A stretch of DNA of 64,000 bases from Mesoterricola sediminis (lineage in GTDB: Bacteria; Acidobacteriota; Holophagae; Holophagales; Holophagaceae), in contig NZ_AP027081.1 of the NCBI RefSeq assembly GCF_030295425.1, forward strand, positions 4,075,001-4,139,000. Reading direction: 5' to 3'. Below, one piece after another: positions 1-64,000 of the stretch. The notes under the pieces are model-generated. The model worked only from the letters and a program-made list of their open reading frames with translations, was not told the DNA's origin and ran no database searches. Both the position numbers and the translations under genes were made by a program. How positions within the stretch are numbered: the first letter of the stretch is position 1; the number at the start of each line of letters is the position of its first letter.

Positions 1-597
1 GTGGCGGCGGGCGCCTCCCACCTCTCCGTCTACCTGCTCGACCTGGACAAGGCCTGCCCCCTCAAGGCCCGCGTCGAGGACGGCAGCCTCGTCCTCCCCA
101 GCGACGACGAGGTCGCCGACGTCTTCGAGGCCCTGCAGCGGGAGCTGCCCGCCCTCGGCCTGGAGCCCTACGAGATCAGCAACTATGCCCGGCCCGGCGA
201 GGCCTCGCGCCACAACACCCGCTACTGGGAGCGCAGGCCCTACCTGGGGGTGGGACCGGGCGCCGCCTCCCACCTGGGCTCCCGGCGCTGGACGGAGACC
301 CCGGTCATCCAGGCCTGGGCGGAGGGCCGGGGCGAGCCGGAGGCGCAGGAGCTGGATGCCGCCGAGGCCCTGGCGGAAGTGCCCCTCCTGGGCCTGCGCA
401 TGCACCGCGGCGTCGACTGGGCCGCGCTGAGGGCCCGGGCCGAGGCGGAAAACCTCGTTCCCCTCGTGGACGCCTGGGAGGCCCGCATGCGCGCCTTCGC
501 CCGGGGCGGCCTCCTGGAATGGGACGGCCCGCGGCTGAGGTTCACCCCGCGGGGCATGCTGGTGAGCAACGGCGTGCTCCAGACATTCGTGGGCTGA
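1..597 (+). CDS. hemW: HemW-like radical SAM protein, C-terminal part
   Basis: The gene is cut by the left window edge, and only the last 198 codons are present. The retained part has the hallmark block of the HemW/HemN-like family, with YEISNYARPG, RHNTRYW and LGVGPGAASH at about residues 57-92. A winged-helix-like C-terminal domain follows, in which substrate or heme binding is thought to occur. The radical SAM CxxxCxxC motif would lie upstream, outside the window. HemW proteins act in heme handling (heme chaperone) and are often misannotated as oxygen-independent coproporphyrinogen oxidase. The stop codon lies 1 bp before the convergent stop of the DUF2339 gene. The family call is firm; heme chaperone rather than oxidase is inferred from family knowledge. 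Confidence 0.88.
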   Translation: MAAGASHLSVYLLDLDKACPLKARVEDGSLVLPSDDEVADVFEALQRELPALGLEPYEISNYARPGEASRHNTRYWERRPYLGVGPGAASHLGSRRWTETPVIQAWAEGRGEPEAQELDAAEALAEVPLLGLRMHRGVDWAALRARAEAENLVPLVDAWEARMRAFARGGLLEWDGPRLRFTPRGMLVSNGVLQTFVG

Positions 598-598
598 T

Positions 599-3500
599 TC
601 AGGCCTCCGGACCTCCCCGCAGCACGAAGCGCTGCAGGATCACCGCCACCCCCGCCAGGCACACGGCGAGCCCCAGGAAGGAGGCGGCCTGGTACAGGCC
701 CCGCAGGTTGGAGAGATCCACCAGGAAGGCCTTGAGCACGGTGACGGTGAGCAGGGCGATCGCCGAGATCCGCGTCGCCCGGGAGCGCAGGACCACCCCG
801 GCCCCGAGGGCGACGATGGCGTAGACGCCCCACCCGATGGTGGTGGCCAGCCCCTCGGCCAGGGTCCCCCCCGTGAGGTTGAAGGCGAGGGCGCCGCCGG
901 CGCTGAAGGCGTCGGCGATCTCGATGTTGAGCAGGAGGAAGAGGAGGACGGCGCCGCCCGCGGGCAGGGCCCCGCGCAGGATGCGGAGGAGGCGATCGGG
1001 CGTCTCCCCGTCCCGCGCGAGGAGCCAGGCCCCCGCGAAGCAGCAGAGGGCGGGCACCAGGTAGGTGTAGAGGTACCAGTTGAACACCAGGATCTCGGCG
1101 CGCGGATGGTAGGTCAGCACCGCCGGGTTCAGGGCGAGGCGGACGAAGACCGCGGCGTAGAGCGCGGCGGCCCACAGGAGGAGCCCGCGATGGGGCACCC
1201 GCCGGTGGAGCCAGACCAGGGCCGCGGCCAGCAGGGCCCAGCCCAGGGTGATCCACTCCCGGTCCAGCTGGAGGGGGATCGCCACGGTGACGAAGGCCAG
1301 CACCACCGCGGCCGCGAGGGCCAGCGGGGTCCGGGACCCGCCGTCGCGCGCGAGGGCCCGGGCCCGGAGCACGTGCGGCGCGGTGAGGGCGGCCTGGGCC
1401 AGGGGCAGGAGGCCGATGGCGCCTTCGCACCCGAGGGTGCCCAGGGCGGGGCGGGCCGCGAGGAAGAAGACCGCGGACGCCAGGGCGAAGGCGATCCAGG
1501 GCAGGCGGTCCCGGCCCGCCTCCCGTTCCAGGAGGAGGGGGTTGAGCGCCTGGAGCAGGTAGAACGGCGCGGCCACGGCCAGCGCCTGCCAGGCCTGGGC
1601 CCGGGTCGGGCCGCCCCAGCCCAGCATCACGACGGCGCCGGCCGCCGCCAGGGCCACGGACCAGCCCTGGGCGCCGGTGCGGCGGGCCAGGACCAGGAGC
1701 CCCGCCGCCAGGAGGGCCTGGACCAGGACCTGCGCCGGCAGGAACGCCGCGGGCGCGACCTCCCGCAGGCAGAGGAGGGCCGCGAAGCCCCCGAGGAGGG
1801 CCAGGCCCGCCGTGAAGGGGAAGCCGGCGTCGCCCCGGGACCGGCCCGCCTCGAAGGTGGCGAAGGCGCCGGCGCCGAAGCCCAGCGCCGCCCAGGGGGC
1901 GATCCCCAGGTGGGCGGGGGGCGCGAAGCAGATCCAGGCGCCCAGCACGAGCTGGGCCCCCAGGAACCCGCCCGCGGCGAGGGCGCCGAGGCCGGTCCGG
2001 AGGGAGGCCGCCGCGGCCCCGGCCGCCAGCAGGGCCAGGGATGCGACCACGAGCCCGGGCCCGGGCTGGATGTGGCCGTCCGCCGCGATCGCCAGCACGA
2101 TGAGCAGGGGCGCCAGCCCCAGGAAGCCCTCCAGGCGCGGCCCCGCGGGCCAGGCGCGGACGGCGCCGCGGCCGGGGAGGGCCGGAACCCCCAGGAGGAC
2201 GAGGCCGGTGGCGACGCAGGCCCCCAGGGCGCCGGGGGCCGTGTCCGCGGCGCCGTACCGGCCGGTCCAGGCCGCGAGGCCCGCCACGGCCCCCACGGCC
2301 GCGATGCGCCAGACCCAGCCTTCCGAGAACCGGAGCGCGTGGGCGCCGCAGAGGGCCAGCCCCGCGAGGGCCGCGGCCGGCAGGAGGAGGTCCCCGCCTC
2401 CGGGGGCCAGGGCCGCCAGGGCCGGGTACACGAAGCCGAGGAGCGGCGCCGCGAAGACCGCGAGCCGGCCGGAGCCCGCCAGGGGCCGGGTGCCGGGGAT
2501 CCGGACCTCCGCGAGGGGCGCCGCCAGGTAGAGGGCCTGGAACGCCAGGACGAAGCCCAGGATCCAGGGCCAGGCTCCGGGCTGCCAGCTCACCGAGATC
2601 CAGGCGGCCCAGACCGCCAGCACGGCGCCCGCGCCCAGGGCGTGGAGCCACGCCGGGCCTCGCGCGAGGGCCATGACCGCCAGCCCCGCGGCCACCAGGA
2701 GGAGGAACCCGAACATCAGGCCCGGGTGGCGGCCGTAGGCGGGCTCCAGGGCCAGCGTCAGCGCGAAGAGGAGGGGCGGCACCGCCGAGAGGGCCGCCAC
2801 GAGGCGGAAGAGGGGGGGCTGCCCCTCCCGGTCCCGGCCCGTCAGGATCACCGTCCCGAAGCCCAGCACGGGGAACAGGAGGAAGATGGCCGACCCGGTC
2901 CCGAGCTTGCTCTCGTCCAGGAACCGGATGACCCAGCCCAGCTGGTAGCCCGCGGTGAGGACGAGGGAGAGGGCGCCCAGGAAGGGCCAGCCCCGGCGGT
3001 GGGCGGCCCAGCCCAGCCCCACGTTGAGGAGGGCCAGGTAGCCGAAGAGGGTCGCCGGGTGGTCCTGGCCCGAGGCCAGCAGCACCGGCGTGGCGAAGGC
3101 CCCCAGGAGGCCGAGGAGGGCCACCGCCACGGAATCCCGCCGGATCGCGAGCCCCACCGCCGCGGCCGCCGTCAGGGCCATCAGCGGGAACGCCGCGGCG
3201 GCCGGGAGGAGCTCCCAGAGGGTCGAGGCCGCGTAGAAGGTGGCGAAGAGGGTGGCGGCCCCCGCCGCCCCCAGGGCCTCCGACGTGACCCGGTAGGCCC
3301 GGGCCCAGCGGGTCTCGCAGCCCACCAGGAGGCCCAGGCCCACCCCGATCCCGATCGCCATCCGCACCGGCGGGCTGAGCCAGCCGTGCTCGATGCTGTA
3401 GCGCAGGAACGCGATGGCGGCCACGAGGAGGGCGACCCCGGCCACGAAGGAGAAGAGCCGGACCCCGACCAGGCCCTCCCAGTCGAAGCCCGGCGCGGGG

Positions 3501-3991
3501 GCGGGAGCCGGGTTCCGGACGGGGGCGGGGACCGGACCCGGCGCCTGGGCGCGGGCCTGGACCGGCGCGGCTGCCGGGACCGGGGAGGGAACGGGAGCGG
3601 AGGCCGGGACCGGAGCCTGGGCGGGCGCGGCCGGCGGCGGAGGCAGCTCCCGGATCCACGCGGGCACCTCGACCTCCACCGTGTCGTCCAGGCCGCGGAC
3701 CTTGGGCGCCGGCGCGGCCGGGAGCCCCGGGAATGGCGCCGCGGCGCGGGGCGCCGGGGACGGCGTGGCGGCGGGGACCGCCGGGGACGGCGTGGCGGCG
3801 GGGACCGCCGGGGACGGCGTGGCGGCGGAGGCCGCCGGGGACGGCGCCGCGGCGGGGGGCGGCAGGGGGCGCCGGAGCCGCGCCACCTCGGCCTCGAGGG
3901 CCCCGAGGCGCTCCAGGATCGCCCGCTCCCGGCGCATGAGGGCCTCCCACGCGATCCACGCCCCGGCCACGGCAATGAGCAGGTAGAGCAA
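599..3991 (-). CDS. DUF2339 multi-pass membrane protein
   Basis: This is an 1130-residue protein. It starts with a hydrophobic N-terminal helix (MLYLLIAVAGAWIAWEALM), then a short coiled-coil-like stretch (about residues 20-42). A long Pro/Ala linker follows to about residue 175, with a nine-residue repeat of the ATPSPAVPA type. The rest consists of roughly two dozen hydrophobic segments. This layout (coil, low-complexity linker, large polytopic core starting with a FDWEGLVGVRLFSFVAGVAL-like motif) is characteristic of DUF2339 proteins, whose function is unknown. It is transcribed convergently to hemW and divergently from the proline iminopeptidase gene. No catalytic motif was recognised. Confidence 0.85.
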   Translation of the reverse strand: MLYLLIAVAGAWIAWEALMRRERAILERLGALEAEVARLRRPLPPPAAAPSPAASAATPSPAVPAATPSPAVPAATPSPAPRAAAPFPGLPAAPAPKVRGLDDTVEVEVPAWIRELPPPPAAPAQAPVPASAPVPSPVPAAAPVQARAQAPGPVPAPVRNPAPAPAPGFDWEGLVGVRLFSFVAGVALLVAAIAFLRYSIEHGWLSPPVRMAIGIGVGLGLLVGCETRWARAYRVTSEALGAAGAATLFATFYAASTLWELLPAAAAFPLMALTAAAAVGLAIRRDSVAVALLGLLGAFATPVLLASGQDHPATLFGYLALLNVGLGWAAHRRGWPFLGALSLVLTAGYQLGWVIRFLDESKLGTGSAIFLLFPVLGFGTVILTGRDREGQPPLFRLVAALSAVPPLLFALTLALEPAYGRHPGLMFGFLLLVAAGLAVMALARGPAWLHALGAGAVLAVWAAWISVSWQPGAWPWILGFVLAFQALYLAAPLAEVRIPGTRPLAGSGRLAVFAAPLLGFVYPALAALAPGGGDLLLPAAALAGLALCGAHALRFSEGWVWRIAAVGAVAGLAAWTGRYGAADTAPGALGACVATGLVLLGVPALPGRGAVRAWPAGPRLEGFLGLAPLLIVLAIAADGHIQPGPGLVVASLALLAAGAAAASLRTGLGALAAGGFLGAQLVLGAWICFAPPAHLGIAPWAALGFGAGAFATFEAGRSRGDAGFPFTAGLALLGGFAALLCLREVAPAAFLPAQVLVQALLAAGLLVLARRTGAQGWSVALAAAGAVVMLGWGGPTRAQAWQALAVAAPFYLLQALNPLLLEREAGRDRLPWIAFALASAVFFLAARPALGTLGCEGAIGLLPLAQAALTAPHVLRARALARDGGSRTPLALAAAVVLAFVTVAIPLQLDREWITLGWALLAAALVWLHRRVPHRGLLLWAAALYAAVFVRLALNPAVLTYHPRAEILVFNWYLYTYLVPALCCFAGAWLLARDGETPDRLLRILRGALPAGGAVLLFLLLNIEIADAFSAGGALAFNLTGGTLAEGLATTIGWGVYAIVALGAGVVLRSRATRISAIALLTVTVLKAFLVDLSNLRGLYQAASFLGLAVCLAGVAVILQRFVLRGGPEA
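3753..3860. repeat. 27-bp coding minisatellite, about four copies
   Basis: Near-identical 27-nt units start at 3753, 3780, 3807 and 3834. The first two are identical, and the last two diverge towards their ends. The unit length is a multiple of three, so on the minus strand it encodes tandem nine-residue Ala/Pro/Thr/Ser/Val repeats in the linker of the DUF2339 protein without breaking the frame. Confidence 0.9.
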
Positions 3992-4092
3992 GCCTCACCT
4001 CGACATGATTTGAAATTGCAAACCACTATAACGGAACCCCTGGCCCGCGGTCCGGCATCTAAGGGGGCAGGACCATCCCCGAAGGAGCACGC

Positions 4093-5067
4093 ATGCCCGC
4101 CCATCCCGCCAAGGATCCCCAGACCTGGCTGTATCCCCCCATCGAGCCCTACGCCACGGGGCGGCTCCGGGTCTCCGACGTGCACGAGCTGTACTACGAG
4201 GAGAGCGGCAACCCCCAGGGGCGGCCCGTGGTGTTCCTGCACGGGGGGCCGGGCGGCGGCAGCGACCCCAAGCAGCGGCGGTTCTTCCATCCCGACAAGT
4301 ACCGCATCGTGAACTTCGACCAGCGGGGCTGCGGCCAGAGCACCCCCCACGCCTGCCTGGAGGCGAACACCACCTGGGACCTGGTGGAGGACATCGAGCG
4401 GCTCCGGACGCACCTGGGCATCGCGCGCTGGCAGGTCTTCGGGGGGTCCTGGGGCTCCACCCTGGCCCTGGCCTACGCGGAGAAGCACCCGGAGGCCTGC
4501 ACCGAACTCGTGCTCCGGGGCATCTTCCTCCTGCGCCGCCAGGAGATCGACTGGTTCTACCAGCGGGGGGCCAGCGTGCTCTACCCCGACGCCTGGGAGG
4601 CCTACGAGGCCGCCATCCCCCCCGCGGAGCGGGGCGACTTCCTCGCCGCCTACCACCGCCGCCTGACGAGCCCCGACGCCGCGGTCCGCCTCGCGGCCGC
4701 CAAGGCCTGGAGCACCTGGGAGGGGAGCACGAGCCGCCTCCTGCCCGACGCGGACTTCACCGGCCACTTCGGGGAGGACGAGTTCGCCCTCGCCTTCGCC
4801 CGGATCGAGTGCCACTACTTCGCCAACCACGGCTGGCTGGATCCCGAGGACCAGCTCCTGCGGGACGTGGACCGCATCCGCCACCTCCCCGCCGTCATCG
4901 TCCAGGGCCGCTACGACGTCGTCTGCCCCATGGAGAGCGCCTGGGCCCTGCACCGCGCCTGGCCCGAGGCCGACTTCGTCATCACCCCCGACAGCGGCCA
5001 CAGCGCCTTCGATCCCCCCAACAGCCGCGCCCTCGTCGCCGCCACCGACCGGTTCGCGGGCCTCTGA
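4093..5067 (+). CDS. pip: Proline iminopeptidase (alpha/beta hydrolase, S33)
   Basis: This 324-residue cytoplasmic alpha/beta hydrolase would release N-terminal proline from peptides. The oxyanion-hole segment HGGPGGG is at about residues 50-56, the conserved DQRGCGQS follows near 76-83, and the nucleophile elbow GGSWGS with the catalytic Ser is at about 117-122. A late Asp (GRYDVVCP, about 274) and His (DSGHSAF) complete the triad. Length and motifs match bacterial prolyl aminopeptidases. The ATG at 4093 has AAGGAG just upstream (4081-4086). It stands alone, divergent from the DUF2339 gene, and ends 10 bp before the convergent ThiE-like gene. Confidence 0.93.
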   Translation: MPAHPAKDPQTWLYPPIEPYATGRLRVSDVHELYYEESGNPQGRPVVFLHGGPGGGSDPKQRRFFHPDKYRIVNFDQRGCGQSTPHACLEANTTWDLVEDIERLRTHLGIARWQVFGGSWGSTLALAYAEKHPEACTELVLRGIFLLRRQEIDWFYQRGASVLYPDAWEAYEAAIPPAERGDFLAAYHRRLTSPDAAVRLAAAKAWSTWEGSTSRLLPDADFTGHFGEDEFALAFARIECHYFANHGWLDPEDQLLRDVDRIRHLPAVIVQGRYDVVCPMESAWALHRAWPEADFVITPDSGHSAFDPPNSRALVAATDRFAGL

Positions 5068-5077
5068 GGGGCCGCCC

Positions 5078-5650
5078 CTACCGGGGCTCCGCCCAGCTCG
5101 CCCGCAGCGCCCGCACCGCGGCCCCGGGATCCGGGGCCGCCCAGAGGGCGCGGATCAGGGCCACGCCATCCAGGCGCGGGTGGCGCAGGGACCCCGCGTT
5201 GGCGGGGTCGATGCCCCCCAGGGCCAGGACGCGGAAGGCCCCCCGCGGCAGCCCGTCCAGGACCCGACGCAGGCCCGCCGGGCCCCAGGGGGGGTTCTTT
5301 CCGGGCACGGGGTAGACGGGGGAGAGGATCAGCTGGCGCGCCCCGCGCCGCGCGGCCACCTGGGCCGGATCGTGCACCGGCCGGGACAGGGGCACCCGGG
5401 CGGGGTCCACCTCCGGGTAGGCCTCGGGCGCGTGGAGGCCGCACCCCGCGAGGAGGGCCACGTCGAGGCGGCCGTTCACCCATACCTCCAGGTCGGGCCA
5501 GCCGGCGCGGAGCCACCGGGCCGCCCGCAGCAGGTCCCCCGCCTCGAGGCCGGGCTCCCGGATCATGAGGGCGTCCACGCCCGAGGCCGCGACCCGGGCC
5601 CAGCGCGCGGGCGCGAAGCCCTCGCCGGGGGAGATGGCCAGGATGTGCAT
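5078..5650 (-). CDS. Thiamine phosphate synthase (ThiE/TenI)-like protein
   Basis: This 190-residue TIM-barrel protein resembles the ThiE/TenI family. It has WVNGRLDVALLAGCGLHAPE in place of the ThiE strand VNDRxDLAxxxGADGVHLGQ, LSPVYPVPGKNPPWGP in place of the GPIFPTxTK loop, and the phosphate-binding LALGGIDPANA. It is slightly shorter than typical ThiE (about 210), and the HLGQxDxP signature is weak, so it may be TenI-like or a non-canonical ThiE. The ATG at 5650 lies 5 bp after the stop of the upstream 5'-nucleotidase-like gene, so the two are probably co-transcribed. No other thiamine gene is in the window. Confidence 0.75.
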   Translation of the reverse strand: MHILAISPGEGFAPARWARVAASGVDALMIREPGLEAGDLLRAARWLRAGWPDLEVWVNGRLDVALLAGCGLHAPEAYPEVDPARVPLSRPVHDPAQVAARRGARQLILSPVYPVPGKNPPWGPAGLRRVLDGLPRGAFRVLALGGIDPANAGSLRHPRLDGVALIRALWAAPDPGAAVRALRASWAEPR

Positions 5651-5655
5651 GGCGG

Positions 5656-7260
5656 CTAGGGCTGCTGGGCGAGCACCCGCTCCCGGTCCAGGGCGGGGAT
5701 GATCCGCCAGGTGTCCACGGTGCCCACCGACAGGCTGGGCTTGGCGAGGACGTGGGCGAGGAGGAGGTTGCGCAGGGGTTCGGCGGTCACGGCCTCCGGG
5801 CGGCCCTTCCAGCCCATGGCTTCCACATAGCCGCCGGCCCCCGCCAGCCTGCGGGCGGGAAGGCCCAGGCTGAACACCTGGTCGTCCTTGACCGGCTTCC
5901 CCTGGACGGTGAGGGTGACCACCCGGGCGCCGGGTTCGCGGCTGATATCCAGGGCGTAGGTCACCCCCTCCAGGGTATCGAACTCGCCGGGGCCGCCCTG
6001 CCGGTTGAAGAGATCGGGGTGGTGGCTGTAGCTGAAGAACTTGGCCGCGTGCTCCAGGTAGGCCCGGAGCTGGCGGCCGGTGACCTGGATGCGCACGGCC
6101 GGATCGTCGGTGGGCGACAGCGCGTAGAACTGCCGGACCGAGGTGGGGCCCTTGGGGATGAACAGGGTCTTGGAAGGCGCCGGCACGGCGGTCACCTGGG
6201 CCCCGGTGGCCTGGCGCAGCACGGTGTGGAGGAGGTGGGCCAGGGGGGTGTCCTCCATGCGGCCCCACCGCCCGTCCAGGTCCGTGGCCAGCTGGGTGGC
6301 CAGGGTGTCCAGGTAGGCGTCCGTGAAGGCGCGCAGCTCCGCGGTGGCCTGGAGGACCCCCGGGTCCGGCTCCAGGTCCGCGGCGGGGCGCTCCAGGCGG
6401 GTGGCCACGGCGCCCACCTCCCAGCGGCCGCGGGCCCGGCGGAGGGTCAGATCGGCGACGGCCACGGCGGCCCCGCGGGACCCGGGCTGGAGGACGGGCA
6501 CTCCGCCGGGGTGGGCCTGGGTGAGGACGCCGGTGTGCCCGGCCAGGATGAGATCGATGCCCTTCACCTGCTGGGCCAGGCAAGCTGACGGGCTTTCCGG
6601 GTCCCCGGCGCAGGTCTCCGCCGCGCCGCCGTGGAGGGCCACGATGACCACGTCCACCTTCTCCTTCTGGCGGAGGACCGGGACCATCTCCTTGGCGCAG
6701 GCCACCGGATCCTCGACGACCAGGCCTTCGAGGGGATCGGGCAGGGCCGGACGCGGGCGCGCCACCAGGCCGAGGATGGCCACCTGGACGCCGGCCACCT
6801 CCACCTTCTGGTAGGGGGTGAAGGCCAGCTTGCCGGTGGCGGCGAAGCGCACGTTGGCGGCCAGCCAAGGGAACTTGGCCTGCTCTTCCATGGCCCGGAT
6901 CTGCTTGAAGCCGCCCATGAGCTCCAGGTGGCCCACCGTCATGGCGGTGGCCCCCAGGCCGTTGAGGACGGCGGTGACCGGCTCGGGGCGGTCCGGGTGC
7001 AGGCGCGACCACACGTAGGCCATGGGGGAGCCTCCCGTGCCGTCGCCGCAATCCACCAGCAGGCTGTCCGGAACCTCCGCCTTAAGCAGCCGGACGAGGG
7101 TGCCCAGCCGGGCCCAGCCGCCGGGGACGGGGGCCAGGGTGAAGGGGTCCTGGGGCAGGACCTGGGCCTTCAGGTCGGAGGTGCCCAGGATGCGGATCCG
7201 GGCCTCCTGGGCCTGGAGGCCGAGGACGCACAGAAGGACGCAGAAGCAGCGGGACAGCAT
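5656..7260 (-). CDS. Exported 5'-nucleotidase-family protein with degenerate metal site
   Basis: This 534-residue protein has a signal-like N-terminus (MLSRCFCVLLCVLGLQAQ). It is built like UshA/5'-nucleotidase: an N-terminal metallophosphoesterase domain (about 20-260) and a C-terminal nucleotide-binding domain (about 290-500, with GEFDTLEGVTYALDIS well conserved). The metal/catalytic motifs are eroded. The first is TSDLKA where family members have TNDxH. The GD of VDCGDG is kept. GHLELMGG replaces GNHEFDxG, losing the metal Asn and catalytic His. ALHGG is kept. GHTG replaces GHTH/GHSQ. The family is clear from the architecture, but phosphatase activity is doubtful. It probably forms an operon with the ThiE-like gene 5 bp downstream. 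Confidence 0.82.
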   Translation of the reverse strand: MLSRCFCVLLCVLGLQAQEARIRILGTSDLKAQVLPQDPFTLAPVPGGWARLGTLVRLLKAEVPDSLLVDCGDGTGGSPMAYVWSRLHPDRPEPVTAVLNGLGATAMTVGHLELMGGFKQIRAMEEQAKFPWLAANVRFAATGKLAFTPYQKVEVAGVQVAILGLVARPRPALPDPLEGLVVEDPVACAKEMVPVLRQKEKVDVVIVALHGGAAETCAGDPESPSACLAQQVKGIDLILAGHTGVLTQAHPGGVPVLQPGSRGAAVAVADLTLRRARGRWEVGAVATRLERPAADLEPDPGVLQATAELRAFTDAYLDTLATQLATDLDGRWGRMEDTPLAHLLHTVLRQATGAQVTAVPAPSKTLFIPKGPTSVRQFYALSPTDDPAVRIQVTGRQLRAYLEHAAKFFSYSHHPDLFNRQGGPGEFDTLEGVTYALDISREPGARVVTLTVQGKPVKDDQVFSLGLPARRLAGAGGYVEAMGWKGRPEAVTAEPLRNLLLAHVLAKPSLSVGTVDTWRIIPALDRERVLAQQP

Positions 7261-7369
7261 GGGATCTTCCTTTGGACTTCTCCAGATTAACCCGGCCCCT
7301 TGGCCTTGAGCACTTTGCTTGGTCCGGCGACACTGAAGCGGTAGACTGAAGGTTCACCCAGGAGACCTC

Positions 7370-7831
7370 ATGCAAGAAGTTCAGATCAAGGCGCCCAAGC
7401 ACGAATTCACCCTGCTCTGCGACGACATCCGCCAGGAAGTTGGCGGCAAGACCAGCCTCATGGGCCTTTACGACCACCACATCGTCGTGCCCCAGGTGCC
7501 CTTCGTCCTCCCCAAGGTGTGCTTCTACACCCGCTTCTCCCGCATGGACGGCCAGTTCAAGTTCAGCTTCTCCATCGTCTCCCCCGGCGGTGAGCGCAAG
7601 GACATCATCCGCGACAGCGACGTCCAGATCCCCGAGGGCGCCAAGGAAGGCACCTTCAACGTCATCGCCTCCCCCTTCGAAGTGGGCGGCGAGGGCGTCT
7701 ACGAAGTGATCGTGGGCCTCACCAAGGGTGCCGACCGCTTCGAGTACATCTACAAGTTCGCCATCTCCGACGGCCAGCGCCTCCAGGCCGACTACGAGAA
7801 GGCCATGTCCGCCGCCCAGCAGGGCCAGTAG
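7370..7831 (+). CDS. Small DUF6941-like protein
   Basis: This 153-residue soluble protein of unknown function has no signal peptide. It resembles proteins labelled DUF6941, with an N-terminal LLCDDIRQEVGGKTSLMGLYDH stretch followed by a beta-rich body (FKFSFSIVSPGG, GVYEVIVGL) and a short polar C-terminal tail. The CDDIR-E-GGK-S-GLY pattern is what suggests the family; I recall it from annotation and could not check it. The ATG has an AGGAG (7360-7364) upstream. A strong hairpin (7851-7879) follows the stop codon and probably ends the transcript. Confidence 0.7.
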   Translation: MQEVQIKAPKHEFTLLCDDIRQEVGGKTSLMGLYDHHIVVPQVPFVLPKVCFYTRFSRMDGQFKFSFSIVSPGGERKDIIRDSDVQIPEGAKEGTFNVIASPFEVGGEGVYEVIVGLTKGADRFEYIYKFAISDGQRLQADYEKAMSAAQQGQ

Positions 7832-7850
7832 ACCCAGGCTTCTTTCCGCG

Positions 7851-7879
7851 ACAAGGGACGGATCGGATCCGTCCCTTGT
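7851..7879 (+). terminator. Perfect 14-bp inverted repeat between the DUF6941-like gene and thiF
   Basis: The arms at 7851-7864 and 7866-7879 are perfectly complementary, with one base between them, so a stem of about 11 bp with a small loop can form. It is followed by TTGTC rather than a long U run, so termination would be imperfect. The repeat ends 16 bp before the ATG of the ThiF-family gene, so it may also limit translation of that gene. Confidence 0.6.
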
Positions 7880-7895
7880 TGTCTATGATGGTGTC

Positions 7896-8897
7896 ATGTC
7901 CGATCGCTATGCCAAGCAGCGCATCTTCCTGGGTCCCCAGGCGGATACCCGGCTCCGCACGCGGCGGGTGGCCGTGGTGGGCGTCGGCGCCACGGGGAGC
8001 GTGATCGCCAGCTGGCTGGCGCGGGCCGGGGTGGGCCTGATCACCCTCATCGACCGCGACATCGTCGAGACCTCCAACCTCCAGCGCCAGATCCTCTTCC
8101 AGGAGCGGGACCTGTTCCGCCCCAAGGCCGAGGTGGCCGCGGCGCGCCTGCGCGAGGCCAATTCGGAGATCGACGTCATCCCGGCCGTCACCGACCTCAC
8201 CAGCGGCAACGCCCGGGAGCTCCTGGCGGGCTACGACCTGATCATGGACGGCACCGACAACTTCGAGGCCCGGTACCTCATCAACGACTACGCGATCCTC
8301 CACGGGACCCCCTGGGTCTACGCGGGGGCCATCGGCGGCGAGGGCCTCGTCTGGCCCATCCAGCCGCCCCGCACCCCCTGCCTCCGCTGCCTCATGGAGG
8401 AGCCCCCCCAGAGCGGCGACGTGGACACCTGCGACACCGCCGGCGTCCTGGGACCGGCCGTGGGCATCGTCGGCAGCTGGGCGGCCCTGGAGGGCCTCAA
8501 GCTCCTCACGGGGGAGGCGCCCCAGCCGGACCTGGCCCGGTTCGACTTCTGGCGGAACGAGCGCCAGTTCCTCACCCTTCCCGCGACCCGCTGCCGCTTC
8601 TGCACGGACCGGGTGACGGAGTTCCTGAACGCCCGGTGGACGGTGAAGGCCTCGCGCCTCTGCGGCCTCGACGGCGTCCAGATCCGGGTGAACCCCCCGG
8701 GCGCCCTCGACCTGGACGGGATCCGGACCCGGGTGGAGCGCCGGACCGGGAGCGCGTGGAAGCTGACCCCCCTCTCCCTGGCCGGCAAGGAGGGAGAGAT
8801 CTCCATCATGGTCTTCCGGGATGGCCGGGCCCTGTTCCACGGGGACATCACCCCCGAGCGGGCCCGTTCCTGGTACACCGAAGTCGTGGGATGCTGA
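7896..8897 (+). CDS. ThiF/MoeB/HesA-family E1-like adenylyltransferase
   Basis: This 333-residue protein would activate the C-terminus of a ubiquitin-like sulfur carrier (ThiS or MoaD type) with ATP. The nucleotide loop VVGVGATGS is at about residues 29-37, the catalytic Arg region SNLQRQILF near 66-74, and the conserved Asp in DGTDNFEAR near 120. The zinc-binding pairs CLRC (about 167) and CRFC (about 232) are present. The C-terminal 90 residues are not a rhodanese domain and are not recognised. The ATG at 7896 was chosen because homology starts there (MSDRYAKQRIF). No clear Shine-Dalgarno is visible and a hairpin lies just upstream. The stop is 4 bp before the FtsE-like gene. Confidence 0.9.
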   Translation: MSDRYAKQRIFLGPQADTRLRTRRVAVVGVGATGSVIASWLARAGVGLITLIDRDIVETSNLQRQILFQERDLFRPKAEVAAARLREANSEIDVIPAVTDLTSGNARELLAGYDLIMDGTDNFEARYLINDYAILHGTPWVYAGAIGGEGLVWPIQPPRTPCLRCLMEEPPQSGDVDTCDTAGVLGPAVGIVGSWAALEGLKLLTGEAPQPDLARFDFWRNERQFLTLPATRCRFCTDRVTEFLNARWTVKASRLCGLDGVQIRVNPPGALDLDGIRTRVERRTGSAWKLTPLSLAGKEGEISIMVFRDGRALFHGDITPERARSWYTEVVGC

Positions 8898-8901
8898 GCC
8901 G

Positions 8902-9630
<729 letters not shown>

Positions 9631-9708
9631 CGTCAAAGGAAGCCTCGGCGCGCGAGGTTTCGGAGGCTGGCGGTCGCTAGCCCACAAATCGCTATTGAAC
9701 ACTTGGTC

Positions 9709-9730
9709 AAGGGGCCCCGGAGAGCCCCTT
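9709..9730 (+). terminator. Hairpin in the ftsE-ortA intergenic region
   Basis: A 7-bp stem (9709-9715 with 9724-9730) closes an 8-nt loop 79 bp after the ftsE stop. It has no U run, so it is a weak terminator candidate. The rest of 9631-9876 is A+T-richer than the surroundings (notably 9750-9790, with an A7 tract and TGTATACAT) and probably holds the promoter of the downstream gene. Confidence 0.35.
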
Positions 9731-9876
9731 CGATGAAGTTGGAACACCTGTATACATTGCACAAAAAAATCACAGTTTGGTTGTCAATTTGTGCCATGAT
9801 CGAGGGCGAAACCAGCTTTCCCGTAACCGGCACCCGCTGGACGGTCTGAACGGTTGAATGCATTGGAGGGAAACCC

Positions 9877-10161
9877 ATGTGCATCGTCGCCAAGGGTACC
9901 TGGGTGGAAGTTGAACGGATCGTGACCCGCCCCGGGGAGCGGATCTCCAGCCTCGGCCGCGAAGCGGCCCGTCCGCCCCAGGTGGTGCGCGTCGCAGGGT
10001 TCCTGATGGAGGACGCCGAACTGGGCCAGCACGTGCGGGTGCGCACCATCGTGGGCAACGAACACTCCGGCAAGCTGCGCATCGAGAACCCCGGCTATGG
10101 GGCCAGTTTCGTCAACACCTTCCCCGAGCTCATCCGGCAGGGCGCCACCGGCGTGGCGTAG
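9877..10161 (+). CDS. OrtA-like small protein (2-amino-4-oxopentanoate thiolase alpha-subunit family)
   Basis: This is a 94-residue protein. The segment VAGFLMEDAELGQHVRVRTI, followed by GKLRIENPGYGASF and PELIRQG, matches the pattern of OrtA: GFL-x-DA-x-xGD-x-V-x-x-x-T, then GKL-x-x-NP-x-Y-x-x-x-F and PEL. OrtA is the small subunit of the thiolase of anaerobic ornithine degradation. Its catalytic PLP partner OrtB and the other ort genes are absent nearby, so it may have another role. A good Shine-Dalgarno (GGAGGG, 9865-9870) precedes the ATG. EngB starts 62 bp downstream. Family recognition is from memory of the motif pattern and is only moderately certain. Confidence 0.55.
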   Translation: MCIVAKGTWVEVERIVTRPGERISSLGREAARPPQVVRVAGFLMEDAELGQHVRVRTIVGNEHSGKLRIENPGYGASFVNTFPELIRQGATGVA

Positions 10162-10223
10162 CCGGCCGGCGGCTGGCGTCTGATACCCTGGGAGGGGCGC
10201 CCATTCGCCCGAAGGACCCGCCC

Positions 10224-10814
10224 ATGGCCCAGCCCCTCAAGGATGCCCGCTTCCTCGTTTCGGCCTCCAGCGTGAAGACGCTGGGCGTCTGCCATGCCGA
10301 GGTGGCCTTCGTGGGCCGCTCCAACGTCGGCAAGAGCTCCCTCCTCAACGCCCTCTGCCACCAGCGGGGCCTGGCGAAGACCTCCAAGACCCCCGGGCGC
10401 ACCCGGCTCATCAATGTCTTCCTGACGGGGCCGGACCGCTGGATCGTGGACCTGCCGGGCTACGGCTTCGCCACCGGCCCCGCCAAGGAGCGCGAGGCCT
10501 GGCAGGGCATGATCGAGGGCTACCTGCGGGGGCGGGCCACCCTCCGCATGGTCTACGTCCTCGTGGACGCCGAGGTGGGACCCACCCGACTGGACCTGCA
10601 GATGGTGGACTGGCTCCGGGAGGCGGACCTGCCCTGCCGCATCGTCGCCACCAAGGCCGACCAGGTGAAGCCCAGCCGCCAGCTGGCGCAGCGCCGGGAC
10701 GTGGCCAAGGTGCTGGGCCTCCTGCCCAACGACATCGCCTGGGTCAGCTCCGAGAAGGGCACCGGCGTCCCCGACCTGCGCATGGAGATCGCGGCGACCC
10801 TCGACCTGCTCTGA
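10224..10814 (+). CDS. engB: Ribosome biogenesis GTP-binding protein EngB/YsxC/YihA
   Basis: This 196-residue TrmE-Era-EngA-YihA-type GTPase acts in large ribosomal subunit assembly. G1 is GRSNVGKSS at about residues 31-39. The G2 Thr lies in KTPGRT, G3 is DLPGYGFA (about 77), and G4 is ATKADQ (about 150, the TKxD form usual in this family). G5 is SSEKGTG. Length fits the family exactly. The gene sits alone between the OrtA-like gene and the convergent helicase gene. Confidence 0.95.
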   Translation: MAQPLKDARFLVSASSVKTLGVCHAEVAFVGRSNVGKSSLLNALCHQRGLAKTSKTPGRTRLINVFLTGPDRWIVDLPGYGFATGPAKEREAWQGMIEGYLRGRATLRMVYVLVDAEVGPTRLDLQMVDWLREADLPCRIVATKADQVKPSRQLAQRRDVAKVLGLLPNDIAWVSSEKGTGVPDLRMEIAATLDLL

Positions 10815-10874
10815 CGCGGCGGGAACGCGGGAACCTCCCGGCCCACCCGGTCCACCATCCCCACCACCCCAGAT

Positions 10875-12929
10875 TCAGAGCGCGCGCAGGAAGCCCTCCA
10901 CCTCCTCCCAGTCGCGGCTCAGGGGGAAGGGCGGCAGCGCGGCCCGGACCTGGGCGGCGTAGCGCTTTCCGCCGGGGTCCTCGTGGGGGAGCATCAGGCG
11001 GGGGTCCAGGATGCACACGGCGCCGCGGTCGGTGCGGGTGCGGATGAGGCGGCCGATGCCCTGCTTGAGCTTGAGGGTCATCTGGGGCACCTGGATGCCG
11101 ATGAAGCCCAGGCCCTGGTGCTTCGCGTCGGCCTCGCGGACCCGGGCCTGGAGGACGGGGTCGTCGGGGGGCGCGAAGGGCAGCGCGGTGACGATGACGA
11201 GGGTGAGGGCGTCCCCGGGGAGGTCCACGCCCTGCCAGAAGCTGGCCAGGCCGAGGAGGGCCGCCTGGGGGGTCCGCTTGAAGCGCTCCATCATGGCCGA
11301 GCGGGTCATGCCCTCCCCCTGGACGAAGAAGGTCACCTCCGGCAGGGCGGACTCGAGCCGGGGGCGGAAGGCCGCCAGCATCTTGCGGCTGGTGAAGAGC
11401 ACGAGGGCCCGGCCCCGGCTGGCCCGGATGAGCCGCTCCATGGCGTCGAGGCTCGCCTCCACCCACTGGGGATCGCCGATGGCGTCGCGCCCCGGGCGCC
11501 GCGCGGGCATGCCGGGCGGGATGAAGAGGAGGCCCTGGCGCTCGAAGTCGAAGGGACTCTCCACGTGCCGGCTCCGGGTGCCCTCCTCCTCCGTGAGGCC
11601 CAGGCGCAGCCGCAGGCCGTTGAACCCGCGGCCGTCGCGGAGCGTGGCGCTGGTGAGGATCACGGTCTCGAAGCCCCGGCGCAGGTGCTGGTGGAAGAAC
11701 TGGCGCACGTCCACGGGGTTGGCCTTGAAGAGGATCATGCGCGGGCCCTCCCGCGTGAGGGTGGAGACCCACCCCTCGGGCTGGGCGAAGATCCGCTCCA
11801 TGCGGTCGAAAGCCAGGCCGATGCGTTCCGCCAGCTTGCGCCAGGCCATGTCCTCCGCCTTGCCGTCGACGCGCCGGGCCGCGAGCCGCTTGGCCTCGGT
11901 CCAGACCGCCTGCCCCGCCTCGACCCAGGCCGCGACGGCGTCCGCGAGGGGACCCATGTCCACGCGCTCGTCCTCGAAGCCGTACGTGCCGGATTCCAGA
12001 GGCACGCGCTCCAGCAGGGCGCCCCAGGCGTCCTCCCACGGCTTGAGGCGCGCGTCCAGCAGGGCCGCGTCGGATTCCTTCCCCGCCTCGTCCGCGAGGT
12101 CCTTGAAGAGGAGGGTCATGGCCCGGTTCGACCACTGCTCCGAGCAGCTCTCCGTGAGCTGCTCCTCGACCTCGTGGGCCTCGTCCAGGATCAGGACCGG
12201 GGCGTCGGGCAGGACCTGGCCGAAGGCCGATTCGCGCAGGACCCGGTCCGCCAGCAGGAGGGCGTGGTTGGCGACGACCAGGTCCGCCTCCAGGATCTCC
12301 TGGCGCAGGCGCGTCAGGTGGCAGTCCTCGTAGCGCGGGCACTGGCGCCCCGTGCAGCGCTCGGCCCGGGCGTTGATGCGGTCCCAGAGCTCGGATTCGC
12401 CCTCGCCGTAGGCGCCCAGCTCCTCCCGGTCGCCGGTGGCGCTCTCCCGGGCCCAGCGGCCCAGGGCCATCCACAGGGCGTGGTCGGTCCGGGCGAGCTC
12501 CGCGGGCGGATGGGCCTCCAGCTCCTCCCAGGCGGTCCTGCACAGGTAGTTGGCGCGCCCCTTGGCGAGCACCGCCTTCACGTCCCGGCCCAGGATCCCC
12601 CGGGCCCGGGGCAGGTCGTCCTCCAGGAGCTGCCGCTGGAGCTGCTTGGTGCGCGTCGCCACCACCACCGGGCGGCGGCCCATGGCGAGGGCGGGCACCA
12701 GGTAGCCCAGGGACTTGCCGGTGCCGGTGCCGGCCTCGATGGCCTGGACCACCGCATCGGGCCGGGCGTCCCGCTCCGCGCCCCGGTTCCGCCAGGCGTC
12801 GAAGCGCGCCTGCCCCTCCTGGATGGCGTCCGCCACCAGCTGGGCCATCTCCTGCTGCCCCTTCCGCACCTCCGCGCCGGGGAAGCAACTGAAGATGCGG
12901 CCTTCGGGCGGGGCGAAGTAGGGGTCCAT
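10875..12929 (-). CDS. DinG/XPD-family ATP-dependent helicase with Fe-S cluster
   Basis: This 684-residue superfamily 2 helicase has Walker A EAGTGTGKS at about residues 55-63, the DEAH box LILDEAHEVE near 240, and helicase C-terminal motifs ending in QGIGRLIRTRTDRG. Four cysteines in the first helicase domain (NYLC, then RCTGRQCPRYEDC) form the expected iron-sulfur site of XPD/DinG enzymes. It probably unwinds DNA 5'-3' in repair or R-loop removal. ATG at 12929 was chosen because TGGGAGG (12942-12948) lies 12 nt upstream. The in-frame ATG at 12941 would abut that Shine-Dalgarno with no spacing. It is divergent from the glutamine synthetase gene. Confidence 0.9.
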   Translation of the reverse strand: MDPYFAPPEGRIFSCFPGAEVRKGQQEMAQLVADAIQEGQARFDAWRNRGAERDARPDAVVQAIEAGTGTGKSLGYLVPALAMGRRPVVVATRTKQLQRQLLEDDLPRARGILGRDVKAVLAKGRANYLCRTAWEELEAHPPAELARTDHALWMALGRWARESATGDREELGAYGEGESELWDRINARAERCTGRQCPRYEDCHLTRLRQEILEADLVVANHALLLADRVLRESAFGQVLPDAPVLILDEAHEVEEQLTESCSEQWSNRAMTLLFKDLADEAGKESDAALLDARLKPWEDAWGALLERVPLESGTYGFEDERVDMGPLADAVAAWVEAGQAVWTEAKRLAARRVDGKAEDMAWRKLAERIGLAFDRMERIFAQPEGWVSTLTREGPRMILFKANPVDVRQFFHQHLRRGFETVILTSATLRDGRGFNGLRLRLGLTEEEGTRSRHVESPFDFERQGLLFIPPGMPARRPGRDAIGDPQWVEASLDAMERLIRASRGRALVLFTSRKMLAAFRPRLESALPEVTFFVQGEGMTRSAMMERFKRTPQAALLGLASFWQGVDLPGDALTLVIVTALPFAPPDDPVLQARVREADAKHQGLGFIGIQVPQMTLKLKQGIGRLIRTRTDRGAVCILDPRLMLPHEDPGGKRYAAQVRAALPPFPLSRDWEEVEGFLRAL

Positions 12930-13048
12930 CGGATGCGGCATCCTCCCAGAATGGCGGAATTTGAGCGAATGCGAAAGGGGCGCCGGCGGATTCCCGAATG
13001 GGGTCATAAAAATTAATTTTCATTGTTTTTAGACTAAAACGGTGCATG

Positions 13049-13079
13049 ATTAGGTTTCAGAAGCCGAAAATTAGGCTTC
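13049..13079 (+). promoter_or_regulatory. Two direct repeats and a hairpin upstream of glnA
   Basis: ATTAGGTTTC (13049-13058) and ATTAGGCTTC (13070-13079) are 10-mers differing at one base and spaced 21 bp apart, two helical turns. The second overlaps an inverted repeat GAAGCC/GGCTTC (13060-13065 with 13074-13079). They lie in the A+T-rich divergent region just before the glnA Shine-Dalgarno (13086-13092). This could be an operator or a leader structure; no known regulator consensus is recognised. Confidence 0.4.
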
Positions 13080-13096
13080 CCGTTCAAGGAGATGCC

Positions 13097-14536
13097 ATGG
13101 CCGCCGATGCTCTCAGGGACTTTCTGGAAATCCCGTACGACACGCTGGAGGAGATGAACCTCCAGGCGCGCCAGCAGCGCCTCGACCGGGTGCCCGCCGA
13201 CAAGGTCCGCGAGGAGCGCATGGCCTACCTGGCCGGGGAAAAGCGGATCAAGGCCGTCACGGTCTGCTTCACGGACATCGAGGGCCGGCTCCACATGCTG
13301 GACTACGACAAGAAGTTCCTCCTGAAGTCCTCGGACAACCTCACCTTCGACGGGTCCTCCATCCGGGGCTTCTCGGCCCAGGCCGAGAGCGACCTCCGCC
13401 TCGAAATCGACTGGCCCGCCTTCTACTGGCTCCCCTCCGACGTCTTCGGCCCCGGCAAGGTGCTCGTCTTCGGCTTCGTGCTGGAGAAGGACGGCACCCC
13501 CTACCGCGCCGACTTCCGCGCCCGCCTCCGGGAGGCCACCGAGGCCCTCTACGCCCGGGAGGGCGTGGTCATGAACGCGGCCAACGAGATCGAGGGCTTC
13601 CTCTTCAAGGGCCGGGACGCGGAGCGCCACTACCACGAGACCGGCGCCTTCGAGTTCATCTCCACCGGCGGCTACTACCACTCGCTCCCCACCGACGAGC
13701 TCCGGCACTTCATCGACCGCACCGCGGAGGCCCAGCGCGCCCTCGGGTTCTGCAACGAGAAGGACCACCCCGAAGTGGCCCCCTCCCAGTTCGAGATGAA
13801 CTACAAGTATGCGGAAGTGAACATCGCCGCCGACCAGGTGCAGCTGTACAAGCTGCTGGCCCGGCAGGTCGCCGCCCAGATGGGCCTGACCGCCTCCTTC
13901 CTCCCCAAGCCCGTGGCCGGCGTCAACGGCAACGGCATGCACTCCAACCTCAGCCTGGCCAAGGACGGCCGGAACCTCTTCCACGAGGCGGGCGGCCGTG
14001 ACGGCCTGTCCCCCCGGGCCTGGGATTTCCTGCAGCGCCTCCTCGCCAACGCCGGTGAGCTCTGCCTCGTGCTGAACCCCAGCGTGAACGCCTACCGCCG
14101 CCTGGATCCCCACTTCGAGGCCCCCAACCAGATCAAGGTCTCCCCCACCGACCGGGGCTCCATGATCCGCATCCCCCTCGGCAACGAGCACTCCGCCCGC
14201 ATCGAGGTGCGCTCGGTGGGCCCCGACGCCAACCCCTACCTCCTCTACTACACCCTCCTCCGCACCGGCCTGGAGGGCCCCGGCGCCGAGCCCGAGGACA
14301 CGACCAAGCGTCCCCGCACCCGCTTCCTGCCGGACAACATCCAGGACGCCATCCGCCTGTTCAAGGCCTCCCGGCTCCTGGCCGACCAGCTCGGGGAGGA
14401 TGTGCACGCCAAGTTCGCCGAACTGAAGCTCATGCAGGCCGAACGCTGCCCCAAGGCCCTCGGGGCCATCGTGAAGGCCTGCGAGATCCAGTTCCACCAC
14501 GAGGTCACGAACCAGCTCCTCTGGTCCCAGTTCTGA
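13097..14536 (+). CDS. glnA: Glutamine synthetase (type I-like)
   Basis: This 479-residue protein would make glutamine from glutamate, ammonia and ATP. Beta-grasp domain motif FDGSSIRGF is at about residues 93-101. NEIEGFLFK stands in the position of the usual EPEFFLF, and HPEVAPSQFEMNYKYAE in that of HHEVAPGQHEI. PKPVAGVNGNGMHSNLS is the signature loop, and RIEVRSVGPDANPYL the C-terminal one. The ATP-binding stretch usually reading W-S-xx-NRSA is KVSPTDRGSMIRIP here. The adenylylation-loop motif NLYDLP is absent. The ATG at 13097 is preceded by AAGGAGA. The protein is a clear family member with some atypical active-site-proximal residues. Confidence 0.87.
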   Translation: MAADALRDFLEIPYDTLEEMNLQARQQRLDRVPADKVREERMAYLAGEKRIKAVTVCFTDIEGRLHMLDYDKKFLLKSSDNLTFDGSSIRGFSAQAESDLRLEIDWPAFYWLPSDVFGPGKVLVFGFVLEKDGTPYRADFRARLREATEALYAREGVVMNAANEIEGFLFKGRDAERHYHETGAFEFISTGGYYHSLPTDELRHFIDRTAEAQRALGFCNEKDHPEVAPSQFEMNYKYAEVNIAADQVQLYKLLARQVAAQMGLTASFLPKPVAGVNGNGMHSNLSLAKDGRNLFHEAGGRDGLSPRAWDFLQRLLANAGELCLVLNPSVNAYRRLDPHFEAPNQIKVSPTDRGSMIRIPLGNEHSARIEVRSVGPDANPYLLYYTLLRTGLEGPGAEPEDTTKRPRTRFLPDNIQDAIRLFKASRLLADQLGEDVHAKFAELKLMQAERCPKALGAIVKACEIQFHHEVTNQLLWSQF

Positions 14537-14687
14537 GGGGACCGCTCCGGCGGGTGCGGGCGGCGCGAGGGTAACCCCAGGCGCCGCCCGCACTTGGCAT
14601 GAAGGGGAACGGAAGGGGGTGGCCGGAGCCCCGGGGCCGGCCAAAACCCCCGCGAGGCGCGCGCGAGGGTCTGCTATCGTTGGGATC

Positions 14688-15401
14688 ATGAATGATTTTG
14701 TGCGCCATGACCTTTCGGCGGCCCGGGTCCTGCTCATCGAAGATGACGAGATCCTGGCGGCGATGGTGCAGGAAGTCCTGGAGGGCCGCGGGCTGACCGT
14801 GACCGTGGCGTCCCACCCCGAGGTGGGGCTCGCCCTCCATGCCGTCCACCGGGCGGATCTCATCCTCCTCGACCGCATGTTCCCCGGCGCGGATGGCCTG
14901 GACACGCTGCGGCACCTCCGGGACAAGGGCGACGCCGTGCCCATCATCCTCCTCACCTCCCGCGGCGAACTGGGCGACAAGCTGGAGGGCCTCGGGGAAG
15001 GGGCCGACGACTACATGGGCAAGCCCTTTTCCGTCGACGAACTGGAGGCCCGGATCCGGGCCCTCCTGCGCCGCGCCCGCCCGTCTCCCGCCCTGCCTCC
15101 GGACACCTCGGTTCATGGGCCATTCACGATCGACTGGGCCGCCATGCGGGTCGAGCGGGAGGGCCAGGTGCTGGACCTCACCCCCCAGGAGTTCCGGGTC
15201 CTCAGCCACCTGATCCGGACGCCGGACCGGCCCGTGCCCCGGGCGGAGCTCCTGGAGAAGGCTTGGCCACCCGACGGCAGGCCCGCCAGTCCCCGGACCG
15301 TGGACGTGTATGTGACGCGTCTCCGCAGCAAGCTCGGCCGCGAGTCCGACCACCCCTGGATCCTCACCCTGGACGGGGAAGGGTACAGCTGGAACGGCTG
15401 A
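14688..15401 (+). CDS. OmpR/PhoB-type response regulator
   Basis: This 237-residue two-domain regulator has a receiver domain at about residues 12-125. It contains the acidic pocket IEDDE, the phosphoacceptor Asp in LILLDRMFPGADG (near 63), the Thr/Ser in LLTSRG and the Lys in MGKPFS. A winged-helix DNA-binding domain follows at about 145-235, with LTPQEFRVLSHLI and RTVDVYVTRLRSKLG. No histidine kinase gene is adjacent. It stands between glnA and the leu/ilv operon, so its target is not evident from context. A short inverted repeat (15402-15409 with 15469-15476) follows its stop codon. Confidence 0.92.
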   Translation: MNDFVRHDLSAARVLLIEDDEILAAMVQEVLEGRGLTVTVASHPEVGLALHAVHRADLILLDRMFPGADGLDTLRHLRDKGDAVPIILLTSRGELGDKLEGLGEGADDYMGKPFSVDELEARIRALLRRARPSPALPPDTSVHGPFTIDWAAMRVEREGQVLDLTPQEFRVLSHLIRTPDRPVPRAELLEKAWPPDGRPASPRTVDVYVTRLRSKLGRESDHPWILTLDGEGYSWNG

Positions 15402-15499
15402 GGCTTCCGGCGGGCCAACCCCAGGTTTGATGATAGGGCCATAAATTTCCAGGATGGCACATTGACCGGGAAGCCTTTGGATCGCAGACTGGCCCTCTG

Positions 15500-15568
15500 A
15501 TGTTCTCGCTCAACGTACTGAACCTCCACCTTGGCCTGCTGCTTATTAGCGGCGCGGGGGAGGACTGA
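15500..15568 (+). CDS. Leucine-rich leader peptide of the leuA-ilvBNC operon
   Basis: This 22-codon ORF contains seven Leu codons (CTC, CTG, CTC, CTT, CTG, CTG, CTT), one Val and one Ile, including the run L-H-L-G-L-L-L-I. It stops 101 bp before leuA. A leucine-packed short ORF just upstream of the first gene of a leucine operon is the classic signature of ribosome-mediated attenuation. No good Shine-Dalgarno is visible. A weak promoter-like pair (TTGACC 15462-15467, CAGACT 15485-15490) would put transcription start very near the ATG. Translation is inferred, not shown. Confidence 0.72.
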   Translation: MFSLNVLNLHLGLLLISGAGED

Positions 15569-15669
15569 GCACATCCATCATTCATGGCTCTCATCCCTCT
15601 CCCGCGCTGACCGGAGGGGGCTGATGAGGCAGGCCGCTCCGGAACCAGACCCCCTTTCCGGAGCACCTG
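15552..15669 (+). promoter_or_regulatory. Attenuator-like RNA with RBS-sequestering hairpin before leuA
   Basis: Four segments can pair in mutually exclusive ways. Segment 1 (15552-15558, in the last codons of the leader ORF) pairs perfectly with 2a (15601-15607). Segment 2b CCGGAG (15611-15616) pairs with CTCCGG in segment 3 (15637-15642). Segment 3 (15636-15644) pairs perfectly over 9 bp with segment 4 (15656-15664), which contains the leuA Shine-Dalgarno CCGGAG. A stalled ribosome on the Leu codons would mask segment 1, free segment 2, break 3:4 and expose the RBS. There is no U run, so control would be at translation rather than by termination. Confidence 0.65.
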
Positions 15670-17364
15670 ATGAATCCCAGTCGATACCGAGGCGTCCCCC
15701 CCATCCATCTGCCTGACAGGCAATGGCCGGGCCGGACCCTGACCCAAGCCCCCCGCTGGTGCAGCGTGGACCTGCGGGACGGCAACCAGGCCCTCGTCGA
15801 GCCCATGGGCCCCGAGCGCAAGCTCCGGCTCTTCGACACCCTGGTGGGACTGGGCTTCAAGGAGATCGAGGTGGGCTTCCCCTCCGCCTCCCGGACCGAC
15901 CTCGACTTCGTGCGCCTCCTCATCGAGGAGGACCGGATCCCCGCCGACGTGACCATCCAGGTCCTCGTCCAGGCGCGGGAGGACCTCATCGCCGCCACGG
16001 CCGGGGCCCTCCGGGGCGCCCGCCGGGCCATCATCCACCTCTACAACAGCACCTCCGCCCTGCAGCGGCGCGTGGTCTTCCGGCAGGACCGGGAGGCCAT
16101 CCTCGACCTGGCCCTGCGCGGCACCCGCTGGGTGAAGGAGGCGGCCTCCCTCCTCCGCGGCTGCAGGGTGGACCTGGAATACTCCCCCGAGAGCTTCACC
16201 GGCACCGAGCTGGACTTCGCCGCCGAGGTCTGCGACGCCGTGACCGAGACCTGGGCCCCCGCCCCCGGGGAGCGGGTGCTGATCAACCTGCCCGCCACCG
16301 TCGAGATGGCCGGCCCCAACCACTATGCGGACCAGATCGAGTGGATGGGCCGCCGCCTCCGGAACCGGGACCGCATGGTCCTCAGCGTCCATCCCCACAA
16401 CGACAGGGGCTGCGCGGTGGCCGCCGCGGAGCTCGCGATGCTCGCGGGCGCCGACCGGGTCGAGGGGACCCTTTTCGGGAACGGGGAACGCACCGGGAAC
16501 GTGGACCTGGTCACCCTCGCCCTCAACCTCTACACCCACGGCGTCGACCCCCGCCTGGAGCTGGGAGACCTGCCCTCGGTCATCGAGGCCTACGAGCACT
16601 GCACCCGCATGCCCGTGCCCGCGCGCCACCCCTACGCCGGCGAGCTGGTCTTCACCGCCTTCAGCGGCAGCCACCAGGACGCCATCAAGAAGGGCCTCGC
16701 CGCCCTCGAGGCGGAGGCCAACCCCCTCTGGGAGGTGCCCTACCTGCCCATCGATCCCGCCGACATCGGGCGCCAGTACGAGCCGATCATCCGCATCAAC
16801 AGCCAGTCCGGGAAGGGGGGCATCGCGTTCGTGCTGGAGCAGGCCTTCGGCTTCCAGGTGCCCCGGGACCTCGCCGCCGAATTCAGCCGCGCCGTCCAGC
16901 GCATCACGGACGCCACCGGGGAGGAGCTCTCCCCCGACGGGGTGTTCGCGGCCTTCCAGCGGGAGTACCTGGCCCCGGGCCGCATCGAGCTGCTGGACTT
17001 CCACGCCCGCCACGAGCCCGGCGGCCGCGCCGCCCTCCAGTTCAAGCTCCGCGACGGGGCCCGGGAGGTGGACCTGGCGGGCACGGGCAACGGGCCCATC
17101 GACGCCTTCGTGGGCGCCCTCGCTGGCTGGCTCGGCCTGCCCCTGGCCGTGTGCGACTACAGCGAGCACGCCCTGGACGCGGGCCAGGACGCCGAGGCCG
17201 TCGCCTACGTACGGATCCGCGCGGGGAACGGCCCGGCCAGGTTCGGCGTGGGCGAGGACCGGGACATCGTGGCCGCGTCCCTGCGCGCCGTGCTCAGCGG
17301 CGTGAACCGCCTGGCCCCCGCGGAGCGTGAGCCCGCCGCCGCCCAGGCGGGGGGTGCCGCATGA
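15670..17364 (+). CDS. leuA: 2-isopropylmalate synthase (LeuA2 type)
   Basis: This 564-residue protein carries out the first committed step of leucine synthesis, condensing acetyl-CoA with 2-oxoisovalerate. The TIM-barrel catalytic domain starts with SVDLRDGNQAL (about 33-43, metal Asp). It contains the metal-binding HPHNDRG (about 238) and ends with the GNGERTGN signature region. The C-terminal third (about 430-550) is the regulatory LeuA dimerisation domain that mediates leucine feedback inhibition. Length and the ILN-type sequence fit the long LeuA2 class. Its ATG at 15670 is 6 nt after the sequestered Shine-Dalgarno. The stop overlaps the ilvB start (ATGA). Confidence 0.95.
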   Translation: MNPSRYRGVPPIHLPDRQWPGRTLTQAPRWCSVDLRDGNQALVEPMGPERKLRLFDTLVGLGFKEIEVGFPSASRTDLDFVRLLIEEDRIPADVTIQVLVQAREDLIAATAGALRGARRAIIHLYNSTSALQRRVVFRQDREAILDLALRGTRWVKEAASLLRGCRVDLEYSPESFTGTELDFAAEVCDAVTETWAPAPGERVLINLPATVEMAGPNHYADQIEWMGRRLRNRDRMVLSVHPHNDRGCAVAAAELAMLAGADRVEGTLFGNGERTGNVDLVTLALNLYTHGVDPRLELGDLPSVIEAYEHCTRMPVPARHPYAGELVFTAFSGSHQDAIKKGLAALEAEANPLWEVPYLPIDPADIGRQYEPIIRINSQSGKGGIAFVLEQAFGFQVPRDLAAEFSRAVQRITDATGEELSPDGVFAAFQREYLAPGRIELLDFHARHEPGGRAALQFKLRDGAREVDLAGTGNGPIDAFVGALAGWLGLPLAVCDYSEHALDAGQDAEAVAYVRIRAGNGPARFGVGEDRDIVAASLRAVLSGVNRLAPAEREPAAAQAGGAA

Positions 17365-19070
17365 GGATGAAGGGGGCCGATATCCTCTGCGCATGCCTCG
17401 CCCGGGAAGGGGTCGATCTCGTCTTCGGCTACCCCGGCGGCGCCATCCTCCCCACCTATGACGCCCTCGAAGCCAGCGGCATCCGCCACATCCTGGCCCG
17501 CCACGAGCAGGGCGCGGCCCACATGGCCGACGGCTACAGCCGCGCCTCGGGGCGCACCGGCGTCGTCATCGCCACCTCGGGCCCCGGCGCCACCAACCTC
17601 GTCACGGGGCTGGCCACGGCCATGATGGACTCGGTGCCCCTGGTGGCGATCACGGGCCAGGTCGCCTCGCCCCTGCTGGGCTCCGACGCCTTCCAGGAGG
17701 TGGACGTCACCGGCGTCACCCTGCCCATCACCAAGCACAACTTCCTCGTCCGGGAGCCGGAGGGCATCGCCCCCGCCCTCCGCGAGGCCTTCGCCCTGGC
17801 CAACGCGGGCCGTCCCGGCCCCGTCCTCGTCGACATCACGAAGGACGCCCAGACCCGGGAGGCGGTGTTCGACTGGGAGGGGGCGGAGCCCCGCCGGCAC
17901 ACCCGGCACCTGCCGCCGCCCGTGCCCGAGGCCGACCTGGCCCGGGCCCTGGCCCTCATCTCCGCGAGCCGGCGCCCGCTCATCCTGGCCGGCCACGGGG
18001 TCACCCTCTCCGGCGCCCACCGGGCCCTCCTGGCCTTCGCCGAGAAGGCCGGGGCCCCGGTGGCGGCGACCCTGCTGGGCCTGGACGCCTTCCCTCCCGG
18101 GCACCCGCTCTACGTGGGTTTCATGGGCATGCACGGGTCCCCCTGGACGAACCAGGCCATCCAGGAGGCCGACCTCCTCCTCGCCTTCGGCATGCGCTTC
18201 GACGACCGCGTCACCGGCGACCTCAAGGCCTTCGCTCCCTATGCCCGCAAGATCCACGTGGAGGTGGACCCCACCGAGGTCGGGAAGAACGTGGCGGTGG
18301 ACGTGGCCCTCCTGGGCGACCTGCGGGAGGTCCTGGAGCGGCTCGCGCCCGCGGTCCCGGCCCTGGATTCCGGGGCGTGGCTGGACCGCATCGCCGAACT
18401 CAGGGCCGCCCACGACGCCCCGGCCTGGCCCCCGGATCCCCAGGGCGAGGGGCTCAGCCCCACCGCCGTGCTGCGCGAGCTGAGCGCCCAGGCCCCCGGC
18501 GCGATCTGGGTCACCGACGTCGGCCAGCACCAGATGTGGGAGGCCCAGGTGGTCCCCCACGGCCGGCCCCGCACCCTGCTGACCTCCGGCGGGCTCGGCA
18601 CCATGGGATTCGCCCTGCCCGCCGCCATCGGCGCGAAGCTGGCGTGCCCCGAGGCCGAGGTCTGGGTGGTGGCCGGGGACGGCGGCACCCAGATGAACGT
18701 CCAGGAGCTCATGACGCTCACCCAGGAGGGCCTCGAGCTGAACGTGGCGGTCCTCAACAACAGCTACCTGGGCATGGTCCGCCAGTTCCAGACCCACTTC
18801 TACGGCGACCGCCGCGCCTCCGTGGACCTCCTGGCCCCGGACTTCGGCCTCCTGGCCCGCGCCTACGGCCTCAAGGCCGCCTCGGCCCGCACCCTCGACG
18901 AGGCCCGGGAGGCCATCCGGGAGGCCCGCGCCGGCGGCGGGGCCACCCTCATCGAATTCGTCATCAGTCCCGAAGCCGGCGTCTACCCGATGGTCCCCCC
19001 CGGCGCCGGCATCTCGGCGACCATCCACACCCCCCCGCCCACGGAGGCCCCATGCAGCGGATCCTTGTAG
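17361..19070 (+). CDS. ilvB: Acetolactate synthase large subunit
   Basis: This 569-residue thiamine-diphosphate enzyme makes acetolactate or acetohydroxybutyrate from pyruvate. The N-terminal PYR domain has GYPGGAILP and the catalytic Glu in [16 protein letters not shown] (near 48). The FAD-binding middle domain follows. The C-terminal PP domain has the ThDP motif [11 protein letters not shown] ... LNN (about 435-470). Its start overlaps the leuA stop by 4 bp and its last 19 bp overlap ilvN, indicating translational coupling. An alternative start Met is two codons in. Confidence 0.96.
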
Positions 19071-19564
19071 CCCTCACCGACAACGAGCCCGGCGTCCTGG
19101 ACCGCGTGGCCTCCATCTTCCGCCGCCGCGGCTTCAACATCCACAGCCTCACGGTGAGCCCCACCCTGGATCCCGACGTGAGCCGGATCACCCTCGTCAC
19201 GGACCTGGACGACCGCGCGGCGCGCGCCGCCAAGTCGTTCCTGGAGCGCCTCGTGAACGTCCACAGCGTCGAGGACTTCACCGACGCGGGCCCCCTCCTC
19301 CGCGACACGGCCCTCATCCGCGTCGCGGCAGGCCCCGCCGACCGGCCCGGGCTCTTCCAGCTCGCGGCCATCTTCCGGGCCGAGATCCTGGAGGTGGGCC
19401 CCGAGTCGGCGGTGCTGGCCTGCTGCGACGCCCCGGAGCGCATCCGGGCCTTCGTGGAGAGCCTGCGCCCCTACGGCCTGCTCGAATTCGGCCGGACCGG
19501 CGTCATCGCCGTCCGCTCCAGCGGGGACCCCGCTTCCGCCCTCCATCCCGCCGCCTCGTTCTGA
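19052..19564 (+). CDS. ilvN: Acetolactate synthase regulatory subunit
   Basis: This 170-residue small subunit begins with an ACT domain ([23 protein letters not shown], with GFNIHSLTV), the valine-binding element that gives feedback control of IlvB. The second half (about 80-160) is the IlvN C-terminal domain that activates the catalytic subunit. It overlaps the end of ilvB by 19 bp, and ilvC follows after 11 bp. Size and order match the usual ilvBNC cluster. Confidence 0.94.
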
Positions 19565-19575
19565 AAGGAGAACCC

Positions 19576-20601
19576 ATGGCAAAGCTCCACTACGAATCCG
19601 ACGCCGACCTGTCCCTCATCCGCGGCGAGCGCATCGCCATCCTGGGCTACGGCTCCCAGGGGCACGCCCACGCGCAGAACCTCCGGGACAGCGGCGCCGA
19701 CGTGCGCGTGGGCCTGCCCGAGGGCTCCCGCTCCCGGGCCCGGGCCGAGGCCGACGGCTTCCAGGTCATGGCGCCGGCCGAGGCCTGCGCCTGGGCCCGG
19801 GCCATCATGGTCCTCACCCCCGACACGGGCCAGGCGAAGCTCTACGACGAGGCCATCGCCCCGGGCCTCGCGCCCGGCAAGACCCTGATGTTCGCCCACG
19901 GCTTCAACGTCCGCTACGGGCTCATCAAGGCCCCCGAGGGCGTGGACGTGAGCATGGTCGCCCCCAAGGGCCCCGGCCACCGCGTGCGGGAGGTCTTCGC
20001 GGCGGGGGGCGGCGTCCCGGCCCTCTTCGCGGTCCACCAGGACGCCTCGGGCCGCGCCCGGGCCTTCGCCCTGGCCTACGCCAAGGGCCTGGGCGCCACC
20101 CGCGCCGGCGTGCTCGAGACCACCTTCACGGAGGAGACGGAGACCGACCTGTTCGGCGAGAAGGCCGTGCTTTGCGGCGGGGTCTCGGCCCTCGTCCAGG
20201 CCGGGTTCCAGACCCTCGTCGAGGCCGGCTACCAGCCGGAGATCGCCTACTTCGAGTGCTTCCATGAACTCAAGCTGATCGTCGACCTGATGTACCGCGG
20301 CGGCCTCACCTACATGCGGCATTCCATCAGCGACACCGCCGAGTACGGCGACTACACCGGCGGCCCCCAGGTCATCAACGCCGCCTCCCGGGAGGCCATG
20401 AAGCGCATCCTGCGCGAGATCCAGGACGGCACGTACGCGGCGGCCTGGATCCAGGAGAACCGGGAGGGCCGGACCTGGTTCGAAGCCCAGCGTGCAGAAG
20501 GTCGGGCGTCCGCCATCGAGCAGGTGGGCCGCGAGCTCCGGCGCGCCATGCCCTTCCTCGAGCCCGTGGACCTGCTCGCCCCGGATCCGGCGAAGGTATA
20601 A
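19576..20601 (+). CDS. ilvC: Ketol-acid reductoisomerase
   Basis: This 341-residue class I (short) enzyme isomerises and reduces acetolactate with NADPH and Mg2+. The Rossmann loop [17 protein letters not shown] is at about residues 25-41, and the knotted C-terminal domain carries metal ligands in [14 protein letters not shown] and [11 protein letters not shown]. The Shine-Dalgarno AAAGGAGA (19563-19570) lies 5 nt before the ATG. Its stop TAA lies inside TATAAT (20596-20601), a possible -10 for the following lysR gene. Operon position: fourth. Confidence 0.96.
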
Positions 20602-20628
20602 TCGATAAATACTGGAGGCGGCGACCGG

Positions 20629-21519
20629 ATGGATTTCCCAGAACTGGAAGTGCTGATCAGCCTCGCCCAGGAGGGGAGCTTTTCCCGGGCCGCGGAGCGT
20701 CTCAACCGGTCCCAGCCGGCGGTGAGCCAGGCCATCAAAAGGCTGGAGGACGAGGTGGGCCTGCCCCTCCTCAACCGCTCCAGCCGCAAGGTGACCCTCA
20801 CCGCCGCCGGCGCCGCCCTCCTGGACCACGCCACCCGCATGGTCCAGCTGCGCCAGGACGCGCTCCACACCCTGGAGAACCTGCGCCACTTCAAGCGCGG
20901 CGTGATCCGCATCGCCGCCAGCGAGAGCGTCTGCCACTACGTGCTGCCCCCGCTCCTGCGGGCCTTCCGCCACGCGTACCAGGCCATCAAGCTCGAGGTC
21001 GTCCAGAGCACCTCGTCCTCCATCCCCGTGCTCCTCGTGGACCAGGACTTCGATTTCGGGTTCCTCTCCTACGCGCCGCCCCACAAGGACCTGGAATCCC
21101 GGGTCCTCTTCCGGGACGAGCTGGCCCTGGCCCTCTTCCCGGGCCACCCCCTGGCCGCCCGGGCCGCCGTCGACCTGGAGGATCTGGGGAAGGAGAGCTT
21201 CATCGCCCACCTGGCCCAGACCCCGGCCCGCATGCACCTGGTCGATCTCTTCGCCCGGGAGCGGGTGCCGCTCCGCATCGTCATGGAGCTCTCGAGCCTG
21301 GAGACCATCAAGGACTTCGTGAAGGCCGGGGAGGGCATCGCCCTGATCCCCCGCATGAGCATGCGCGCCGAGCTGGAGGCCGGGACCCTCGTGTCCCCCA
21401 AGGTCCGCGGCCTCGCCATCGGCCGCGACGTCCGCCTCGTCCATCGCGCGGCCCGGAACCATTCCCTGGCCGGCAAGGCCTTCCTGGAGATCATCGACCG
21501 GGCCTATCCGCCGGCGTGA
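20629..21519 (+). CDS. LysR-family transcriptional regulator
   Basis: This 296-residue LysR-type regulator has an N-terminal winged helix-turn-helix at about residues 4-62 (LISLAQEGSFSRAAERLNRSQPAVSQAIKRLE, written in part). A type 2 periplasmic-binding-like effector domain follows at about 90-290. It lies 27 bp after ilvC in the same direction, with a TATAAT box overlapping the ilvC stop codon, and is convergent with leuD. Position suggests an IlvY-like role in branched-chain regulation, but nothing in the sequence fixes the effector. Confidence 0.9.
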   Translation: MDFPELEVLISLAQEGSFSRAAERLNRSQPAVSQAIKRLEDEVGLPLLNRSSRKVTLTAAGAALLDHATRMVQLRQDALHTLENLRHFKRGVIRIAASESVCHYVLPPLLRAFRHAYQAIKLEVVQSTSSSIPVLLVDQDFDFGFLSYAPPHKDLESRVLFRDELALALFPGHPLAARAAVDLEDLGKESFIAHLAQTPARMHLVDLFARERVPLRIVMELSSLETIKDFVKAGEGIALIPRMSMRAELEAGTLVSPKVRGLAIGRDVRLVHRAARNHSLAGKAFLEIIDRAYPPA

Positions 21520-21541
21520 CCGGGCAGGTCCGCCGGCCCCC

Positions 21542-22129
21542 TCAGACCATCCACCCCGCCGCGGCGCGGGCGGCCTCGTAGGCCTCGATCGCGGGCAGGC
21601 GCCGGAGGGTGCCTGCGATCTCGTCCAGGCCCTCCAGGAGGGCCGCCCGGCCCCAGGCTTCGCAGGTGAAGGGCCAGGCGCCTCCCCCGGCCCGGATCTC
21701 CAGGTTCGCCAGGTCCACGGTCACCGGGCCTCCGGCGGCCTGGATGGCGGCGATCGTCTCCGGCGGCGCCACGGCCGGCAGCAGGCCGTTCTTGAAGCTG
21801 TTGGTGCGGAAGATGTCGGCGAAGCCGGGCGCGATCACGACGCGGAACCCGTAGTCCAGGAGGGCCCAGGGGGCGTGCTCCCGGCTGGATCCGCACCCGA
21901 AGTTGGGCCCGGCCAGGAGGACCGTGGCGCCGCGGGCCTCGGGGCGGTTCAGGACGAAGGCGGGGTTCTCCACCCCCTCCTCCAGGTAGCGTTCGTCGTG
22001 GAAGAGGTGGCGGCCCAGGCCGCTCCGGAAGATCGTCGTGAGGAACTGCTTGGGGATGATGAAGTCGGTGTCGATGTTCCCGCGCACGAGGGCGGCCGCG
22101 GTGCCGTTGTGGACGGTGAAGGGTTCCAT
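21542..22129 (-). CDS. leuD: 3-isopropylmalate dehydratase small subunit
   Basis: This 195-residue swivel-domain subunit of isopropylmalate isomerase contains IDTDFIIPKQFL near residues 19-30 and FGCGSSREHAPWAL near 96-109, both diagnostic of LeuD. With LeuC it converts 2- to 3-isopropylmalate. It is the last gene of the leuB-leuC-leuD operon, 7 bp after leuC, and is convergent with lysR. Confidence 0.95.
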   Translation of the reverse strand: MEPFTVHNGTAAALVRGNIDTDFIIPKQFLTTIFRSGLGRHLFHDERYLEEGVENPAFVLNRPEARGATVLLAGPNFGCGSSREHAPWALLDYGFRVVIAPGFADIFRTNSFKNGLLPAVAPPETIAAIQAAGGPVTVDLANLEIRAGGGAWPFTCEAWGRAALLEGLDEIAGTLRRLPAIEAYEAARAAAGWMV

Positions 22130-22136
22130 GGCGGCC

Positions 22137-23543
22137 TCAGAGGTAGTCGCGCACGTCGGCGAGGCGCCCCGCGACGGCGGCGGCGGCGGCCATGCCCGGC
22201 GAGACGAGGTGGGTGCGGCCGCCCCTGCCCTGGCGGCCTTCGAAGTTGCGGTTGCTGGTGCTGGCGCAGCGCTGGCCCGGGCGCAGCCGGTCCTCGTTCA
22301 TGGCCAGGCACATGGAGCAGCCCGGCTCGCGCCATTCGCAGCCGGCCTCCAGGAAGACGCGGTCGAGGCCCTCGGCCTCGGCCTGGGCCTTGACGAGGCC
22401 GCTGCCGGGCACGACGAGGACCCGCACGCCGGGGGCCGCCTTCCGGCCCCGGAGGACGGCCGCGGCCTCCCGCAGGTCGGCGAGGCGCCCGTTGGTGCAG
22501 GAACCGATGAAGACGACGTCCACCGCCAGGTCCGCCAGGGGCTGGCCGGGGCGGATCCCCATGTAGGCGAGGGCCCGGGCCACGGCCTCGGCCCTGGCCG
22601 CGTCCGGCTGGGCGGCGGGGTCGGGGGCCTGCCCGGTGATGGCGGCCACGTCCTCCGGGTTGGTCCCCCAGGTGACCTGGGGGGCCAGGTCCGAGACGTC
22701 GAGCAGGTGCTCCCGGTCGAAGGCCGCGCCCGCGTCGGACCGCAGCGCCCGCCAGCGGGTCACCGCGTCGTCCCAGCGGGGCCCCCGGGGCGCCATGGGC
22801 CGGCCCTCGAGCCACGCGAACGTGGTTTCGTCCGGGGCCACGAGACCCGTCCGGGCGCCGGCCTCGATGGCCATGTTGCAGAGGGTCATGCGCGCCTCCA
22901 TGCCCATGGCGCGCACCGCCTCGCCCGTGAATTCCAGCGCGTGGCCGGTGCCCCCGGCCATGCCGATGTCCCCGATCAGGCGGAGGGCGACATCCTTGGC
23001 GCCCACGCCCGGGGGGAGGACGCCCCGCACGTCCACGCGGAAGGTGCGCGCCCGGCGCTGGGCGAGGGTCTGGGTGGCGAGGACGTGCTCGACCTCGCTG
23101 GTGCCGATGCCGAAGGCCAGGGCACCGAAGGCCCCGTGGGTGCTGGTGTGGCTGTCGCCGCACACCACGGTGGTGCCGGGGAGGGTGAAGCCCTGCTCGG
23201 GCCCCACGATGTGGACGATGCCCTGGCGCGGGTCCCGCAGGGGGATGTAGGGCACGCCGAACCGGGCGACGTTGGCCTCGAGCGTCTCCACCTGCAGGCG
23301 GCTGGTGGCATCCCCGATGCCGGCGGCGCCCAGGGCGCGGTCGCGGGTGGGGACGTTGTGGTCGGCCACGGCCAGGGCCGCCTGGGGCCGCCGAACGGGC
23401 CTTCCGGCCCGGTCGAGGCCCTCGAAGGCCTGGGGGCTGGTGACCTCGTGCACCAGGTGCCGGTCGATGTAGAGGAGCGCGTTGCCGTCGCCCAGGTCCT
23501 CGACGACGTGGCTGTCCCAGAGCTTGGCGTAGAGGGTCTTCAT
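22137..23543 (-). CDS. leuC: 3-isopropylmalate dehydratase large subunit
   Basis: This 468-residue aconitase-family subunit contains [12 protein letters not shown] (about 131-142), and the [4Fe-4S] cysteines lie in [10 protein letters not shown] (about 345) and CSMCLAMN (about 405). The N-terminal [14 protein letters not shown] is typical of LeuC. The ATG overlaps the leuB stop (ATGA, 4 bp), so the two are translationally coupled. The motif order and length match heterodimeric bacterial LeuC. Confidence 0.95.
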
Positions 23544-24619
23544 GCGGGGATCCCCTGGAGCCGGGGCACGAGGGCCGCGCGGACGGCCTCGCCCGCCTCG
23601 GCGGTGCCGAGGGTGGCGCGGGGCACGGCCAGGTCGCGGGTGCCCCGGCCGCTGGCGAGGACGTCGTAGACCGCCGCCTCCAGGGCCGCGGCCTCCGCCG
23701 CCAGGCCCAGGGCGTGCCGGAGCAGCATCGCCGCGCTCAGGATGGCGCCGAAGGGGTTGGCCACGTCCTGCCCCGCGAGGTCGGGGGCGGAGCCGTGCAC
23801 CGGCTCGAAGAGGGCCACCGCGCCCCCGAGGCTGGCGCTGGGGAGCATGCCGAGGCCGCCGGTGAGCACGGAGGCCTCGTCGCTGAGGATGTCCCCGAAC
23901 ATGTTGTCGGTGAGGATCACGTCGAAGGAGGCGGGGCGGGTGACGATGGCCATGGCGCAGGCGTCCACGTAGAGGTGGTCCAGGGCCACGTCCGGATAGT
24001 CCGCGGCCACCTCCTTCACCACCGTCCGCCACAGCTGGCTCGATTCGAGCACGTTGGCCTTGTCGACGCTGGTCACGCGGCGCCGGCGGCCCCGGGCCGC
24101 CTCGAAGGCGGCGCGGGCGATGCGCTCGACCTCGAACCGGGCGTAGGCCAGGGTGTTCACGCCACGCTCGGCCGTGAGGCTCCGGGGCTCGGCGAAGTAG
24201 AGCCCGCCGGCCAGTTCCCGGACGATCATCATGTCGGTGCCGCGGACGATCTCCTCCCGCAGGGGCGAGGCGCCGGCGAGCATCGGGTGCACGAAGGCGG
24301 GGCGCAGGTTCGCGTAGACGCCGAGGCCCGCCCGCAGGCGGAGCAGGCCCGTCTCGGGCTTCAGGGGGTTGGGGTTGGCGTCGAACCGGGGGTGCCCGAC
24401 CGCGCCCAGGAGCACCGCGTCGGAGGCGAGGCAGGCCTCCAGCGTCGAGGCCGGGAGGGGATCCCCGCAGGCGTCCAGCGCCGCGCCGCCGACGGGCAGG
24501 GCCTGGCAGACGAAGGTGTGGCCGCCCAGGTCCGCGATGCGGTCCAGGCACCCGAGGGCCTCGCGGACCACTTCGGGGCCGATGCCGTCTCCTGGAAGCA
24601 CTGCGATCCGGGCCTTCAT
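23540..24619 (-). CDS. leuB: 3-isopropylmalate dehydrogenase
   Basis: This 359-residue NAD-dependent beta-decarboxylating dehydrogenase has the substrate-binding stretch [14 protein letters not shown] (about 92-105). YFAEPR and a [14 protein letters not shown] block follow at about 186-199, and the metal/NAD region has [11 protein letters not shown] and [12 protein letters not shown]. The start at [16 protein letters not shown] (24619) is supported by AGGAGG 8 nt upstream. It is the first gene of a leuB-leuC-leuD unit; ilvD lies 109 bp further upstream on the same strand. Confidence 0.96.
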
Positions 24620-24728
24620 GGGGGACTCCTCCTCGCCGCGCTGGGCGCGCGGAGGTCCATTAGGCACGGCCGCGGCCGGGAGCGTCCACGACTATCCACA
24701 AACCTACCGGTCCGATAACCGGGGGCAA

Positions 24729-26408
24729 TCACCGGCGTTCGGGATCCAGGACGGCGCCCCGGTCGGCGCTCGTCACCATCCGGAGGTAGCGACCGAGCCA
24801 GCCGTTCCGCCGCGGCGGCGCCGGGGGCGTCCAGGCCGCTTCGCGCGCCGCCCATTCGCCGTCGGGGATCAGCAGGTCCAGGCGGCGCGCCGGGATGTCG
24901 ATGCGCACGGGGTCGCCGTCCCGCACCAGGCCGATGGGTCCGCCCTGGGCGGCCTCCGGGCTCACGTGGCCGATGCAGAGGCCGGCGGTGCCCCCCGAGA
25001 AGCGCCCGTCGGTGACGAGGGCCACGGCGCGGCCCAGGCCCTGGCCCTTGATCATGGAGGTGGGCGAGAGCATCTCGGGCATACCCGGTCCGCCCCGGGG
25101 CCCTTCGTAGCGGATGAACACCACGTCCCCCGGCCGCACCTCCCGGCGGCCCAGGGCGGCCAGGGCGGCGTCCTGGCCCTCGAAGACCCGGGCGTACCCC
25201 TCGAACACGTGGCAGCCGGGGTCCACGCCGGCGCTCTTGACCACGGCGCCGCCGGGGGCCAGGTTCCCGAAGAGCACGGCGAGGCCCCCGTCCGGGGAGA
25301 AGGCGTCCTCCAGCCGCCGGATGACGGTCCCGTCCGGGTCCGGGGCGGCGGCGGCGAGGTCCCCGAGGGTGCCCCCGGCCGCCGTCGGGCACGCGAGGTC
25401 CAGCAGACCCTCCCGGCGGGAGAGCTCCTTCAGGATGGCGGGGACGCCGCCGGCGGCGTCCACGTCCTGGATGTGGACGTCGCTGACGGAAGGCGAGACC
25501 TTGCAGATGCAGGGGGTCCGGGCGGAGATGGCGTTGATGCGCGCCAGGGGGTAGTCGAGGCCGGCCTCGAAGGCCACGGCGAGGGTGTGGAGGATGGTGT
25601 TGGTGGAGCCCCCCATGGCCATGTCGAGGGCGAAGGCGTTGTCCAGGGAGGCCTGCGTCACCAGCTGCCGGGGGGTGGGGCCCGTGGCCAGGAGGTCGAG
25701 GATCCGCCGGCCCGCGGCGCGCGCCAGGTCCAGCCGCCGGGGATCGGTGGCGGGGATGGTGCCGTTGCCGGGAAGGGCCATGCCCACCGCCTCCAGGAGG
25801 CAGTTCATGGAGTTGGCCGTGAACATGCCGGAGCAGGAGCCGCAGGTGGGGCAGGCCGAGGCCTCCAGGCGGCGGAGCTCCTCCTCCGTCATGAGGCCGC
25901 TCTGCACGGCGCCCACCCCCTCGAAGACGGTGATGAGGTCCGCGGGGCCGCCGTCGGGCCGGGTGCCCTTGAGCATGGGCCCGCCGGTGACGAAGAGCGT
26001 GGGGAGGTCGAGGCGCACGGCGGCCATGAGCATGCCGGGGGTGATCTTGTCGCAGTTGGAGACGCACACGAGCGCGTCGAGGCAGTGGGCCTGGGCCATG
26101 GTCTCCACGGCGTCCGCGATGAGTTCCCGGCTGGGCAGGGAGAAGCGCATCCCGTCGTGGCCCATGGCGATGCCGTCGTCCACGGCGATGGTGTTGAATT
26201 CGAAGGGCACGCCTCCCGCCTCCCGCACCGCCTCCTTCACGAGGGCCGCGAAGCCGTGGAGGTGGGCGTGGCCGGGCACCAGGTCCGTGTACGAATTGGC
26301 GATGCCGATGAACGGCTTGGCCAGGTCCGCTTCGGCCACGCCGGCGGCCCGCAGCAGGCTCCGGTGGCCCGCCCTCTCCAAACCCTGTTTCACCGCATCC
26401 GAGCGCAT
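24729..26408 (-). CDS. ilvD: Dihydroxy-acid dehydratase
   Basis: This 559-residue Fe-S dehydratase of isoleucine/valine synthesis has a first cluster Cys in [12 protein letters not shown] (about 118), a second in [18 protein letters not shown] (about 186-203), and the C-terminal FSGGTAG and [10 protein letters not shown] motifs. Length fits IlvD. GGGAGG lies 7-8 nt before the ATG. It precedes leuB on the same strand by 109 bp. That gap holds only a short CCGGT/ACCGG inverted repeat, so the genes may be one transcript. It completes the ilvBN-C-D series. Confidence 0.96.
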
Positions 26409-26492
26409 GGACCGGCCTCCCTGGCCGAACCCTATCAGCTTGGGGCGGTCCTACGGCCCGCCGGTTTCAATTCGAATAGGCCCATAACGAAT

Positions 26493-27536
26493 TCAGGCCT
26501 GGCCCTGGTCGCGTCTGCTCGCACGAATGACAGTCTGGAAGACGTCGGTGGCGGTCTCGGGATCCAGGCCGGCGGCGGTGGCCCAGGCCCGGCGCTCCGC
26601 CATCACGGCGGCCTCGCGGACGGGGTCCAGCACGGGCGCGCCCAGGGCGGCCTTGGCCCGGCCGGCGCGGCGGCTCAGCTCGGCGCGCCGGGCGAGGAGG
26701 GCCACCAGGTCCCGGTCCACGGCGTCGATGCCCTCCCGGATCTCCTGCAGGGCCGGCGAACGCTGGCCCAGGTCCGGCAGGGCCAGGGCGGCGGGCACGG
26801 GCCCGCCCTGTCCCGCGGCCTCCAGGCCCGCGTGGATGGCGCCGAGGGCCTCCAGGAGCCGCGTGCGGGCCTCGGCGGCGAAGGGGTTGAGGTTCTGGAT
26901 CGCCGCGAAGAGGTGGCTCGCGTCCTCGCGCACCGTCTCCAGCGTGCGCTGAACGGCGTGGAAGGAGGGCGGCGCGAAGGGCAGGTCGGCGCCGGCGCCG
27001 GCGTCCAGCAGGCCCTTGGCGAGGAAGAAGGTCAGGGCGTGGGTGGTCGCCATCACCCGGTCGTGGTCCTCGGGGGTCTGGACGAGCACCTCGCAGCCCA
27101 GGGCGCCGAAGAGGGCCGAGACGCGCTCCGCCGCGCCGGGGCAGGCGGGATCGGGGCAGACCACGGTGCGGATGGGGCGCTCGGCGCGCACGAGGCTCAT
27201 GGGCCCGAAGAGGGGATGGGCGCCGGCCCGGGGGAGGTCGCCGAGGCGTTCGGCCATCCACCGCGCGGGGAGCACCTTCACGCTGGCCACGTCGAACACC
27301 ACCTGGCCGGGCTCCAGGAGGGGCGCCACCGTGTCCAGGACGCCCGGCAGGGCCAGCACCGGCACCGCCAGCGCCACCAGGTCGGCCTCGGCCACCAGGC
27401 CGCGCAGGTCCGAGGCCTGGACCAGGGCGGGGATGTCGGCGCGGGGATCCAGGGCGCGGTAGGGGACGCCGGCCTCCTCCATCAGGCCGCCCAGGGCCCG
27501 CCCGAACTGTCCGAAGCCCAGGATCCCGACCCGCAC
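26493..27536 (-). CDS. tyrA: Prephenate dehydrogenase fused to C-terminal chorismate mutase
   Basis: This is a 347-residue bifunctional-looking tyrosine enzyme. Residues about 1-255 are a TyrA dehydrogenase, with dinucleotide loop VGILGFGQFGRAL, FDVASVKVLPARWM, AGAHPLFGPMS and the substrate-region HDRVMATTHALTFFLAKGL. Residues about 258-345 are an AroQ-type chorismate mutase, with LQEIREGIDAVDRDLVALLARRAEL (in part), the Lys of GRAKAAL, and DPVREAAV. The dehydrogenase-mutase order is the reverse of enterobacterial TyrA. GTG at 27536 was chosen because GGGGAGG lies 5 nt upstream and homology starts there. It is divergent from asnB. Confidence 0.88.
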   Translation of the reverse strand: MRVGILGFGQFGRALGGLMEEAGVPYRALDPRADIPALVQASDLRGLVAEADLVALAVPVLALPGVLDTVAPLLEPGQVVFDVASVKVLPARWMAERLGDLPRAGAHPLFGPMSLVRAERPIRTVVCPDPACPGAAERVSALFGALGCEVLVQTPEDHDRVMATTHALTFFLAKGLLDAGAGADLPFAPPSFHAVQRTLETVREDASHLFAAIQNLNPFAAEARTRLLEALGAIHAGLEAAGQGGPVPAALALPDLGQRSPALQEIREGIDAVDRDLVALLARRAELSRRAGRAKAALGAPVLDPVREAAVMAERRAWATAAGLDPETATDVFQTVIRASRRDQGQA

Positions 27537-27598
27537 GCAGCCCTCCCCGCGTAACAGGCTCGCACGGGTCGGCGCTCCGCCACAACCGGGGGGGCGCC

Positions 27599-27627
27599 TT
27601 GACGGAAGGGGGACCGGGAACGATACT
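27599..27627 (+). promoter_or_regulatory. Sigma-70-type promoter upstream of asnB leader
   Basis: TTGACG (27599-27604) and GATACT (27622-27627) are separated by exactly 17 bp, five of six and four of six matches to the consensus boxes. Transcription would start near 27634. It is the only good promoter pair seen on this strand between the divergent tyrA gene and asnB. Confidence 0.6.
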
Positions 27628-27633
27628 CCCCGG

Positions 27634-27693
27634 ATGACCTTCGTCCTCGCCAACGTCGCCAGCAATCATCCTCCCCCGGGGTGGAGCAGGTGA
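27634..27693 (+). CDS. Candidate 19-residue leader peptide upstream of asnB
   Basis: This ATG-initiated ORF contains two Asn codons (AAC, AAT), ends in TGA and is followed 20 bp later by an intrinsic terminator. The predicted transcription start coincides with its ATG, so it would be read as a leaderless message. Two Asn in 19 codons in front of asparagine synthetase suggests control by asparaginyl-tRNA supply, but the bias is modest and the peptide also has one Trp and three prolines. Confidence 0.4.
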   Translation: MTFVLANVASNHPPPGWSR

Positions 27694-27713
27694 TCCGCGG
27701 GATCCCGACCTTC

Positions 27714-27744
27714 GCCCCACGTCCCGACGTGGGGCTTTTTTTTT
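27714..27744 (+). terminator. Strong intrinsic terminator directly before asnB (attenuator)
   Basis: A perfect 10-bp inverted repeat (27714-27723 with 27726-27735), giving an effective 9-bp stem with a CCCG loop, is followed by nine T (27736-27744). It sits 2 nt before the asnB Shine-Dalgarno AGGAG (27746-27750). Genes upstream lie on the opposite strand, so on the + strand only a transcript heading for asnB can meet it. Confidence 0.85.
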
Positions 27745-27755
27745 CAGGAGCGCCC

Positions 27756-29447
27756 ATGTGCGGAATCCTCGCCATCCTCGACATCGACCCGGCCCGGTCC
27801 CATCCCGCCGAGCTCCGGCGGCAGGCCCTCGCCATGGCGCGGAAGCTGCGCCACCGGGGGCCCGACTGGAGCGGGATCCGCAGCGACGGGCGCGCCATCC
27901 TGGCCCACGAGCGCCTGTCCATCGTGGACGTGGAGCACGGGGCCCAGCCGCTGGAGGATGTGCGGACGGGCTGCCTGTTGACGGTCAACGGTGAGATCTA
28001 CAACCACCAGGAGCTCCGCCGGGGCCTGCGGGACGCCCACCTGTTCCAGACCCGCTCGGACTGCGAGGTGATCCTGTACCTCTACGAGGAGGATTCGCCG
28101 CGCGCCTTCCTCAACCGCATGAACGGGATCTTCGCGTTCGTCCTCTACGATCCCCGCCGGGACACCTGGCTGATCGCCCGTGACCCCCTCGGGGTGGTGC
28201 CCCTGTACCTGGGCTGGGACCGGAACGAGAACCTCTACGCCGCCTCCGAGCTCAAGGCGCTGGCCGGCACCTGCGAGCGCATCCAGGAATTCCCGCCGGG
28301 GTGCTACCTGCTGGGAAGCGAGCGGGAGAAGGGTTTCCAGCGCTACTACACGCCGGCCTGGGCCGAACCCGGCCACGTGCCGGACCGCCCTGCCGATCCG
28401 ACGGCCATCCGCGAGGCCCTCCAGGCCGCGGTCCACCGCCAGCTCATGTGCGACGTCCCCTACGGCCTCCTGATCTCGGGCGGGGTGGACTCCTCCATCA
28501 TCGCGGCGGTGGCGGCCCAGTACCGCGAGGCGCGGGTGGAGGAGGAGGACCGCGGCCCCTCCTGGTGGCCCCGCATCCACTCCTTCGCCGTGGGCCTGGA
28601 GGGGGCGCCGGACCTGGCTCCCGCCCGCCGCGTGGCGGAGCACATCGGGGCCATCCACCACGAGATCCACTTCACCGTCCAGGAGGGGCTGGACGCCCTC
28701 TCCGACGTGATCTACCACCTGGAGACCTTCGACATCACGACGGTCCGGGCCTCCACGCCCATGTTCCTCATGATGCGGAAGATCCGCGCCATGGGCATCA
28801 AGATGGTCCTCTCCGGCGAGGGCGCCGACGAGATCTTCGGGGGCTACCTGTACTTCCACAAGGCGCCCTCGGGGGCGGCCCTCCACGAGGAGACGGTGCG
28901 CAAGCTCTCGAAGCTGCACCTCTACGACTGCCTGCGGGCCAACAAGTCCGCGGCGGCCTGGAGCGTGGAGGCCCGGGTGCCCTTCCTGGACCGGGAGTTC
29001 CTCGACGTGGCCATGGCCATGGACCCGGCGGCGAAGCTGCCCCGCAACACCGCCAGCGGCATGGAGAAGCACCTGCTGAGGGAGGCCTTCGACGGCTGGA
29101 TCCCGGACGAGGTGCTCTGGCGCCAGAAGGAGCAGTTCTCGGACGGGGTGGGCTACCGCTGGATCGACAGCCTCAAGGCCCACGCGGAGATCGAGGTCAC
29201 GGACGGCATGATGCGCGGCGCCGCGGAGCGGTTCCCCGTGAAGACCCCGCTCACCAAGGAGGCCTACCTCTACCGCCAGATCTTCGAGAGCCACTTCCCC
29301 ATGGCGACGGCCGTCAACTGCGTGCCCTTCGAGGCCAGCGTCGCCTGCAGCACCCCGGCGGCCCTGGCCTGGGATCCCAGCTTCGCGGGACGGGCCGACC
29401 CCTCGGGCCGGGCCGTCGCCGGGGTCCACCGGGACGCGCTCGGGTGA
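27756..29447 (+). CDS. asnB: Asparagine synthetase, glutamine-hydrolysing
   Basis: This 563-residue two-domain enzyme makes asparagine from aspartate, ATP and glutamine. Its N-terminal Ntn glutaminase domain starts with Met-Cys (MCGILAILD), the Cys becoming the nucleophile after Met removal, so ATG 27756 must be the start. RHRGPDW and VNGEIYNHQELR are conserved. The C-terminal synthetase has the PP-loop LLISGGVDSS (about 240-249) and LSGEGADEIFGGY (about 352). AGGAG is 5 nt upstream. A terminator abuts the RBS. The last 30 residues are a non-conserved tail. It ends 10 bp before the stop of the convergent histidine kinase. Confidence 0.94.
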   Translation: MCGILAILDIDPARSHPAELRRQALAMARKLRHRGPDWSGIRSDGRAILAHERLSIVDVEHGAQPLEDVRTGCLLTVNGEIYNHQELRRGLRDAHLFQTRSDCEVILYLYEEDSPRAFLNRMNGIFAFVLYDPRRDTWLIARDPLGVVPLYLGWDRNENLYAASELKALAGTCERIQEFPPGCYLLGSEREKGFQRYYTPAWAEPGHVPDRPADPTAIREALQAAVHRQLMCDVPYGLLISGGVDSSIIAAVAAQYREARVEEEDRGPSWWPRIHSFAVGLEGAPDLAPARRVAEHIGAIHHEIHFTVQEGLDALSDVIYHLETFDITTVRASTPMFLMMRKIRAMGIKMVLSGEGADEIFGGYLYFHKAPSGAALHEETVRKLSKLHLYDCLRANKSAAAWSVEARVPFLDREFLDVAMAMDPAAKLPRNTASGMEKHLLREAFDGWIPDEVLWRQKEQFSDGVGYRWIDSLKAHAEIEVTDGMMRGAAERFPVKTPLTKEAYLYRQIFESHFPMATAVNCVPFEASVACSTPAALAWDPSFAGRADPSGRAVAGVHRDALG

Positions 29448-29456
29448 GGGAGGGCC

Positions 29457-32400
29457 TCAGCGGGGCTCCTCCACGCCGCCCAGGGACTCGAGGAAGGCCC
29501 GGGCGGCCTTGAAGGCCTCCGTGGCGGCGTCGGCGAGGCCGGGGACCGGGAGCGGGTCCCCGGCCTCGGCGGCCGCCTCCAGGCGCTCGCAGGCGGTGCC
29601 GAGGGCGGTGAGGCCGATGGTGCGGGCCGAGCCCTTGAGGGCGTGGGCGGCGAAGGCGAGGCCTCGGCCGTCGCCCTCCGAGGCGGCCCGCCGGAGATCC
29701 TCCACCAGGGCGATGCCGCGCCCCAGGAAGGGATCCACGATGGCCTCGCGGAACGCCACCGCGTCGCGGCCGAACACCTGCCAGACCTTGTCGAAGAGCA
29801 CCGCGTCCAGGGCGAGGCCGGGGTCGGGGGCCGGGAAGCTCCCCGCGGCGTCGGGCACCGGAGTCGGGGCCTCCCCCTTCAGCCAGCGGCCCACGGCCGT
29901 GAGCATGGCCTCCCGGGTGATGGGCTTGGTGAGGTAGTCGTCCATGCCCGCGTCGAGGCAGCGGGCCCGGTCCCCGGCCATGGCGTTGGCGGTCATGGCG
30001 ACGACGGGCACGCGCCGGCCGGTGAGGGCCTCCTGCTCCCGGAGGAGGCGGGTGGCCTGGAACCCGTCCATTTCGGGCATCTGGCAATCCATCAGGACCA
30101 GATCGAAGCCCGTCCGCTCCGCCGCGGCCAGGGCCTCCAGGCCATCCCGGGCGACCGTCACCTCCAGGCCCGCCTCCTCCAGGAACTTGCGGGCGATGGC
30201 CTGGTTGACCTCATGGTCTTCCGCCAGGAGAACCCGTCCGGTCAGGCGCTGAACGGGCCGCTCAGCCCCGCGCCGGATCGGGTCGGGGAGGGACTGCCGC
30301 ACCACCTCGGGGCGGCCCGGCTCGCGGCCCAGGGCGGCCCGGAGGGCATGGACGAGGCTCTTCCGGTTGATGGGCTTGAACAGGTAGGCGTCGAACCAGG
30401 GACCCGCCCTGCGCACCGAGCCGTCCCCCACGGCGGTGCCGGTGAGCAGGGCAAGGGCCAGGGGCGAGAACCGGGGATCCTCCCGGAGGGCCTGGGCGAA
30501 GGCGCTGCCGTCCTCCCGGCCCTGGAGGTGGAAGTCCACGGTGACGGCGTCGAAGGGGGTCCCCTGCGCGAGGGCCTCCGCCAGCAGGGCCCGGGCCTCC
30601 GGGGCCGAGGCGGCGCAGGCCGGTTCGGCTCCGGCGGCCTCCAGCTGCCGGGCCAGCAGCTTCTGGTCCAGGGGGTTGTCATCCAGGATGAGGATCCGCT
30701 TCCCGGCCAGGTCTTCCGGCATGCGGGGTTCGGGGGGCGCGGCGGGATCGGCCTGGAGGGGGAGTTCCACGAACAGGGTGGTGCCGAGGCCGGGCCGGCT
30801 CTCCAGGCGGACCGAGCCGCCCATGGAGGCCAGGATGCGCTTGACCAGCACGAGGCCGAGGCCGGTGCCGCCGAAGCGGCGGGCCGTGGAGGACTCCGCC
30901 TGCACGAAGGGCTGGAAGAGGCGCCCCTGCTTTTCCTCGGGGATGCCGATCCCCGTGTCCTGCACGGTGAGGCGGAAGGGGCCGTCCGGATCCCGCTCGA
31001 CGCCGATGAAGACGTGGCCCTCCTCCGTGAACTTGATGGCGTTGCTCACCAGGTTGTTGAGCACCTGGCGGACGCGTCCCGCGTCCCCCACCACCCGGGC
31101 CGGGGTGGCGGGATCGTAGTCGACCAGGACCTCCACCCGCCGGTTGCGGAGCCGGGCGCGGAACAGCTCCGCCACCTCGAAGACCAGTTCCTCCAGGTCG
31201 AAGGGCAGACTGGCCAGGGAAAGCTGACCCGCCTCGATCTTGGAGAAATCGAGGAGGTCGTTGAGCAGGTCCAGGAGGGCCTCGCCGGAGCGGTTGATGG
31301 CCAGGACGTAATCCTGCTGCTCCGGGGAGAGGGAGGTTCCGGCCAGGAGCTCGGCCATGCCCAGCACGCCGTGGAGGGGGGTCCGGATCTCGTGGCTCAT
31401 GTTGGCGAGGAATTCCGACTTGGCGACGCTGGCGGCGTTGGCGCGCTGGGTCTCCTCCTGGAGCAGGCTGTTCAGGCGGCCGGCTTCCTCCAGGGCGCGG
31501 CGCTGGGCCAGTTCCGCGTTCATGAGGTCCGTGATCTCCGCGATGCTGCCCACCATGCGCAGGGGCGCGCCGGCGGCATCCCGCTCCACCACCTGCCCCC
31601 GGTCCAGCACCCAGACCGTCTCGCCATCGGTGCGGCGGAGGCGGTGCCGGCTCAGGTAGGGCGCCCCCGTGTCCAGGCTCGCCTGGATTCGGTCCTGCAG
31701 CGCGGGCAGGTCGTCGGGGAAGATCCAGGCGGAGAAGGTGTCGAAGGGGTGCTCCAGGAAGCGCTCGTCCAGGCCCAGGATCCGGCACCAGCGCACGTTG
31801 TGCGTCACGCGGCCGCTGCGGATCTCCCAGTCCCAGATGCCCTCCCCCGTGGCCTCCATGGCGTAGGTGAGCCGGCGTTCGGCCTGGATGCGGGGGGTCT
31901 CGTCCCGCATGCTCACCAGGAAGGTGTTGCCCTCGGGGACGGGCAAGCGCGACAGGGCGATGGTGGCGATGAAGGAGGTGCCGTCGGGCCGGACATGGGT
32001 CCAGTCGAAGCGGATCACCCCCACCTCCGATGCCCGGCGCAGGTGGCGGCGCGCCAGGTCCACGCTGGGGGTGCCATCCGGCTGGACCTCCGGCGAGAAA
32101 TCCACCGGGGAATGCCCCAGGAGGGACGCCCGGTCCACCCCCAGCAGGGACAGGGCCGAGGGATTGCAGGCGGTGTAGCGGCCCCCCGTCATGAGGAGGT
32201 AGGCGTCGGGGGACTCGTCGAAGAGCATGCGGTGGCGGGCCTCGCTCAGGGAGAGCTTGTGCTCGGTGGCCTTCCGCTCCGTGATGTCCTCCCAGGTCCA
32301 GATGCTGCCGCGGGCGGGGTCCTGGGGATCGACGAGGGAGCCGCACAGCCAGACCCAGATGGGCGTGCCGTCCTTGCGGACCATCGCCACCTCGGCCTTG

Positions 32401-34025
32401 TGGACGCCGCCGGCCAGGATGACCGGGTAGGCCTGGGCCCGGAGGGCCTCGTAGGCGGCCTCGTCGGGATACACCCGCCGCACGGAGCTGCCCTCCAGCT
32501 CTTCGGAAGACCAGCCCACCAGGCCCGCCATGCGGCGGTTGGTCCACACGAAGTGGCGGTCCTTCACGTGGGTGATGCCCACGCTGGCCGAATCGAGGAT
32601 GGCCTGCTGCTCCCGGCTGAGGCGGGCCAGTTCGTCCCGCAGGTTGCGGGCCTCCGTCACGTCCCGGCCCACGGCCAGCACGCCCAGCACCTTGCCGTTC
32701 GCATCCCGCACCGGGGACTTGAGGGTGTCCACGTGGAGCACCCGGCCATCGGGGTAGTGGTGGACTTCGTCGATGTGGATGGGGCCGCCCCCCTCCAGCG
32801 CCCGGTGATCGTCCCGGCGGAACCCCGCCGCCATCTCCGGAGGATAGAGGTCCTCGTCCCGCAGGCCGACGATCTCCGACCGCGTCCGCCCCTCCAGCTC
32901 CTGGAAGGCCGGGTTGCAGGCCAGGTACCGCCCGTCCAGCCCCTTGAAGAACACCACGTCCGGGATGGCGTCCAGGAGGCTCTTGAACATGGATTCGCCG
33001 GCCTGGGCCCGGGACATGGCCAGGTCGCGGGCCCGGGCCAGCTCCCAGGCGAGGGTGGCCAGGAGGAGGGTCGCCAGGGCCCCCGTCAGGATCACGACGC
33101 CCTCGCGGCCCCGCAGGCGCTCCAGGACGCCGGGCTCCCGGCGCCACGCGGTGACGGTCCAGGTCCGATGGCCGACCTCCAGACGCCCGCGCGCCGTGGC
33201 CCCCACCGGGGCGGTTCCGGCCTGGAAAAGGAGGCTGCCGGCCCCGTCCGCGGGGCCGTCGTGCAGGGTGACGGCCAGGTCCTCCGGCAGGGGCCCCAGG
33301 GTACCCTCCAAGAGGTCGGCCATGCGGAAGGGCGCGTAGATCCAGCCCAGGAGACCCTGCTGCCGATCCGCGGCCGGGCGGGGCGTGGACGGCAGGTCCT
33401 GGGGGCGCCGCACGGGCAGGTACATGAGGAAGCCCGCCTGGAGGTCCTTCCCCGATTCCTGGACGAGGGTCACCGGGCCGCTGACGACGATGTCGTCCTG
33501 GGCCGCCGCCTGGTCCATGGCGGCGCGGCGCACGGGGTCGGTGTACATGTCGTAGCCGAAGGCCCGCAGGTTGCGGCCGGTCAGGGGCTCCAGGTAGACG
33601 ATGGCCGTGGCGGGACCCGCCCCCGGGTCGGGCCGGATGGCGTAGTCGGGGAACCCCTCGGCCCGCACCCGGGCTTCGTGGACGGCCTTGCTCCCCGGCG
33701 GGATCCAGGCGGCGAAGCCCACGCCCTGGATCCCGGGGAAGGCGCGGTCGAAATCCACGCCGTCCACGTAGGCCCGGAACTGGGCCCGGTCCATGGGCGC
33801 GAACCGGAAGAGGGTCCGCCCGTCGCGCAGGATCTGGGCGTAGGCGTCCATGCGCTGGCGGATGCGGCCCATGGCGTCCTGCATCTCCAGTTCCACCTGG
33901 ACCTTGCCGTCCTGGATGGCGTCGGCCCGGGCGGACCGCCAGATGGCGAAGGTGATCACCGCCCCGCAGGCCGCCACGAAGGCGGGGGCCATCCAGGCCG
34001 GGAATTTCCGGAGCCGCAGCTTCAC
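29457..34025 (-). CDS. Hybrid sensor histidine kinase: CHASE, PAS, HisKA, REC-REC, HPt
   Basis: This 1522-residue membrane sensor has a TM helix at about 12-30 and a periplasmic CHASE domain at about 45-290 (FPGIQGVGFAAWIP, AFGYDMYTDPVRRAAMD). A second TM helix follows at about 308-328. Four PAS-like domains start near 345, 472, 595 and 715. The kinase core has the phospho-His in ANMSHEIRTPL (about 877) and an HATPase with GTGLGLVLVKRI (about 1050). Receiver 1 (about 1104-1228) has its Asp in VTVDFHL. Receiver 2 (about 1262-1380) has VLMDCQMPEMDG. The HPt domain (about 1420-1518) carries AHALKGSA. It is a complete internal phosphorelay whose output regulator is not adjacent. A porin gene follows upstream on the same strand. 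Confidence 0.93.
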   Translation of the reverse strand: MKLRLRKFPAWMAPAFVAACGAVITFAIWRSARADAIQDGKVQVELEMQDAMGRIRQRMDAYAQILRDGRTLFRFAPMDRAQFRAYVDGVDFDRAFPGIQGVGFAAWIPPGSKAVHEARVRAEGFPDYAIRPDPGAGPATAIVYLEPLTGRNLRAFGYDMYTDPVRRAAMDQAAAQDDIVVSGPVTLVQESGKDLQAGFLMYLPVRRPQDLPSTPRPAADRQQGLLGWIYAPFRMADLLEGTLGPLPEDLAVTLHDGPADGAGSLLFQAGTAPVGATARGRLEVGHRTWTVTAWRREPGVLERLRGREGVVILTGALATLLLATLAWELARARDLAMSRAQAGESMFKSLLDAIPDVVFFKGLDGRYLACNPAFQELEGRTRSEIVGLRDEDLYPPEMAAGFRRDDHRALEGGGPIHIDEVHHYPDGRVLHVDTLKSPVRDANGKVLGVLAVGRDVTEARNLRDELARLSREQQAILDSASVGITHVKDRHFVWTNRRMAGLVGWSSEELEGSSVRRVYPDEAAYEALRAQAYPVILAGGVHKAEVAMVRKDGTPIWVWLCGSLVDPQDPARGSIWTWEDITERKATEHKLSLSEARHRMLFDESPDAYLLMTGGRYTACNPSALSLLGVDRASLLGHSPVDFSPEVQPDGTPSVDLARRHLRRASEVGVIRFDWTHVRPDGTSFIATIALSRLPVPEGNTFLVSMRDETPRIQAERRLTYAMEATGEGIWDWEIRSGRVTHNVRWCRILGLDERFLEHPFDTFSAWIFPDDLPALQDRIQASLDTGAPYLSRHRLRRTDGETVWVLDRGQVVERDAAGAPLRMVGSIAEITDLMNAELAQRRALEEAGRLNSLLQEETQRANAASVAKSEFLANMSHEIRTPLHGVLGMAELLAGTSLSPEQQDYVLAINRSGEALLDLLNDLLDFSKIEAGQLSLASLPFDLEELVFEVAELFRARLRNRRVEVLVDYDPATPARVVGDAGRVRQVLNNLVSNAIKFTEEGHVFIGVERDPDGPFRLTVQDTGIGIPEEKQGRLFQPFVQAESSTARRFGGTGLGLVLVKRILASMGGSVRLESRPGLGTTLFVELPLQADPAAPPEPRMPEDLAGKRILILDDNPLDQKLLARQLEAAGAEPACAASAPEARALLAEALAQGTPFDAVTVDFHLQGREDGSAFAQALREDPRFSPLALALLTGTAVGDGSVRRAGPWFDAYLFKPINRKSLVHALRAALGREPGRPEVVRQSLPDPIRRGAERPVQRLTGRVLLAEDHEVNQAIARKFLEEAGLEVTVARDGLEALAAAERTGFDLVLMDCQMPEMDGFQATRLLREQEALTGRRVPVVAMTANAMAGDRARCLDAGMDDYLTKPITREAMLTAVGRWLKGEAPTPVPDAAGSFPAPDPGLALDAVLFDKVWQVFGRDAVAFREAIVDPFLGRGIALVEDLRRAASEGDGRGLAFAAHALKGSARTIGLTALGTACERLEAAAEAGDPLPVPGLADAATEAFKAARAFLESLGGVEEPR

Positions 34026-34187
34026 GGCCCCACCTCGGCGCCGCCCTCCGCGGGCCGGGAGGAGGGCACCGGAGGGGGGGCGGCAGGGCCCATGGCGGAC
34101 AGGAACATGGCGGTCCAGAAGGGGAAGGGTCCCATTACGCCGTCAATCGCCGACGGGGTCAATGGTTATTCATGGCGCCCCGGGCCG

Positions 34188-35516
34188 TCAGAACGCGCCG
34201 TGCACCCGCAGCGCGAACACCTGGACCGGCCCCCGCGCGCGGTTCATGCCGGGGTTCCAGAGGCGCTGCGCATCCCCGGTCACGGTGATCCCGGGGGCCA
34301 GGGCCACGGCGTAGAAGGCCTCCAGGATCCGCTCGGCGCCCTCTGCCAGGCGGCCGTCGCCCAGCAGGAAGCCCTGGCCGCCCTGGGCCAGGTAGGCCGC
34401 GTGGTCCCGGCTCAGGCCGTTGGCGGCGAAGGCGACCCCCAACCGGTCCTGGGGGCGGTGCCAGGCTTTCCCGGCCGCCGAAAGGCCCGCCGCCAGGGAC
34501 CGGTCCGCCTCCGTGAAGGCCCAGCTCTCGGTCCGGCCGTCGTTCCAGCCGGCCCGCAGGAAGACGCCGGTCCCCTCCGCCAGATCCTGCTCCACATTCA
34601 GGCCGGCGCCGGACTTGGTGCGCCCGGGAGCCCGGGTGGCGTCCACCGCCGGAGGCGTCAGGGCCAAGGCGTCCCGGTACACCCCCATGCGCGCGTGGTT
34701 GGCGAACACCAGCACGGCCACCCGCCCCGGCAGGTCCCCCCACCGGTGCTCCCGCCCCACTTCCAGGACATCGCCGTGGGCCCGGGACACCTGATGATCG
34801 AAGGCCATCTGGTTCGCCGCCCGCGGCTCCAGGAAGCTGCCCAGCCGGACCGACCAGGCCTCCCAGGCCACCTCGGCCACGAGACCCCAGCTGTAGCCCC
34901 GGGTGTCCGCCGGGTAGTCCCAGGCGGCGGTGTCCATGAAGGACCAGTTCAGGAAGGCCGTGCGGGGATCCCCGGCCCAGCCGTTGAGGTCGAAGAGATC
35001 GTTCATGGCCATCTTGCCGGCCGTGAGCGTCAGGCGCCGGGAGTGCCGCGAACCGCCGAAGGCCAGCGGCCCCCCCTCCGCCTCCCGCGCCCCGGCCCCC
35101 GGCAGGGCCCACGTCTGGCGCAGGAACACCCGCGACAGGTTGGGCGCGACCTTGGGATCGCTGACCCGGTAGATCTCGCCGTTGGGGGCGCCGGCCAGGC
35201 CCTGCACGCGGCTGTCGCCCTTGCCCCCCAGCAGCTCCGGGGTGACGACGACCTCGCCCCCCGTCCAGGGCCGCCAGCCCAGGCAGAGGGTCGCGCTGAA
35301 GCTGCCCGCGACCTCCCGCCGGCTGGCGAAGCTGGCGGGCCCCGCGTAGGGGGACGGGAAGGCCCCGTGGCCCTGGAGGACGTACGTGGTCTGCCCGTGC
35401 ACGAACAGGGTCGCCCCGGGATCGTCGGCGGCCCGGAGGCGGGGCGTGGGAAGGCTCAGGGCCAGGAGGCCCGCGAAGGCCCGGGGCAGGGCCCGGCGGA
35501 GGAAGGTTCGGCGCAT
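34188..35516 (-). CDS. OprB-like carbohydrate-selective porin
   Basis: This 442-residue outer-membrane protein has a signal peptide starting MRRTFLRRALPRAFAGLLAL; RRTFL resembles a twin-arginine motif. The mature part is rich in alternating hydrophobic strands and aromatic residues and ends in a terminal Phe (RVHGAF), the usual beta-barrel sorting signal. Blocks such as LTAGKMAMNDLFDLNGWAGD, RTAFLNWSFMDTAAWDYPAD, RGYSWGL and a late RILEAFYAVALAPGITVTGD resemble OprB-family porins. Start 35516 was chosen for GGAG 7 nt upstream; an in-frame GTG at 35630 is possible. The substrate is unknown. It lies upstream of the hybrid kinase on the same strand. Confidence 0.8.
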   Translation of the reverse strand: MRRTFLRRALPRAFAGLLALSLPTPRLRAADDPGATLFVHGQTTYVLQGHGAFPSPYAGPASFASRREVAGSFSATLCLGWRPWTGGEVVVTPELLGGKGDSRVQGLAGAPNGEIYRVSDPKVAPNLSRVFLRQTWALPGAGAREAEGGPLAFGGSRHSRRLTLTAGKMAMNDLFDLNGWAGDPRTAFLNWSFMDTAAWDYPADTRGYSWGLVAEVAWEAWSVRLGSFLEPRAANQMAFDHQVSRAHGDVLEVGREHRWGDLPGRVAVLVFANHARMGVYRDALALTPPAVDATRAPGRTKSGAGLNVEQDLAEGTGVFLRAGWNDGRTESWAFTEADRSLAAGLSAAGKAWHRPQDRLGVAFAANGLSRDHAAYLAQGGQGFLLGDGRLAEGAERILEAFYAVALAPGITVTGDAQRLWNPGMNRARGPVQVFALRVHGAF

Positions 35517-35577
35517 GATCGGCTCCAGGGACGGCATCGGCTTCGGATCCCCGGCGGGACGCGATCCGCCAGGGCGT

Positions 35578-35649
35578 TCAGGCTTCGTCGCGGAGACCTC
35601 CGGACGGAGGTTCCGCGTGGGCTGGGGCACATTCGCCAGGCTGGCTCAT
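35578..35649 (-). CDS. Candidate 23-residue upstream ORF before the porin gene
   Basis: This short ORF begins at an ATG preceded by a perfect AAGGAGG (35655-35661) at 5-nt spacing, a better ribosome site than that of the porin. It encodes a Pro/Ala/Gly/Glu-rich peptide with no marked bias for one amino acid. Its 3' half contains a long hairpin (35589-35617). It ends 62 bp before the porin start in a different frame. It could be a regulatory upstream ORF or a small protein. Confidence 0.4.
   Translation of the reverse strand: MSQPGECAPAHAEPPSGGLRDEA
35589..35617 (-). promoter_or_regulatory. Hairpin in the porin 5' leader
   Basis: ACCTCC (35596-35601) and GGAGGT (35606-35611) pair around a GGAC loop. 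CGCGG/CCGCG (35589-35593, 35613-35617) extends the stem past a small internal bulge. It lies inside the candidate upstream ORF. The rest of the 238-bp divergent region to the diguanylate cyclase shows no further clear site. Confidence 0.45.
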
Positions 35650-35754
35650 CACGACCTCCTTTCCGGTTGGCCTTCCAGTCTACCCCAGGCCCAATCGTTT
35701 CCTTCCCTTCTGGTCCGATTCATGCACACTAGCGTCCAGCCTGCCGGAGGCGCC

Positions 35755-36822
35755 ATGGTGCCGTCCCCCCCCGCCGCCGCGGATGATGCCGAAATCCGAT
35801 TCCTGACGTTCCGGGACTTCGCCATCCGCCTGGGCTACTTCACCACCTTCGTCCCCCCCGCCCTGGCCCTGTTCTTCGGGCACCTCCAGCGGGACCTCGG
35901 CCGGCGGCCGATCCTGGGGCTCGCCGGCTCCACCCTGGCCGGCCTCCTCTACCCCGTGGCCATCCAGATCGGCTTGAGCCGCCGCGTCCTGCCCTGGCTG
36001 CTCTTCGGCACGGTCTCCGCCATGAACGTGGCCGTCATCTGGGCCCTTCCGGGCCTGCCGGGCGGCGTCCGGGCCAACCTGTGGCTCCTGGTCTTCCCCG
36101 GCCTGATCAGCGCGCTCCTCAGCATGCCCTTCACCCTGCGCCAGACGGCCCTGGAAGTGGCCGGCTCCCTCGCGGTGCCCCTGATCGCCCGGGCCACCTA
36201 TGCCCAGGCGTTCCCCCTGCTCGACTACTACGCCATCCTGGTCCCCATCCTCGTCATCTTCGCCTACTTCAAGGTCCTCCTGAACCGGCTCTTCCACCAG
36301 GCCCGGGCCCAGGTCCAGGAGATCCAGGCCCTGGCCGTCCACGATCCGCTCACGGGGCTGGACAACCGTCGCGCCTTCATGGACACCGGGCGCCGGCTGC
36401 TCGGGCTCGCCGCCCGGAACGGGCACCCCCTCGGCCTCATCATGCTGGACATCGACCACTTCAAACGCATCAACGACCAGTTCGGCCACGCCGCCGGGGA
36501 CCGGGTCCTCTGCGAAGCGGCCCAACGCATGACCCAGGCCCTCCGGACGACGGACCTGGTGGCCCGCATCGGCGGGGAGGAATTCGCGATGCTCCTGCCC
36601 GATGCCTCCCCCGCGGCCCTGGCGGCGGCCGCCGAGCGGGTCCGCCAGGCCTTCGCCGACGCCCCGATGCGCCTCGACGCGGAGGCGCTCCTGCCCGTCA
36701 CCGCCAGCCTCGGCACCGCCCAGCTCACCGTCGGCGACACCCTGGACGCCCTGCTCTCCCGGGCCGACCAGGCCCTCTACGCGGCCAAGGGCGCCGGGCG
36801 GAACCGCGTGGCCGCAGGCTAA
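35755..36822 (+). CDS. Membrane-bound diguanylate cyclase
   Basis: This 355-residue protein has an N-terminal membrane domain of about six helices (about 20-185), then a short linker helix and a GGDEF domain (about 195-355). The domain has DPLTGLDNRRAF, LDIDHFKRIND and the active-site loop GGEEF. RTTD five residues before the loop is the inhibitory I-site, so the enzyme should be active and product-inhibited, making cyclic di-GMP. GGAGG lies 4 nt before the ATG. The sensory membrane domain is not a family I can name. Confidence 0.92.
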   Translation: MVPSPPAAADDAEIRFLTFRDFAIRLGYFTTFVPPALALFFGHLQRDLGRRPILGLAGSTLAGLLYPVAIQIGLSRRVLPWLLFGTVSAMNVAVIWALPGLPGGVRANLWLLVFPGLISALLSMPFTLRQTALEVAGSLAVPLIARATYAQAFPLLDYYAILVPILVIFAYFKVLLNRLFHQARAQVQEIQALAVHDPLTGLDNRRAFMDTGRRLLGLAARNGHPLGLIMLDIDHFKRINDQFGHAAGDRVLCEAAQRMTQALRTTDLVARIGGEEFAMLLPDASPAALAAAAERVRQAFADAPMRLDAEALLPVTASLGTAQLTVGDTLDALLSRADQALYAAKGAGRNRVAAG

Positions 36823-36906
36823 GAGGAAAGTAAGCGTTCAGACGGATGCAGGCCGCCATGTCCCCCGACGACCGGATGGCTGCGCTCCTCGGATTCCCGC
36901 TTGCGA

Positions 36907-36931
36907 ATTCAGGTGCAGCTCATTCCTGAAT
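36907..36931 (+). terminator. Hairpin after the diguanylate cyclase gene
   Basis: ATTCAGG (36907-36913) and CCTGAAT (36925-36931) form a 7-bp stem with an 11-nt loop, 84 bp after the stop codon. No T run follows, so it is a weak terminator candidate. Confidence 0.35.
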
Positions 36932-36954
36932 GGGTCATGCGGCGGCCCTGCCAC

Positions 36955-36982
36955 TTGACGGGACTCGGACTGTAATTATCAT
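36955..36982 (+). promoter_or_regulatory. Promoter of the low-GC island genes
   Basis: TTGACG (36955-36960) and TATCAT (36977-36982) are separated by 16 bp, each matching five of six consensus bases. Transcription would start near 36989, about 30 bp before the first island gene. Confidence 0.55.
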
Positions 36983-37017
36983 GTGAGCTGAAATTGCACT
37001 CATAAATTGGATGTTAT

Positions 37018-37341
37018 GTGTCACTCAAAATTAATACATCGATTTTCGTTATCGCCTTGGTCGTTCCTTTGTATTCTGGCATCATTGAACCCCCTACTGG
37101 TGGACATCCCGGCATTCAACAGAAGTACTTTCCTGATGACCCCCTTTATGCTGGAGGAGGTGATGCAGCTAAAGTCGACTGCGCCCAGAAGTACCCTCAC
37201 GATTTGGGAGCACAATGCGTTTGTGAATGCCATAACACATATATAGATGATTGCTTAAAAAATCCAACAGAACCAGGTATCGGTGCAGCGTCCATCAAGC
37301 GAACAGGATGCATCGTGGATTGCAGCCTGAGGCACGATTGA
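37018..37341 (+). CDS. Unknown small secreted cysteine-rich protein
   Basis: This 107-residue ORF, starting at GTG, has a hydrophobic signal-like N-terminus (SLKINTSIFVIALVVPLYSG). It is followed by a polar mature region with seven cysteines in its second half, in the pattern C-x(12)-CxCxC, then C, C and C. Disulfide-rich export is implied. It is A+T-richer than any neighbour and resembles no family I know. An overlapping frame (from 37007) is open for 79 codons, so the reading frame is not certain. The signal-like start and promoter 30 bp upstream favour this one. The next gene starts 59 bp downstream in the same direction. Confidence 0.5.
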   Translation: MSLKINTSIFVIALVVPLYSGIIEPPTGGHPGIQQKYFPDDPLYAGGGDAAKVDCAQKYPHDLGAQCVCECHNTYIDDCLKNPTEPGIGAASIKRTGCIVDCSLRHD

Positions 37342-37400
37342 TCGATATCAGCCGTTTTCAAAGGTGCCAACGAGGAACCCTTTTCATAGGATGTAGATCA

Positions 37401-38567
37401 ATGCGTCGATGGATCCTCGGATTTTCGATTGGGTGGATTTGCACACCCCTGCTCGCTCAATTGAGTGCGATGCCGAAGGCAAACCGTCAACCCGTTTTGA
37501 CCTGGGATCACGGATCGCTCGCGGTGGTGGAAAATTTGGGCTTATCTGCACGCATTGGAAGCCGTGAACAGGGTGGGTTTTATAAGACCTTCAGTTTGCG
37601 CAGGGATTCCTTGGGGATGACCATTGCCTTTGACTGCATTACCGAGGTAAGACTAATTGATAAGAAATTTTACTACGGGTCCTATTACATCCCCTCTCAT
37701 GGCCCCTGGGAAGATCACGAAATCGAAATCGGGGCCACCCCGGGCCAATGGGGTTTTCCAATGAGGCTTTTCCAGTCATATGAACCCGACTTGTATCTGG
37801 GGATCAATGTCGAGAGCGGGTTCACCAAGGACGGGGAGGCCTCCTGTTTTTCGTGGTGGAAGCGCGGAGACAAGGGAACACTGAGGCTTGAAAGCCTGAT
37901 TGAAGTAACGTTCAACGGTCATCCTGCAATGGTTCCATTCAAGAAGGACGGCAAGCCCGTTTTCGCGCTCGGCAACAAGAACTTGCCGGGCTTGTTTCCC
38001 TTGTTGGATGACCCCATCCGGGTGCCGGGTGCGTTCGTCCTCGTTTCCTTGAAGTCGGGAATAGTGTGGGTCATCAAGGACGGAGCGACCAGGCCCAGCA
38101 GGACCCTCAACCTGAATCGCCTGGGCGACGCGTTTGTTGGCGGGGTTCACCCCTTTCCAAATGTCATTCTTGGTATCCAGCCCCTTCCCAACGGCCACCT
38201 GCTCGTGGCCAAGCGGAGCGAATCTGCCACTAACGAATCATACAAGCATTTTGATATCGAGCCCCAAGCCAGCGACGCTCATGCCGATGAGAGGGGAGAG
38301 AAAGAGCAGCGGGGCGCCCTCATCCTGTTCCCTGAAATCGAGTGGGTGGAAGTGGACCCCCTCCCGGGAGAAGTCATGAAGGCCGAGCTTGACCTGGTTG
38401 GCAACGCCCCAGGTTTCTTGAAATCGAAGCAGGACGCCGACAGGTTCAGCTTCGGATTCGATCCGGATGGGAAGCTGGTCTGCCCGTGGGTCGCCCCGAA
38501 ACCGGAACGACCGGAACCGGAAAGGATGGGGAACGCGCCCAGTGCAGCGTCCGCAAAGCAGCCCTGA
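37401..38567 (+). CDS. Unknown exported protein of the low-GC island
   Basis: This 388-residue protein begins with a signal peptide (MRRWILGFSIGWICTPLLAQ). The mature part is beta-rich, with no recognised domain; repeated features include DHGSLAVVENLGLSARIG, PNVILGIQPLPNGHLLVAK and FGFDPDGKLVCPWV. The last two recall a propeller-type strand-turn, but no repeat unit could be defined. The C-terminus is proline/charged and ends within the 49-bp dispersed repeat. Codon use is intermediate between the cysteine-rich ORF and the chromosome. ATG 37401 was chosen for the signal peptide; the frame is open further upstream. Function is unknown. Confidence 0.7.
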   Translation: MRRWILGFSIGWICTPLLAQLSAMPKANRQPVLTWDHGSLAVVENLGLSARIGSREQGGFYKTFSLRRDSLGMTIAFDCITEVRLIDKKFYYGSYYIPSHGPWEDHEIEIGATPGQWGFPMRLFQSYEPDLYLGINVESGFTKDGEASCFSWWKRGDKGTLRLESLIEVTFNGHPAMVPFKKDGKPVFALGNKNLPGLFPLLDDPIRVPGAFVLVSLKSGIVWVIKDGATRPSRTLNLNRLGDAFVGGVHPFPNVILGIQPLPNGHLLVAKRSESATNESYKHFDIEPQASDAHADERGEKEQRGALILFPEIEWVEVDPLPGEVMKAELDLVGNAPGFLKSKQDADRFSFGFDPDGKLVCPWVAPKPERPEPERMGNAPSAASAKQP

Positions 38568-38594
38568 ATCCTCCGAGGGGAGCGGACGCGGCCC
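38546..38594. repeat. 49-bp dispersed repeat, copy A
   Basis: About 43 of 49 bases match 62819-62866 in the same orientation. It overlaps the stop codon of the island gene and ends at the stop of the DUF1634 gene. In this copy the outer GCGTCCGC (38548-38555) and GCGGACGC (38582-38589) are perfect inverted repeats, so it can fold as a hairpin and might serve as a bidirectional terminator between the convergent genes. Confidence 0.75.
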
Positions 38595-38896
38595 TAGCCC
38601 ACCGCGCCCAGCTTGTAGCCCAGGGCCAGCGCGGCCAGGACCACGGTGCAGAAGCCCACGAAGAGCCATTCGCGCTGACGGGCGAAGACGACCGCCGCCA
38701 CGACGACGCGCAGCACGGGGGTGCCCAGGAGGATCAGGAGGCCGGCCACCGTGAGCCGGTTCGCCGGGCCCGCGCGGTGCAGCACCTGGAAGCCCAGGCC
38801 CAGGACGAGCAGGGTCGCGGACAGGATGGAGCCGGCCCGGAGGGCGCGGACCAGGAAGACTTCCACGGGCTGGGGCGGGGCGTCGGCGGGGGTCAT
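38594..38896 (-). CDS. DUF1634 small membrane protein
   Basis: This 100-residue protein has three predicted membrane helices (RALRAGSILSATLLVLGLGFQ, RLTVAGLLILLGTPVLRVVVAAV and FVGFCTVVLAALALGYKLG, quoted in part). DUF1634 proteins are small membrane proteins commonly encoded beside TauE/SafE exporters. That is the case here: its ATG overlaps the stop of the TauE gene (4 bp). It is likely an accessory subunit or partner of the exporter; the molecular role is unknown. Confidence 0.85.
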   Translation of the reverse strand: MTPADAPPQPVEVFLVRALRAGSILSATLLVLGLGFQVLHRAGPANRLTVAGLLILLGTPVLRVVVAAVVFARQREWLFVGFCTVVLAALALGYKLGAVG

Positions 38897-39717
38897 CGCA
38901 GTCCCTTGTAGATCATGATGAAGGCGGTGTAGGCCACCACGGGCACGAAGAGCTTCTTGACGAAGGAGCTCTTGAGCCGGAGGAGGAAGCGGGAGCCCAG
39001 GAGCGCCCCGAGGAGCACACCCAGGACCACGGGCGCGGTCAGGGCCGGATCCACGTCCCCCCGCACGAAATAGACGATCGCCCCGGAGGCCGCCGTCACC
39101 CCGATCATGAAATTGGAGGTGGCGGTGGACACCTTGAAGGGCAGCTTCATCACCTGGTCCATGGCCGGCACCTTGAAGACCCCGGCCCCGATGCCCAGGA
39201 GGCCCGCGGCCGCGCCGGAGATGTACATCAGGCCGAGACCCGGCAGGCTGTTGGTCACTTCGTAGGGCACGGAGACCCCGGCCACCCGGTCCTCGAAGAC
39301 CCCGCCCAGGCGAAGGCGCCGGGAGATGGCGTCCGGCTTCACGCCGTGGGGGAGCTCGTGGTGCCGGGTCCGGAACATGTTGACGGCGGAGAAGGCCAGC
39401 AGCCCCCCGAAGAGCAGCGACAGGAGGCGGGGGCTGAGGTAGGCCGCCACCAGCGCGCCGGTGAGGGAGCCCGTGGCCGTGCCCATCTCCAGCCACATGG
39501 CCACCCGCACGTTGGAAAGCCGTTCGGACAGGTACGAGATCGCCGCCCCCGTCGACGTGGCGATGATGGAGACCGTCGAGGCGGCCACGGCGGTCCGCAT
39601 GGGCACCCCGAAGCCGAGGGTGAGCAGGGGCACGAGGATGATGCCGCCCCCCAGACCGAGCATGGCGCCCACGATCCCGGCGAGGATCGAGAACCCGAAG
39701 ATGAGCAGGCTCGTCAT
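38893..39717 (-). CDS. TauE/SafE family sulfite/organic anion exporter
   Basis: This 274-residue membrane protein has about eight helices and the two internal repeats of the TauE/SafE family: GIVGAMLGLGGGIILVPLL near residues 14-32 and GAAAGLLGIGAGVFKVPAM near 165-183. Family members export sulfite, sulfoacetate or related anions. It lies between a GntR regulator (2 bp upstream) and DUF1634 (4-bp overlap), forming a three-gene operon probably controlled by that regulator. The substrate is not evident. Confidence 0.92.
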   Translation of the reverse strand: MTSLLIFGFSILAGIVGAMLGLGGGIILVPLLTLGFGVPMRTAVAASTVSIIATSTGAAISYLSERLSNVRVAMWLEMGTATGSLTGALVAAYLSPRLLSLLFGGLLAFSAVNMFRTRHHELPHGVKPDAISRRLRLGGVFEDRVAGVSVPYEVTNSLPGLGLMYISGAAAGLLGIGAGVFKVPAMDQVMKLPFKVSTATSNFMIGVTAASGAIVYFVRGDVDPALTAPVVLGVLLGALLGSRFLLRLKSSFVKKLFVPVVAYTAFIMIYKGLR

Positions 39718-39719
39718 GG

Positions 39720-40466
39720 TCAGTGCCTCCCGTTCAACCGGCGAAGTTCGATGGCGTACTCGTAGCGGTCCGCGCGGTACAGGGTGCGCAGGTAGGCCAG
39801 GGGCCGCTCCCCCTCCCCGTAGAGCACGCGGGTCACGCGCAGGACCGGGTCCCCGGGGCGCACCTCCAGCAGGCGGCCCGGCTCCGGCGCCGCGGGCTCC
39901 GCGCCGATGCGCTGGCGCCCGAAGCGGGGCGGCTGGCCCAGGCGGGTGAGGAGGGGCGCCATGCCCTCCGCGGCCGCCTGGTCCGGCGTGAGCTCCACCC
40001 CCAGGGAGGCGGGCAGCCAGATTTCGGACAGCATGAGCGGCGCGTGCCCCACCCACACCAGGCGCCGGACGAAGCCGGCCTCCTCCCCCTCCGGGCGGGC
40101 CAGCGCAGCGGCCGCGTCCGCGGGCAGGGCCCGGCGCGCGAGGGCCAGGATCTTCACCTCCGGATCCAGGCCCCGGAGCTGCAGCTCCTCCAGATGGCCG
40201 GTGAGGTTCGCCAGGGACTCCGTGAACGCCCGGTCGCGGGTGCCGGCCACGAAGGTGCCGCGCCCCTGGCGCCGGATCAGCAGCCCCTCGGCCGCCAGGT
40301 TGGCGAGCGCCTGCCGGATGGTGATGCGGCTGACCCCGAACTGGGCGATGAGCTCCCGCTCGGGGGGGATGGCCTCCCCCACCCGCAGCCGCCCGGCCTG
40401 GATGTCCTCCCGCAGGCGCGTCTCCACCTGGTGGTAGAGGGGCAGGCGGCTTTCCGGATCGAGCAT
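39720..40466 (-). CDS. GntR/HutC-family transcriptional regulator
   Basis: This 248-residue regulator has an N-terminal winged helix at about 8-72 (PLYHQVETRLREDIQAG, PPERELIAQFGVSRITIRQA) and a C-terminal UTRA effector domain at about 95-240. It is the first gene of the GntR-TauE-DUF1634 operon and divergent from glutaminase. A palindromic site typical of this family (40482-40491) lies 15 bp before its start codon, suggesting autoregulation and possibly control of glsA. The effector is unknown. Confidence 0.92.
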   Translation of the reverse strand: MLDPESRLPLYHQVETRLREDIQAGRLRVGEAIPPERELIAQFGVSRITIRQALANLAAEGLLIRRQGRGTFVAGTRDRAFTESLANLTGHLEELQLRGLDPEVKILALARRALPADAAAALARPEGEEAGFVRRLVWVGHAPLMLSEIWLPASLGVELTPDQAAAEGMAPLLTRLGQPPRFGRQRIGAEPAAPEPGRLLEVRPGDPVLRVTRVLYGEGERPLAYLRTLYRADRYEYAIELRRLNGRH

Positions 40467-40481
40467 GGGAGAACTCCAACT

Positions 40482-40491
40482 TGTTATAACA
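40482..40491. promoter_or_regulatory. Palindromic GntR-type operator
   Basis: TGTTATAACA is a perfect 10-bp palindrome fitting the GT-x-TA-x-AC-like core bound by HutC/GntR proteins. It lies in the 67-bp region between the divergent gntR and glsA genes, within A+T-rich promoter-like sequence, so its occupation could repress both. Confidence 0.55.
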
Positions 40492-40533
40492 TTATGTCAT
40501 CCCATCCAGGCCGTCAACCCGTAGAATGGAGGC

Positions 40534-41445
40534 ATGTCCATCCAGGCCCTCCTCGACACCATCGCCCAGCATGTGGATCCCCTCCTCGACCAGGGGCGCG
40601 TGGCCTCGTACATCCCCGCGCTCGCCCGGGTGGAGCCCCGCCAGTTCGGCATGGCCTTCGCGCCCATCGACGGCCCGATCGAGGGCACCGGCGCCTGGCG
40701 GACGCCCTTCTCCATCCAGAGCATCAGCAAGGTCTTCGCCCTGGCCCTCGTGGTGGCCGGGGACGGGGAGCGGCTCTGGTCGCGGGTGGGCCGGGAGCCC
40801 TCCGGCAGCCCCTTCAATTCCCTCGTGCAGCTCGAGCACGAGCGGGGCATCCCTCGCAATCCCTTCATCAACGCCGGCGCCCTCGTGGTGATGGACCGCC
40901 TCCTCTCCCTCGCCGGCGACGCGGCCGGGGCCGTGCTGGAGCTGCTGCGGGCGGAATCGGGCAATCCGGCGGTGGACATGGACCCCGAGGTCGCGGCCTC
41001 GGAGGCGGCCCACGGCAGCCGCAACGCCGCCCTGGCCCACTTCATGGCCAGCTTCGGGAACCTGGAGAACCCCGTGGAGACGGTGCTGGACGCGTACTTC
41101 CGCACCTGCGCGCTCCGCATGACCTGCGAGGACCTGGCCCGGGCCGGGCTGTTCCTGGCGCGGCACGGCCTCCGCGCCGACGGAAGCCCCCTGCTGACCC
41201 GCAGCGAGGCCAAGCGCATCCACGCGGTCATGCTCACCTGCGGCACCTACGACGCCGCCGGCGACTTCGCCTACCGGGTGGGCCTCCCCGTCAAGAGCGG
41301 CGTGGGCGGCGGACTCCTGGCCGTCCTGCCCGGCCGGGGCGTGCTCGCCACCTGGGCGCCGGCCCTGGACCCCCGGGGCAACTCCCTCGCCGGGCTCGAA
41401 GCCCTGGACGTCTTCACCACCCGGACGGGCTGGTCCATCTTCTGA
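40534..41445 (+). CDS. glsA: Glutaminase
   Basis: This 303-residue beta-lactamase-fold glutaminase converts glutamine to glutamate and ammonia. The catalytic Ser-x-x-Lys lies in FSIQSISKVF (about 59-68). NPFINAGALV, a Tyr/Asn block in CGTYDAAGDFAYRVGLP and the C-terminal KSGVGGGLLAVLPG are conserved. GGAGG is directly upstream of the ATG. It is divergent from the GntR operon and shares its promoter region. Length fits bacterial GlsA (about 305). Confidence 0.96.
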   Translation: MSIQALLDTIAQHVDPLLDQGRVASYIPALARVEPRQFGMAFAPIDGPIEGTGAWRTPFSIQSISKVFALALVVAGDGERLWSRVGREPSGSPFNSLVQLEHERGIPRNPFINAGALVVMDRLLSLAGDAAGAVLELLRAESGNPAVDMDPEVAASEAAHGSRNAALAHFMASFGNLENPVETVLDAYFRTCALRMTCEDLARAGLFLARHGLRADGSPLLTRSEAKRIHAVMLTCGTYDAAGDFAYRVGLPVKSGVGGGLLAVLPGRGVLATWAPALDPRGNSLAGLEALDVFTTRTGWSIF

Positions 41446-41478
41446 GCGGCGGGGGTCCCGGCCCCCCCGAAGGTCTCC

Positions 41479-42663
41479 CTAGGGGCGGAGGCCGTAGGTC
41501 CGGATGAAGGTCTGGACTTCCCCGGGGTGAGCCCGCTTCCACGCCTCGAAATCGGGTCGGAAAGCCTCCTGGAAGCGCAGCACGAAGAGGGCCGCGTCCA
41601 GCCGGCCCTCCTGCTTGAAGCGCAGGAAGGCCGCCAGGTACCGGTCCTGGACGGGCGTCCCGGTCTTCTGGACCTGGGCCTCCAGGGCGCCCAGGGCCAG
41701 GGTCCAGAAGAAGCGGGCCAGCTGGAAGGGGGTCTCCAGGGGTGGAGCGCCCGGGCCGGGATGCTCCACCTTCACCTGGGCCCCTCCGTGAAGACCGGTG
41801 AGGAGCGGCGCCCAGATCGCCAGGCCCTCGGCCCCCGGGTCCGGGACGGTGGCCTGGAGGGTCAGTTGACCCTCCGGACCCCAGGAGGGGCGGAACGGTG
41901 GGTCGAACACCAGCTTCTTCGGGGCCCGGCCCTGCGCGTCGAGGAGATCCGCCAGCTTGAGCCAGAGCAACCGGTTGCCAGGATTCCCCTCGAGTCCCGA
42001 CAGGAGGGCCTCCTCGGCCTCCTGGGCCCGGCCGGCCGCAGCACAACCGTCGGCCAGGAAGCGCCAGGCTTTGGGGAAGGCCGGCTGGGCCTGGGCGGCC
42101 TTGCGGTACCAGGTGAGCGCCTCCGTGGGATGGCGTTCGCTGTGGTATGTGTCCCCGAGGTAGAGCATCGCCAGGACGAACCCGGGATCCTGGGCCAGCG
42201 CCCTCCCGTAGGCCTCCCGGGCCTTCTGGAAGTCCCGGGCGCCGAAGCTCCGCTCCCCCTCCTCGAAGGCCGCCAGGGCCTTGGGATCCCGGGAGGTCAC
42301 GGACGGAAAGGCATGGGCGTGCACCGCCTCCAGCTCCACCTGGACCTGGGCCCTGCCGTCCCTGGAAAGGGACGGGTTCAGATAGACGGCCTCCAACTCG
42401 TCCTCGGTCCGCACCCGGAAATAGGCCGCCGCGGGGGGCGCCGCCTTCCTGGCGATCGCCTGGTAGACCTGGGCCCGCAAGGCGTGCGGCTGGGAAGCTC
42501 CGGGGTAGGCCTTCTGGGCCGCGTCCAGCAGCGCGAACCCCGCGCCCAGCGAGCCTTCCCGGAACTTGGCGACGGCCTCCTCGCACATCGCGTTCAAGGC
42601 TTTCGGCGCCCCAGGCACGGGGGGCGCCGCCAGGACCAGGGCGGTCAACGGGAAGAGCAACAT
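41479..42663 (-). CDS. Exported TPR-containing protein
   Basis: This 394-residue protein begins with a short signal-like sequence (MLLFPLTALVLAAPPVPG). Tetratricopeptide-type helices run at about 125-235, for example ALAAFEEGERSFGARDFQKA, ALAQDPGFVLAMLYLGDTYH and EALTWYRKAAQAQPAFPKA. The C-terminal 150 residues are not recognised. AGGAG lies 5 nt before the ATG. It is likely a periplasmic scaffold; no enzymatic motif was seen. It is convergent with glsA and divergent from the second diguanylate cyclase. Confidence 0.75.
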   Translation of the reverse strand: MLLFPLTALVLAAPPVPGAPKALNAMCEEAVAKFREGSLGAGFALLDAAQKAYPGASQPHALRAQVYQAIARKAAPPAAAYFRVRTEDELEAVYLNPSLSRDGRAQVQVELEAVHAHAFPSVTSRDPKALAAFEEGERSFGARDFQKAREAYGRALAQDPGFVLAMLYLGDTYHSERHPTEALTWYRKAAQAQPAFPKAWRFLADGCAAAGRAQEAEEALLSGLEGNPGNRLLWLKLADLLDAQGRAPKKLVFDPPFRPSWGPEGQLTLQATVPDPGAEGLAIWAPLLTGLHGGAQVKVEHPGPGAPPLETPFQLARFFWTLALGALEAQVQKTGTPVQDRYLAAFLRFKQEGRLDAALFVLRFQEAFRPDFEAWKRAHPGEVQTFIRTYGLRP

Positions 42664-42889
42664 GGAAACTCCTGGGGGGATCCCTCCACCCTACAGCAAC
42701 CTCCGCGTACCAGGCACCGGCACGCTCTGGGCCTGCCCGGCGCGCCGGGTCCCCGATCCGGGCGTCGAGCGCCTCGCATCCGCCGCCCCGGAAGGCTTTT
42801 CTCCACCCTGAAGGACCGCGCGGCGCGCCCTCGGACGGCCAAATTCCGGGGTGGGAACGGGGCGGGTAGGATGGATTCAGGAGCAGGCC

Positions 42890-44392
42890 ATGTCCACGCC
42901 CATCCGGGCCATCCAGCGCTGGGGGAGGTCCGTCCTCCTGGCCTATGGCTTGGTTGGAGTGATCTTTGGCGGCATCGGGGTGTGGCTGGTCACGGACCTG
43001 ATGACCAGCCGATCCAACATCCTTGCCGAGCGCGCCGCCCTGGCCCTCCAGACCAGCAAGTTCATGTGCCAGTGGTTCGGGACGACCCTCCTCAGCGCGG
43101 ACTTCGTGCTCCGGGACGTGACGACCCGGGTGGGCCCCGCCGAGCTGGACCGGGCCCGGACCGGCGCGGCTGAGCGGGAGCGACTCTCCGCCCTGCTGGA
43201 CGGGAAACTGAAAACCCTGCCCGGGGTCTACGGCCTGGGCCTGGTGGACCGCCGCGGCGTCTACGTGGCGGCGGCCGATCCCAGCCTGGTCGGCCACACA
43301 TCCCACTCCCGCCTCCGGGAAGAAGCGGGATGGCTCCTGGACCCCCGGCTGCACGTGGAATATGTGCCGGCCCAGCGATCCGCCAACAACCTGCCGGCCC
43401 TCCTGGTGTCGCGGCCCCTGCCTTCCCCGGACGGGTCCTTCCAGGGCGGCGCCCTCGCGGCCATCCTGCTGAGCACGGCCCAGGAATGGCTGGAGGCGTT
43501 CCCCGTCCAGCGCCATGACACCCTGGCCATGGTGGACGGGGAGGGCGCCCTGCTGGCCCGGAATCCGCCCCGGCCCTCGGCCATCGGCGGCAAGCTCCAT
43601 GACCTCTCCGCCCAGCCCAGGTTCGGCAATTCGGGCGGCAGCGCCACCTTCACCAACACCTCCCCCAACGACGGGCGGGAGCGCATCTACGGCATCAGCC
43701 GGGTGGAGCGCATCCCGATCAGCATCATCGTCGGGTTCGACAAGGCCCAGGCCCTGGAGGAATGGCGGCACCGGGCCTGGCAGCTGGCCGCGGGCTACCT
43801 GGCCATGGTCTGCCTGACGGTCCTGACCCTGCGCAGCCACCTGCATACCCGTGCCCAGCGGGACGAGATGAAGCGGCTGGCGATCACCGATCCCCTGACG
43901 GGGGTGGCCAACCGGCGCCAGCTGACCCAGATGGGCGCCATGGAGGTGAAGAAGGCCCTGCGCAACCGGTACCCCCTCTCCTTCCTGATGGTGGACATCG
44001 ACCGCTTCAAGGCCATCAACGACACCTGGGGCCACCCCACGGGGGACCGGGTCATCCAGACCCTGGCCCGGGCCATGGTCGCCAGCGTGCGCGAGACGGA
44101 CGTGGTGGGCCGCCTGGGCGGGGAGGAATTCCTCGCCATCCTGCCCGGCACCGGTCCGGAGGGGGCCGAGATCCTGGCGAACCGCCTGCGCGTCCACGTG
44201 GAGAAGGGGCTCACGACCCCCTCCGACGAGGGGGTCCCCGTGCGGTTCACCATCAGCATCGGCGTCGCCGGGTTGGAGGAGGGCGCCACCTTCGACGAAC
44301 TCCTCCTCCAGGTCGACAAGGCGCTCTACCAGGCCAAGGCGGCGGGGCGGAACCGGGTCAGGGTCGATCCGGGCGGGCGCGCTGGAGTTTGA
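42890..44392 (+). CDS. Diguanylate cyclase with periplasmic sensor domain
   Basis: This 500-residue protein has a TM helix at about 12-35, a periplasmic Cache-like sensor region at about 40-295 (LPGVYGLGLVDRRGVYVAAAD), a second TM at about 300-320, and a GGDEF domain at about 335-495. The domain has DPLTGVANRR, MVDIDRFKAIND and the GGEEF loop. RETD five residues before the loop is the I-site, so product inhibition is expected. ATG 42890 was chosen for AGGAG 7 nt upstream. Its 3' end overlaps the convergent DUF188 gene. Confidence 0.92.
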   Translation: MSTPIRAIQRWGRSVLLAYGLVGVIFGGIGVWLVTDLMTSRSNILAERAALALQTSKFMCQWFGTTLLSADFVLRDVTTRVGPAELDRARTGAAERERLSALLDGKLKTLPGVYGLGLVDRRGVYVAAADPSLVGHTSHSRLREEAGWLLDPRLHVEYVPAQRSANNLPALLVSRPLPSPDGSFQGGALAAILLSTAQEWLEAFPVQRHDTLAMVDGEGALLARNPPRPSAIGGKLHDLSAQPRFGNSGGSATFTNTSPNDGRERIYGISRVERIPISIIVGFDKAQALEEWRHRAWQLAAGYLAMVCLTVLTLRSHLHTRAQRDEMKRLAITDPLTGVANRRQLTQMGAMEVKKALRNRYPLSFLMVDIDRFKAINDTWGHPTGDRVIQTLARAMVASVRETDVVGRLGGEEFLAILPGTGPEGAEILANRLRVHVEKGLTTPSDEGVPVRFTISIGVAGLEEGATFDELLLQVDKALYQAKAAGRNRVRVDPGGRAGV

Positions 44393-44823
44393 GCAGGGCC
44401 TGGATCTGGTTTTCCAGGGCCCCCAGGAAGCGGGAGCGGTCCGTAGGGCCGGGGGCCCCCGCCCACGGCGCCCATGTCCCGCAGGAAGGCGCTCAGCTCC
44501 CGGCTGGCGAGGGCGTCGCCGATGGAGGCCTCCGTGAAGGGCCGCCCCCGGGGGTCGAGCACCCGGGCGCCCCGCTTCAGGCAGCGGTCCGCCAGGGGTA
44601 TGTCCGCCGTCACGACCAGGGCCTCCGCGTCCACCTGCTCCGCGATCCAGTCGTCGGCCGCATCGAGCCCCCCGCCCACCACCACCCGCCGGATGAGGGG
44701 ATCCCGGGGCAGGTTCAGGAAGCCGTTGGCCACCACGACGACCCCCAGGCGGTGGCGCCGCGCCACCCGGTACACCTCCTCCTTGACCGGGCACGCATCC
44801 GCATCGATGTAGATCTGGATCAA
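44326..44823 (-). CDS. YaiI/YqxD-family DUF188 protein, probable C-terminal frameshift
   Basis: Residues 1-120 match the UPF0178/DUF188 family: a PIN-like fold starting MIQIYIDADACPVKEE, with VVVANGF, DAADDWIAEQ and LVVTADIPLADRC. After the GGGPRP stretch the frame becomes a proline-rich tail unlike the family. Removing one base from the G5C5 run at 44451-44460 gives TDRSRFLGALENQIQALLKL, a typical family ending, with a stop at 44358-44360 and a normal length of about 154 residues. So either a genuine frameshift, slippage, or a sequencing error is present. It overlaps the convergent cyclase gene by 67 bp as annotated, 35 bp if corrected. Function is unknown; nuclease-like by fold. Confidence 0.82.
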   Translation of the reverse strand: MIQIYIDADACPVKEEVYRVARRHRLGVVVVANGFLNLPRDPLIRRVVVGGGLDAADDWIAEQVDAEALVVTADIPLADRCLKRGARVLDPRGRPFTEASIGDALASRELSAFLRDMGAVGGGPRPYGPLPLPGGPGKPDPGPAQTPARPPGSTLTRFRPAALAW

Positions 44824-44910
44824 GGGGGCTCCTCGCGCGCGCCCGGACCCGGCGGCCCGGGCGCGCTGCCCCAGTCTAACCGGCCCGGGCCGGCCTCCCG
44901 GAGGGGCCGC

Positions 44911-45987
44911 CTACTTGCCGGCCGCCTCGACGCGGGCGCGGAGGGTGGCCTTGAAGGCCGCGTCGATCGCCGGCTGGGCTTCGGCGGCGGCCAGGGCCTC
45001 CCGGTCGTAGCGCAGGGCCTCCGCCGGCTGGCCGCAGCGGGCGTAGACCCGGCCCAGCGCCGCCAGGAAGAAGGGGTCCCCGGGCGCCCGGATCTCCTGG
45101 GCGGCGCGGGCCGCAAGGGCCAGCAGGGCGGCGGGATCCTCCTTGGGGTTCCGGGCCATGGCGTCCAGGAGCATGGCGAGGCCGGGCGCGCTCCCGCGGT
45201 AGACGCCTTCCGCCAGCCGCTTCGCGTAGGCGGTGGCCCGCGCCGCGTCCGTGTGGGTGAGGGCGGTGTAATAGACGTACCCGAATGACGCTTCCGCCGG
45301 CCTGCTGGCGGGGAAGAGCTCGCCGCCCACCCTGTCGGCGGTGGCGAAATCCTCCTTCCGCAGGGCCTCGAAGAAGGCCTTCAGCAAAGGTTCGTCCTTC
45401 TTCTGCTGGGCCCTGGCCACCCCCTGGTCCCGGGCCGCCTTCGGCAGATCCCAGGTCCCGGCCAGGCTGGCCTCGAGCACCCGCTCCAGGTCCTTGGGGT
45501 GCCCGGTCCAGGCGATCCGCCCCTGGCCGTCCACCACGAAGGCCGTCGGGATGCCCTGGGGCGAGGACGCCTCGTACCACGTCGCCGCCATGCGGCCCTC
45601 CACCCCGTCCGCACCCACGGTGTAGGCCATCCGGTCCCCCTGGTCCCGGACGAAGGCCTCCACCCCCTTCAGGTACGTGGTGTCCTGGGGCCCCTTCCGC
45701 TTCTCCTTGATGCTGATGCCGCAGACCTGGACCCGACCCTTGTACTTCGCGGCCAGCTCCGTCAGGTGCGGGATCGTCGCCTTGCAGGGACCGCACCAGG
45801 TGGCCCAGAATTCCACCACGTACAGCTTCCCGGGTTCGAAGGCCGACACCGGCGCCCCTTTGATCCAGTGGATTCCGGCGAGGGCCGGCGCCTTGTCGCC
45901 GATCCGGAGGGTCTGGCCCGGCAGGGGCAGCGCGAAGGCCGACGCGACGAGGCCGGGGACGAGGAGGGATCTGGAGGAGAGGGACAC
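44911..45987 (-). CDS. TlpA-like periplasmic thioredoxin with C-terminal helical domain
   Basis: This 358-residue protein has a signal-like N-terminus (VSLSSRSLLVPGLVASAFAL). A TlpA/ResA-type thioredoxin domain follows at about 25-185, with RIGDKAPAL, WIKGAP and the redox-active motif FWATWCGPC near residue 65, and the cis-Pro region GIPTAFVVDG. The C-terminal 170 residues are a helical, TPR-like tail (AARATAYAKRLAEG, ALGRVYARCGQPAEALRYD). The GTG at 45987 was chosen because GAGG lies 6 nt upstream and it begins the signal peptide. It is a clear paralogue of the two genes at 60.5 and 61.7 kb. It is likely a periplasmic disulfide reductase. Confidence 0.85.
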   Translation of the reverse strand: MSLSSRSLLVPGLVASAFALPLPGQTLRIGDKAPALAGIHWIKGAPVSAFEPGKLYVVEFWATWCGPCKATIPHLTELAAKYKGRVQVCGISIKEKRKGPQDTTYLKGVEAFVRDQGDRMAYTVGADGVEGRMAATWYEASSPQGIPTAFVVDGQGRIAWTGHPKDLERVLEASLAGTWDLPKAARDQGVARAQQKKDEPLLKAFFEALRKEDFATADRVGGELFPASRPAEASFGYVYYTALTHTDAARATAYAKRLAEGVYRGSAPGLAMLLDAMARNPKEDPAALLALAARAAQEIRAPGDPFFLAALGRVYARCGQPAEALRYDREALAAAEAQPAIDAAFKATLRARVEAAGK

Positions 45988-46171
45988 GCTGGACCTCGCG
46001 GAAGGGGGTTGGAGGGGCGCCGCGCAAGCCGCCGCGCACCTGCCATTGGACCCCGGCCTCCCGGAAGGAGGCTCCTGAAAACTGGTGACATTTCCGGAGG
46101 GTTTTAACGGGGCGCAACGCGCTTCCAAACCCTGGGAACAGACGACCTGGAACAAGCCGTCCCCGGCGGGC

Positions 46172-47143
46172 TCAGAGGAGCCGGTAGCGCCGGAAGGCCA
46201 GGAGGAGTCCGGCCGTCAGGAGGCCCATGCCGGCCAGGGTCCACCAGAAGCCCGCGGGGTGCTGGAGCCCGGGCATGCGGAGGAAGTTCATGCCGAAGAC
46301 GCCCGTCACGAGGCCCAGGGGCAGCATGATGGAGCTCATCACCGTCAGGATCTTCATGATCTCGTTGAGGCGGTTGTTGACGCTGTTCAGGTAGATGTCC
46401 ACGGCGATGGTCACCGAGTCCCGCAGGCTGTCGGCGCCCTCCAGGACGTTCATGAGGTGGTCGTGCACGTCCTGGAAGTAGGGGCGCACCTCCGGCTGGA
46501 CCATGCCCTCCCTCCCCTTGGCCAGGTGCAGGACGAGGTCGGCCTGGCCCGCCGCGAGGCGCCGCAGCCTCACCATGAGCTTCCGGATGGAGAGGATGCG
46601 CTCCAGCACCGGGGTCCGGGGGTCCCTCAGGGCCTCCTGGTCCAGGCGCTCCACCTCCAGCTCCCACTGCTCCAGGTGCGGCGCGAAGGCGTCCACGATG
46701 CCGTCCAGAAGGCCGTGGAGGACGGCGTCGGGGCCGGGGGGCACCGGCGACTGGCCCGAGGCGAAACGCGCCGCAACCTGGTCCAGGACCTCCAGGGGGC
46801 CGCTGCGGATGGTCACCAGGAGACGGGGGGTCAGGAAGCAGGCCACCTGGAGGGTCTGGAGCTGGCGGGCCAGACGCTTCTCCCGGGTGTCCAGGCTGCG
46901 GACGATGAGGAACAGGTGATCGCCATGATCCTCCAGCTTGGGCCGCTGACCCGGCTTGCCCGCGTCCTCCCAATTGAGCGGGTGACCAGGCAAGCATGCG
47001 CGCAGGGGGCCCAGGTCCGGGACGTCCGGAAGCGTCAGGTCCAGCCACACCGGGACCCCCTCCCCCAGCAGCCGCGGCAGGGCCGCCGGATCCGGCAGGG
47101 GATCGGTTCCCCGGGGGGTCAGGAGCCAGGCGCGGAGGGACAT
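46172..47143 (-). CDS. corA: CorA-type magnesium/cobalt transporter
   Basis: This 323-residue protein has an N-terminal cytoplasmic domain, a long helical stalk (about 140-260), and two C-terminal transmembrane helices. The pore signature GVFGMNF lies at the end of TM1 (about 283-289), and a basic C-terminal tail (FRRYRLL) follows. Members form pentameric Mg2+/Co2+/Ni2+ channels. The ATG at 47143 has GAGG upstream. The frame continues 37 codons upstream without homology. It is divergent from the split-barrel gene. Confidence 0.93.
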   Translation of the reverse strand: MSLRAWLLTPRGTDPLPDPAALPRLLGEGVPVWLDLTLPDVPDLGPLRACLPGHPLNWEDAGKPGQRPKLEDHGDHLFLIVRSLDTREKRLARQLQTLQVACFLTPRLLVTIRSGPLEVLDQVAARFASGQSPVPPGPDAVLHGLLDGIVDAFAPHLEQWELEVERLDQEALRDPRTPVLERILSIRKLMVRLRRLAAGQADLVLHLAKGREGMVQPEVRPYFQDVHDHLMNVLEGADSLRDSVTIAVDIYLNSVNNRLNEIMKILTVMSSIMLPLGLVTGVFGMNFLRMPGLQHPAGFWWTLAGMGLLTAGLLLAFRRYRLL

Positions 47144-47321
47144 GGGGGCCTCGTTCGGCCAGGAACGGCCGGCACCTACCAAGATAGCCGCCAGGGCAGG
47201 CCCCGGAAGGAAGCTTCCGTCCAAGCAAACTAACGGACATGCCTGGAAATTCAAGTTTGATTCTCAGTCGCTTGCTGGTTTGATAGTTGAACCTTGCTGG
47301 CCGACCCCGGTCTTCTTTCCC

Positions 47322-47819
47322 ATGCCCCGTTCCCCCGCCCCCCTCATCGACCCGCCCACCGCCGAGCGTTTGTCTGGCGGAATCTCCATAGGCCTGGCCT
47401 CCCGCTCCGCCGCGAACGAGCCCAGCCTGGCGCGGGCCCTCGGCTGCTTGGTCTCCGCGGACCGCCGGCGCATCACCCTCTTCGTGCTCGCCTCCCAGGC
47501 CCGGGCCCTGGTGAAGGACATCCAGGCCCATGGGACCCTGGCGGTGGTGTTCAGCCAGCCCAGCACCCACCAGTCCTGGCAGTTCAAGGGGGTGGACGCC
47601 CAGGTCACGGGCCCCCGCCCCGGGGATGCCCGGCGGGTGGAGGCCTACCAGCGGCGCTTCGTGGAGGAGGTGCGGCCCCTGGGCTTCCCCGAGGAGCTCG
47701 TCCGGACCCTGCTCGCCTTCCGGCCCGAGGACCTGCTCCGGCTCACGGTGACCCCCACCTCCGGCTTCCTCCAGACCCCCGGCAAGGACGCCGGCGCGCC
47801 CCTGGAGGCCCTGCCGTGA
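47322..47819 (+). CDS. FMN-binding split-barrel (PNPOx-like) protein
   Basis: This 165-residue protein resembles pyridoxamine-phosphate-oxidase-like flavin proteins: GISIGLASRSAANEPSLARALGC, ITLFVLASQARALVKDI, and LAVVFSQPSTHQSWQFKG, the strand pattern usually contacting FMN. It lacks the PdxH substrate motifs. Its GTGA end overlaps the start of the next gene, also a split-barrel protein, so the two are probably co-translated and may act together. Substrate is unknown. Confidence 0.7.
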   Translation: MPRSPAPLIDPPTAERLSGGISIGLASRSAANEPSLARALGCLVSADRRRITLFVLASQARALVKDIQAHGTLAVVFSQPSTHQSWQFKGVDAQVTGPRPGDARRVEAYQRRFVEEVRPLGFPEELVRTLLAFRPEDLLRLTVTPTSGFLQTPGKDAGAPLEALP

Positions 47820-49177
47820 CCCTGGGACCCGACGCCTTCCGCGAGTGCCTCGACGGCGTGGTGCCGTGCCTGGCGGCCACCTGCTCCGCGGACGGGATCC
47901 CCAACGCCATCTTCCTGTCCCAGGCGCAGTACATCGATCCCGGACACGTGGCCCTCTCGTACCAGTTCTTCAACAAGACCCGCAGGAACATCCTGGCCAA
48001 CCCCCAGGTCACGCTCCTGGCGGTGCACCCCCTGACCGCCGCCCAGTTCCGGTTCCGCCTGCGCTACCTGCGCACCGAGACGGAGGGGCCCGTGTTCGAG
48101 AGCATGCGGGCCAAGCTCTCGGGCATCGCCTCCCACACGGGCATGGGGGGGGTCTTCCGGCTGCTGGGGGCGGACGTGTACCGGGTCCTGGGGTTCGAGC
48201 AGGTCCCGGGCGCGGCCCTCCCGCCACCGCAGCGGCCCAACCTCTTCACGGCCCTGCGCGCCGCCTTCGCCCGGGTCGGGGCGGCCTGCGACCTGGAGAC
48301 CCTCTTCGCGGGCACGCTGGCGTGCCTGGAGGAGGCCTTCGGCATGAACCAGAGCATGATCCTCCTCCTGGACGGGAGCGGCGGGAAGCTCTACACCGTG
48401 GCCAGCCGGGGGTACCCCGATTCCGGCGCGGGCTCGGAGATCCCCCTGGGCCACGGCGTCATCGGCGTGTGCGCCCAGGCCGGGACGCCCATCCGCATCG
48501 GCCGGATGACGGAGGAGTACGTCTACGGCAAGGCCATCGCGGCCCGGGCCGAGGCCCACGGCCTGGGCGCGCTCCTGGAGGAGCAGATCCCCCTGCCCGG
48601 CCTCGCGGAGTCCTCCAGCCAGCTGGCGGTGCCCATCCGGGGCCAGGGCAGGCTGCTGGGCGTCCTCTACGTGGAGAGCCCGCTGGACCTGCGCTTCTCC
48701 TACGACGACGAGGACGCCATGGTGCTGCTGGCCGCCCAGCTCGGCATGGCCATGGAGCGGATCCAGGCCGCCCTGGACGCGGCCCCGGAGGAGGCCCCCG
48801 AAGCCCCGGCGCCGGAGCCCTGCCCCGGGCCGGCGCCCGGGGAGGGGCCGGTGCTGGTGCGGTACTACGCGGAGAACGACAGCGTCTTCCTGGGCGACGA
48901 CTACCTGATCAAGGGCGTCGCCGGCAGCATCCTCTGGACCCTGCTGAAGGACCACACGGAACGGGGCCAGTGCATCTTCTCCAACCGCGAACTGCGCCTG
49001 GACCCGCGGATCCGCCTGCCGGACCTCAGCGACAACCTGGAGGCCCGGCTCATCCTCCTGGGCCGCAGGCTCGTGGACAAGGGCGCCTGCGTGCGCATGG
49101 AGCGGGTGGGCCGGGGCCGGTTCCGCCTGCAGGTGGACCGCGCCCTCCGGCTCCAGGAGTTCCAGGTTCCCGGCTAG
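47816..49177 (+). CDS. PNPOx-like plus GAF domain signalling protein
   Basis: This 453-residue protein has three parts. The first (about 1-135) is a split-barrel FMN-like domain, with ECLDGVVPCLAATCSADGIP and NKTRRNILANPQVTLL. The second (about 150-325) is a GAF domain, with TLFAGTLACLEEAFG, SMILLLDGSGGKLYTVASRG and QLAVPIRGQGRLLGVLYVES. The third is a C-terminal domain of about 90 residues (FLGDDYLIKGVAGSILWTLL) resembling a winged helix. It starts at GTG overlapping the stop of the upstream gene (GTGA). Together this suggests a redox- or ligand-sensing regulator. The stop overlaps the convergent hemerythrin gene by 4 bp. Confidence 0.78.
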   Translation: MTLGPDAFRECLDGVVPCLAATCSADGIPNAIFLSQAQYIDPGHVALSYQFFNKTRRNILANPQVTLLAVHPLTAAQFRFRLRYLRTETEGPVFESMRAKLSGIASHTGMGGVFRLLGADVYRVLGFEQVPGAALPPPQRPNLFTALRAAFARVGAACDLETLFAGTLACLEEAFGMNQSMILLLDGSGGKLYTVASRGYPDSGAGSEIPLGHGVIGVCAQAGTPIRIGRMTEEYVYGKAIAARAEAHGLGALLEEQIPLPGLAESSSQLAVPIRGQGRLLGVLYVESPLDLRFSYDDEDAMVLLAAQLGMAMERIQAALDAAPEEAPEAPAPEPCPGPAPGEGPVLVRYYAENDSVFLGDDYLIKGVAGSILWTLLKDHTERGQCIFSNRELRLDPRIRLPDLSDNLEARLILLGRRLVDKGACVRMERVGRGRFRLQVDRALRLQEFQVPG

Positions 49178-49869
49178 GCCAGTTCCCGCTCCAGCCGCAG
49201 CCATTCGCCCTCGGGGAGGCGCGCCTGGGCCAGGCCCAGCACGCCGCGGAAGACCGGCTCCGGGGCCCCGGCGCGGATGTCCTCCAGCTTGCGGAGGCGC
49301 TCGGCGGGATTCAGGGCAGGCAGCATCCAGGACAGGATGAGCCCCATCTCGGCCGGGGGGATGGTGGCGACCAGGTCTCGCTCGAGGGCCTCCAGCTCCG
49401 CGTCCGAGTAGCGGGCGTGGAGCACCCCGGTGTTGCGCTCCTCCTCCTCGGCCATGTGGAGGAGGTTCTCCCCGACGAAGTGGGCCATGCGCCGGTAGAG
49501 GGCCCTCAGGGCCGCGTCCCGGCCGGGCCCGGAGGCGGTGGCCGCCTCCAGGGCCTCCTCGAGGCTCCGGATGGCCTCCAGGTGTCCCGCGTGGTCCTCG
49601 CCGGTGCCGGCGGAGGACCCGGGCTCGCGGGCCTCCATGGCGGGGTGCAGGAAGGCGTTCTCGTGCTCCACGTGCCCCCGGCAGAGGTCCAGGAGGTCCT
49701 GGGCCTGGTCCAGGACCGCGCCGCAGGCCACGGGATCCCCGGGATCGAGGGAGCCGAGCCTCGCGAGGGTGTCGCACATGAGCCCGCGCAGGGCCTTGTG
49801 GATGTCGGCGTAGATGTCGTAGCGGGCCCCGGCGGCGGGAAGGGCCAGGGTGGCGGCGGCGTGGGTCAT
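49174..49869 (-). CDS. Hemerythrin-like cation-binding domain protein
   Basis: This 231-residue four-helix protein has the di-iron ligand pattern of bacterial hemerythrin HHE domains: ADIHKALRG near 22, HVEHENAFLHPAM near 66-78, DHAGHLEAI near 92 and HMAEEEERN near 137. Such proteins bind O2 or NO or handle iron. AGGAG lies 8 nt before the ATG. It is divergent from the E1 alpha gene, and the 218 bp between them contains two palindromes. Confidence 0.85.
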   Translation of the reverse strand: MTHAAATLALPAAGARYDIYADIHKALRGLMCDTLARLGSLDPGDPVACGAVLDQAQDLLDLCRGHVEHENAFLHPAMEAREPGSSAGTGEDHAGHLEAIRSLEEALEAATASGPGRDAALRALYRRMAHFVGENLLHMAEEEERNTGVLHARYSDAELEALERDLVATIPPAEMGLILSWMLPALNPAERLRKLEDIRAGAPEPVFRGVLGLAQARLPEGEWLRLERELA

Positions 49870-49939
49870 GGGATGCTCCTCGGGAATGCGGGTCGACGCC
49901 CGTCCTGGACAGGTTAGGGCATGGCAAAATCCGGCATCC

Positions 49940-49983
49940 CTATGTTTTCCATAGCGGATTCTTAAAATTTCCTTATTAAGGAA
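49940..49983. promoter_or_regulatory. Two palindromes in the hemerythrin/E1-alpha divergent region
   Basis: CTATG-TTTTC-CATAG (49940-49954) and the 15-bp perfect palindrome TTCCTTATTAAGGAA (49969-49983) lie 15 bp apart in an A+T-rich island. They are good operator candidates for either divergent gene. The second does not fit FNR or Fur consensus as I know them. Confidence 0.45.
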
Positions 49984-50087
49984 CTTTGAAGAAGCGCCCC
50001 CGCCCCGCGGACGCCATCCTCACCCTGTTCCGCAGCCGGAGGCAGCGCATGGTGCGCGGCCGCTGCGGATCCGAGGAGGAGGACGCC

Positions 50088-51050
50088 GTGTCGTCGTCGA
50101 ACCCTGTTGCGGGCCCCATCGAGATGCTGCGGCAGATGCTGCTCATCCGGGCCTACGAAATGAAGATCGTGGAACTGGGCGGAAAGGGCCCGTTCCCCCA
50201 CGTGTGCACCTGCGTTGGCCAGGAGGCCGCCGCGGTGGGCGTGGTCGCCGCCCTGAGGGAGGAGGACCGCATCCTCACCAACCACCGCAGCGCCGGCCAC
50301 CTCCTGGCCCGCGGCGCCGATCCGGGCCGCATGCTGGCCGAGGTGATGGGGCGCGCCACCGGCTACTGCAAGGGCAAGAGCGGCACCCTGCACATCTCCG
50401 CGAAGGAGCTGGGCGTCCTGCTCACCTCCACCATCGTCGGCGGCGAGCTGTCCCTGGCGACGGGGGTGGCCCTCTCCAAGTCCATGCTGAAGGAGAAGGG
50501 CATCGTGGCGTGCTTCTTCGGGGACGGCGCGGCGGCGGAGGGCATCTTCCACGAGTCCGTGAACCTGGCCTCGGTCTGGGACCTGCCGGTGCTCTACGTG
50601 TGCGAGAACAACCACTGGCAGGCCTTCGTCCACCGCGACGAGACCATGCGCGGCGCCTTCATCGCGCCCCGCGCGGCGGCCTACGGGATCGAGGGCCTCA
50701 CCGTGGACGGCAACGACGTGGAGGCCGTTCACGCCGCGGCCCTCGAGGCCGCCCGCAAGGTCCGGGAGACCTCCCGCCCCTTCCTGCTGGAGACCTACAC
50801 GTACCGCCTGCGCGGCCACATGGAGCCCGAGCCCGCGGCCGGGGCGGACCCGAAGGAGCTGGAGCACTGGCTGGGCAAGGACCCCATCGCGCGCATGAAG
50901 CGGACCCTGCTGGAGCGCGGCGAGGCCACCCCGGAAGATATCGCCGCCATGGAGGCGGAGGCGGACGCCGTCGTGGACGCCGCAGAGGCCTTTGCCGCGG
51001 CTTCGCCCATGCCCGCGCCCGAAGAGCTCACAACCGAAGTGTATGCCTGA
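50088..51050 (+). CDS. 2-oxoacid (pyruvate/acetoin-type) dehydrogenase E1 alpha subunit
   Basis: This 320-residue thiamine-diphosphate subunit has the ThDP motif FFGDGAAAEGIFHESVNLAS followed by CENN about 27 residues later (about 140-172). TNHRSAGHLLARG and the loop GKSGTLHIS are conserved, as is the C-terminal TYRLRGHMEPEP. GTG 50088 was chosen for GAGGAGGA 5 nt upstream; an in-frame ATG lies at 50049 and an upstream TTG at 49986. E1 beta follows after 10 bp, but no E2 or E3 gene is adjacent. Pyruvate, acetoin or a branched-chain oxoacid are all possible substrates. Confidence 0.88.
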   Translation: MSSSNPVAGPIEMLRQMLLIRAYEMKIVELGGKGPFPHVCTCVGQEAAAVGVVAALREEDRILTNHRSAGHLLARGADPGRMLAEVMGRATGYCKGKSGTLHISAKELGVLLTSTIVGGELSLATGVALSKSMLKEKGIVACFFGDGAAAEGIFHESVNLASVWDLPVLYVCENNHWQAFVHRDETMRGAFIAPRAAAYGIEGLTVDGNDVEAVHAAALEAARKVRETSRPFLLETYTYRLRGHMEPEPAAGADPKELEHWLGKDPIARMKRTLLERGEATPEDIAAMEAEADAVVDAAEAFAAASPMPAPEELTTEVYA

Positions 51051-51060
51051 GGAGACACCC

Positions 51061-52044
51061 ATGATTCCCGCCAACGTCCAGGAAGCCATCCACCAGGCCC
51101 TCCGCGAGGAGATGGCCCGCGACCCGCGGGTCATCCTCCTCGGCGAGGGGGTCGCCACCAAGCGCCCGGATCTCGTGGAGGCCTTCGGCCGCGCCCGGGT
51201 CCGCAACACCCCGCTCGCCGAGGGCATCATCGCCGGCACCGCGGCGGGCGCCGCGGCCACGGGCCTGCGGCCCATCGCGGACCTGCTCTTCGCGCCCTTC
51301 CTCTGCTTCGCCATGGACGAGATCGTCAACAGCGCCGGCAAGCTGCGATACATGTCCGGCGGCCAGTTCAAGTTCCCCATGGTCGTCATGGCCATGACGG
51401 GCGGCGGCTGGACCGTCGGCGCCCAGCACAACCACAACCTGGAGGCCTGGTTCGTCCACAGCCCCGGCCTGAAGGTGGTCATGCCCTCCACCCCCGCCGA
51501 CTTCAAGGGCCTGCTGAAATCCGCCGTGCGGGACGACAACCCGGTGATCTTCTTCACCGACATGGCCCTGGCCTTCGCCCCCGGCGAGGTGCCCGAGGGC
51601 GACGTCACCGTGCCCCTGGGCGTGGCCGCCGTCCGCAGGGAGGGCACCGACGTGACCCTCATCGCCTACGCCAAGACCGTCCCCGCCTGCCTCGAGGCCG
51701 CCGCGGCCCTGGAAGCCCAGGGCGTCTCCGCGGAGGTGCTGGACCTGCGCACCCTCAAGCCCCTGGACGAAGCCACCATCCTCGCCAGCGCGCGCCGGAC
51801 GGGCCGGGTCATCGTCGTCCACGAGGCGGGGCGCCTCTGCGGCGTGGGCGCGGAAGTGGCCGCCCTCGTCGCGGAGCAGGCCTTTGCCAGCCTCCGGGCC
51901 CCGGTGCTGCGCCTCACGGGCCCCGACGCCCCCGCCCCCTCCAGCTTCCTCCTCGAGCAGGCCTTCAGCCCCCAGCCCGCCGCCATCCTGGCCGCGGCCC
52001 TGGACCTGGTGGGCCGCACCGAGCCCGCCGCCACCCTGGCCTGA
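51061..52044 (+). CDS. 2-oxoacid dehydrogenase E1 beta subunit
   Basis: This 327-residue partner of E1 alpha begins with an N-terminal pyrimidine-binding domain, with ILLGEGVATK, NTPLAEGIIAGTAAGAA (the catalytic Glu in PLAEG) and FLCFAMDEIVNSAGKLRYMSGG. A transketolase C-terminal domain follows, with EVLDLRTLKPLD and VHEAGRLCGVGAEVAA. Together they would decarboxylate a 2-oxoacid and pass the acyl group to a lipoyl E2 encoded elsewhere. The next gene downstream is a cytochrome c, 26 bp away. Confidence 0.9.
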   Translation: MIPANVQEAIHQALREEMARDPRVILLGEGVATKRPDLVEAFGRARVRNTPLAEGIIAGTAAGAAATGLRPIADLLFAPFLCFAMDEIVNSAGKLRYMSGGQFKFPMVVMAMTGGGWTVGAQHNHNLEAWFVHSPGLKVVMPSTPADFKGLLKSAVRDDNPVIFFTDMALAFAPGEVPEGDVTVPLGVAAVRREGTDVTLIAYAKTVPACLEAAAALEAQGVSAEVLDLRTLKPLDEATILASARRTGRVIVVHEAGRLCGVGAEVAALVAEQAFASLRAPVLRLTGPDAPAPSSFLLEQAFSPQPAAILAAALDLVGRTEPAATLA

Positions 52045-52070
52045 ACCCCACCTCCCCTTCTGGAGCCTCC

Positions 52071-52601
52071 ATGCACCGAACCCTCCTCGTCCTCGCCCTC
52101 GGCCTGGTCCCCGCCTGGGCCGCCGGTCCCACCCCCGTCAAGCGCGGCGCCTACCTCGTCACCCTCATGGGCTGCAACGACTGCCACACCCCCATGAAGA
52201 TGGGGGACCGGGGCCCCGAGCCGGACCTGGCCCGCATGCTCTCGGGCCACCCCTCCGCCCTCGTCATGCCCCCGGCCCCCGCCTTCGATCCCAAGGATCC
52301 CTGGGCCTGGCACGGCGCGGTCACGAACACCGCCTTCGCCGGCCCCTGGGGCGTGAGCTACGCCGCCAACCTCACCCCCGACACGGCGACGGGCCTGGGC
52401 GCCTGGTCCGAGCAGGACTTCGTGACCTCCCTGCGCGCCGGCAAGCACGCCGGAAAGGGGCGCCCGATCCTGCCCCCCATGCCCTGGCAGGGCATCGGCC
52501 AGGCCACGGACGAGGACCTCAAGGCCATCTTCGCCTTCCTCCGGTCCATCCGGCCCATCGCCAACGCCGTGCCCGACCCCTCGGCGCCGGCCCACCCCTG
52601 A
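52071..52601 (+). CDS. Periplasmic monoheme cytochrome c
   Basis: This 176-residue protein has a signal peptide (MHRTLLVLALGLVPAWAAG) and one heme-binding motif CNDCH at about residues 36-40 in GAYLVTLMGCNDCHTP. Two Met-rich stretches (LVMPPAP and LPPMPW) could supply the axial Met. LTPDTATGLGAWSEQDFVTSLRAGKH resembles the alcohol/aldehyde-dehydrogenase-type cytochrome c family. It lies 26 bp after the E1 beta gene and 10 bp before a diheme cytochrome, so electron transfer linked to one of them is plausible. Confidence 0.9.
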   Translation: MHRTLLVLALGLVPAWAAGPTPVKRGAYLVTLMGCNDCHTPMKMGDRGPEPDLARMLSGHPSALVMPPAPAFDPKDPWAWHGAVTNTAFAGPWGVSYAANLTPDTATGLGAWSEQDFVTSLRAGKHAGKGRPILPPMPWQGIGQATDEDLKAIFAFLRSIRPIANAVPDPSAPAHP

Positions 52602-52611
52602 GGCCCCGCCC

Positions 52612-53613
52612 GTGGTCCCCCCCTGGATGACCCTCGCCGTCCTGGCCGCCCTGGTCCGGATCCCCGCCGGAGACGCGGCCCCCCAGCGGCTGTCCCGGAC
52701 GGGCCTCTACGGGCCCGCCGGCGGGATCGCCCCGGGGGTCCTGGCCTACGCGCCCCAGTATCCCCTCTGGTCCGACGGCGCGGCCAAGGCCCGGTGGGTG
52801 CTGCTGCCCCGGGGCGCGGCCATCGACGGAACGGACCCCGGGGCCTGGGTGTTCCCCGTGGGCACCCGCTTCTGGAAGGAATTCAGCTTCGGCGGGCGCA
52901 AGGTTGAGACGCGCATGCTCTGGCGCTCCTCGGCGACCACGTGGACCTACGCCGCCTACGCCTGGCGCGACGACCAGTCCGACGCGGACCTGGTGGGACC
53001 CCAGGGCCTGCCCCGGGCGGCCGAGATCGCCCCGGGGGTGTACCACACCATCCCCGGCCACGCCGACTGCCGCGCCTGCCACGAGAATCCGGCCCCGGGG
53101 CCCCTGGGCTTCGACGCCCTGCAGCTGAGCGTGGACCGGGATTCCGGCGCCCTCCACGGGGAGCCCCTGCGCCCGGGCCAGGCCACCCTGGCCACCCTGG
53201 CGGACCGGGGCCTCCTGCGCCCCGCCCCCCCGGACCTCGCCCCGCGGATCCAGGCCGCGGACCCCCGCGCCCGCGCGGCCCTGGGCTACCTGCACGTCAA
53301 TTGCGGATCCTGCCATCGCGAAGGGAACCCGATCCCCCACGTGGACCTGGATTTCCGCTACCGGGAAGGGGGCTCCCGCGCGCTCTCCACGGCCCTGGGG
53401 CGGCCCACCCACAGCCAGCTCCCCGGACGCCGCGCCGGCACCCTGGCCATCGCCCCCGGTTCTCCGGAGGAGAGCCTCCTCCTGGCCCGCATGCGCTCCC
53501 ATTCGCCCCTCCAGCGCATGCCCCCCACCGGCACGGTCCTGGTGGACCAGGAGGCCGTCGGGCTCCTCACCGCCTGGATCGCCCAGGGGGGCTGCGGGAT
53601 GGTCCCGCCCTGA
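52612..53613 (+). CDS. Diheme c-type cytochrome, SO2930-like
   Basis: This 333-residue exported protein has two heme motifs, CRACH at about 152-156 (GHADCRACHENPAPGPLGFD) and CGSCH at about 230-234 (HVNCGSCHREGNP). The N-terminal block LSRTGLYGP, YAPQYPLWSDGAAKARWVLLP and GTRFWKEFSFGGRKVETRML is typical of the family I know as SO2930/HNE_0200-type diheme cytochromes. GTG 52612 gives a short signal sequence. It directly follows the monoheme cytochrome. Its redox partner is unknown; the family name is recalled, not checked. Confidence 0.8.
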   Translation: MVPPWMTLAVLAALVRIPAGDAAPQRLSRTGLYGPAGGIAPGVLAYAPQYPLWSDGAAKARWVLLPRGAAIDGTDPGAWVFPVGTRFWKEFSFGGRKVETRMLWRSSATTWTYAAYAWRDDQSDADLVGPQGLPRAAEIAPGVYHTIPGHADCRACHENPAPGPLGFDALQLSVDRDSGALHGEPLRPGQATLATLADRGLLRPAPPDLAPRIQAADPRARAALGYLHVNCGSCHREGNPIPHVDLDFRYREGGSRALSTALGRPTHSQLPGRRAGTLAIAPGSPEESLLLARMRSHSPLQRMPPTGTVLVDQEAVGLLTAWIAQGGCGMVPP

Positions 53614-53722
53614 CTGGTGCGGAACCCATTGCGGGAACTGGACCCCTGGGCTCCGGGAGGCCGGGCGGAAAATGGACTGGGAAGGCCAAGCCCGCCTGGT
53701 TCCCACGTCTCCGGAGTCCCCC

Positions 53723-55747
53723 ATGAAGCCCGCTGTCGTCCTGTTGTGCCTGGCGCCCACCCTGCTGGCCACCAAACCCCCATCGCCCACCGTCCAGTCC
53801 ATCCTCCAGGAGGCCAAAACCCGCCTGGAGGCCTACCAGAAGGCCGTCTACGCCCACCTGTCCGAAGGCAAGCCCATCCAGGCCTTCCCGGATTCCCTGG
53901 AAGCCGACCAGACGGCCTTCCGCGCGCGTCTCGACCAGGAGAAGCGTCCGGAAGCCCGCATGGCCCTCGGGATGGCCGTCTGTGCCTTCAAGGTGATGGA
54001 CGTCAAGAAGCGCGTCCCCCTGGATGCCCGCGACCTGGCCTTCCTGCGGACCATCCCCATGGAATCCCCGCTCTGGATCCTCCTGCCCCATGGGCCTGGC
54101 CTCCTGGCCCAGGACTTCAAGGATGCGGCCCAGGCGGAGGCATTCCTGGCCCGGTTCACCGACCGCACCACGGTGCCGGAGGTCCGGCAAGGCCTCCTCT
54201 TCGGCACCTTCATGACCGCCCACCAGGCCAAGGACACAGCCGCCGCCGCCAAGGCCCTGGCCCGGCTCGAGGAGGAGTTCCCGAAGGCCGAGGTCACCGC
54301 CACGGCCCGGGACTACGCTGCGGTGCGCGTCCAGGTGGGGGCCCCGGCCCCCGCCTTCCGGGTGAGGACCCTGGAGAATCCCGGACTGGAGACCACCCTG
54401 GAGACCTTCAAGGGCCAGTACCTCCTCATCGACTTCTGGGCCACCTGGTGCGGGCCCTGCAAAGCCATGCTCCCCGACCTCCACAAGGTCCATGCGGAAT
54501 ACCGGGATAAGGGGCTGGTGGTGCTGAGCGTGGCCGACGACAAGGGTCCGGAGGTCGTCCAGGCCTTCCGAAGGCAGCCCGGAACCCCCATGCCCTGGCA
54601 CCACGTGGTCAACGTCTACGACCCGAAGACCCGCACCCGCCCCTACGCGATCTCCCACGATTACGGTGTCCACACCCTTCCCACCATGGTCCTCGTGGGT
54701 CCCGACGGCAGGGTTGCAGCGGACCACGACACGCTCCACAAGGATCTGGAGGGCACGCTGGCCCGCTTCCTGGGCCCGGTGGACCATGCCTCCCTCGCGA
54801 AGGAATCGGCGGATGTGCTCGCCGGGATCCAGAAGGCAGCCCAGGCCCATCGCGCCGGGGGCGCCAAGGAACCATTCAAGGTGGATCCGGCGGTCCTGGC
54901 ACCCTTCCGGACCCGCGCCGAAGGCGCCGTGGGCGCGCGCCGGGAGGCGGCGATGCTCCAGGAATTCGTCCTGGCCGCCAACTGCCAGCTCCCCTCCGCC
55001 TTCAAGGACCGGATCCTGAAGGAGATCTCCCCTGCCTCCGAAGCATGGAGGATCGCGCCCGAATTCGCGCCGCACCTCGAGCAGGTCCTGGGCGCTGAGG
55101 CGAAGCCCTATGTGGCCGCCCTTCGCGCCCGAGGGATTCCCGAAGTCCGGGCCGCCTTCCTCGCCCTGGACGCCATGCGCCTCCTGGAGGAGGAGGGCCG
55201 GCCCCAGGACGCCAAGGCCGCCGTCGACCAGGCCCAGGCCCTGGCCCCCGCCTCCCAGCTGGTGAAGATGGTGGCGGCCATGGTGGCCGGCAGCCTCAAG
55301 ACCACCCTCGGCCAGCCCGCCCCGGACTTCCGCGTGCCCGACCTCGAGAACCCCGGCCGCTTCCACACCCTGGCCGACTTCAGGGGACGCTACGTCCTCT
55401 TGGACTTCTGGGGCACCTGGTGCGGCTGGTGCGTGAAGGAACTGCCCACCACCCACGCGGTGTACGCCAAATTCAAGGACAAGGGTCTGGAGATCCTCTC
55501 CGTGGCCAAGGAGGCCAAGGCCGAGACTGTGGCGGCCTTCCGCAGGAAACCCGGATTCCCCATGCCCTGGCGGCACGGTCTGCTTGATGAGCGCCCCGGC
55601 CACAAGGACCCGATGGTGGAAGCCTACGGCGTCACGGGCTACCCCAGCCTCTTCCTCATTGGCCCTGACGGGCGGCTGGTCGCGAAAGGCGCGGCCCTGC
55701 GGGAGGCGGAGCTGGAGAAGACCCTGGCCGGGGCCCTCCGACCCTGA
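53723..55747 (+). CDS. Exported protein with two TlpA-type thioredoxin domains
   Basis: This 674-residue protein has a signal peptide (MKPAVVLLCLAPTLLA). A helical N-terminal region is followed by thioredoxin domain 1 at about 205-355, with FWATWCGPC near 240 and a TLPTMVLVGPDG cis-Pro region. A helical linker comes next, then domain 2 at about 530-670, with FWGTWCGWC near 560 and GYPSLFLIGPDG. Both domains keep their CxxC pairs (CGPC and CGWC), so two redox centres are predicted. GGAG lies 7 nt before ATG 53723. It probably maintains thiols for periplasmic cytochrome maturation or oxidative folding, an inference from the family. Confidence 0.87.
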   Translation: MKPAVVLLCLAPTLLATKPPSPTVQSILQEAKTRLEAYQKAVYAHLSEGKPIQAFPDSLEADQTAFRARLDQEKRPEARMALGMAVCAFKVMDVKKRVPLDARDLAFLRTIPMESPLWILLPHGPGLLAQDFKDAAQAEAFLARFTDRTTVPEVRQGLLFGTFMTAHQAKDTAAAAKALARLEEEFPKAEVTATARDYAAVRVQVGAPAPAFRVRTLENPGLETTLETFKGQYLLIDFWATWCGPCKAMLPDLHKVHAEYRDKGLVVLSVADDKGPEVVQAFRRQPGTPMPWHHVVNVYDPKTRTRPYAISHDYGVHTLPTMVLVGPDGRVAADHDTLHKDLEGTLARFLGPVDHASLAKESADVLAGIQKAAQAHRAGGAKEPFKVDPAVLAPFRTRAEGAVGARREAAMLQEFVLAANCQLPSAFKDRILKEISPASEAWRIAPEFAPHLEQVLGAEAKPYVAALRARGIPEVRAAFLALDAMRLLEEEGRPQDAKAAVDQAQALAPASQLVKMVAAMVAGSLKTTLGQPAPDFRVPDLENPGRFHTLADFRGRYVLLDFWGTWCGWCVKELPTTHAVYAKFKDKGLEILSVAKEAKAETVAAFRRKPGFPMPWRHGLLDERPGHKDPMVEAYGVTGYPSLFLIGPDGRLVAKGAALREAELEKTLAGALRP

Positions 55748-55760
55748 GTCCGTCCCGCCC

Positions 55761-55777
55761 GTATAAGGAGGTTATAC
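55761..55777. promoter_or_regulatory. Inverted repeat upstream of the kinase gene
   Basis: GTATAA (55761-55766) and TTATAC (55772-55777) flank GGAGG. The right arm overlaps a possible -10 box TATACT (55773-55778). This is the only A+T-rich spot between the thioredoxin and kinase genes and may be an operator-promoter. The GGAGG could also be a Shine-Dalgarno, but no start codon follows at a suitable distance. Confidence 0.35.
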
Positions 55778-55820
55778 TTCAGAGCATCCCGGCGCACGCC
55801 GCAGGATCCGATCCCCCCCC

Positions 55821-58800
55821 ATGGCTCCCGACCAGCCCGTCCCCGGGAAAGGGGAACCGCCCCGCCCGCCGGAACCGCCCGGTCCCGGTCCCGCTGCGGG
55901 AACCGGCCCCTGGATCACGGACCTCGCCTCCCTCACCCGCACCGGGGAGATCTCGGAGCGCGTCCTCGCCCGGATCCCCTGGGAGCGCATGGGAGGACAG
56001 GCTGGTTCCTGGCTGGACCCGCTCTTCCAGGGCCCGGCGCCCATCGCCGAACTGCAGGGGCTGGGTGAACGCTACGTGAACCTCCAGTTCCTGGGCGAGG
56101 GATCCGCGGGCACGGTCTTCAAGGCCTTTGACACCCTCCTCCAGCGCTGGGTAGCCCTGAAGGCCCTCAAGGAGGGCGCAGGCCATGCACTCACCGAAGC
56201 CCGGGCCCAGGCCCAGGTGGAGCACCCCAACGTGTGCCGGGTCTACGAGGTCGGCCGTGGCTTCATCGTCATGCAGCTCGTGGAGGGCCCCTCCCTCGCG
56301 GACCTGGCCCCCCGCATGGACCTGCGGGCCAAGGTTGCCTGTCTGCGGGACATCGCCCTGGGGGTGCACGCCGCCCACCAGCGGGGCCTCCTCCACCTGG
56401 ACCTCAAGCTGGGGAACATCCTCATTCAGGCCAACGAGGATGGGACCTTCACCCCCCTCCTGAGCGACTTCGGCATGGTGGTGCGCACCTCTGGCGAGCC
56501 GCCGGACGTCTGTCCCCTGGGCACGCCTCCCTACGCGAGCCCCGAGCAGCTCGCGGGGGATCCCGCCCGCATCGGCCCGCCAACGGATGTGTACGCCATC
56601 GGGATGATGGCCTACGTGCTCCTGGGCGGCCGGACACCCTTCGAGGCGCCGGATCTGGAAACCCTCCTGGTGGCCATGGTCCAGGCCGAGCCCTTCCCCC
56701 TGGAGCGGTGCGCGGCGCGCCTCCCGAAGGATCTGGCCCGGCTCGTCCACCAGTGCCTGCGGAAGGACCCCGCCCAGCGCTGCGCCAGCGCCGCGGAACT
56801 GGCCCAGGAATTCGACCGGTTCCTGCGCCACCTCCCCCTCCGCGTCATGGGACGGAGCCTGGTCTACCGGACCCTGCGCTGCGCCCAGCGCAACCGCTTC
56901 ACGACGCGCGCCATCCTCGCTGGCGCCGCGCTCCTCGTCCTGGCGCTGGGAGCGGGCGCCTGGCGGGAGGCCCGCACCGCCCAACGCACCGACTGGGACC
57001 GGCACTTCCAGAAGCGGGTGGAGGAGGCCCGGGTGGGCCTGGAGCGGGCCTACCGCCGCCCGCCCCACGATATCCGCCCGGAACTGGCCCAGGTCCGCGC
57101 CATTGCGGACGAGATCCAGGGCGAGCTGGACCGCGGCGGGCGGTTGGTGGCGGGCCCGGCCCACCTGGCCCTGGGCCAGCTGGCCCTGCTCCGGGAGGCC
57201 CAGGGCCCGGAGGTCGCGGCCCACTTCAAGGCCGCATGGGACGCAGGGTTCCGCACGGAGGGGGCCCGCACCTGGTATGCCTACGCCCTCCTGCGCGCGT
57301 ACCGGGAGGCCCTCGACGCCCTCCACCGTTCGGCGGGCTCGAACACCGCCGCGGGCCAGGAGACCCTGCGTATCCGCTTCCTGGAACCGGCGCGCCAGAT
57401 GCTCCAGGGGCACCGGAACTCTGACCAGACCCGCATGGCGCACCTGGTGGACCAGGTGGAGATGCAGGTCTCCGAAAGGGCGGCGCAGGCTCCCGCCCAG
57501 CCAGAGCGGGCGGTGGAAATGGCCGCCGCCTACCGGCGCCAGATGCCCCAGGATTTGGAGGCCTTGCTCGAGGAGCTGGACGCGCGGGCCTTTGTGGTCC
57601 GCCATGCAATCAGCGACGAGAAGCCCCGCAGGTCGCTGGGCGAACTCCAAGCCCAGTGGAAGCTCTTCCGGGACCTCCTGGATGAGGGCCTCACCAGCGC
57701 GCCGAGCCACCCCGGCCTCCACGCCCGGTTGGCCTATGCCTGCGACCTCGCCCTGGATCTCCCCGGCCTGGACCCCGCCCCCATGAAAACGCTGCGCGTC
57801 CGCGCCCGGGACAGCGTCGAAAAGGGCCTGGCGATCTCTCCGGACGACACCCGCCTGGGCATGCTTCGGATCGGCTGCATGGTGCGGGATATCCTCGAGG
57901 ACGCGGGCCCCGTGGAGCCCCTCCGGGCCGAGATCCGCCGCATCGGGGCCAGGCCGCCGGGGCCCTGGGACGAGGTCCTCCTCGCGGTCTTCCTGTACGG
58001 GCCCCAGGGCGCCTGGCGGGACAAGGACCTGATGCCCCTCGCCCGGGAAGCCTTGGCCTGCCGCCAGGACTGGTCCAGGATCCCCAACGCCCGTCTGTAC
58101 CTCCTCGTCCTCGGGCAGTGCCTTGGGTTCCAGGGCCAGGATCCCGGCCCCATCCTCCGCACGCCCGGGGTGGGGTTCGAGGCGTGGAAGCCGTGGACCC
58201 TGGCCGTCATGGAAGCTGATCACCGGGTCCAGGCAGGCCGGGGCATGGACGTCGACCTGGAGCGCCTCGAGGCGGCCCGCGCCCAGGAATTCGAGAAGGA
58301 ACCCCAGCCCGTCCGGTCGAAGCTCCAGGATGCCCTCCTCCGGGCGCGGGCCCGGGGCTCAAAGGCGGATTGGAACGACCTCGAGCAGGCCTTCCGCGAG
58401 GCGCCGGAACGGGTCAAGGCTCAGGGCCAGGCGGTTGCGGCGGGGGATTCCTGGACCCAGGCCGGCCTCCTCCTGGGCGAGCACGCCCCGGCCGCGGGCC
58501 AGGACCCCGGCGTCTTCCTCTCCCCTCTGGCGGAACTGGCGCGTCCCGACCCTTCCGGCGACCTCATCACGGAACTGCGCGCCCGCATCCTGGCCGGGCA
58601 GGTGGCCCTTGCCTGGGCCCGGGCCGGCCGGGGCAGCGCCCAGAAGGCGCGAGAGGGGATCGCCAACCTGGACGCGGTGCTCGCCCACATGAAGCGGCGG
58701 ATCCCCTTCGCCGACCTGCTCCGCGCCAGCCTCACGGTGCAGGGGCCGGGCCCCGTGGCCGCCCTCAGAGGCGAACTGGGCCTCTGCCTCGCCCGGGAGC

Positions 58801-58937
58801 TGGAGGGCGCCGCCCGGCGCCGGGCTGCCCAGGAATCCATGCGCGACCTCACGCGGGCCCTTCACCTCTGCCCGGACCTGCAGCCCCGCCTGGCCCCCCT
58901 CCTCCGCGAGGCCCGCCGCTTCCAGACCCCAAGGTGA
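55821..58937 (+). CDS. Membrane Ser/Thr protein kinase with helical C-terminal domain
   Basis: This 1038-residue protein has a Pro-rich N-terminus, then a Hanks-type kinase domain at about 85-345. The glycine loop is LGEGSAGTVFKA, the Lys is in WVALKALK, the catalytic loop is HLDLKLGNIL (Leu instead of the Arg of HRD, Leu for Pro), then SDFGMV and an activation segment ending GTPPYASPEQL. A TM helix follows at about 370-390 (AILAGAALLVLALGAGAW). The remaining 640 residues are helical and TPR-like with no catalytic motif. It is likely a membrane-anchored kinase with a periplasmic sensor. The MocR-like gene starts 4 bp downstream. Confidence 0.88.
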   Translation: MAPDQPVPGKGEPPRPPEPPGPGPAAGTGPWITDLASLTRTGEISERVLARIPWERMGGQAGSWLDPLFQGPAPIAELQGLGERYVNLQFLGEGSAGTVFKAFDTLLQRWVALKALKEGAGHALTEARAQAQVEHPNVCRVYEVGRGFIVMQLVEGPSLADLAPRMDLRAKVACLRDIALGVHAAHQRGLLHLDLKLGNILIQANEDGTFTPLLSDFGMVVRTSGEPPDVCPLGTPPYASPEQLAGDPARIGPPTDVYAIGMMAYVLLGGRTPFEAPDLETLLVAMVQAEPFPLERCAARLPKDLARLVHQCLRKDPAQRCASAAELAQEFDRFLRHLPLRVMGRSLVYRTLRCAQRNRFTTRAILAGAALLVLALGAGAWREARTAQRTDWDRHFQKRVEEARVGLERAYRRPPHDIRPELAQVRAIADEIQGELDRGGRLVAGPAHLALGQLALLREAQGPEVAAHFKAAWDAGFRTEGARTWYAYALLRAYREALDALHRSAGSNTAAGQETLRIRFLEPARQMLQGHRNSDQTRMAHLVDQVEMQVSERAAQAPAQPERAVEMAAAYRRQMPQDLEALLEELDARAFVVRHAISDEKPRRSLGELQAQWKLFRDLLDEGLTSAPSHPGLHARLAYACDLALDLPGLDPAPMKTLRVRARDSVEKGLAISPDDTRLGMLRIGCMVRDILEDAGPVEPLRAEIRRIGARPPGPWDEVLLAVFLYGPQGAWRDKDLMPLAREALACRQDWSRIPNARLYLLVLGQCLGFQGQDPGPILRTPGVGFEAWKPWTLAVMEADHRVQAGRGMDVDLERLEAARAQEFEKEPQPVRSKLQDALLRARARGSKADWNDLEQAFREAPERVKAQGQAVAAGDSWTQAGLLLGEHAPAAGQDPGVFLSPLAELARPDPSGDLITELRARILAGQVALAWARAGRGSAQKAREGIANLDAVLAHMKRRIPFADLLRASLTVQGPGPVAALRGELGLCLARELEGAARRRAAQESMRDLTRALHLCPDLQPRLAPLLREARRFQTPR

Positions 58938-58941
58938 CGCC

Positions 58942-60393
58942 ATGCGCCCCCGCGACCTCCTCCTCCAGATCCCCGCAGGCTCCGGCACGCTCTACGCCCG
59001 GGTGGCCGATGCCGTCAGGGCGGCCATCCTCGACGGGCGCCTCGGGCCGGGCACCCTCCTCCCGGGGACCCGGGCCCTGTCGGAAATGCTGGGCGTGAAC
59101 CGGCGCACGGTCGTCATTGGCCTCCAGCGCCTGGAGGCCGAGGGCTGGATCGTCACCGAGCCCTACAAGGGCGCCGTCGTGGCCGACGAACTCCCCTCCG
59201 GCGCCCGCGCCGCCCCCAAGGCCCCCGGCCCCTGCACCCAACTGGGCTTCGACCTGCCCAGCCTGATGCGGCCCGTCTCCACGTCCCAGACCGGGGCCCT
59301 GCTCCTGGCGGACGGTGCCCCCGACCCACGCCTGGCGCCCGGGGAGGCCATCTCCCGCGGTTACCAGCGGGCCATGGCCCGCCATGGGGCCGCCATGCTC
59401 CAGGGCCGCGATCCCTTGGGCGATCCCCTCCTGCGCGAGCAGATCGCCGCCTGGATCTCAGAGCGGCACGGCGTAGCCGTGGACGCGGACCGGATCCTGC
59501 TCACACGGGGCAGCCGCAGCGCCATCTCCCTCCTGGCCCATGCCCTCTTCCAGCAGGGGGAGACCGTCCTCGTGGAGACGCCCGGAAACCGCTCCGCCTG
59601 GGACGTTTTCCAGGCGGGGGCCCAGATGACCATCCAGGGCATCCCGCCCCGGGACGGTGCCCTGGACGTCGAAGGCATCGATCGCCGGTGCCGTGCGGAG
59701 CGCATCCGCCTTCTCTACCTGACGGCGCGCCGCCAGTTCCCCACGGGCGCCACCCTGGCCCAGGACCGGGCCGAGGCCCTTCTGAAGGTGGCGGCGGCCC
59801 ACCGCGTGGCGATCCTGGAGGACGACTACGACGCCGAGATCACGTTCGGCGACCGCCGCGCCGCGCCCCTCCTGGCCCTGGACCGGGAAGGCCTCGTCAT
59901 CCACCTCGGCTCCCTCTCCCGCCTCATCGCGCCGGGCCTCCGCATCGCGTTCCTCGTCGTCCCGGCTCCCCTCGCACCCTTCCTCGCCAACGTCAAACAG
60001 CACCTGGAGGAGCAGGGGGATGCCGCCCTGGAATGGGCCATCGGCGACCTCATCCGGGATGGCGAACTGTCCCGCCACCTCCGGCGCACGCGAAGGATCT
60101 TCGAGCACCGCCGGGACATCCTCGCGGACCTCTTGCGGGTGCGCCTGGGCGGCGATCTGACCTTCGAACTCCCCACCGGGGGCATGGGGCTCTGGCTGAA
60201 GGTCCGGGAGGGCCTCGACGCCGACGCATGGGTCCACGCGGCGCGCGTCCAGGGTCTCCGCCTCAACCCGCCGGCCTGGTTCAGCCTGGACGAGCCCCTC
60301 CCCTGCTTCCGCATGGGTTTCGCCCAGGCCGACGAGGCCGAACTCCGCCTTGCGGTGGACCGTCTGGTGCAGGCGCGCAAGTCCCTGGACTGA
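58942..60393 (+). CDS. MocR/PdxR-type GntR regulator lacking the PLP lysine
   Basis: This is a 483-residue fusion of a GntR winged helix (about 12-85, ARVADAVRAAILDGRLGPG, LSEMLGVNRRTVVIGL) to an aminotransferase-I-like domain (about 120-480). EDDYDAEITFGDRR (about 292-305) and LGSLSRLIAPGLRIAF match the MocR fold, but the Schiff-base Lys of the usual T/S-F-S-K is Arg327. TPSHQ is replaced by TARRQ. So PLP cannot form the usual internal aldimine. The C-terminal Arg region (CFRMGFAQADEAEL) is kept. It starts 4 bp after the kinase gene, and a TlpA-like gene follows after 111 bp. Confidence 0.85.
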   Translation: MRPRDLLLQIPAGSGTLYARVADAVRAAILDGRLGPGTLLPGTRALSEMLGVNRRTVVIGLQRLEAEGWIVTEPYKGAVVADELPSGARAAPKAPGPCTQLGFDLPSLMRPVSTSQTGALLLADGAPDPRLAPGEAISRGYQRAMARHGAAMLQGRDPLGDPLLREQIAAWISERHGVAVDADRILLTRGSRSAISLLAHALFQQGETVLVETPGNRSAWDVFQAGAQMTIQGIPPRDGALDVEGIDRRCRAERIRLLYLTARRQFPTGATLAQDRAEALLKVAAAHRVAILEDDYDAEITFGDRRAAPLLALDREGLVIHLGSLSRLIAPGLRIAFLVVPAPLAPFLANVKQHLEEQGDAALEWAIGDLIRDGELSRHLRRTRRIFEHRRDILADLLRVRLGGDLTFELPTGGMGLWLKVREGLDADAWVHAARVQGLRLNPPAWFSLDEPLPCFRMGFAQADEAELRLAVDRLVQARKSLD

Positions 60394-60504
60394 CAGTCAC
60401 TGGCGTACCTGCGACGTTCAGAACTGGAGCCCTTCCAGGGTCGCCTGCGGGTGGAGGCTGGATGCTGACGGCCTTCGGGCCGCGCCCGACGGAAGGAGTC
60501 CCCC

Positions 60505-61632
60505 ATGAACCCACGCACCCTGATCCTGCGCCGCCTGGCCCCGGTTCTCGTGGCCCTCGGGGCCGCGCCCGCCTTCAGCCAGGCACCCGCCCTGGGCGTC
60601 GGTGACCCGGCTCCCGCTCTCAAGGTCGCCTGGATCAAGGGAGCCCCCGTCACCGCCTTCGATCCCACCATGACCTACGTGGTGGAATTCTGGGCCACCT
60701 GGTGCGGCCCCTGCCGCGCGGCGATGCCGCACCTCTCGGAACTCGCGCGCAAGCATGCCGGGAAGGCCGTTTTCATCGGCCTCAACGTCTTCGAGAAGAC
60801 CGGCGACAAGCCCTATGCCACAGCCCTCCCGGCCGTGAAGGCCTTCGTGGGCGAGATGGGCGACCAGATGGATTACCGGGTGGCCATGGACGTTGACGGC
60901 ACCCCCTCCGCCCAGGCCTGGATGCTGGCCTCGGGGCAGAACGGCATCCCCGCGACCTTCGTCGTGAACAAGGGGCGAATCGTGTGGATCGGCCACCCCA
61001 AGGACCTGGACGGCGTGCTTGAAGCCGTCCTCAAGGGTACCTGGGACATGGCCGCCGGCGCCCGGAAGTTCAAGGAGGAGGCCGAGAAGTCCCAGAAGAT
61101 GGTGGGCCCCTACATCGCCCTGAACAAGGCAGTGACCGAAGCGGTCGCCGCCCGGGACCTGCCCCGGGCCCTGGACCTGATCGAGAAGGGCAGGGACCAG
61201 GTGGATCCCGCCTTCCGGCAGGCCCTCCTCACCCTCGAGGCCTCTACCCTCTTGAAGTTCGACGCGGGCCGGGCCCTCGCCTTCGCCCGGGCCGAGAGCG
61301 CCAGGGAGCCCGGCGTCGGGCGCGGCCTGGCCCTGGAGATCGCAGAGCGGAAGGGCCTGGTCCCCGAGGCCTACGCCTTCGCCTTGGAGATCCTGGAACC
61401 CTTCCTCGCCGTACCCGGCGTTATGACGCCCGCCATCCACCACCTGATTGCCGCCTGCAAGGCCCACATGAACGACCCCAAGGGGGCCGCAGCCAGCGAA
61501 GGCAAGGCCCTGGAGACCGCCCGGGCCGCCCTTGCCGCAGGCCAGTTCAAGGGTCAGGTCAACCCCTCCCTCCTCGCCGAGTACGAGGCCGCCCTCAAGA
61601 CGTACGAAGCTGCCGCCGCGAGCCGGCCCTAG
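60505..61632 (+). CDS. TlpA-like periplasmic thioredoxin (paralogue)
   Basis: This 375-residue protein has a signal peptide (MNPRTLILRRLAPVLVALGA) and a thioredoxin domain at about 30-190. GVGDPAPALKVAWIKGAPVTA is followed by VVEFWATWCGPCRAAMPHLSELARKH; the CGPC pair is near residue 66. The C-terminal half is helical. AAGGAG lies 6 nt before the ATG. It is closely similar to the next gene and to that at 44911, including the motif AFVGEMGDQMDYRVAMD. It is probably a duplicate acting in periplasmic thiol reduction. Confidence 0.88.
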   Translation: MNPRTLILRRLAPVLVALGAAPAFSQAPALGVGDPAPALKVAWIKGAPVTAFDPTMTYVVEFWATWCGPCRAAMPHLSELARKHAGKAVFIGLNVFEKTGDKPYATALPAVKAFVGEMGDQMDYRVAMDVDGTPSAQAWMLASGQNGIPATFVVNKGRIVWIGHPKDLDGVLEAVLKGTWDMAAGARKFKEEAEKSQKMVGPYIALNKAVTEAVAARDLPRALDLIEKGRDQVDPAFRQALLTLEASTLLKFDAGRALAFARAESAREPGVGRGLALEIAERKGLVPEAYAFALEILEPFLAVPGVMTPAIHHLIAACKAHMNDPKGAAASEGKALETARAALAAGQFKGQVNPSLLAEYEAALKTYEAAAASRP

Positions 61633-61672
61633 CCCCTCCCGCCCCGCCCGGGGCCTTTTCCAGGTGAAGCCC

Positions 61673-62818
61673 ATGCGCACCCATATCCGCGAAACCCTCG
61701 CCGCCGCCGTGGGAGGCACCGTCCTCCTGGCGGCCCCCCCCACGGCGCCCATCAAGCCCCTCGCCATCGGGGATCCCGCCCCCGCCCTCACCGTGAAATG
61801 GGTGAAGGGCGGCCCCATCGCCGCATTCAGTCCCGACCGCATGTACGTCGTGGAGTTCTGGGCCACCTGGTGCGCCCCGTGCCGGGTGGCGATGCCCCAC
61901 CTTTCCGAACTGGCCCGCAAGCACCGCGGGCGGATCGACTTCATCGGCGTCAACGTATGGGAATCCGGCTACCTGGACAAGCCCTACGAGGAATTCCTGC
62001 CCAAGGTGAAGGCCTTCGTGGCAGAAATGGGCGACCGGATGGACTACAACGTGGCCATGGACACCCGCACCCTCCACATGACGCGCCAGTGGATGGAGGC
62101 CGCGGGCCAGAAGGGCATCCCCGCCAGCTTCCTCGTCAAGGGCGGAAAGGTCGTGTGGATCGGCAACCCCATGGAACTGGACGAGGTGCTCGCACAGGTG
62201 GAGGCCGGGACCTACGATATGGGCGCCGCCGCCCGGAAGCTGCAGGCTGAAGTCAAGCGCGACCAGGAGCTCTCGCCCCAGATGAAGCTGCATTCGCAGA
62301 TCTCCATGGGCGTCAACAGCGCAGTGGAAGTGGGCAACTACGCCAAGGCCCTGCGGTTGATCGACGAAGGTGGCCCCAAGCTGGGCCCGGAATTCAAGGG
62401 GAGCCTGGACGCCATGCGCCTGCGGGTCTATGTGAGGTCCGACGCCGGACGCTTCCTGGACCTGGGCAAGGCCCTGAAGGCAGCGGACCCGAAGATGGGC
62501 CTCATCGTCGCCGACACCGTCCTCAAGGTGAAGTCGGGGGACCTGGACCCGCGGGTCCTGGAGGCGGCGGTGGAGGAGTACCAGGACGTGCTCGCCAAGG
62601 GCACCTACAGCCCGGGCCTGCCCGACGCCCTCATCCTCAACTGGCTGAGCATCATCTATGACCGGATGGGCCGCGCCGCCGACGCCTTCGCCTCCCAGGA
62701 GAAGGCCCTCGGCCTCGCCCGCAAGGGCCTGGAGGCGGGCGACGGCCACTTCACCAAGGACCTGGTGGAGGGCTACCAGGCCACCCTCGAGGCCTACCGC
62801 AAGAAGCTGCCCAAGTGA
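61673..62818 (+). CDS. TlpA-like periplasmic thioredoxin (paralogue)
   Basis: This 381-residue protein has a short N-terminal signal-like stretch (MRTHIRETLAAAVGGTVLLA) and a thioredoxin domain, with AIGDPAPALTVKWVKGGPIAA and YVVEFWATWCAPCRVAMPHL. Here the redox pair is CAPC instead of CGPC. The domain is followed by a helical tail of about 200 residues (YAKALRLIDEGGPKLGPEFK). ATG 61673 was chosen from the paralogue alignment. It lies 40 bp downstream of its paralogue. Its stop codon is followed at once by the 49-bp dispersed repeat and a run of hairpins. Confidence 0.87.
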   Translation: MRTHIRETLAAAVGGTVLLAAPPTAPIKPLAIGDPAPALTVKWVKGGPIAAFSPDRMYVVEFWATWCAPCRVAMPHLSELARKHRGRIDFIGVNVWESGYLDKPYEEFLPKVKAFVAEMGDRMDYNVAMDTRTLHMTRQWMEAAGQKGIPASFLVKGGKVVWIGNPMELDEVLAQVEAGTYDMGAAARKLQAEVKRDQELSPQMKLHSQISMGVNSAVEVGNYAKALRLIDEGGPKLGPEFKGSLDAMRLRVYVRSDAGRFLDLGKALKAADPKMGLIVADTVLKVKSGDLDPRVLEAAVEEYQDVLAKGTYSPGLPDALILNWLSIIYDRMGRAADAFASQEKALGLARKGLEAGDGHFTKDLVEGYQATLEAYRKKLPK

Positions 62819-62866
62819 AGCGTCCGCAAAGTTGCCTGAATCATCCGAGGGGAGCGGCCGCTGCCC
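62819..62866. repeat. 49-bp dispersed repeat, copy B
   Basis: This 48-nt copy matches 38546-38594 at about 43 of 49 positions (one base deleted). It begins immediately after the stop of the TlpA-like gene and leads into the hairpin cluster and mobile element. The end inverted repeat is imperfect here (GCGTCCGC versus GCGGCCGC). Both copies sit at the 3' end of a + strand gene. Confidence 0.75.
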
Positions 62867-62873
62867 TTCCATC

Positions 62874-62991
62874 GGGGGCATAGCCCCCTATGGCGTCGGG
62901 AAGGCAGTGCCTTCTCGACTGTCGCCCCCTGGGGGCTCCATGAAAACCGGCCCCGCAAGGGGCCGGTTGAACGAAGGCTGCGCTCGCAGCC
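62874..62991. repeat. Cluster of five consecutive stem-loops
   Basis: Five inverted repeats stand in 118 bp. They are 62874-62888 (6-bp stem, ATA loop), 62897-62917 (9 bp with one G-U, AGT loop), 62924-62936 (near-palindrome), 62945-62968 (perfect 10-bp stem with GCAA loop) and 62976-62991 (perfect 7-bp stem, CT between). The fourth is a plausible terminator of the TlpA operon, though without a U run. The density suggests the structured end of a mobile element. Confidence 0.7.
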
Positions 62992-63056
62992 GGAGGAGGA
63001 TCGCGCCGGCAGCGTGAGGGATTCGGAACCGGCTAGCGGAATTGGCTGAAATGAGG

Positions 63057-63104
63057 CTCCTTGAATGTGGCGGTGTTACAGCACCGTACCCCACATTCAA
63101 GGAG
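63057..63104 (+). promoter_or_regulatory. Long hairpin sequestering the recombinase RBS
   Basis: Perfect 14-nt arms (63057-63070 and 63091-63104), with an inner CGGTG/CACCG pair, enclose the leader. The right arm contains AAGGAG of the recombinase ribosome site (63099-63105). Read-through transcripts would fold it and hide the RBS, a device known from several insertion sequences to prevent activation by outside promoters. Confidence 0.7.
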
Positions 63105-63111
63105 GTTCATC

Positions 63112-63951
63112 ATGAGCCACAACCCCGTATTGTCGCGACTCGAGTCCGATCTTAGGATGGCCGGGCGTGCCAAAGGAACCATCCAGCAATATCTGGCCTC
63201 CATCCGGCGGTTCCAGGAGATGGTCGGCAAGTCGGCCGACCGTGCCTCCCAGGCGGAAATCCGCCGCTGGGTGGAGCACCTCCAGGCCCAGCCCATCGGC
63301 CCGGAACGCCTGCTATGCCACTACTCGGCGCTGGCCTTCCTATTCCGGAAAACCCTGGGCCAGCCCGACAAGGTGGCCTTCATCTCCATGCCCAGGAAGG
63401 ATGCCCCGCTGCCCACCATCCTGACCGCGGCCGAGGTGGGCCGGGTGCTCAAGTCCTTCACTGTGGCCAAGTACAGCGTGTTCTTCGCCCTGATCTACGC
63501 CACGGGCCTCCGGATCAGCGAGGCCATCGGCCTGGAGACCCAGGACATCGATGCCCTGCGGGGGGTGATCCACGTCCGACATGCCAAGGGTGGGGGCCAG
63601 CGCCTAGTCATGCTCCGCTCCGTCCTGCTGGATATGCTCCGGGAATATTGGAAGTACGAGCGCCCCACGCCACCCCTGCTGTTCTCAACCCGCTTCGGAC
63701 GTCCCCTCTGCCCGGAGACGGCCCGTCGCGCCCTCCTGTGCGCCTCGGCGGCCTCGGGCATCGGGAAGGTGGTCACGCCCCACATGCTCCGGCACAGCTT
63801 CGCCACCTCCCTCCTGGAGAACCGCACGGACCTGAGGACCATCCAGGTCCTGCTCGGCCACAAGTCCATCAAGTCCACCCAGATCTACACCCAGGTCTCG
63901 GCCAGCCAGATCGCTGCCGTCCGGAGTCCCTTGGAGGACCTGGTCCCGTAG
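63112..63951 (+). CDS. Tyrosine recombinase/integrase
   Basis: This 279-residue XerC/D-like recombinase has an N-terminal SAM-like core-binding domain (about 5-85, LESDLRMAGRAKGTIQQYLA). The catalytic domain (about 100-275) shows the Arg in YATGLRISEAIGL, HxxR in HMLRHSFATSL, His in LLGHKSIKST and the nucleophile Tyr in QIYTQV. The N-terminal sequence resembles recombinases found directly upstream of IS91-type transposases rather than XerC itself. ATG 63112 follows AAGGAGG. It is 3 bp before the next ORF. Confidence 0.9.
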   Translation: MSHNPVLSRLESDLRMAGRAKGTIQQYLASIRRFQEMVGKSADRASQAEIRRWVEHLQAQPIGPERLLCHYSALAFLFRKTLGQPDKVAFISMPRKDAPLPTILTAAEVGRVLKSFTVAKYSVFFALIYATGLRISEAIGLETQDIDALRGVIHVRHAKGGGQRLVMLRSVLLDMLREYWKYERPTPPLLFSTRFGRPLCPETARRALLCASAASGIGKVVTPHMLRHSFATSLLENRTDLRTIQVLLGHKSIKSTQIYTQVSASQIAAVRSPLEDLVP

Positions 63952-63954
63952 GCG

Positions 63955-64000
63955 GTGGCCTACTCCCGACCCCGGTTCGACATTGCGGATATCGTCAGGC
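63955..64000 (+). CDS. Probable IS91-family Y2 transposase, N-terminal fragment
   Basis: Only 15 codons are present before the window edge, starting at GTG. The residues VAYSRPRFDIADIVR match the conserved start of IS91-type transposases, an Arg-Pro then a hydrophobic-Ala-Asp-Ile stretch as I recall it. They follow a recombinase gene by 3 bp, the common arrangement. With so few residues the call rests mostly on context. Confidence 0.5.
   Translation, partial: MAYSRPRFDIADIVR

Follow-up and report, generated by a model that had tools for sequence, protein, structure and literature searches.

Organisation of the region upstream of asnB

The window, a 64,000-nucleotide stretch of the genome (one contig of 4.52 Mb) of Mesoterricola sediminis, a member of the soil family Holophagaceae (Acidobacteriota), contains the gene for the glutamine-hydrolysing asparagine synthase B, asnB, which matched NCBIfam family NF006949 at 813 bits against a cut-off of 499. 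Its upstream neighbour, a chorismate mutase/prephenate dehydrogenase-like gene (26493-27539), lies on the minus strand and is divergent, and its downstream neighbour is convergent, so asnB apparently forms a transcription unit of one gene. A large hybrid sensor kinase with CHASE, several PAS and HisKA domains, two receivers and an Hpt domain is encoded on the minus strand at 29457-34025.

The first-pass annotation had described a promoter, a 19-codon ORF with two Asn codons, a terminator with nine T and a Shine-Dalgarno sequence ahead of asnB, and we found all of these, and asnB itself, at the positions it had given (Table 1). Its statement that only an asnB-directed transcript can meet this terminator is also true here, since the nearest upstream gene is on the minus strand. 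The promoter is the only sigma-70-like site between 27200 and 28200 (mean in shuffled sequences 0.0), and the terminator is the sole one in that kilobase (0.1 in shuffles). Two Asn among 18 leader codons have a probability of about 0.03 given the background Asn frequency of 1.5% in four window proteins. Taken alone, the two Asn codons of the window are poor evidence for regulation by asparagine, and it is the 46 relatives that carry the case.

Table 1. Positions of the features around the asnB leader in the window, and of two further leaders in the same genome.
Feature	Position	Strand	Basis or remark
Sigma-70-like promoter, -35 TTGACG, 17-nt spacer, -10 GATACT	27599..27627	+	Motif scan; layout common to 5/5 leader-bearing genomes of the genus
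Leader ORF, 19 codons and TGA, MTFVLANVASNHPPPGWSR	ATG 27634, TGA 27691-27693	+	ORF read from sequence; probably leaderless
Asn codon 7 (AAC)	27652..27654	+	Aligned Asn found across leaders
Asn codon 11 (AAT), predicted best position for freeing the antiterminator	27664..27666	+	Ribosome-stall folding
Hairpin 1:2 (anti-antiterminator), predicted to hide region 2 without a stalled ribosome	27666..27684	+	Minimum-energy fold
Region 2, putative antiterminator 5' strand, GGGGTGGAG	27678..27686	+	Predicted pairing with 27710-27718
Putative antiterminator 3' strand, CTTCGCCCC	27710..27718	+	Predicted fold; shares 5 nt with the terminator 5' arm
Intrinsic terminator	27714..27744	+	Stem 27714-27735, 9 pairs, 4-nt loop; nine T at 27736-27744
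asnB Shine-Dalgarno-like AGGAG	27746..27750	+	Sequence; immediately 3' of the T run
asnB, glutamine-hydrolysing asparagine synthase B	27756..29447 (ATG 27756)	+	NF006949 match
Leader rich in His, MTPSRHAHPHRIPLPG, with a terminator, upstream of a hisG-like gene (L216)	G000:C1 about 991130-991260		Outside the window
Leader rich in Pro, MTSAAVRPASPRPSHLGAPERVPSA, with a terminator, upstream of a proB-like gene (L270)	G000:C1 about 3728340-3728500		Outside the window

The distance from the -10 hexamer to the leader ATG is exactly 6 nt in each of the five genomes of the window's genus that carry the leader, and because of this spacing the leader ORF is probably leaderless there. In other genera this distance is mostly 14-20 nt, and an AGGC-type site is often present. 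The leader ORF of the C. glutamicum ilvBNC attenuator starts no more than one nucleotide away from the transcription start (PMC11857589), and that of Sinorhizobium trpL is leaderless (PMC7298713). Both resemble the arrangement predicted, from promoter spacing only, for the window's genus, but they serve other amino acids and their sequences are unrelated to the asnB leader.

Conservation of the leader among Holophagaceae

asnB is present in 55 of 77 Holophagaceae genomes, and 46 of the 50 asnB genes with readable upstream DNA are preceded by a promoter, a leader ORF and a terminator in this order. Comparing the leaders of relatives for conserved Asn codons had been proposed in the first-pass annotation as a check on its reading, and absence of the terminator in close relatives as grounds for abandoning it. 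The comparison revealed Asn codons in 46/46 leaders, and the terminator is present at all 46 loci. The leaders hold 2-5 Asn codons each (2 in four leaders, 3 in 13, 4 in 20 and 5 in nine), the window's leader being at the low end of this range, and Asn accounts for 14.4% of their residues. Two codon positions are Asn in all 38 distinct leaders outside the window's genus; AAC and AAT interchange at these positions while the adjacent codons vary freely. Insertions and deletions within the leader ORF are multiples of three, whereas those 3' of the stop codon are not, and the stretch between the stop codon and the terminator varies freely. The triplet-only indels and the invariant Asn with synonymous change together indicate that the leader is a translated ORF, as predicted from the alignment, with selection on asparagine itself.

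In genera other than the window's, the leader peptide has a conserved end (RADRAW), whose codons vary almost as little at the third position as at the first two. This suggests that the conserved peptide probably reflects a constraint on RNA pairing and not on the peptide. Region 2, which encodes RADRAW in these genera, contains GCGGATCG or GCGAATCG, a near copy of the terminator 3' arm. The window's genus has different region-2 and terminator sequences from the other genera, and the predicted exclusive pairing is retained in both.

The four asnB loci without the unit are those of G051 and G052, which belong to one genus, of G069, an assembly with 8% contamination, and of G036. In G036 (locus L031, Geothrix-group) the -35 element lies 38 bp from the asnB ATG compared to about 200 bp usually; the promoter has been retained, and leader and terminator have both been lost, making this upstream region a natural control. 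In two genus-mates (L005 and L006) the upstream gene may share the direction of asnB, and the leader is nonetheless kept.

Predicted RNA switch and competing explanations

In the predicted folds region 2 has two possible partners, the segment that precedes it, with which it would form hairpin 1:2, and the antiterminator 3' strand. Equilibrium folding of the window's leader, with the downstream edge of the ribosome assumed to lie 13 nt from the A-site codon, gave a terminator probability of 0.08 with a ribosome on Asn codon 11 and of 0.98 with a ribosome at the stop codon. In other genera the terminator mostly wins at equilibrium even with a stalled ribosome, so the model requires that the antiterminator forms first. 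Since the equilibrium probability is informative in the window's genus only, we adopted a co-transcriptional test on the partial transcript. Placing the ribosome on those Asn codons that precede region 2 was predicted to leave the terminator arm engaged before the 3' arm is made in 46/46 leaders, and placing it at the leader stop was predicted largely to free that arm. A few leaders have an extra Asn codon inside region 2, to which the stall test is inapplicable. The competing antiterminator fold that the first-pass annotation had suggested looking for is therefore predicted in every leader with a ribosome on its Asn codons.

For 9 of the 10 leaders analysed, the stalled-state antiterminator energy fell below that of dinucleotide shuffles; the difference was 1.8 sd for the window and 2.2-3.7 sd for eight others, and the exception was L033. 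Mean terminator-arm occupancy in the window's genus was not above that of shuffles. The 38-sequence alignment was also inspected for base-pair covariation, and its columns hardly vary, which leaves little room for such a signal. After the Asn codons, the leaders of the window's genus encode Pro-Pro-Pro-Gly (27670-27681 in the window), a possible EF-P-dependent pause that would set the ribosome over region 2.

Collectively, the data suggest that the asnB leader is very probably a transcription attenuator in which the ribosome gauges how much charged tRNA-Asn is available. In this model, RNA polymerase would start at or beside the leader ATG with a ribosome trailing behind it. When Asn-tRNA is plentiful, the ribosome would reach the leader TGA and cover region 2, and the terminator would form ahead of asnB. 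When Asn-tRNA is scarce, the ribosome would stall at Asn codon 11 (or 7) and prevent hairpin 1:2, so that region 2 could pair with the antiterminator 3' strand and the polymerase could continue into asnB. If this reading holds, a shortage of asparagine should switch asnB on. The presence of AsnRS means that charging of tRNA-Asn can depend on free Asn; GatB is present beside it, and given GatB there may be an Asn-independent route to Asn-tRNA alongside AsnRS.

That the terminator must be conditional was an inference in the first-pass annotation, and the comparative data now supply support for it. A constitutive terminator, serving only to reduce the expression of asnB or to stop transcripts that began elsewhere, would fit with the strength of the hairpin, which forms in free RNA on folding. 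However, the upstream genes are oppositely oriented here, G036 lost the leader and the terminator together while keeping its promoter and the 46 others keep both, and the Asn codons would be needless, all of which makes this explanation very improbable. Similarly, we see little prospect for control of the terminator by a riboswitch for a metabolite, or by a bound protein, within 27634-27713 with the ORF being incidental; a protein or metabolite sensor there had been listed as an option in the first-pass annotation. The terminator does need some condition and the region has a predicted fold (z -2.2), but it is mostly ORF, and neither its triplet indels nor its conserved Asn with synonymous change, nor codon swaps that follow the downstream gene in related leaders, would be expected of an aptamer. 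The freely varying stretch between leader stop and terminator also argues against such a site, as does the Rfam search, in which no family came near its cut-off and no credible match to the leader was found at the gathering threshold or at E up to 10; this search covered the T-box and amino-acid leader families.

Direct reading of uncharged tRNA-Asn by a T-box is a known route for Asn-related genes in Firmicutes, and these T-boxes resemble the proposed asnB leader in responding to tRNA-Asn charging and controlling a terminator (PMC2494555). They differ in that they bind the tRNA directly without translation, whereas the asnB leader lacks the T-box motif, has a predicted translated ORF instead of a single specifier codon, and is about 110 nt long compared to a generic T-box span of about 250 nt (PMC2494555). 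We consider a T-box here to be extremely unlikely. An additional action in trans, like that of peTrpL and rnTrpL of Sinorhizobium (PMC7298713), might come from the leader peptide or from the short RNA left by termination, and would be compatible with attenuation. The conservation of the peptide ends across genera, even between asnB leaders and those of aroG (below), would agree with this, as would the apparently leaderless start in the window's genus, which is like that of trpL; the near-fixed third codon positions in the peptide end fit a constraint on RNA pairing instead, and a trans function appears unlikely. Attenuation through Asn-tRNA, which the first-pass annotation had favoured, remains the best reading of the conserved Asn codons, the predicted antiterminator and the product-matched codons found elsewhere.

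Related leaders and known attenuators

Searching 396 Acidobacteriota genomes with a covariance model of the leaders recovered the asnB leaders and further leaders in Holophagaceae. Model R1, for which the other genera were used, missed the window's own leader because the terminator and region-2 sequence of the window's genus are different. The weak R1 matches in other Acidobacteriota families (G229, G252, G228, G324, G415 and G341) were chance-like, with no matching leader or gene, and were rejected.

Leaders with Tyr, Phe and Trp codons precede DAHP synthase (aroG) at 12 of 30 loci, for example MTPRFHRYYWFPRADRAWHGEGPA. Other leaders were found before a class-II DAHP synthase (MNILRTSFYYFGFRTSARVGGGLN), chorismate mutase/prephenate dehydratase (pheA; MTSRALYFAFSYAPSGAWTGGASN), proC (MSALHFQTPRPSLPPPGAPAGEGLS, with Pro codons) and, in relatives, proB (MTTFPAINPRPNHPTPTDGLERV, with Pro codons); the class-II DAHP synthase, pheA and proB genes were named from sequence and not by family search. 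The proC and proB leaders of relatives share PRPS or PRPN. The aroG leaders carry the same RADRAW-type 3' module as the asnB leaders, and the residue counts, which come from related and not independent sequences, are 172 Asn and 1 Tyr in asnB leaders compared to 4 Asn and 23 Tyr in aroG leaders. Of 10 such leaders put through a simple fold test, 9 were predicted to switch in the same stall-dependent way; the proB leader of the window's genome gave no switch in this test. Our survey of the window's genome, which spanned 2.46 of 4.52 Mb, detected two further leaders, before hisG and proB, both genes being named from sequence (Table 1). The hisG leader (L216) is, judged by its codons and terminator, a probable histidine attenuator.

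In one genome where asnB was not found (G054), the gene that follows an Asn leader (MLKTSLTRQNNRNNANPSTDRAWGGEALV) encodes an asparagine synthetase A-like protein (L069, about 310-1739), which matched NF005054 at 97 bits, under the cut-off of 309. Asparagine synthetase A is unrelated to asnB, and the Asn leader supports a role of this gene as an asparagine synthetase in the asnB-less genome, an example of how leader codons may predict function. Of all the evidence, the agreement of the putative regulatory codons with the product of the gene that follows speaks most strongly for the proposed mechanism. We lean towards the view that Holophagaceae possess a modular family of attenuators that are homologous to one another and specific to this lineage. 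A single RNA switching module, consisting of the terminator and a segment that codes for RADRAW and mimics the terminator, would have been duplicated and re-specified by codon exchange, giving Asn leaders to two asparagine synthetases that are unrelated to each other, Tyr/Phe/Trp leaders to DAHP synthase and possibly Pro leaders to proB and proC. If true, the first leader-peptide attenuators of asparagine biosynthesis, and perhaps of proline biosynthesis, would belong to this family, and a shared module with swapped codons would be a test bed for how attenuators change specificity.

Ribosome-mediated attenuators are known for the trp, his, leu, ilv, thr and phe leaders of Proteobacteria. The asnB leader shares with these a short ORF with cognate codons, a matching biosynthetic gene downstream and, by prediction, exclusive antiterminator and terminator structures; it differs in its Asn specificity, its single-gene target, its occurrence in Acidobacteriota and the lack of an Rfam sequence match. 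An Asn-specific leader-peptide attenuator was not found in the open-access literature searched. The mechanism is classical, while, against that literature, the Asn specificity and the Acidobacteriota lineage look new, and proline attenuators of this leader type seem undescribed. Attenuator candidates have also been proposed as uORFC-8-2 (cysS, with tandem Cys codons, in Rhodobacterales) and uORFC-13-1 (aroF, in Acholeplasma) (PMC8632094). Like the Holophagaceae leaders, these are codon-specific predictions from comparative genomics, and DAHP synthase is targeted in both sets; they differ in lineage and sequence, and do not include an asparagine case (PMC8632094).

Among the asnB genes of other phyla in the 80 nearest loci, an Asn leader with a strong terminator was present only in L089, from a metagenome-assembled genome labelled Gemmatimonadetes; L099 has a weak hairpin only. 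L089 (JACPFW010000012.1, 1340-1500) contains a Holophagaceae-like Asn leader (MTSATLRQSRNNNGNPRANRAWDGAGV) and an asnB with 77% identity; either the unit was transferred as a whole or the contig is mis-binned.

Follow-up and report, generated by a model that had tools for sequence, protein, structure and literature searches.

A MocR-type regulator without the PLP-binding lysine and its neighbouring Ser/Thr kinase in Mesoterricola sediminis

How can a MocR-type regulator receive a signal once the lysine that anchors its cofactor has gone? Sensing by GabR and EnuR relies on PLP bound covalently as an aldimine (PMC8739950, PMC6917764), a Schiff-base lysine is ascribed to all MocR-like regulators in PMC2018728, and Asp279 and Lys312 are described as conserved across all MocR clusters in PMC6677901. 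The window studied here, a stretch of 64,000 nucleotides from the complete genome (4.52 Mb) of Mesoterricola sediminis (nearest named relatives: Holophagaceae bacteria UBA692 and UBA706), encodes a MocR-type protein with arginine at this place, next to a gene for a Ser/Thr kinase (Table 1). A MocR that lacks the lysine is not expected to form the internal aldimine and needs some other input. Our searches of open-licence papers turned up neither a natural MocR lacking the lysine nor a MocR–kinase pair.

Table 1. Features of the regulator locus (positions counted from the first nucleotide of the window)
Feature	Position	Strand	Basis
Tandem TlpA/AhpC-TSA thioredoxin-like protein, upstream of kinase	53714..55747	+	
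GTATAA-N5-TTATAC perfect inverted repeat before kinase; promoter, possible operator (weak)	55761..55777	+	
Partner Ser/Thr kinase of 1038 aa, with kinase domain (85-325), a single predicted membrane helix around 360 and a helical C-terminal region	55821..58937	+	
MocR-type regulator without PLP lysine (pseudo-MocR), 483 aa	58942..60393	+	ATG start; ORF and Pfam
Ser86, interdomain linker; candidate phosphosite (putative)	59197..59199	+	Ser/Thr in 10/11 SR rows vs 1/22 site-intact
Ser107, linker / start of aminotransferase domain; leading candidate phosphosite (putative)	59260..59262	+	Ser/Thr in 11/11 SR rows vs 2/22 site-intact
Arg327 codon CGC, at the place of GabR Lys312	59920..59922	+	phmmer alignment, codon reading
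TlpA-like thioredoxin, downstream of regulator	60505..61632	+	
Second TlpA-like thioredoxin, start codon uncertain	61676..62818	+	

The regulator carries an N-terminal GntR winged helix-turn-helix (Pfam PF00392, residues 17–80, 53.4 bits against a cut-off of 27, E 2e-14) and a C-terminal Aminotran_1_2 domain (PF00155, residues 157–475, 75.9 bits, E 4.5e-21). Its best NCBIfam match is PdxR (NF052282, E 4e-86), although the score of 289.7 bits lies below the curated cut-off of 320. The AlphaFold model retains the whole fold and superposes on PdxR (7pq9) with Z 38.3 and an rmsd of 2.5 over 358 residues, and on GabR (4n0b) with Z 38.1. The protein thus shares with PdxR-type MocRs the combination of a GntR winged helix-turn-helix with a fold-type-I aminotransferase domain, but departs from them in its sub-threshold score, the missing PLP lysine and the kinase partner alongside.

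The original prediction placed an arginine where the PLP lysine is expected, and the codon at this position indeed encodes Arg327. Alignment with phmmer paired the SLSR of the regulator with the TFSK of a solved aminotransferase, and in an alignment of 31 rows, which included the window protein and two Arg orthologues, this column holds lysine in at least 90%. The hallmark Schiff-base lysine of the MocR/GabR family is thus absent. Reading of the sequence also bore out the predicted change of the nearby TPSHQ motif to TARRQ and the intact EDDYDAE and APGLR motifs. PMC6917764 lists nine contacts of GabR with its ligand, and we compared seven of them with the regulator. This revealed a loss beyond those listed earlier, since the PLP-stacking aromatic residue (GabR Tyr205) is Asn216. 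The partner of the pyridine nitrogen (GabR Asp279) is retained as Asp294, as are the equivalents of Tyr281, Arg319 and Arg430; GabR Phe250 is retained as Phe266, as judged from its motif. The regulator therefore has the fold and most of the ring and phosphate contacts in common with GabR and EnuR, but is substituted at the Lys312 and Tyr205 positions. That such a domain cannot form the normal internal aldimine, as had been proposed, is expected from the chemistry and agrees with the K302H variant of EnuR, which is described as binding no PLP and acting as a constitutive repressor (PMC8739950).

A homologue search of 80 genomes gave matches in 74. We sampled the 124 homologues with flanking sequence that scored best among the matches listed, and left out one fragment of 220 residues, so that the tree comprised 123 rows. 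The window protein belongs to a clade of 12 rows (hereafter the SR clade), in which the place of the lysine is taken by Arg in 11/12 and by His in L150. The original prediction had asked whether orthologues share the exchange: all 11 SR-type proteins, from seven genomes, have the arginine. The clade is under purifying selection, with dN/dS values of 0.30 and 0.31 between the window gene and its two nearest relatives and of 0.22, 0.22 and 0.33 for three other pairs. We found nothing in favour of an isolated mutation, a pseudogene or a sequencing error; the SR values do exceed those of two site-intact pairs (0.10 and 0.08), but with open frames, purifying selection and an arginine common to 11 proteins down to 47% identity, we discard this explanation as next to impossible.

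Within the SR clade, the remainder of the pocket varies little. EDDYD, S191, F266, S324, S326, R327 and R457 are invariant in 11/11 SR-clade proteins and the R334 column holds Arg or Lys. The equivalents of Asp279, Tyr281, Arg430 and Arg319 (the last as Arg or Lys) are all retained, which suggests that the pocket may still accept a ligand. The retained Asp294, Tyr296, Arg334 and Arg457, joined by Arg327 and the Arg pair 263/264, might make up a remodelled pocket that still serves as a sensor and binds a form of B6 (PMP or a PLP–amino acid adduct) non-covalently, or another anion; the kinase would then be a neighbour with other or additional targets. The conserved residues and the complete fold of the model are in keeping with such a sensor. 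On the other hand, the equivalent of the stacking Tyr205 is Asn or His throughout the clade, the lysine mutant of EnuR loses PLP and is locked as a repressor, and the kinase neighbourhood described below is left without explanation. We regard a ligand sensor as possible, though unlikely.

Loss of the cofactor site extends well beyond the SR clade. The tree places 97 of its 123 rows in a single group specific to Holophagaceae (SH-aLRT 99), and two clades of that group, of 18 and 4 rows, have the whole cofactor site. In the other Holophagaceae clades the site is lost in differing ways: a clade of 15 rows keeps the lysine but has lost Asp279; 27 rows (L211–L227 and relatives) make up a clade with Gln (26) or Pro (1) in place of the lysine; another clade, of 11 rows, has Arg for the lysine with Asp279 gone; and small groups carry Arg, His, Gln or Pro. 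An AU test on a 48-row subset (LG+G4) rejected monophyly of the 35 site-degraded proteins (p 0.0026), so loss of the cofactor site occurred at least twice, or the site was regained. The observation holds and reaches further than the window alone could show. In the 15-row clade (L152, L159, L164, L166, L172 and relatives), Asn, Leu, Val or other residues stand in for Asp279 and a kinase gene mostly overlaps downstream. The 27-row clade also has Gly, Ala or Leu for Asp279 and Cys or Ser for Arg430, with conserved gene order. L245 (4468–5916), a Holophagaceae MocR outside the 97-row group, likewise has Arg for the lysine, a parallel and isolated case. No MocR without the lysine was present outside Holophagaceae in the best-scoring 11 loci (L275, L280–L289) of a search of 247 genomes of the phylum, nor among the 38 non-Holophagaceae loci (L063–L100) of 40 contig-search loci, all of which have lysine in the aligned stretch.

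Two site-intact Holophagaceae relatives pass the NF052282 cut-off (369 and 349 bits), and one of them adjoins CMD, GNAT and EamA genes, a neighbourhood that resembles the PLP-metabolism regulons described in PMC5320631. Since site-intact relatives score as PdxR and one has regulon-like neighbours, the radiation probably began from a regulator of B6 homeostasis. The same cut-off calls for caution in annotation: L172, which has lost Asp279, still scores above it (347 against 320).

The decayed clades also bear on whether the aminotransferase-fold domain has become a dimerization scaffold and nothing else, leaving a constitutive DNA binder without input and a kinase that acts elsewhere. Gln-clade relatives have lost nearly every PLP contact and yet are maintained (dN/dS 0.08 for one pair), and the constitutive repression by the EnuR lysine mutant fits as well. 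However, what remains of the pocket is highly conserved among SR-clade proteins, which disfavours a purely passive module, and so does the co-duplication with kinases set out below; we consider this reading improbable for the window protein.

We next scored a kinase gene as adjacent when it lay within 300 bp of the MocR gene or overlapped it, as judged by tblastn inside the fetched stretches; several loci stop at contig ends (L195, L201, L222 and L243 among them), where a kinase may be missed. A kinase is adjacent in 12/12 loci of the SR clade and in 13/15 of the clade that kept the lysine and lost Asp279. The small groups gave 2/4, 1/1 and 2/2, the 11-row Arg clade 3/11, the Gln/Pro clade 0/27 and the EH clade 0/3. 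Among site-intact MocRs of the whole set the count is 1/47, the single case being L144 (12157–13623). At that locus (L144 7217–13623), a single kinase gene is flanked on one side by a MocR gene with Lys and on the other by an SR-type MocR gene with Arg; the two MocRs belong to different clades. The association of site loss with a kinase neighbour gives a Fisher p of 7.9e-8, but over rows that are related by descent; a tree-corrected sign test with 3–4 independent pairs was not significant. Site loss does not need a kinase, because the largest site-less clade, Gln/Pro with its 27 rows, has none directly adjacent. In that clade a kinase-family gene does occur within 5 kb in 17/20 EQ rows, often ∼2 kb away, in conserved order with other genes between.

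The genome of M. sediminis has only 21 kinases, and its SR-clade paralogues adjoin one in 3/3; inspection by eye of the gene lists of 10 other kinase loci with flanks (L318–L327) revealed no MocR-like gene beside the kinase. The 11 partner kinases of the SR clade, that of L150 excluded, group together in one clade (100/99), separate from the 16 further M. sediminis kinases in the comparison (of 18 fetched). The kinase and MocR trees have the same inner branching where both are resolved, and the distances of MocR and kinase domain are correlated (r 0.92, 55 pairs, Mantel p 2e-4). On average, the regulators are 56% identical and the kinase domains 60%, but the regions behind the kinase domain 30%. 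Shared branching, correlated distances and these identities make joint duplication of kinase and regulator the most likely course, with the presumed sensor diverging fastest. This is the pattern expected if a conserved output were to stand behind a diversifying sensor. There are exceptions to the standard arrangement: in L149 the kinase is divergently transcribed relative to the regulator, and the partner in L150 is a different, PD40-bearing kinase. The predicted distance of 4 bp between the two genes in the window is correct, the kinase ORF ending at 58937; in L061 and L141 the genes overlap by 14 bp and 4 bp respectively.

The kinase itself matches PF00069 (116.7 bits), with HLDLKLGN at 192 and DFG at 216. 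Its match to the PASTA Ser/Thr kinases (NF033483) covers the kinase part only and, at 144.2 bits, falls below the cut-off of 450. HLDLK and DFG are present in 11/11 SR-clade partner kinases, and 10/11 have a hydrophobic stretch ∼145–153 residues past the DFG, which, by hydropathy, is predicted to be a membrane helix. The structure model was weak (pLDDT 48) and too poor for a structure search, and the C-terminal part gave no match to PDB sequences at E up to 1.

The original prediction suggested that the regulator may be a target of this kinase. This suggestion is strengthened by the unbroken adjacency in the SR clade and by the co-duplication of the kinase genes; the phosphorylation itself is something we infer. 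Two serines are candidate sites (Table 1). Residues 91–103 of the regulator, which belong to the linker, have pLDDT <50 in the model; Ser107 lies beside this stretch and Ser86 in or beside the linker. Ser107 was rejected as a general phosphosite of kinase-linked MocRs, since it is not conserved outside the SR clade.

According to the gene lists, a TlpA-like gene (families F4/F46) is found in 10/12 SR-clade loci and a TonB-type receptor (F13) in 8/12, the families having been identified by Pfam on representatives. At the window locus a TonB-type receptor follows ∼5 kb behind the regulator, outside the window and past an IS91-type element, which raises the count to 9/12. A tyrosine recombinase (63061–64000 and beyond; L329 4658–6595) and then, outside the window, an IS91-type Y2 transposase (Zn_Tnp_IS91, Y2_Tnp) sit between the TlpA genes and this outer-membrane receptor. 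The genome has six strong TlpA paralogues, four of them within ∼10 kb of an SR-clade regulator, and ∼15 loci of the receptor family; every one of the three SR regulators has such a locus within ∼8 kb. The TlpA/receptor pair is not exclusive to kinase loci, because at L328 (4032–9817) TlpA-like and TonB-type receptor genes occur with one gene between them and with no MocR or kinase in the fetched stretch. TlpA, the TonB-type receptor and the kinase could form a line from envelope to DNA, a link that is positional. No other exact copy of the inverted repeat before the kinase occurs in the genome, nor any in the 10 other SR loci scanned. Its TATACT end is common to the two nearest relatives; since they share just this half, the repeat may be only a promoter.

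Taken together, we hold at about even confidence that the regulator is the dedicated output of a co-duplicated membrane Ser/Thr kinase and has lost its covalent PLP, with phosphorylation as the presumed connection. The dedicated kinase is the best candidate for the replacement input. The regulator would be a pseudo-MocR, a PdxR-like protein whose aminotransferase-fold domain no longer forms the internal aldimine with PLP. It would have arisen through a Holophagaceae-specific series of duplications with repeated decay of the cofactor site, and in the SR clade it would have been duplicated jointly with the membrane-anchored kinase. The C-terminal region of the kinase, likely periplasmic, would sense a signal, and the phosphorylation state of the regulator would change in response; the most plausible site would be Ser107 (or else Ser86) of the flexible linker. 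DNA binding by the regulator dimer would change as a result. The dimer would likely control its own operon as well as the nearby genes for TlpA and the TonB-type receptor.

Elements of such a mechanism have precedents. FadR of Streptococcus suis is reportedly an example of Ser/Thr kinase control of a GntR-family regulator. In S. suis, phosphorylation of a GntR regulator by STK at Ser41 is described (PMC10010549). The proposed pair resembles that system in having a Ser/Thr kinase act on a GntR-family DNA-binding protein, with phosphorylation putative in our case, but differs in that the two genes are neighbours that were duplicated together and that the regulator has lost its cofactor site. Two-component systems may be alike in the pairing of a membrane sensor kinase with a DNA-binding output, in duplication of the pair and in the faster divergence of the sensor; unlike them, the window pair has no histidine kinase and no receiver domain but a eukaryotic-like kinase and a MocR fold. 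By the features tested the regulator is neither a PLP-dependent MocR nor a two-component system, but it may work like the latter.

The Schiff-base lysine is treated as a mark of MocR regulators, and here a whole lineage is without it; the genomic record suggests what took the place of the ligand input. Quite tentatively, Holophagaceae might have assembled a two-component-like class from unrelated parts: a one-component B6 sensor, its cofactor lost, would have come to serve membrane Ser/Thr kinases that sense outside the cytoplasm as their dedicated receiver, along a trans-envelope line of TonB-type receptor, TlpA thioredoxin, kinase and pseudo-MocR that was duplicated up to three times in one genome. 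Bacterial Ser/Thr kinases are described as usually pleiotropic (PMC4601284). If the pairs are real, a one-component sensor can turn into a kinase-driven output, and bacterial Ser/Thr kinases can own exclusive, co-duplicated transcription-factor partners and not only pleiotropic targets.
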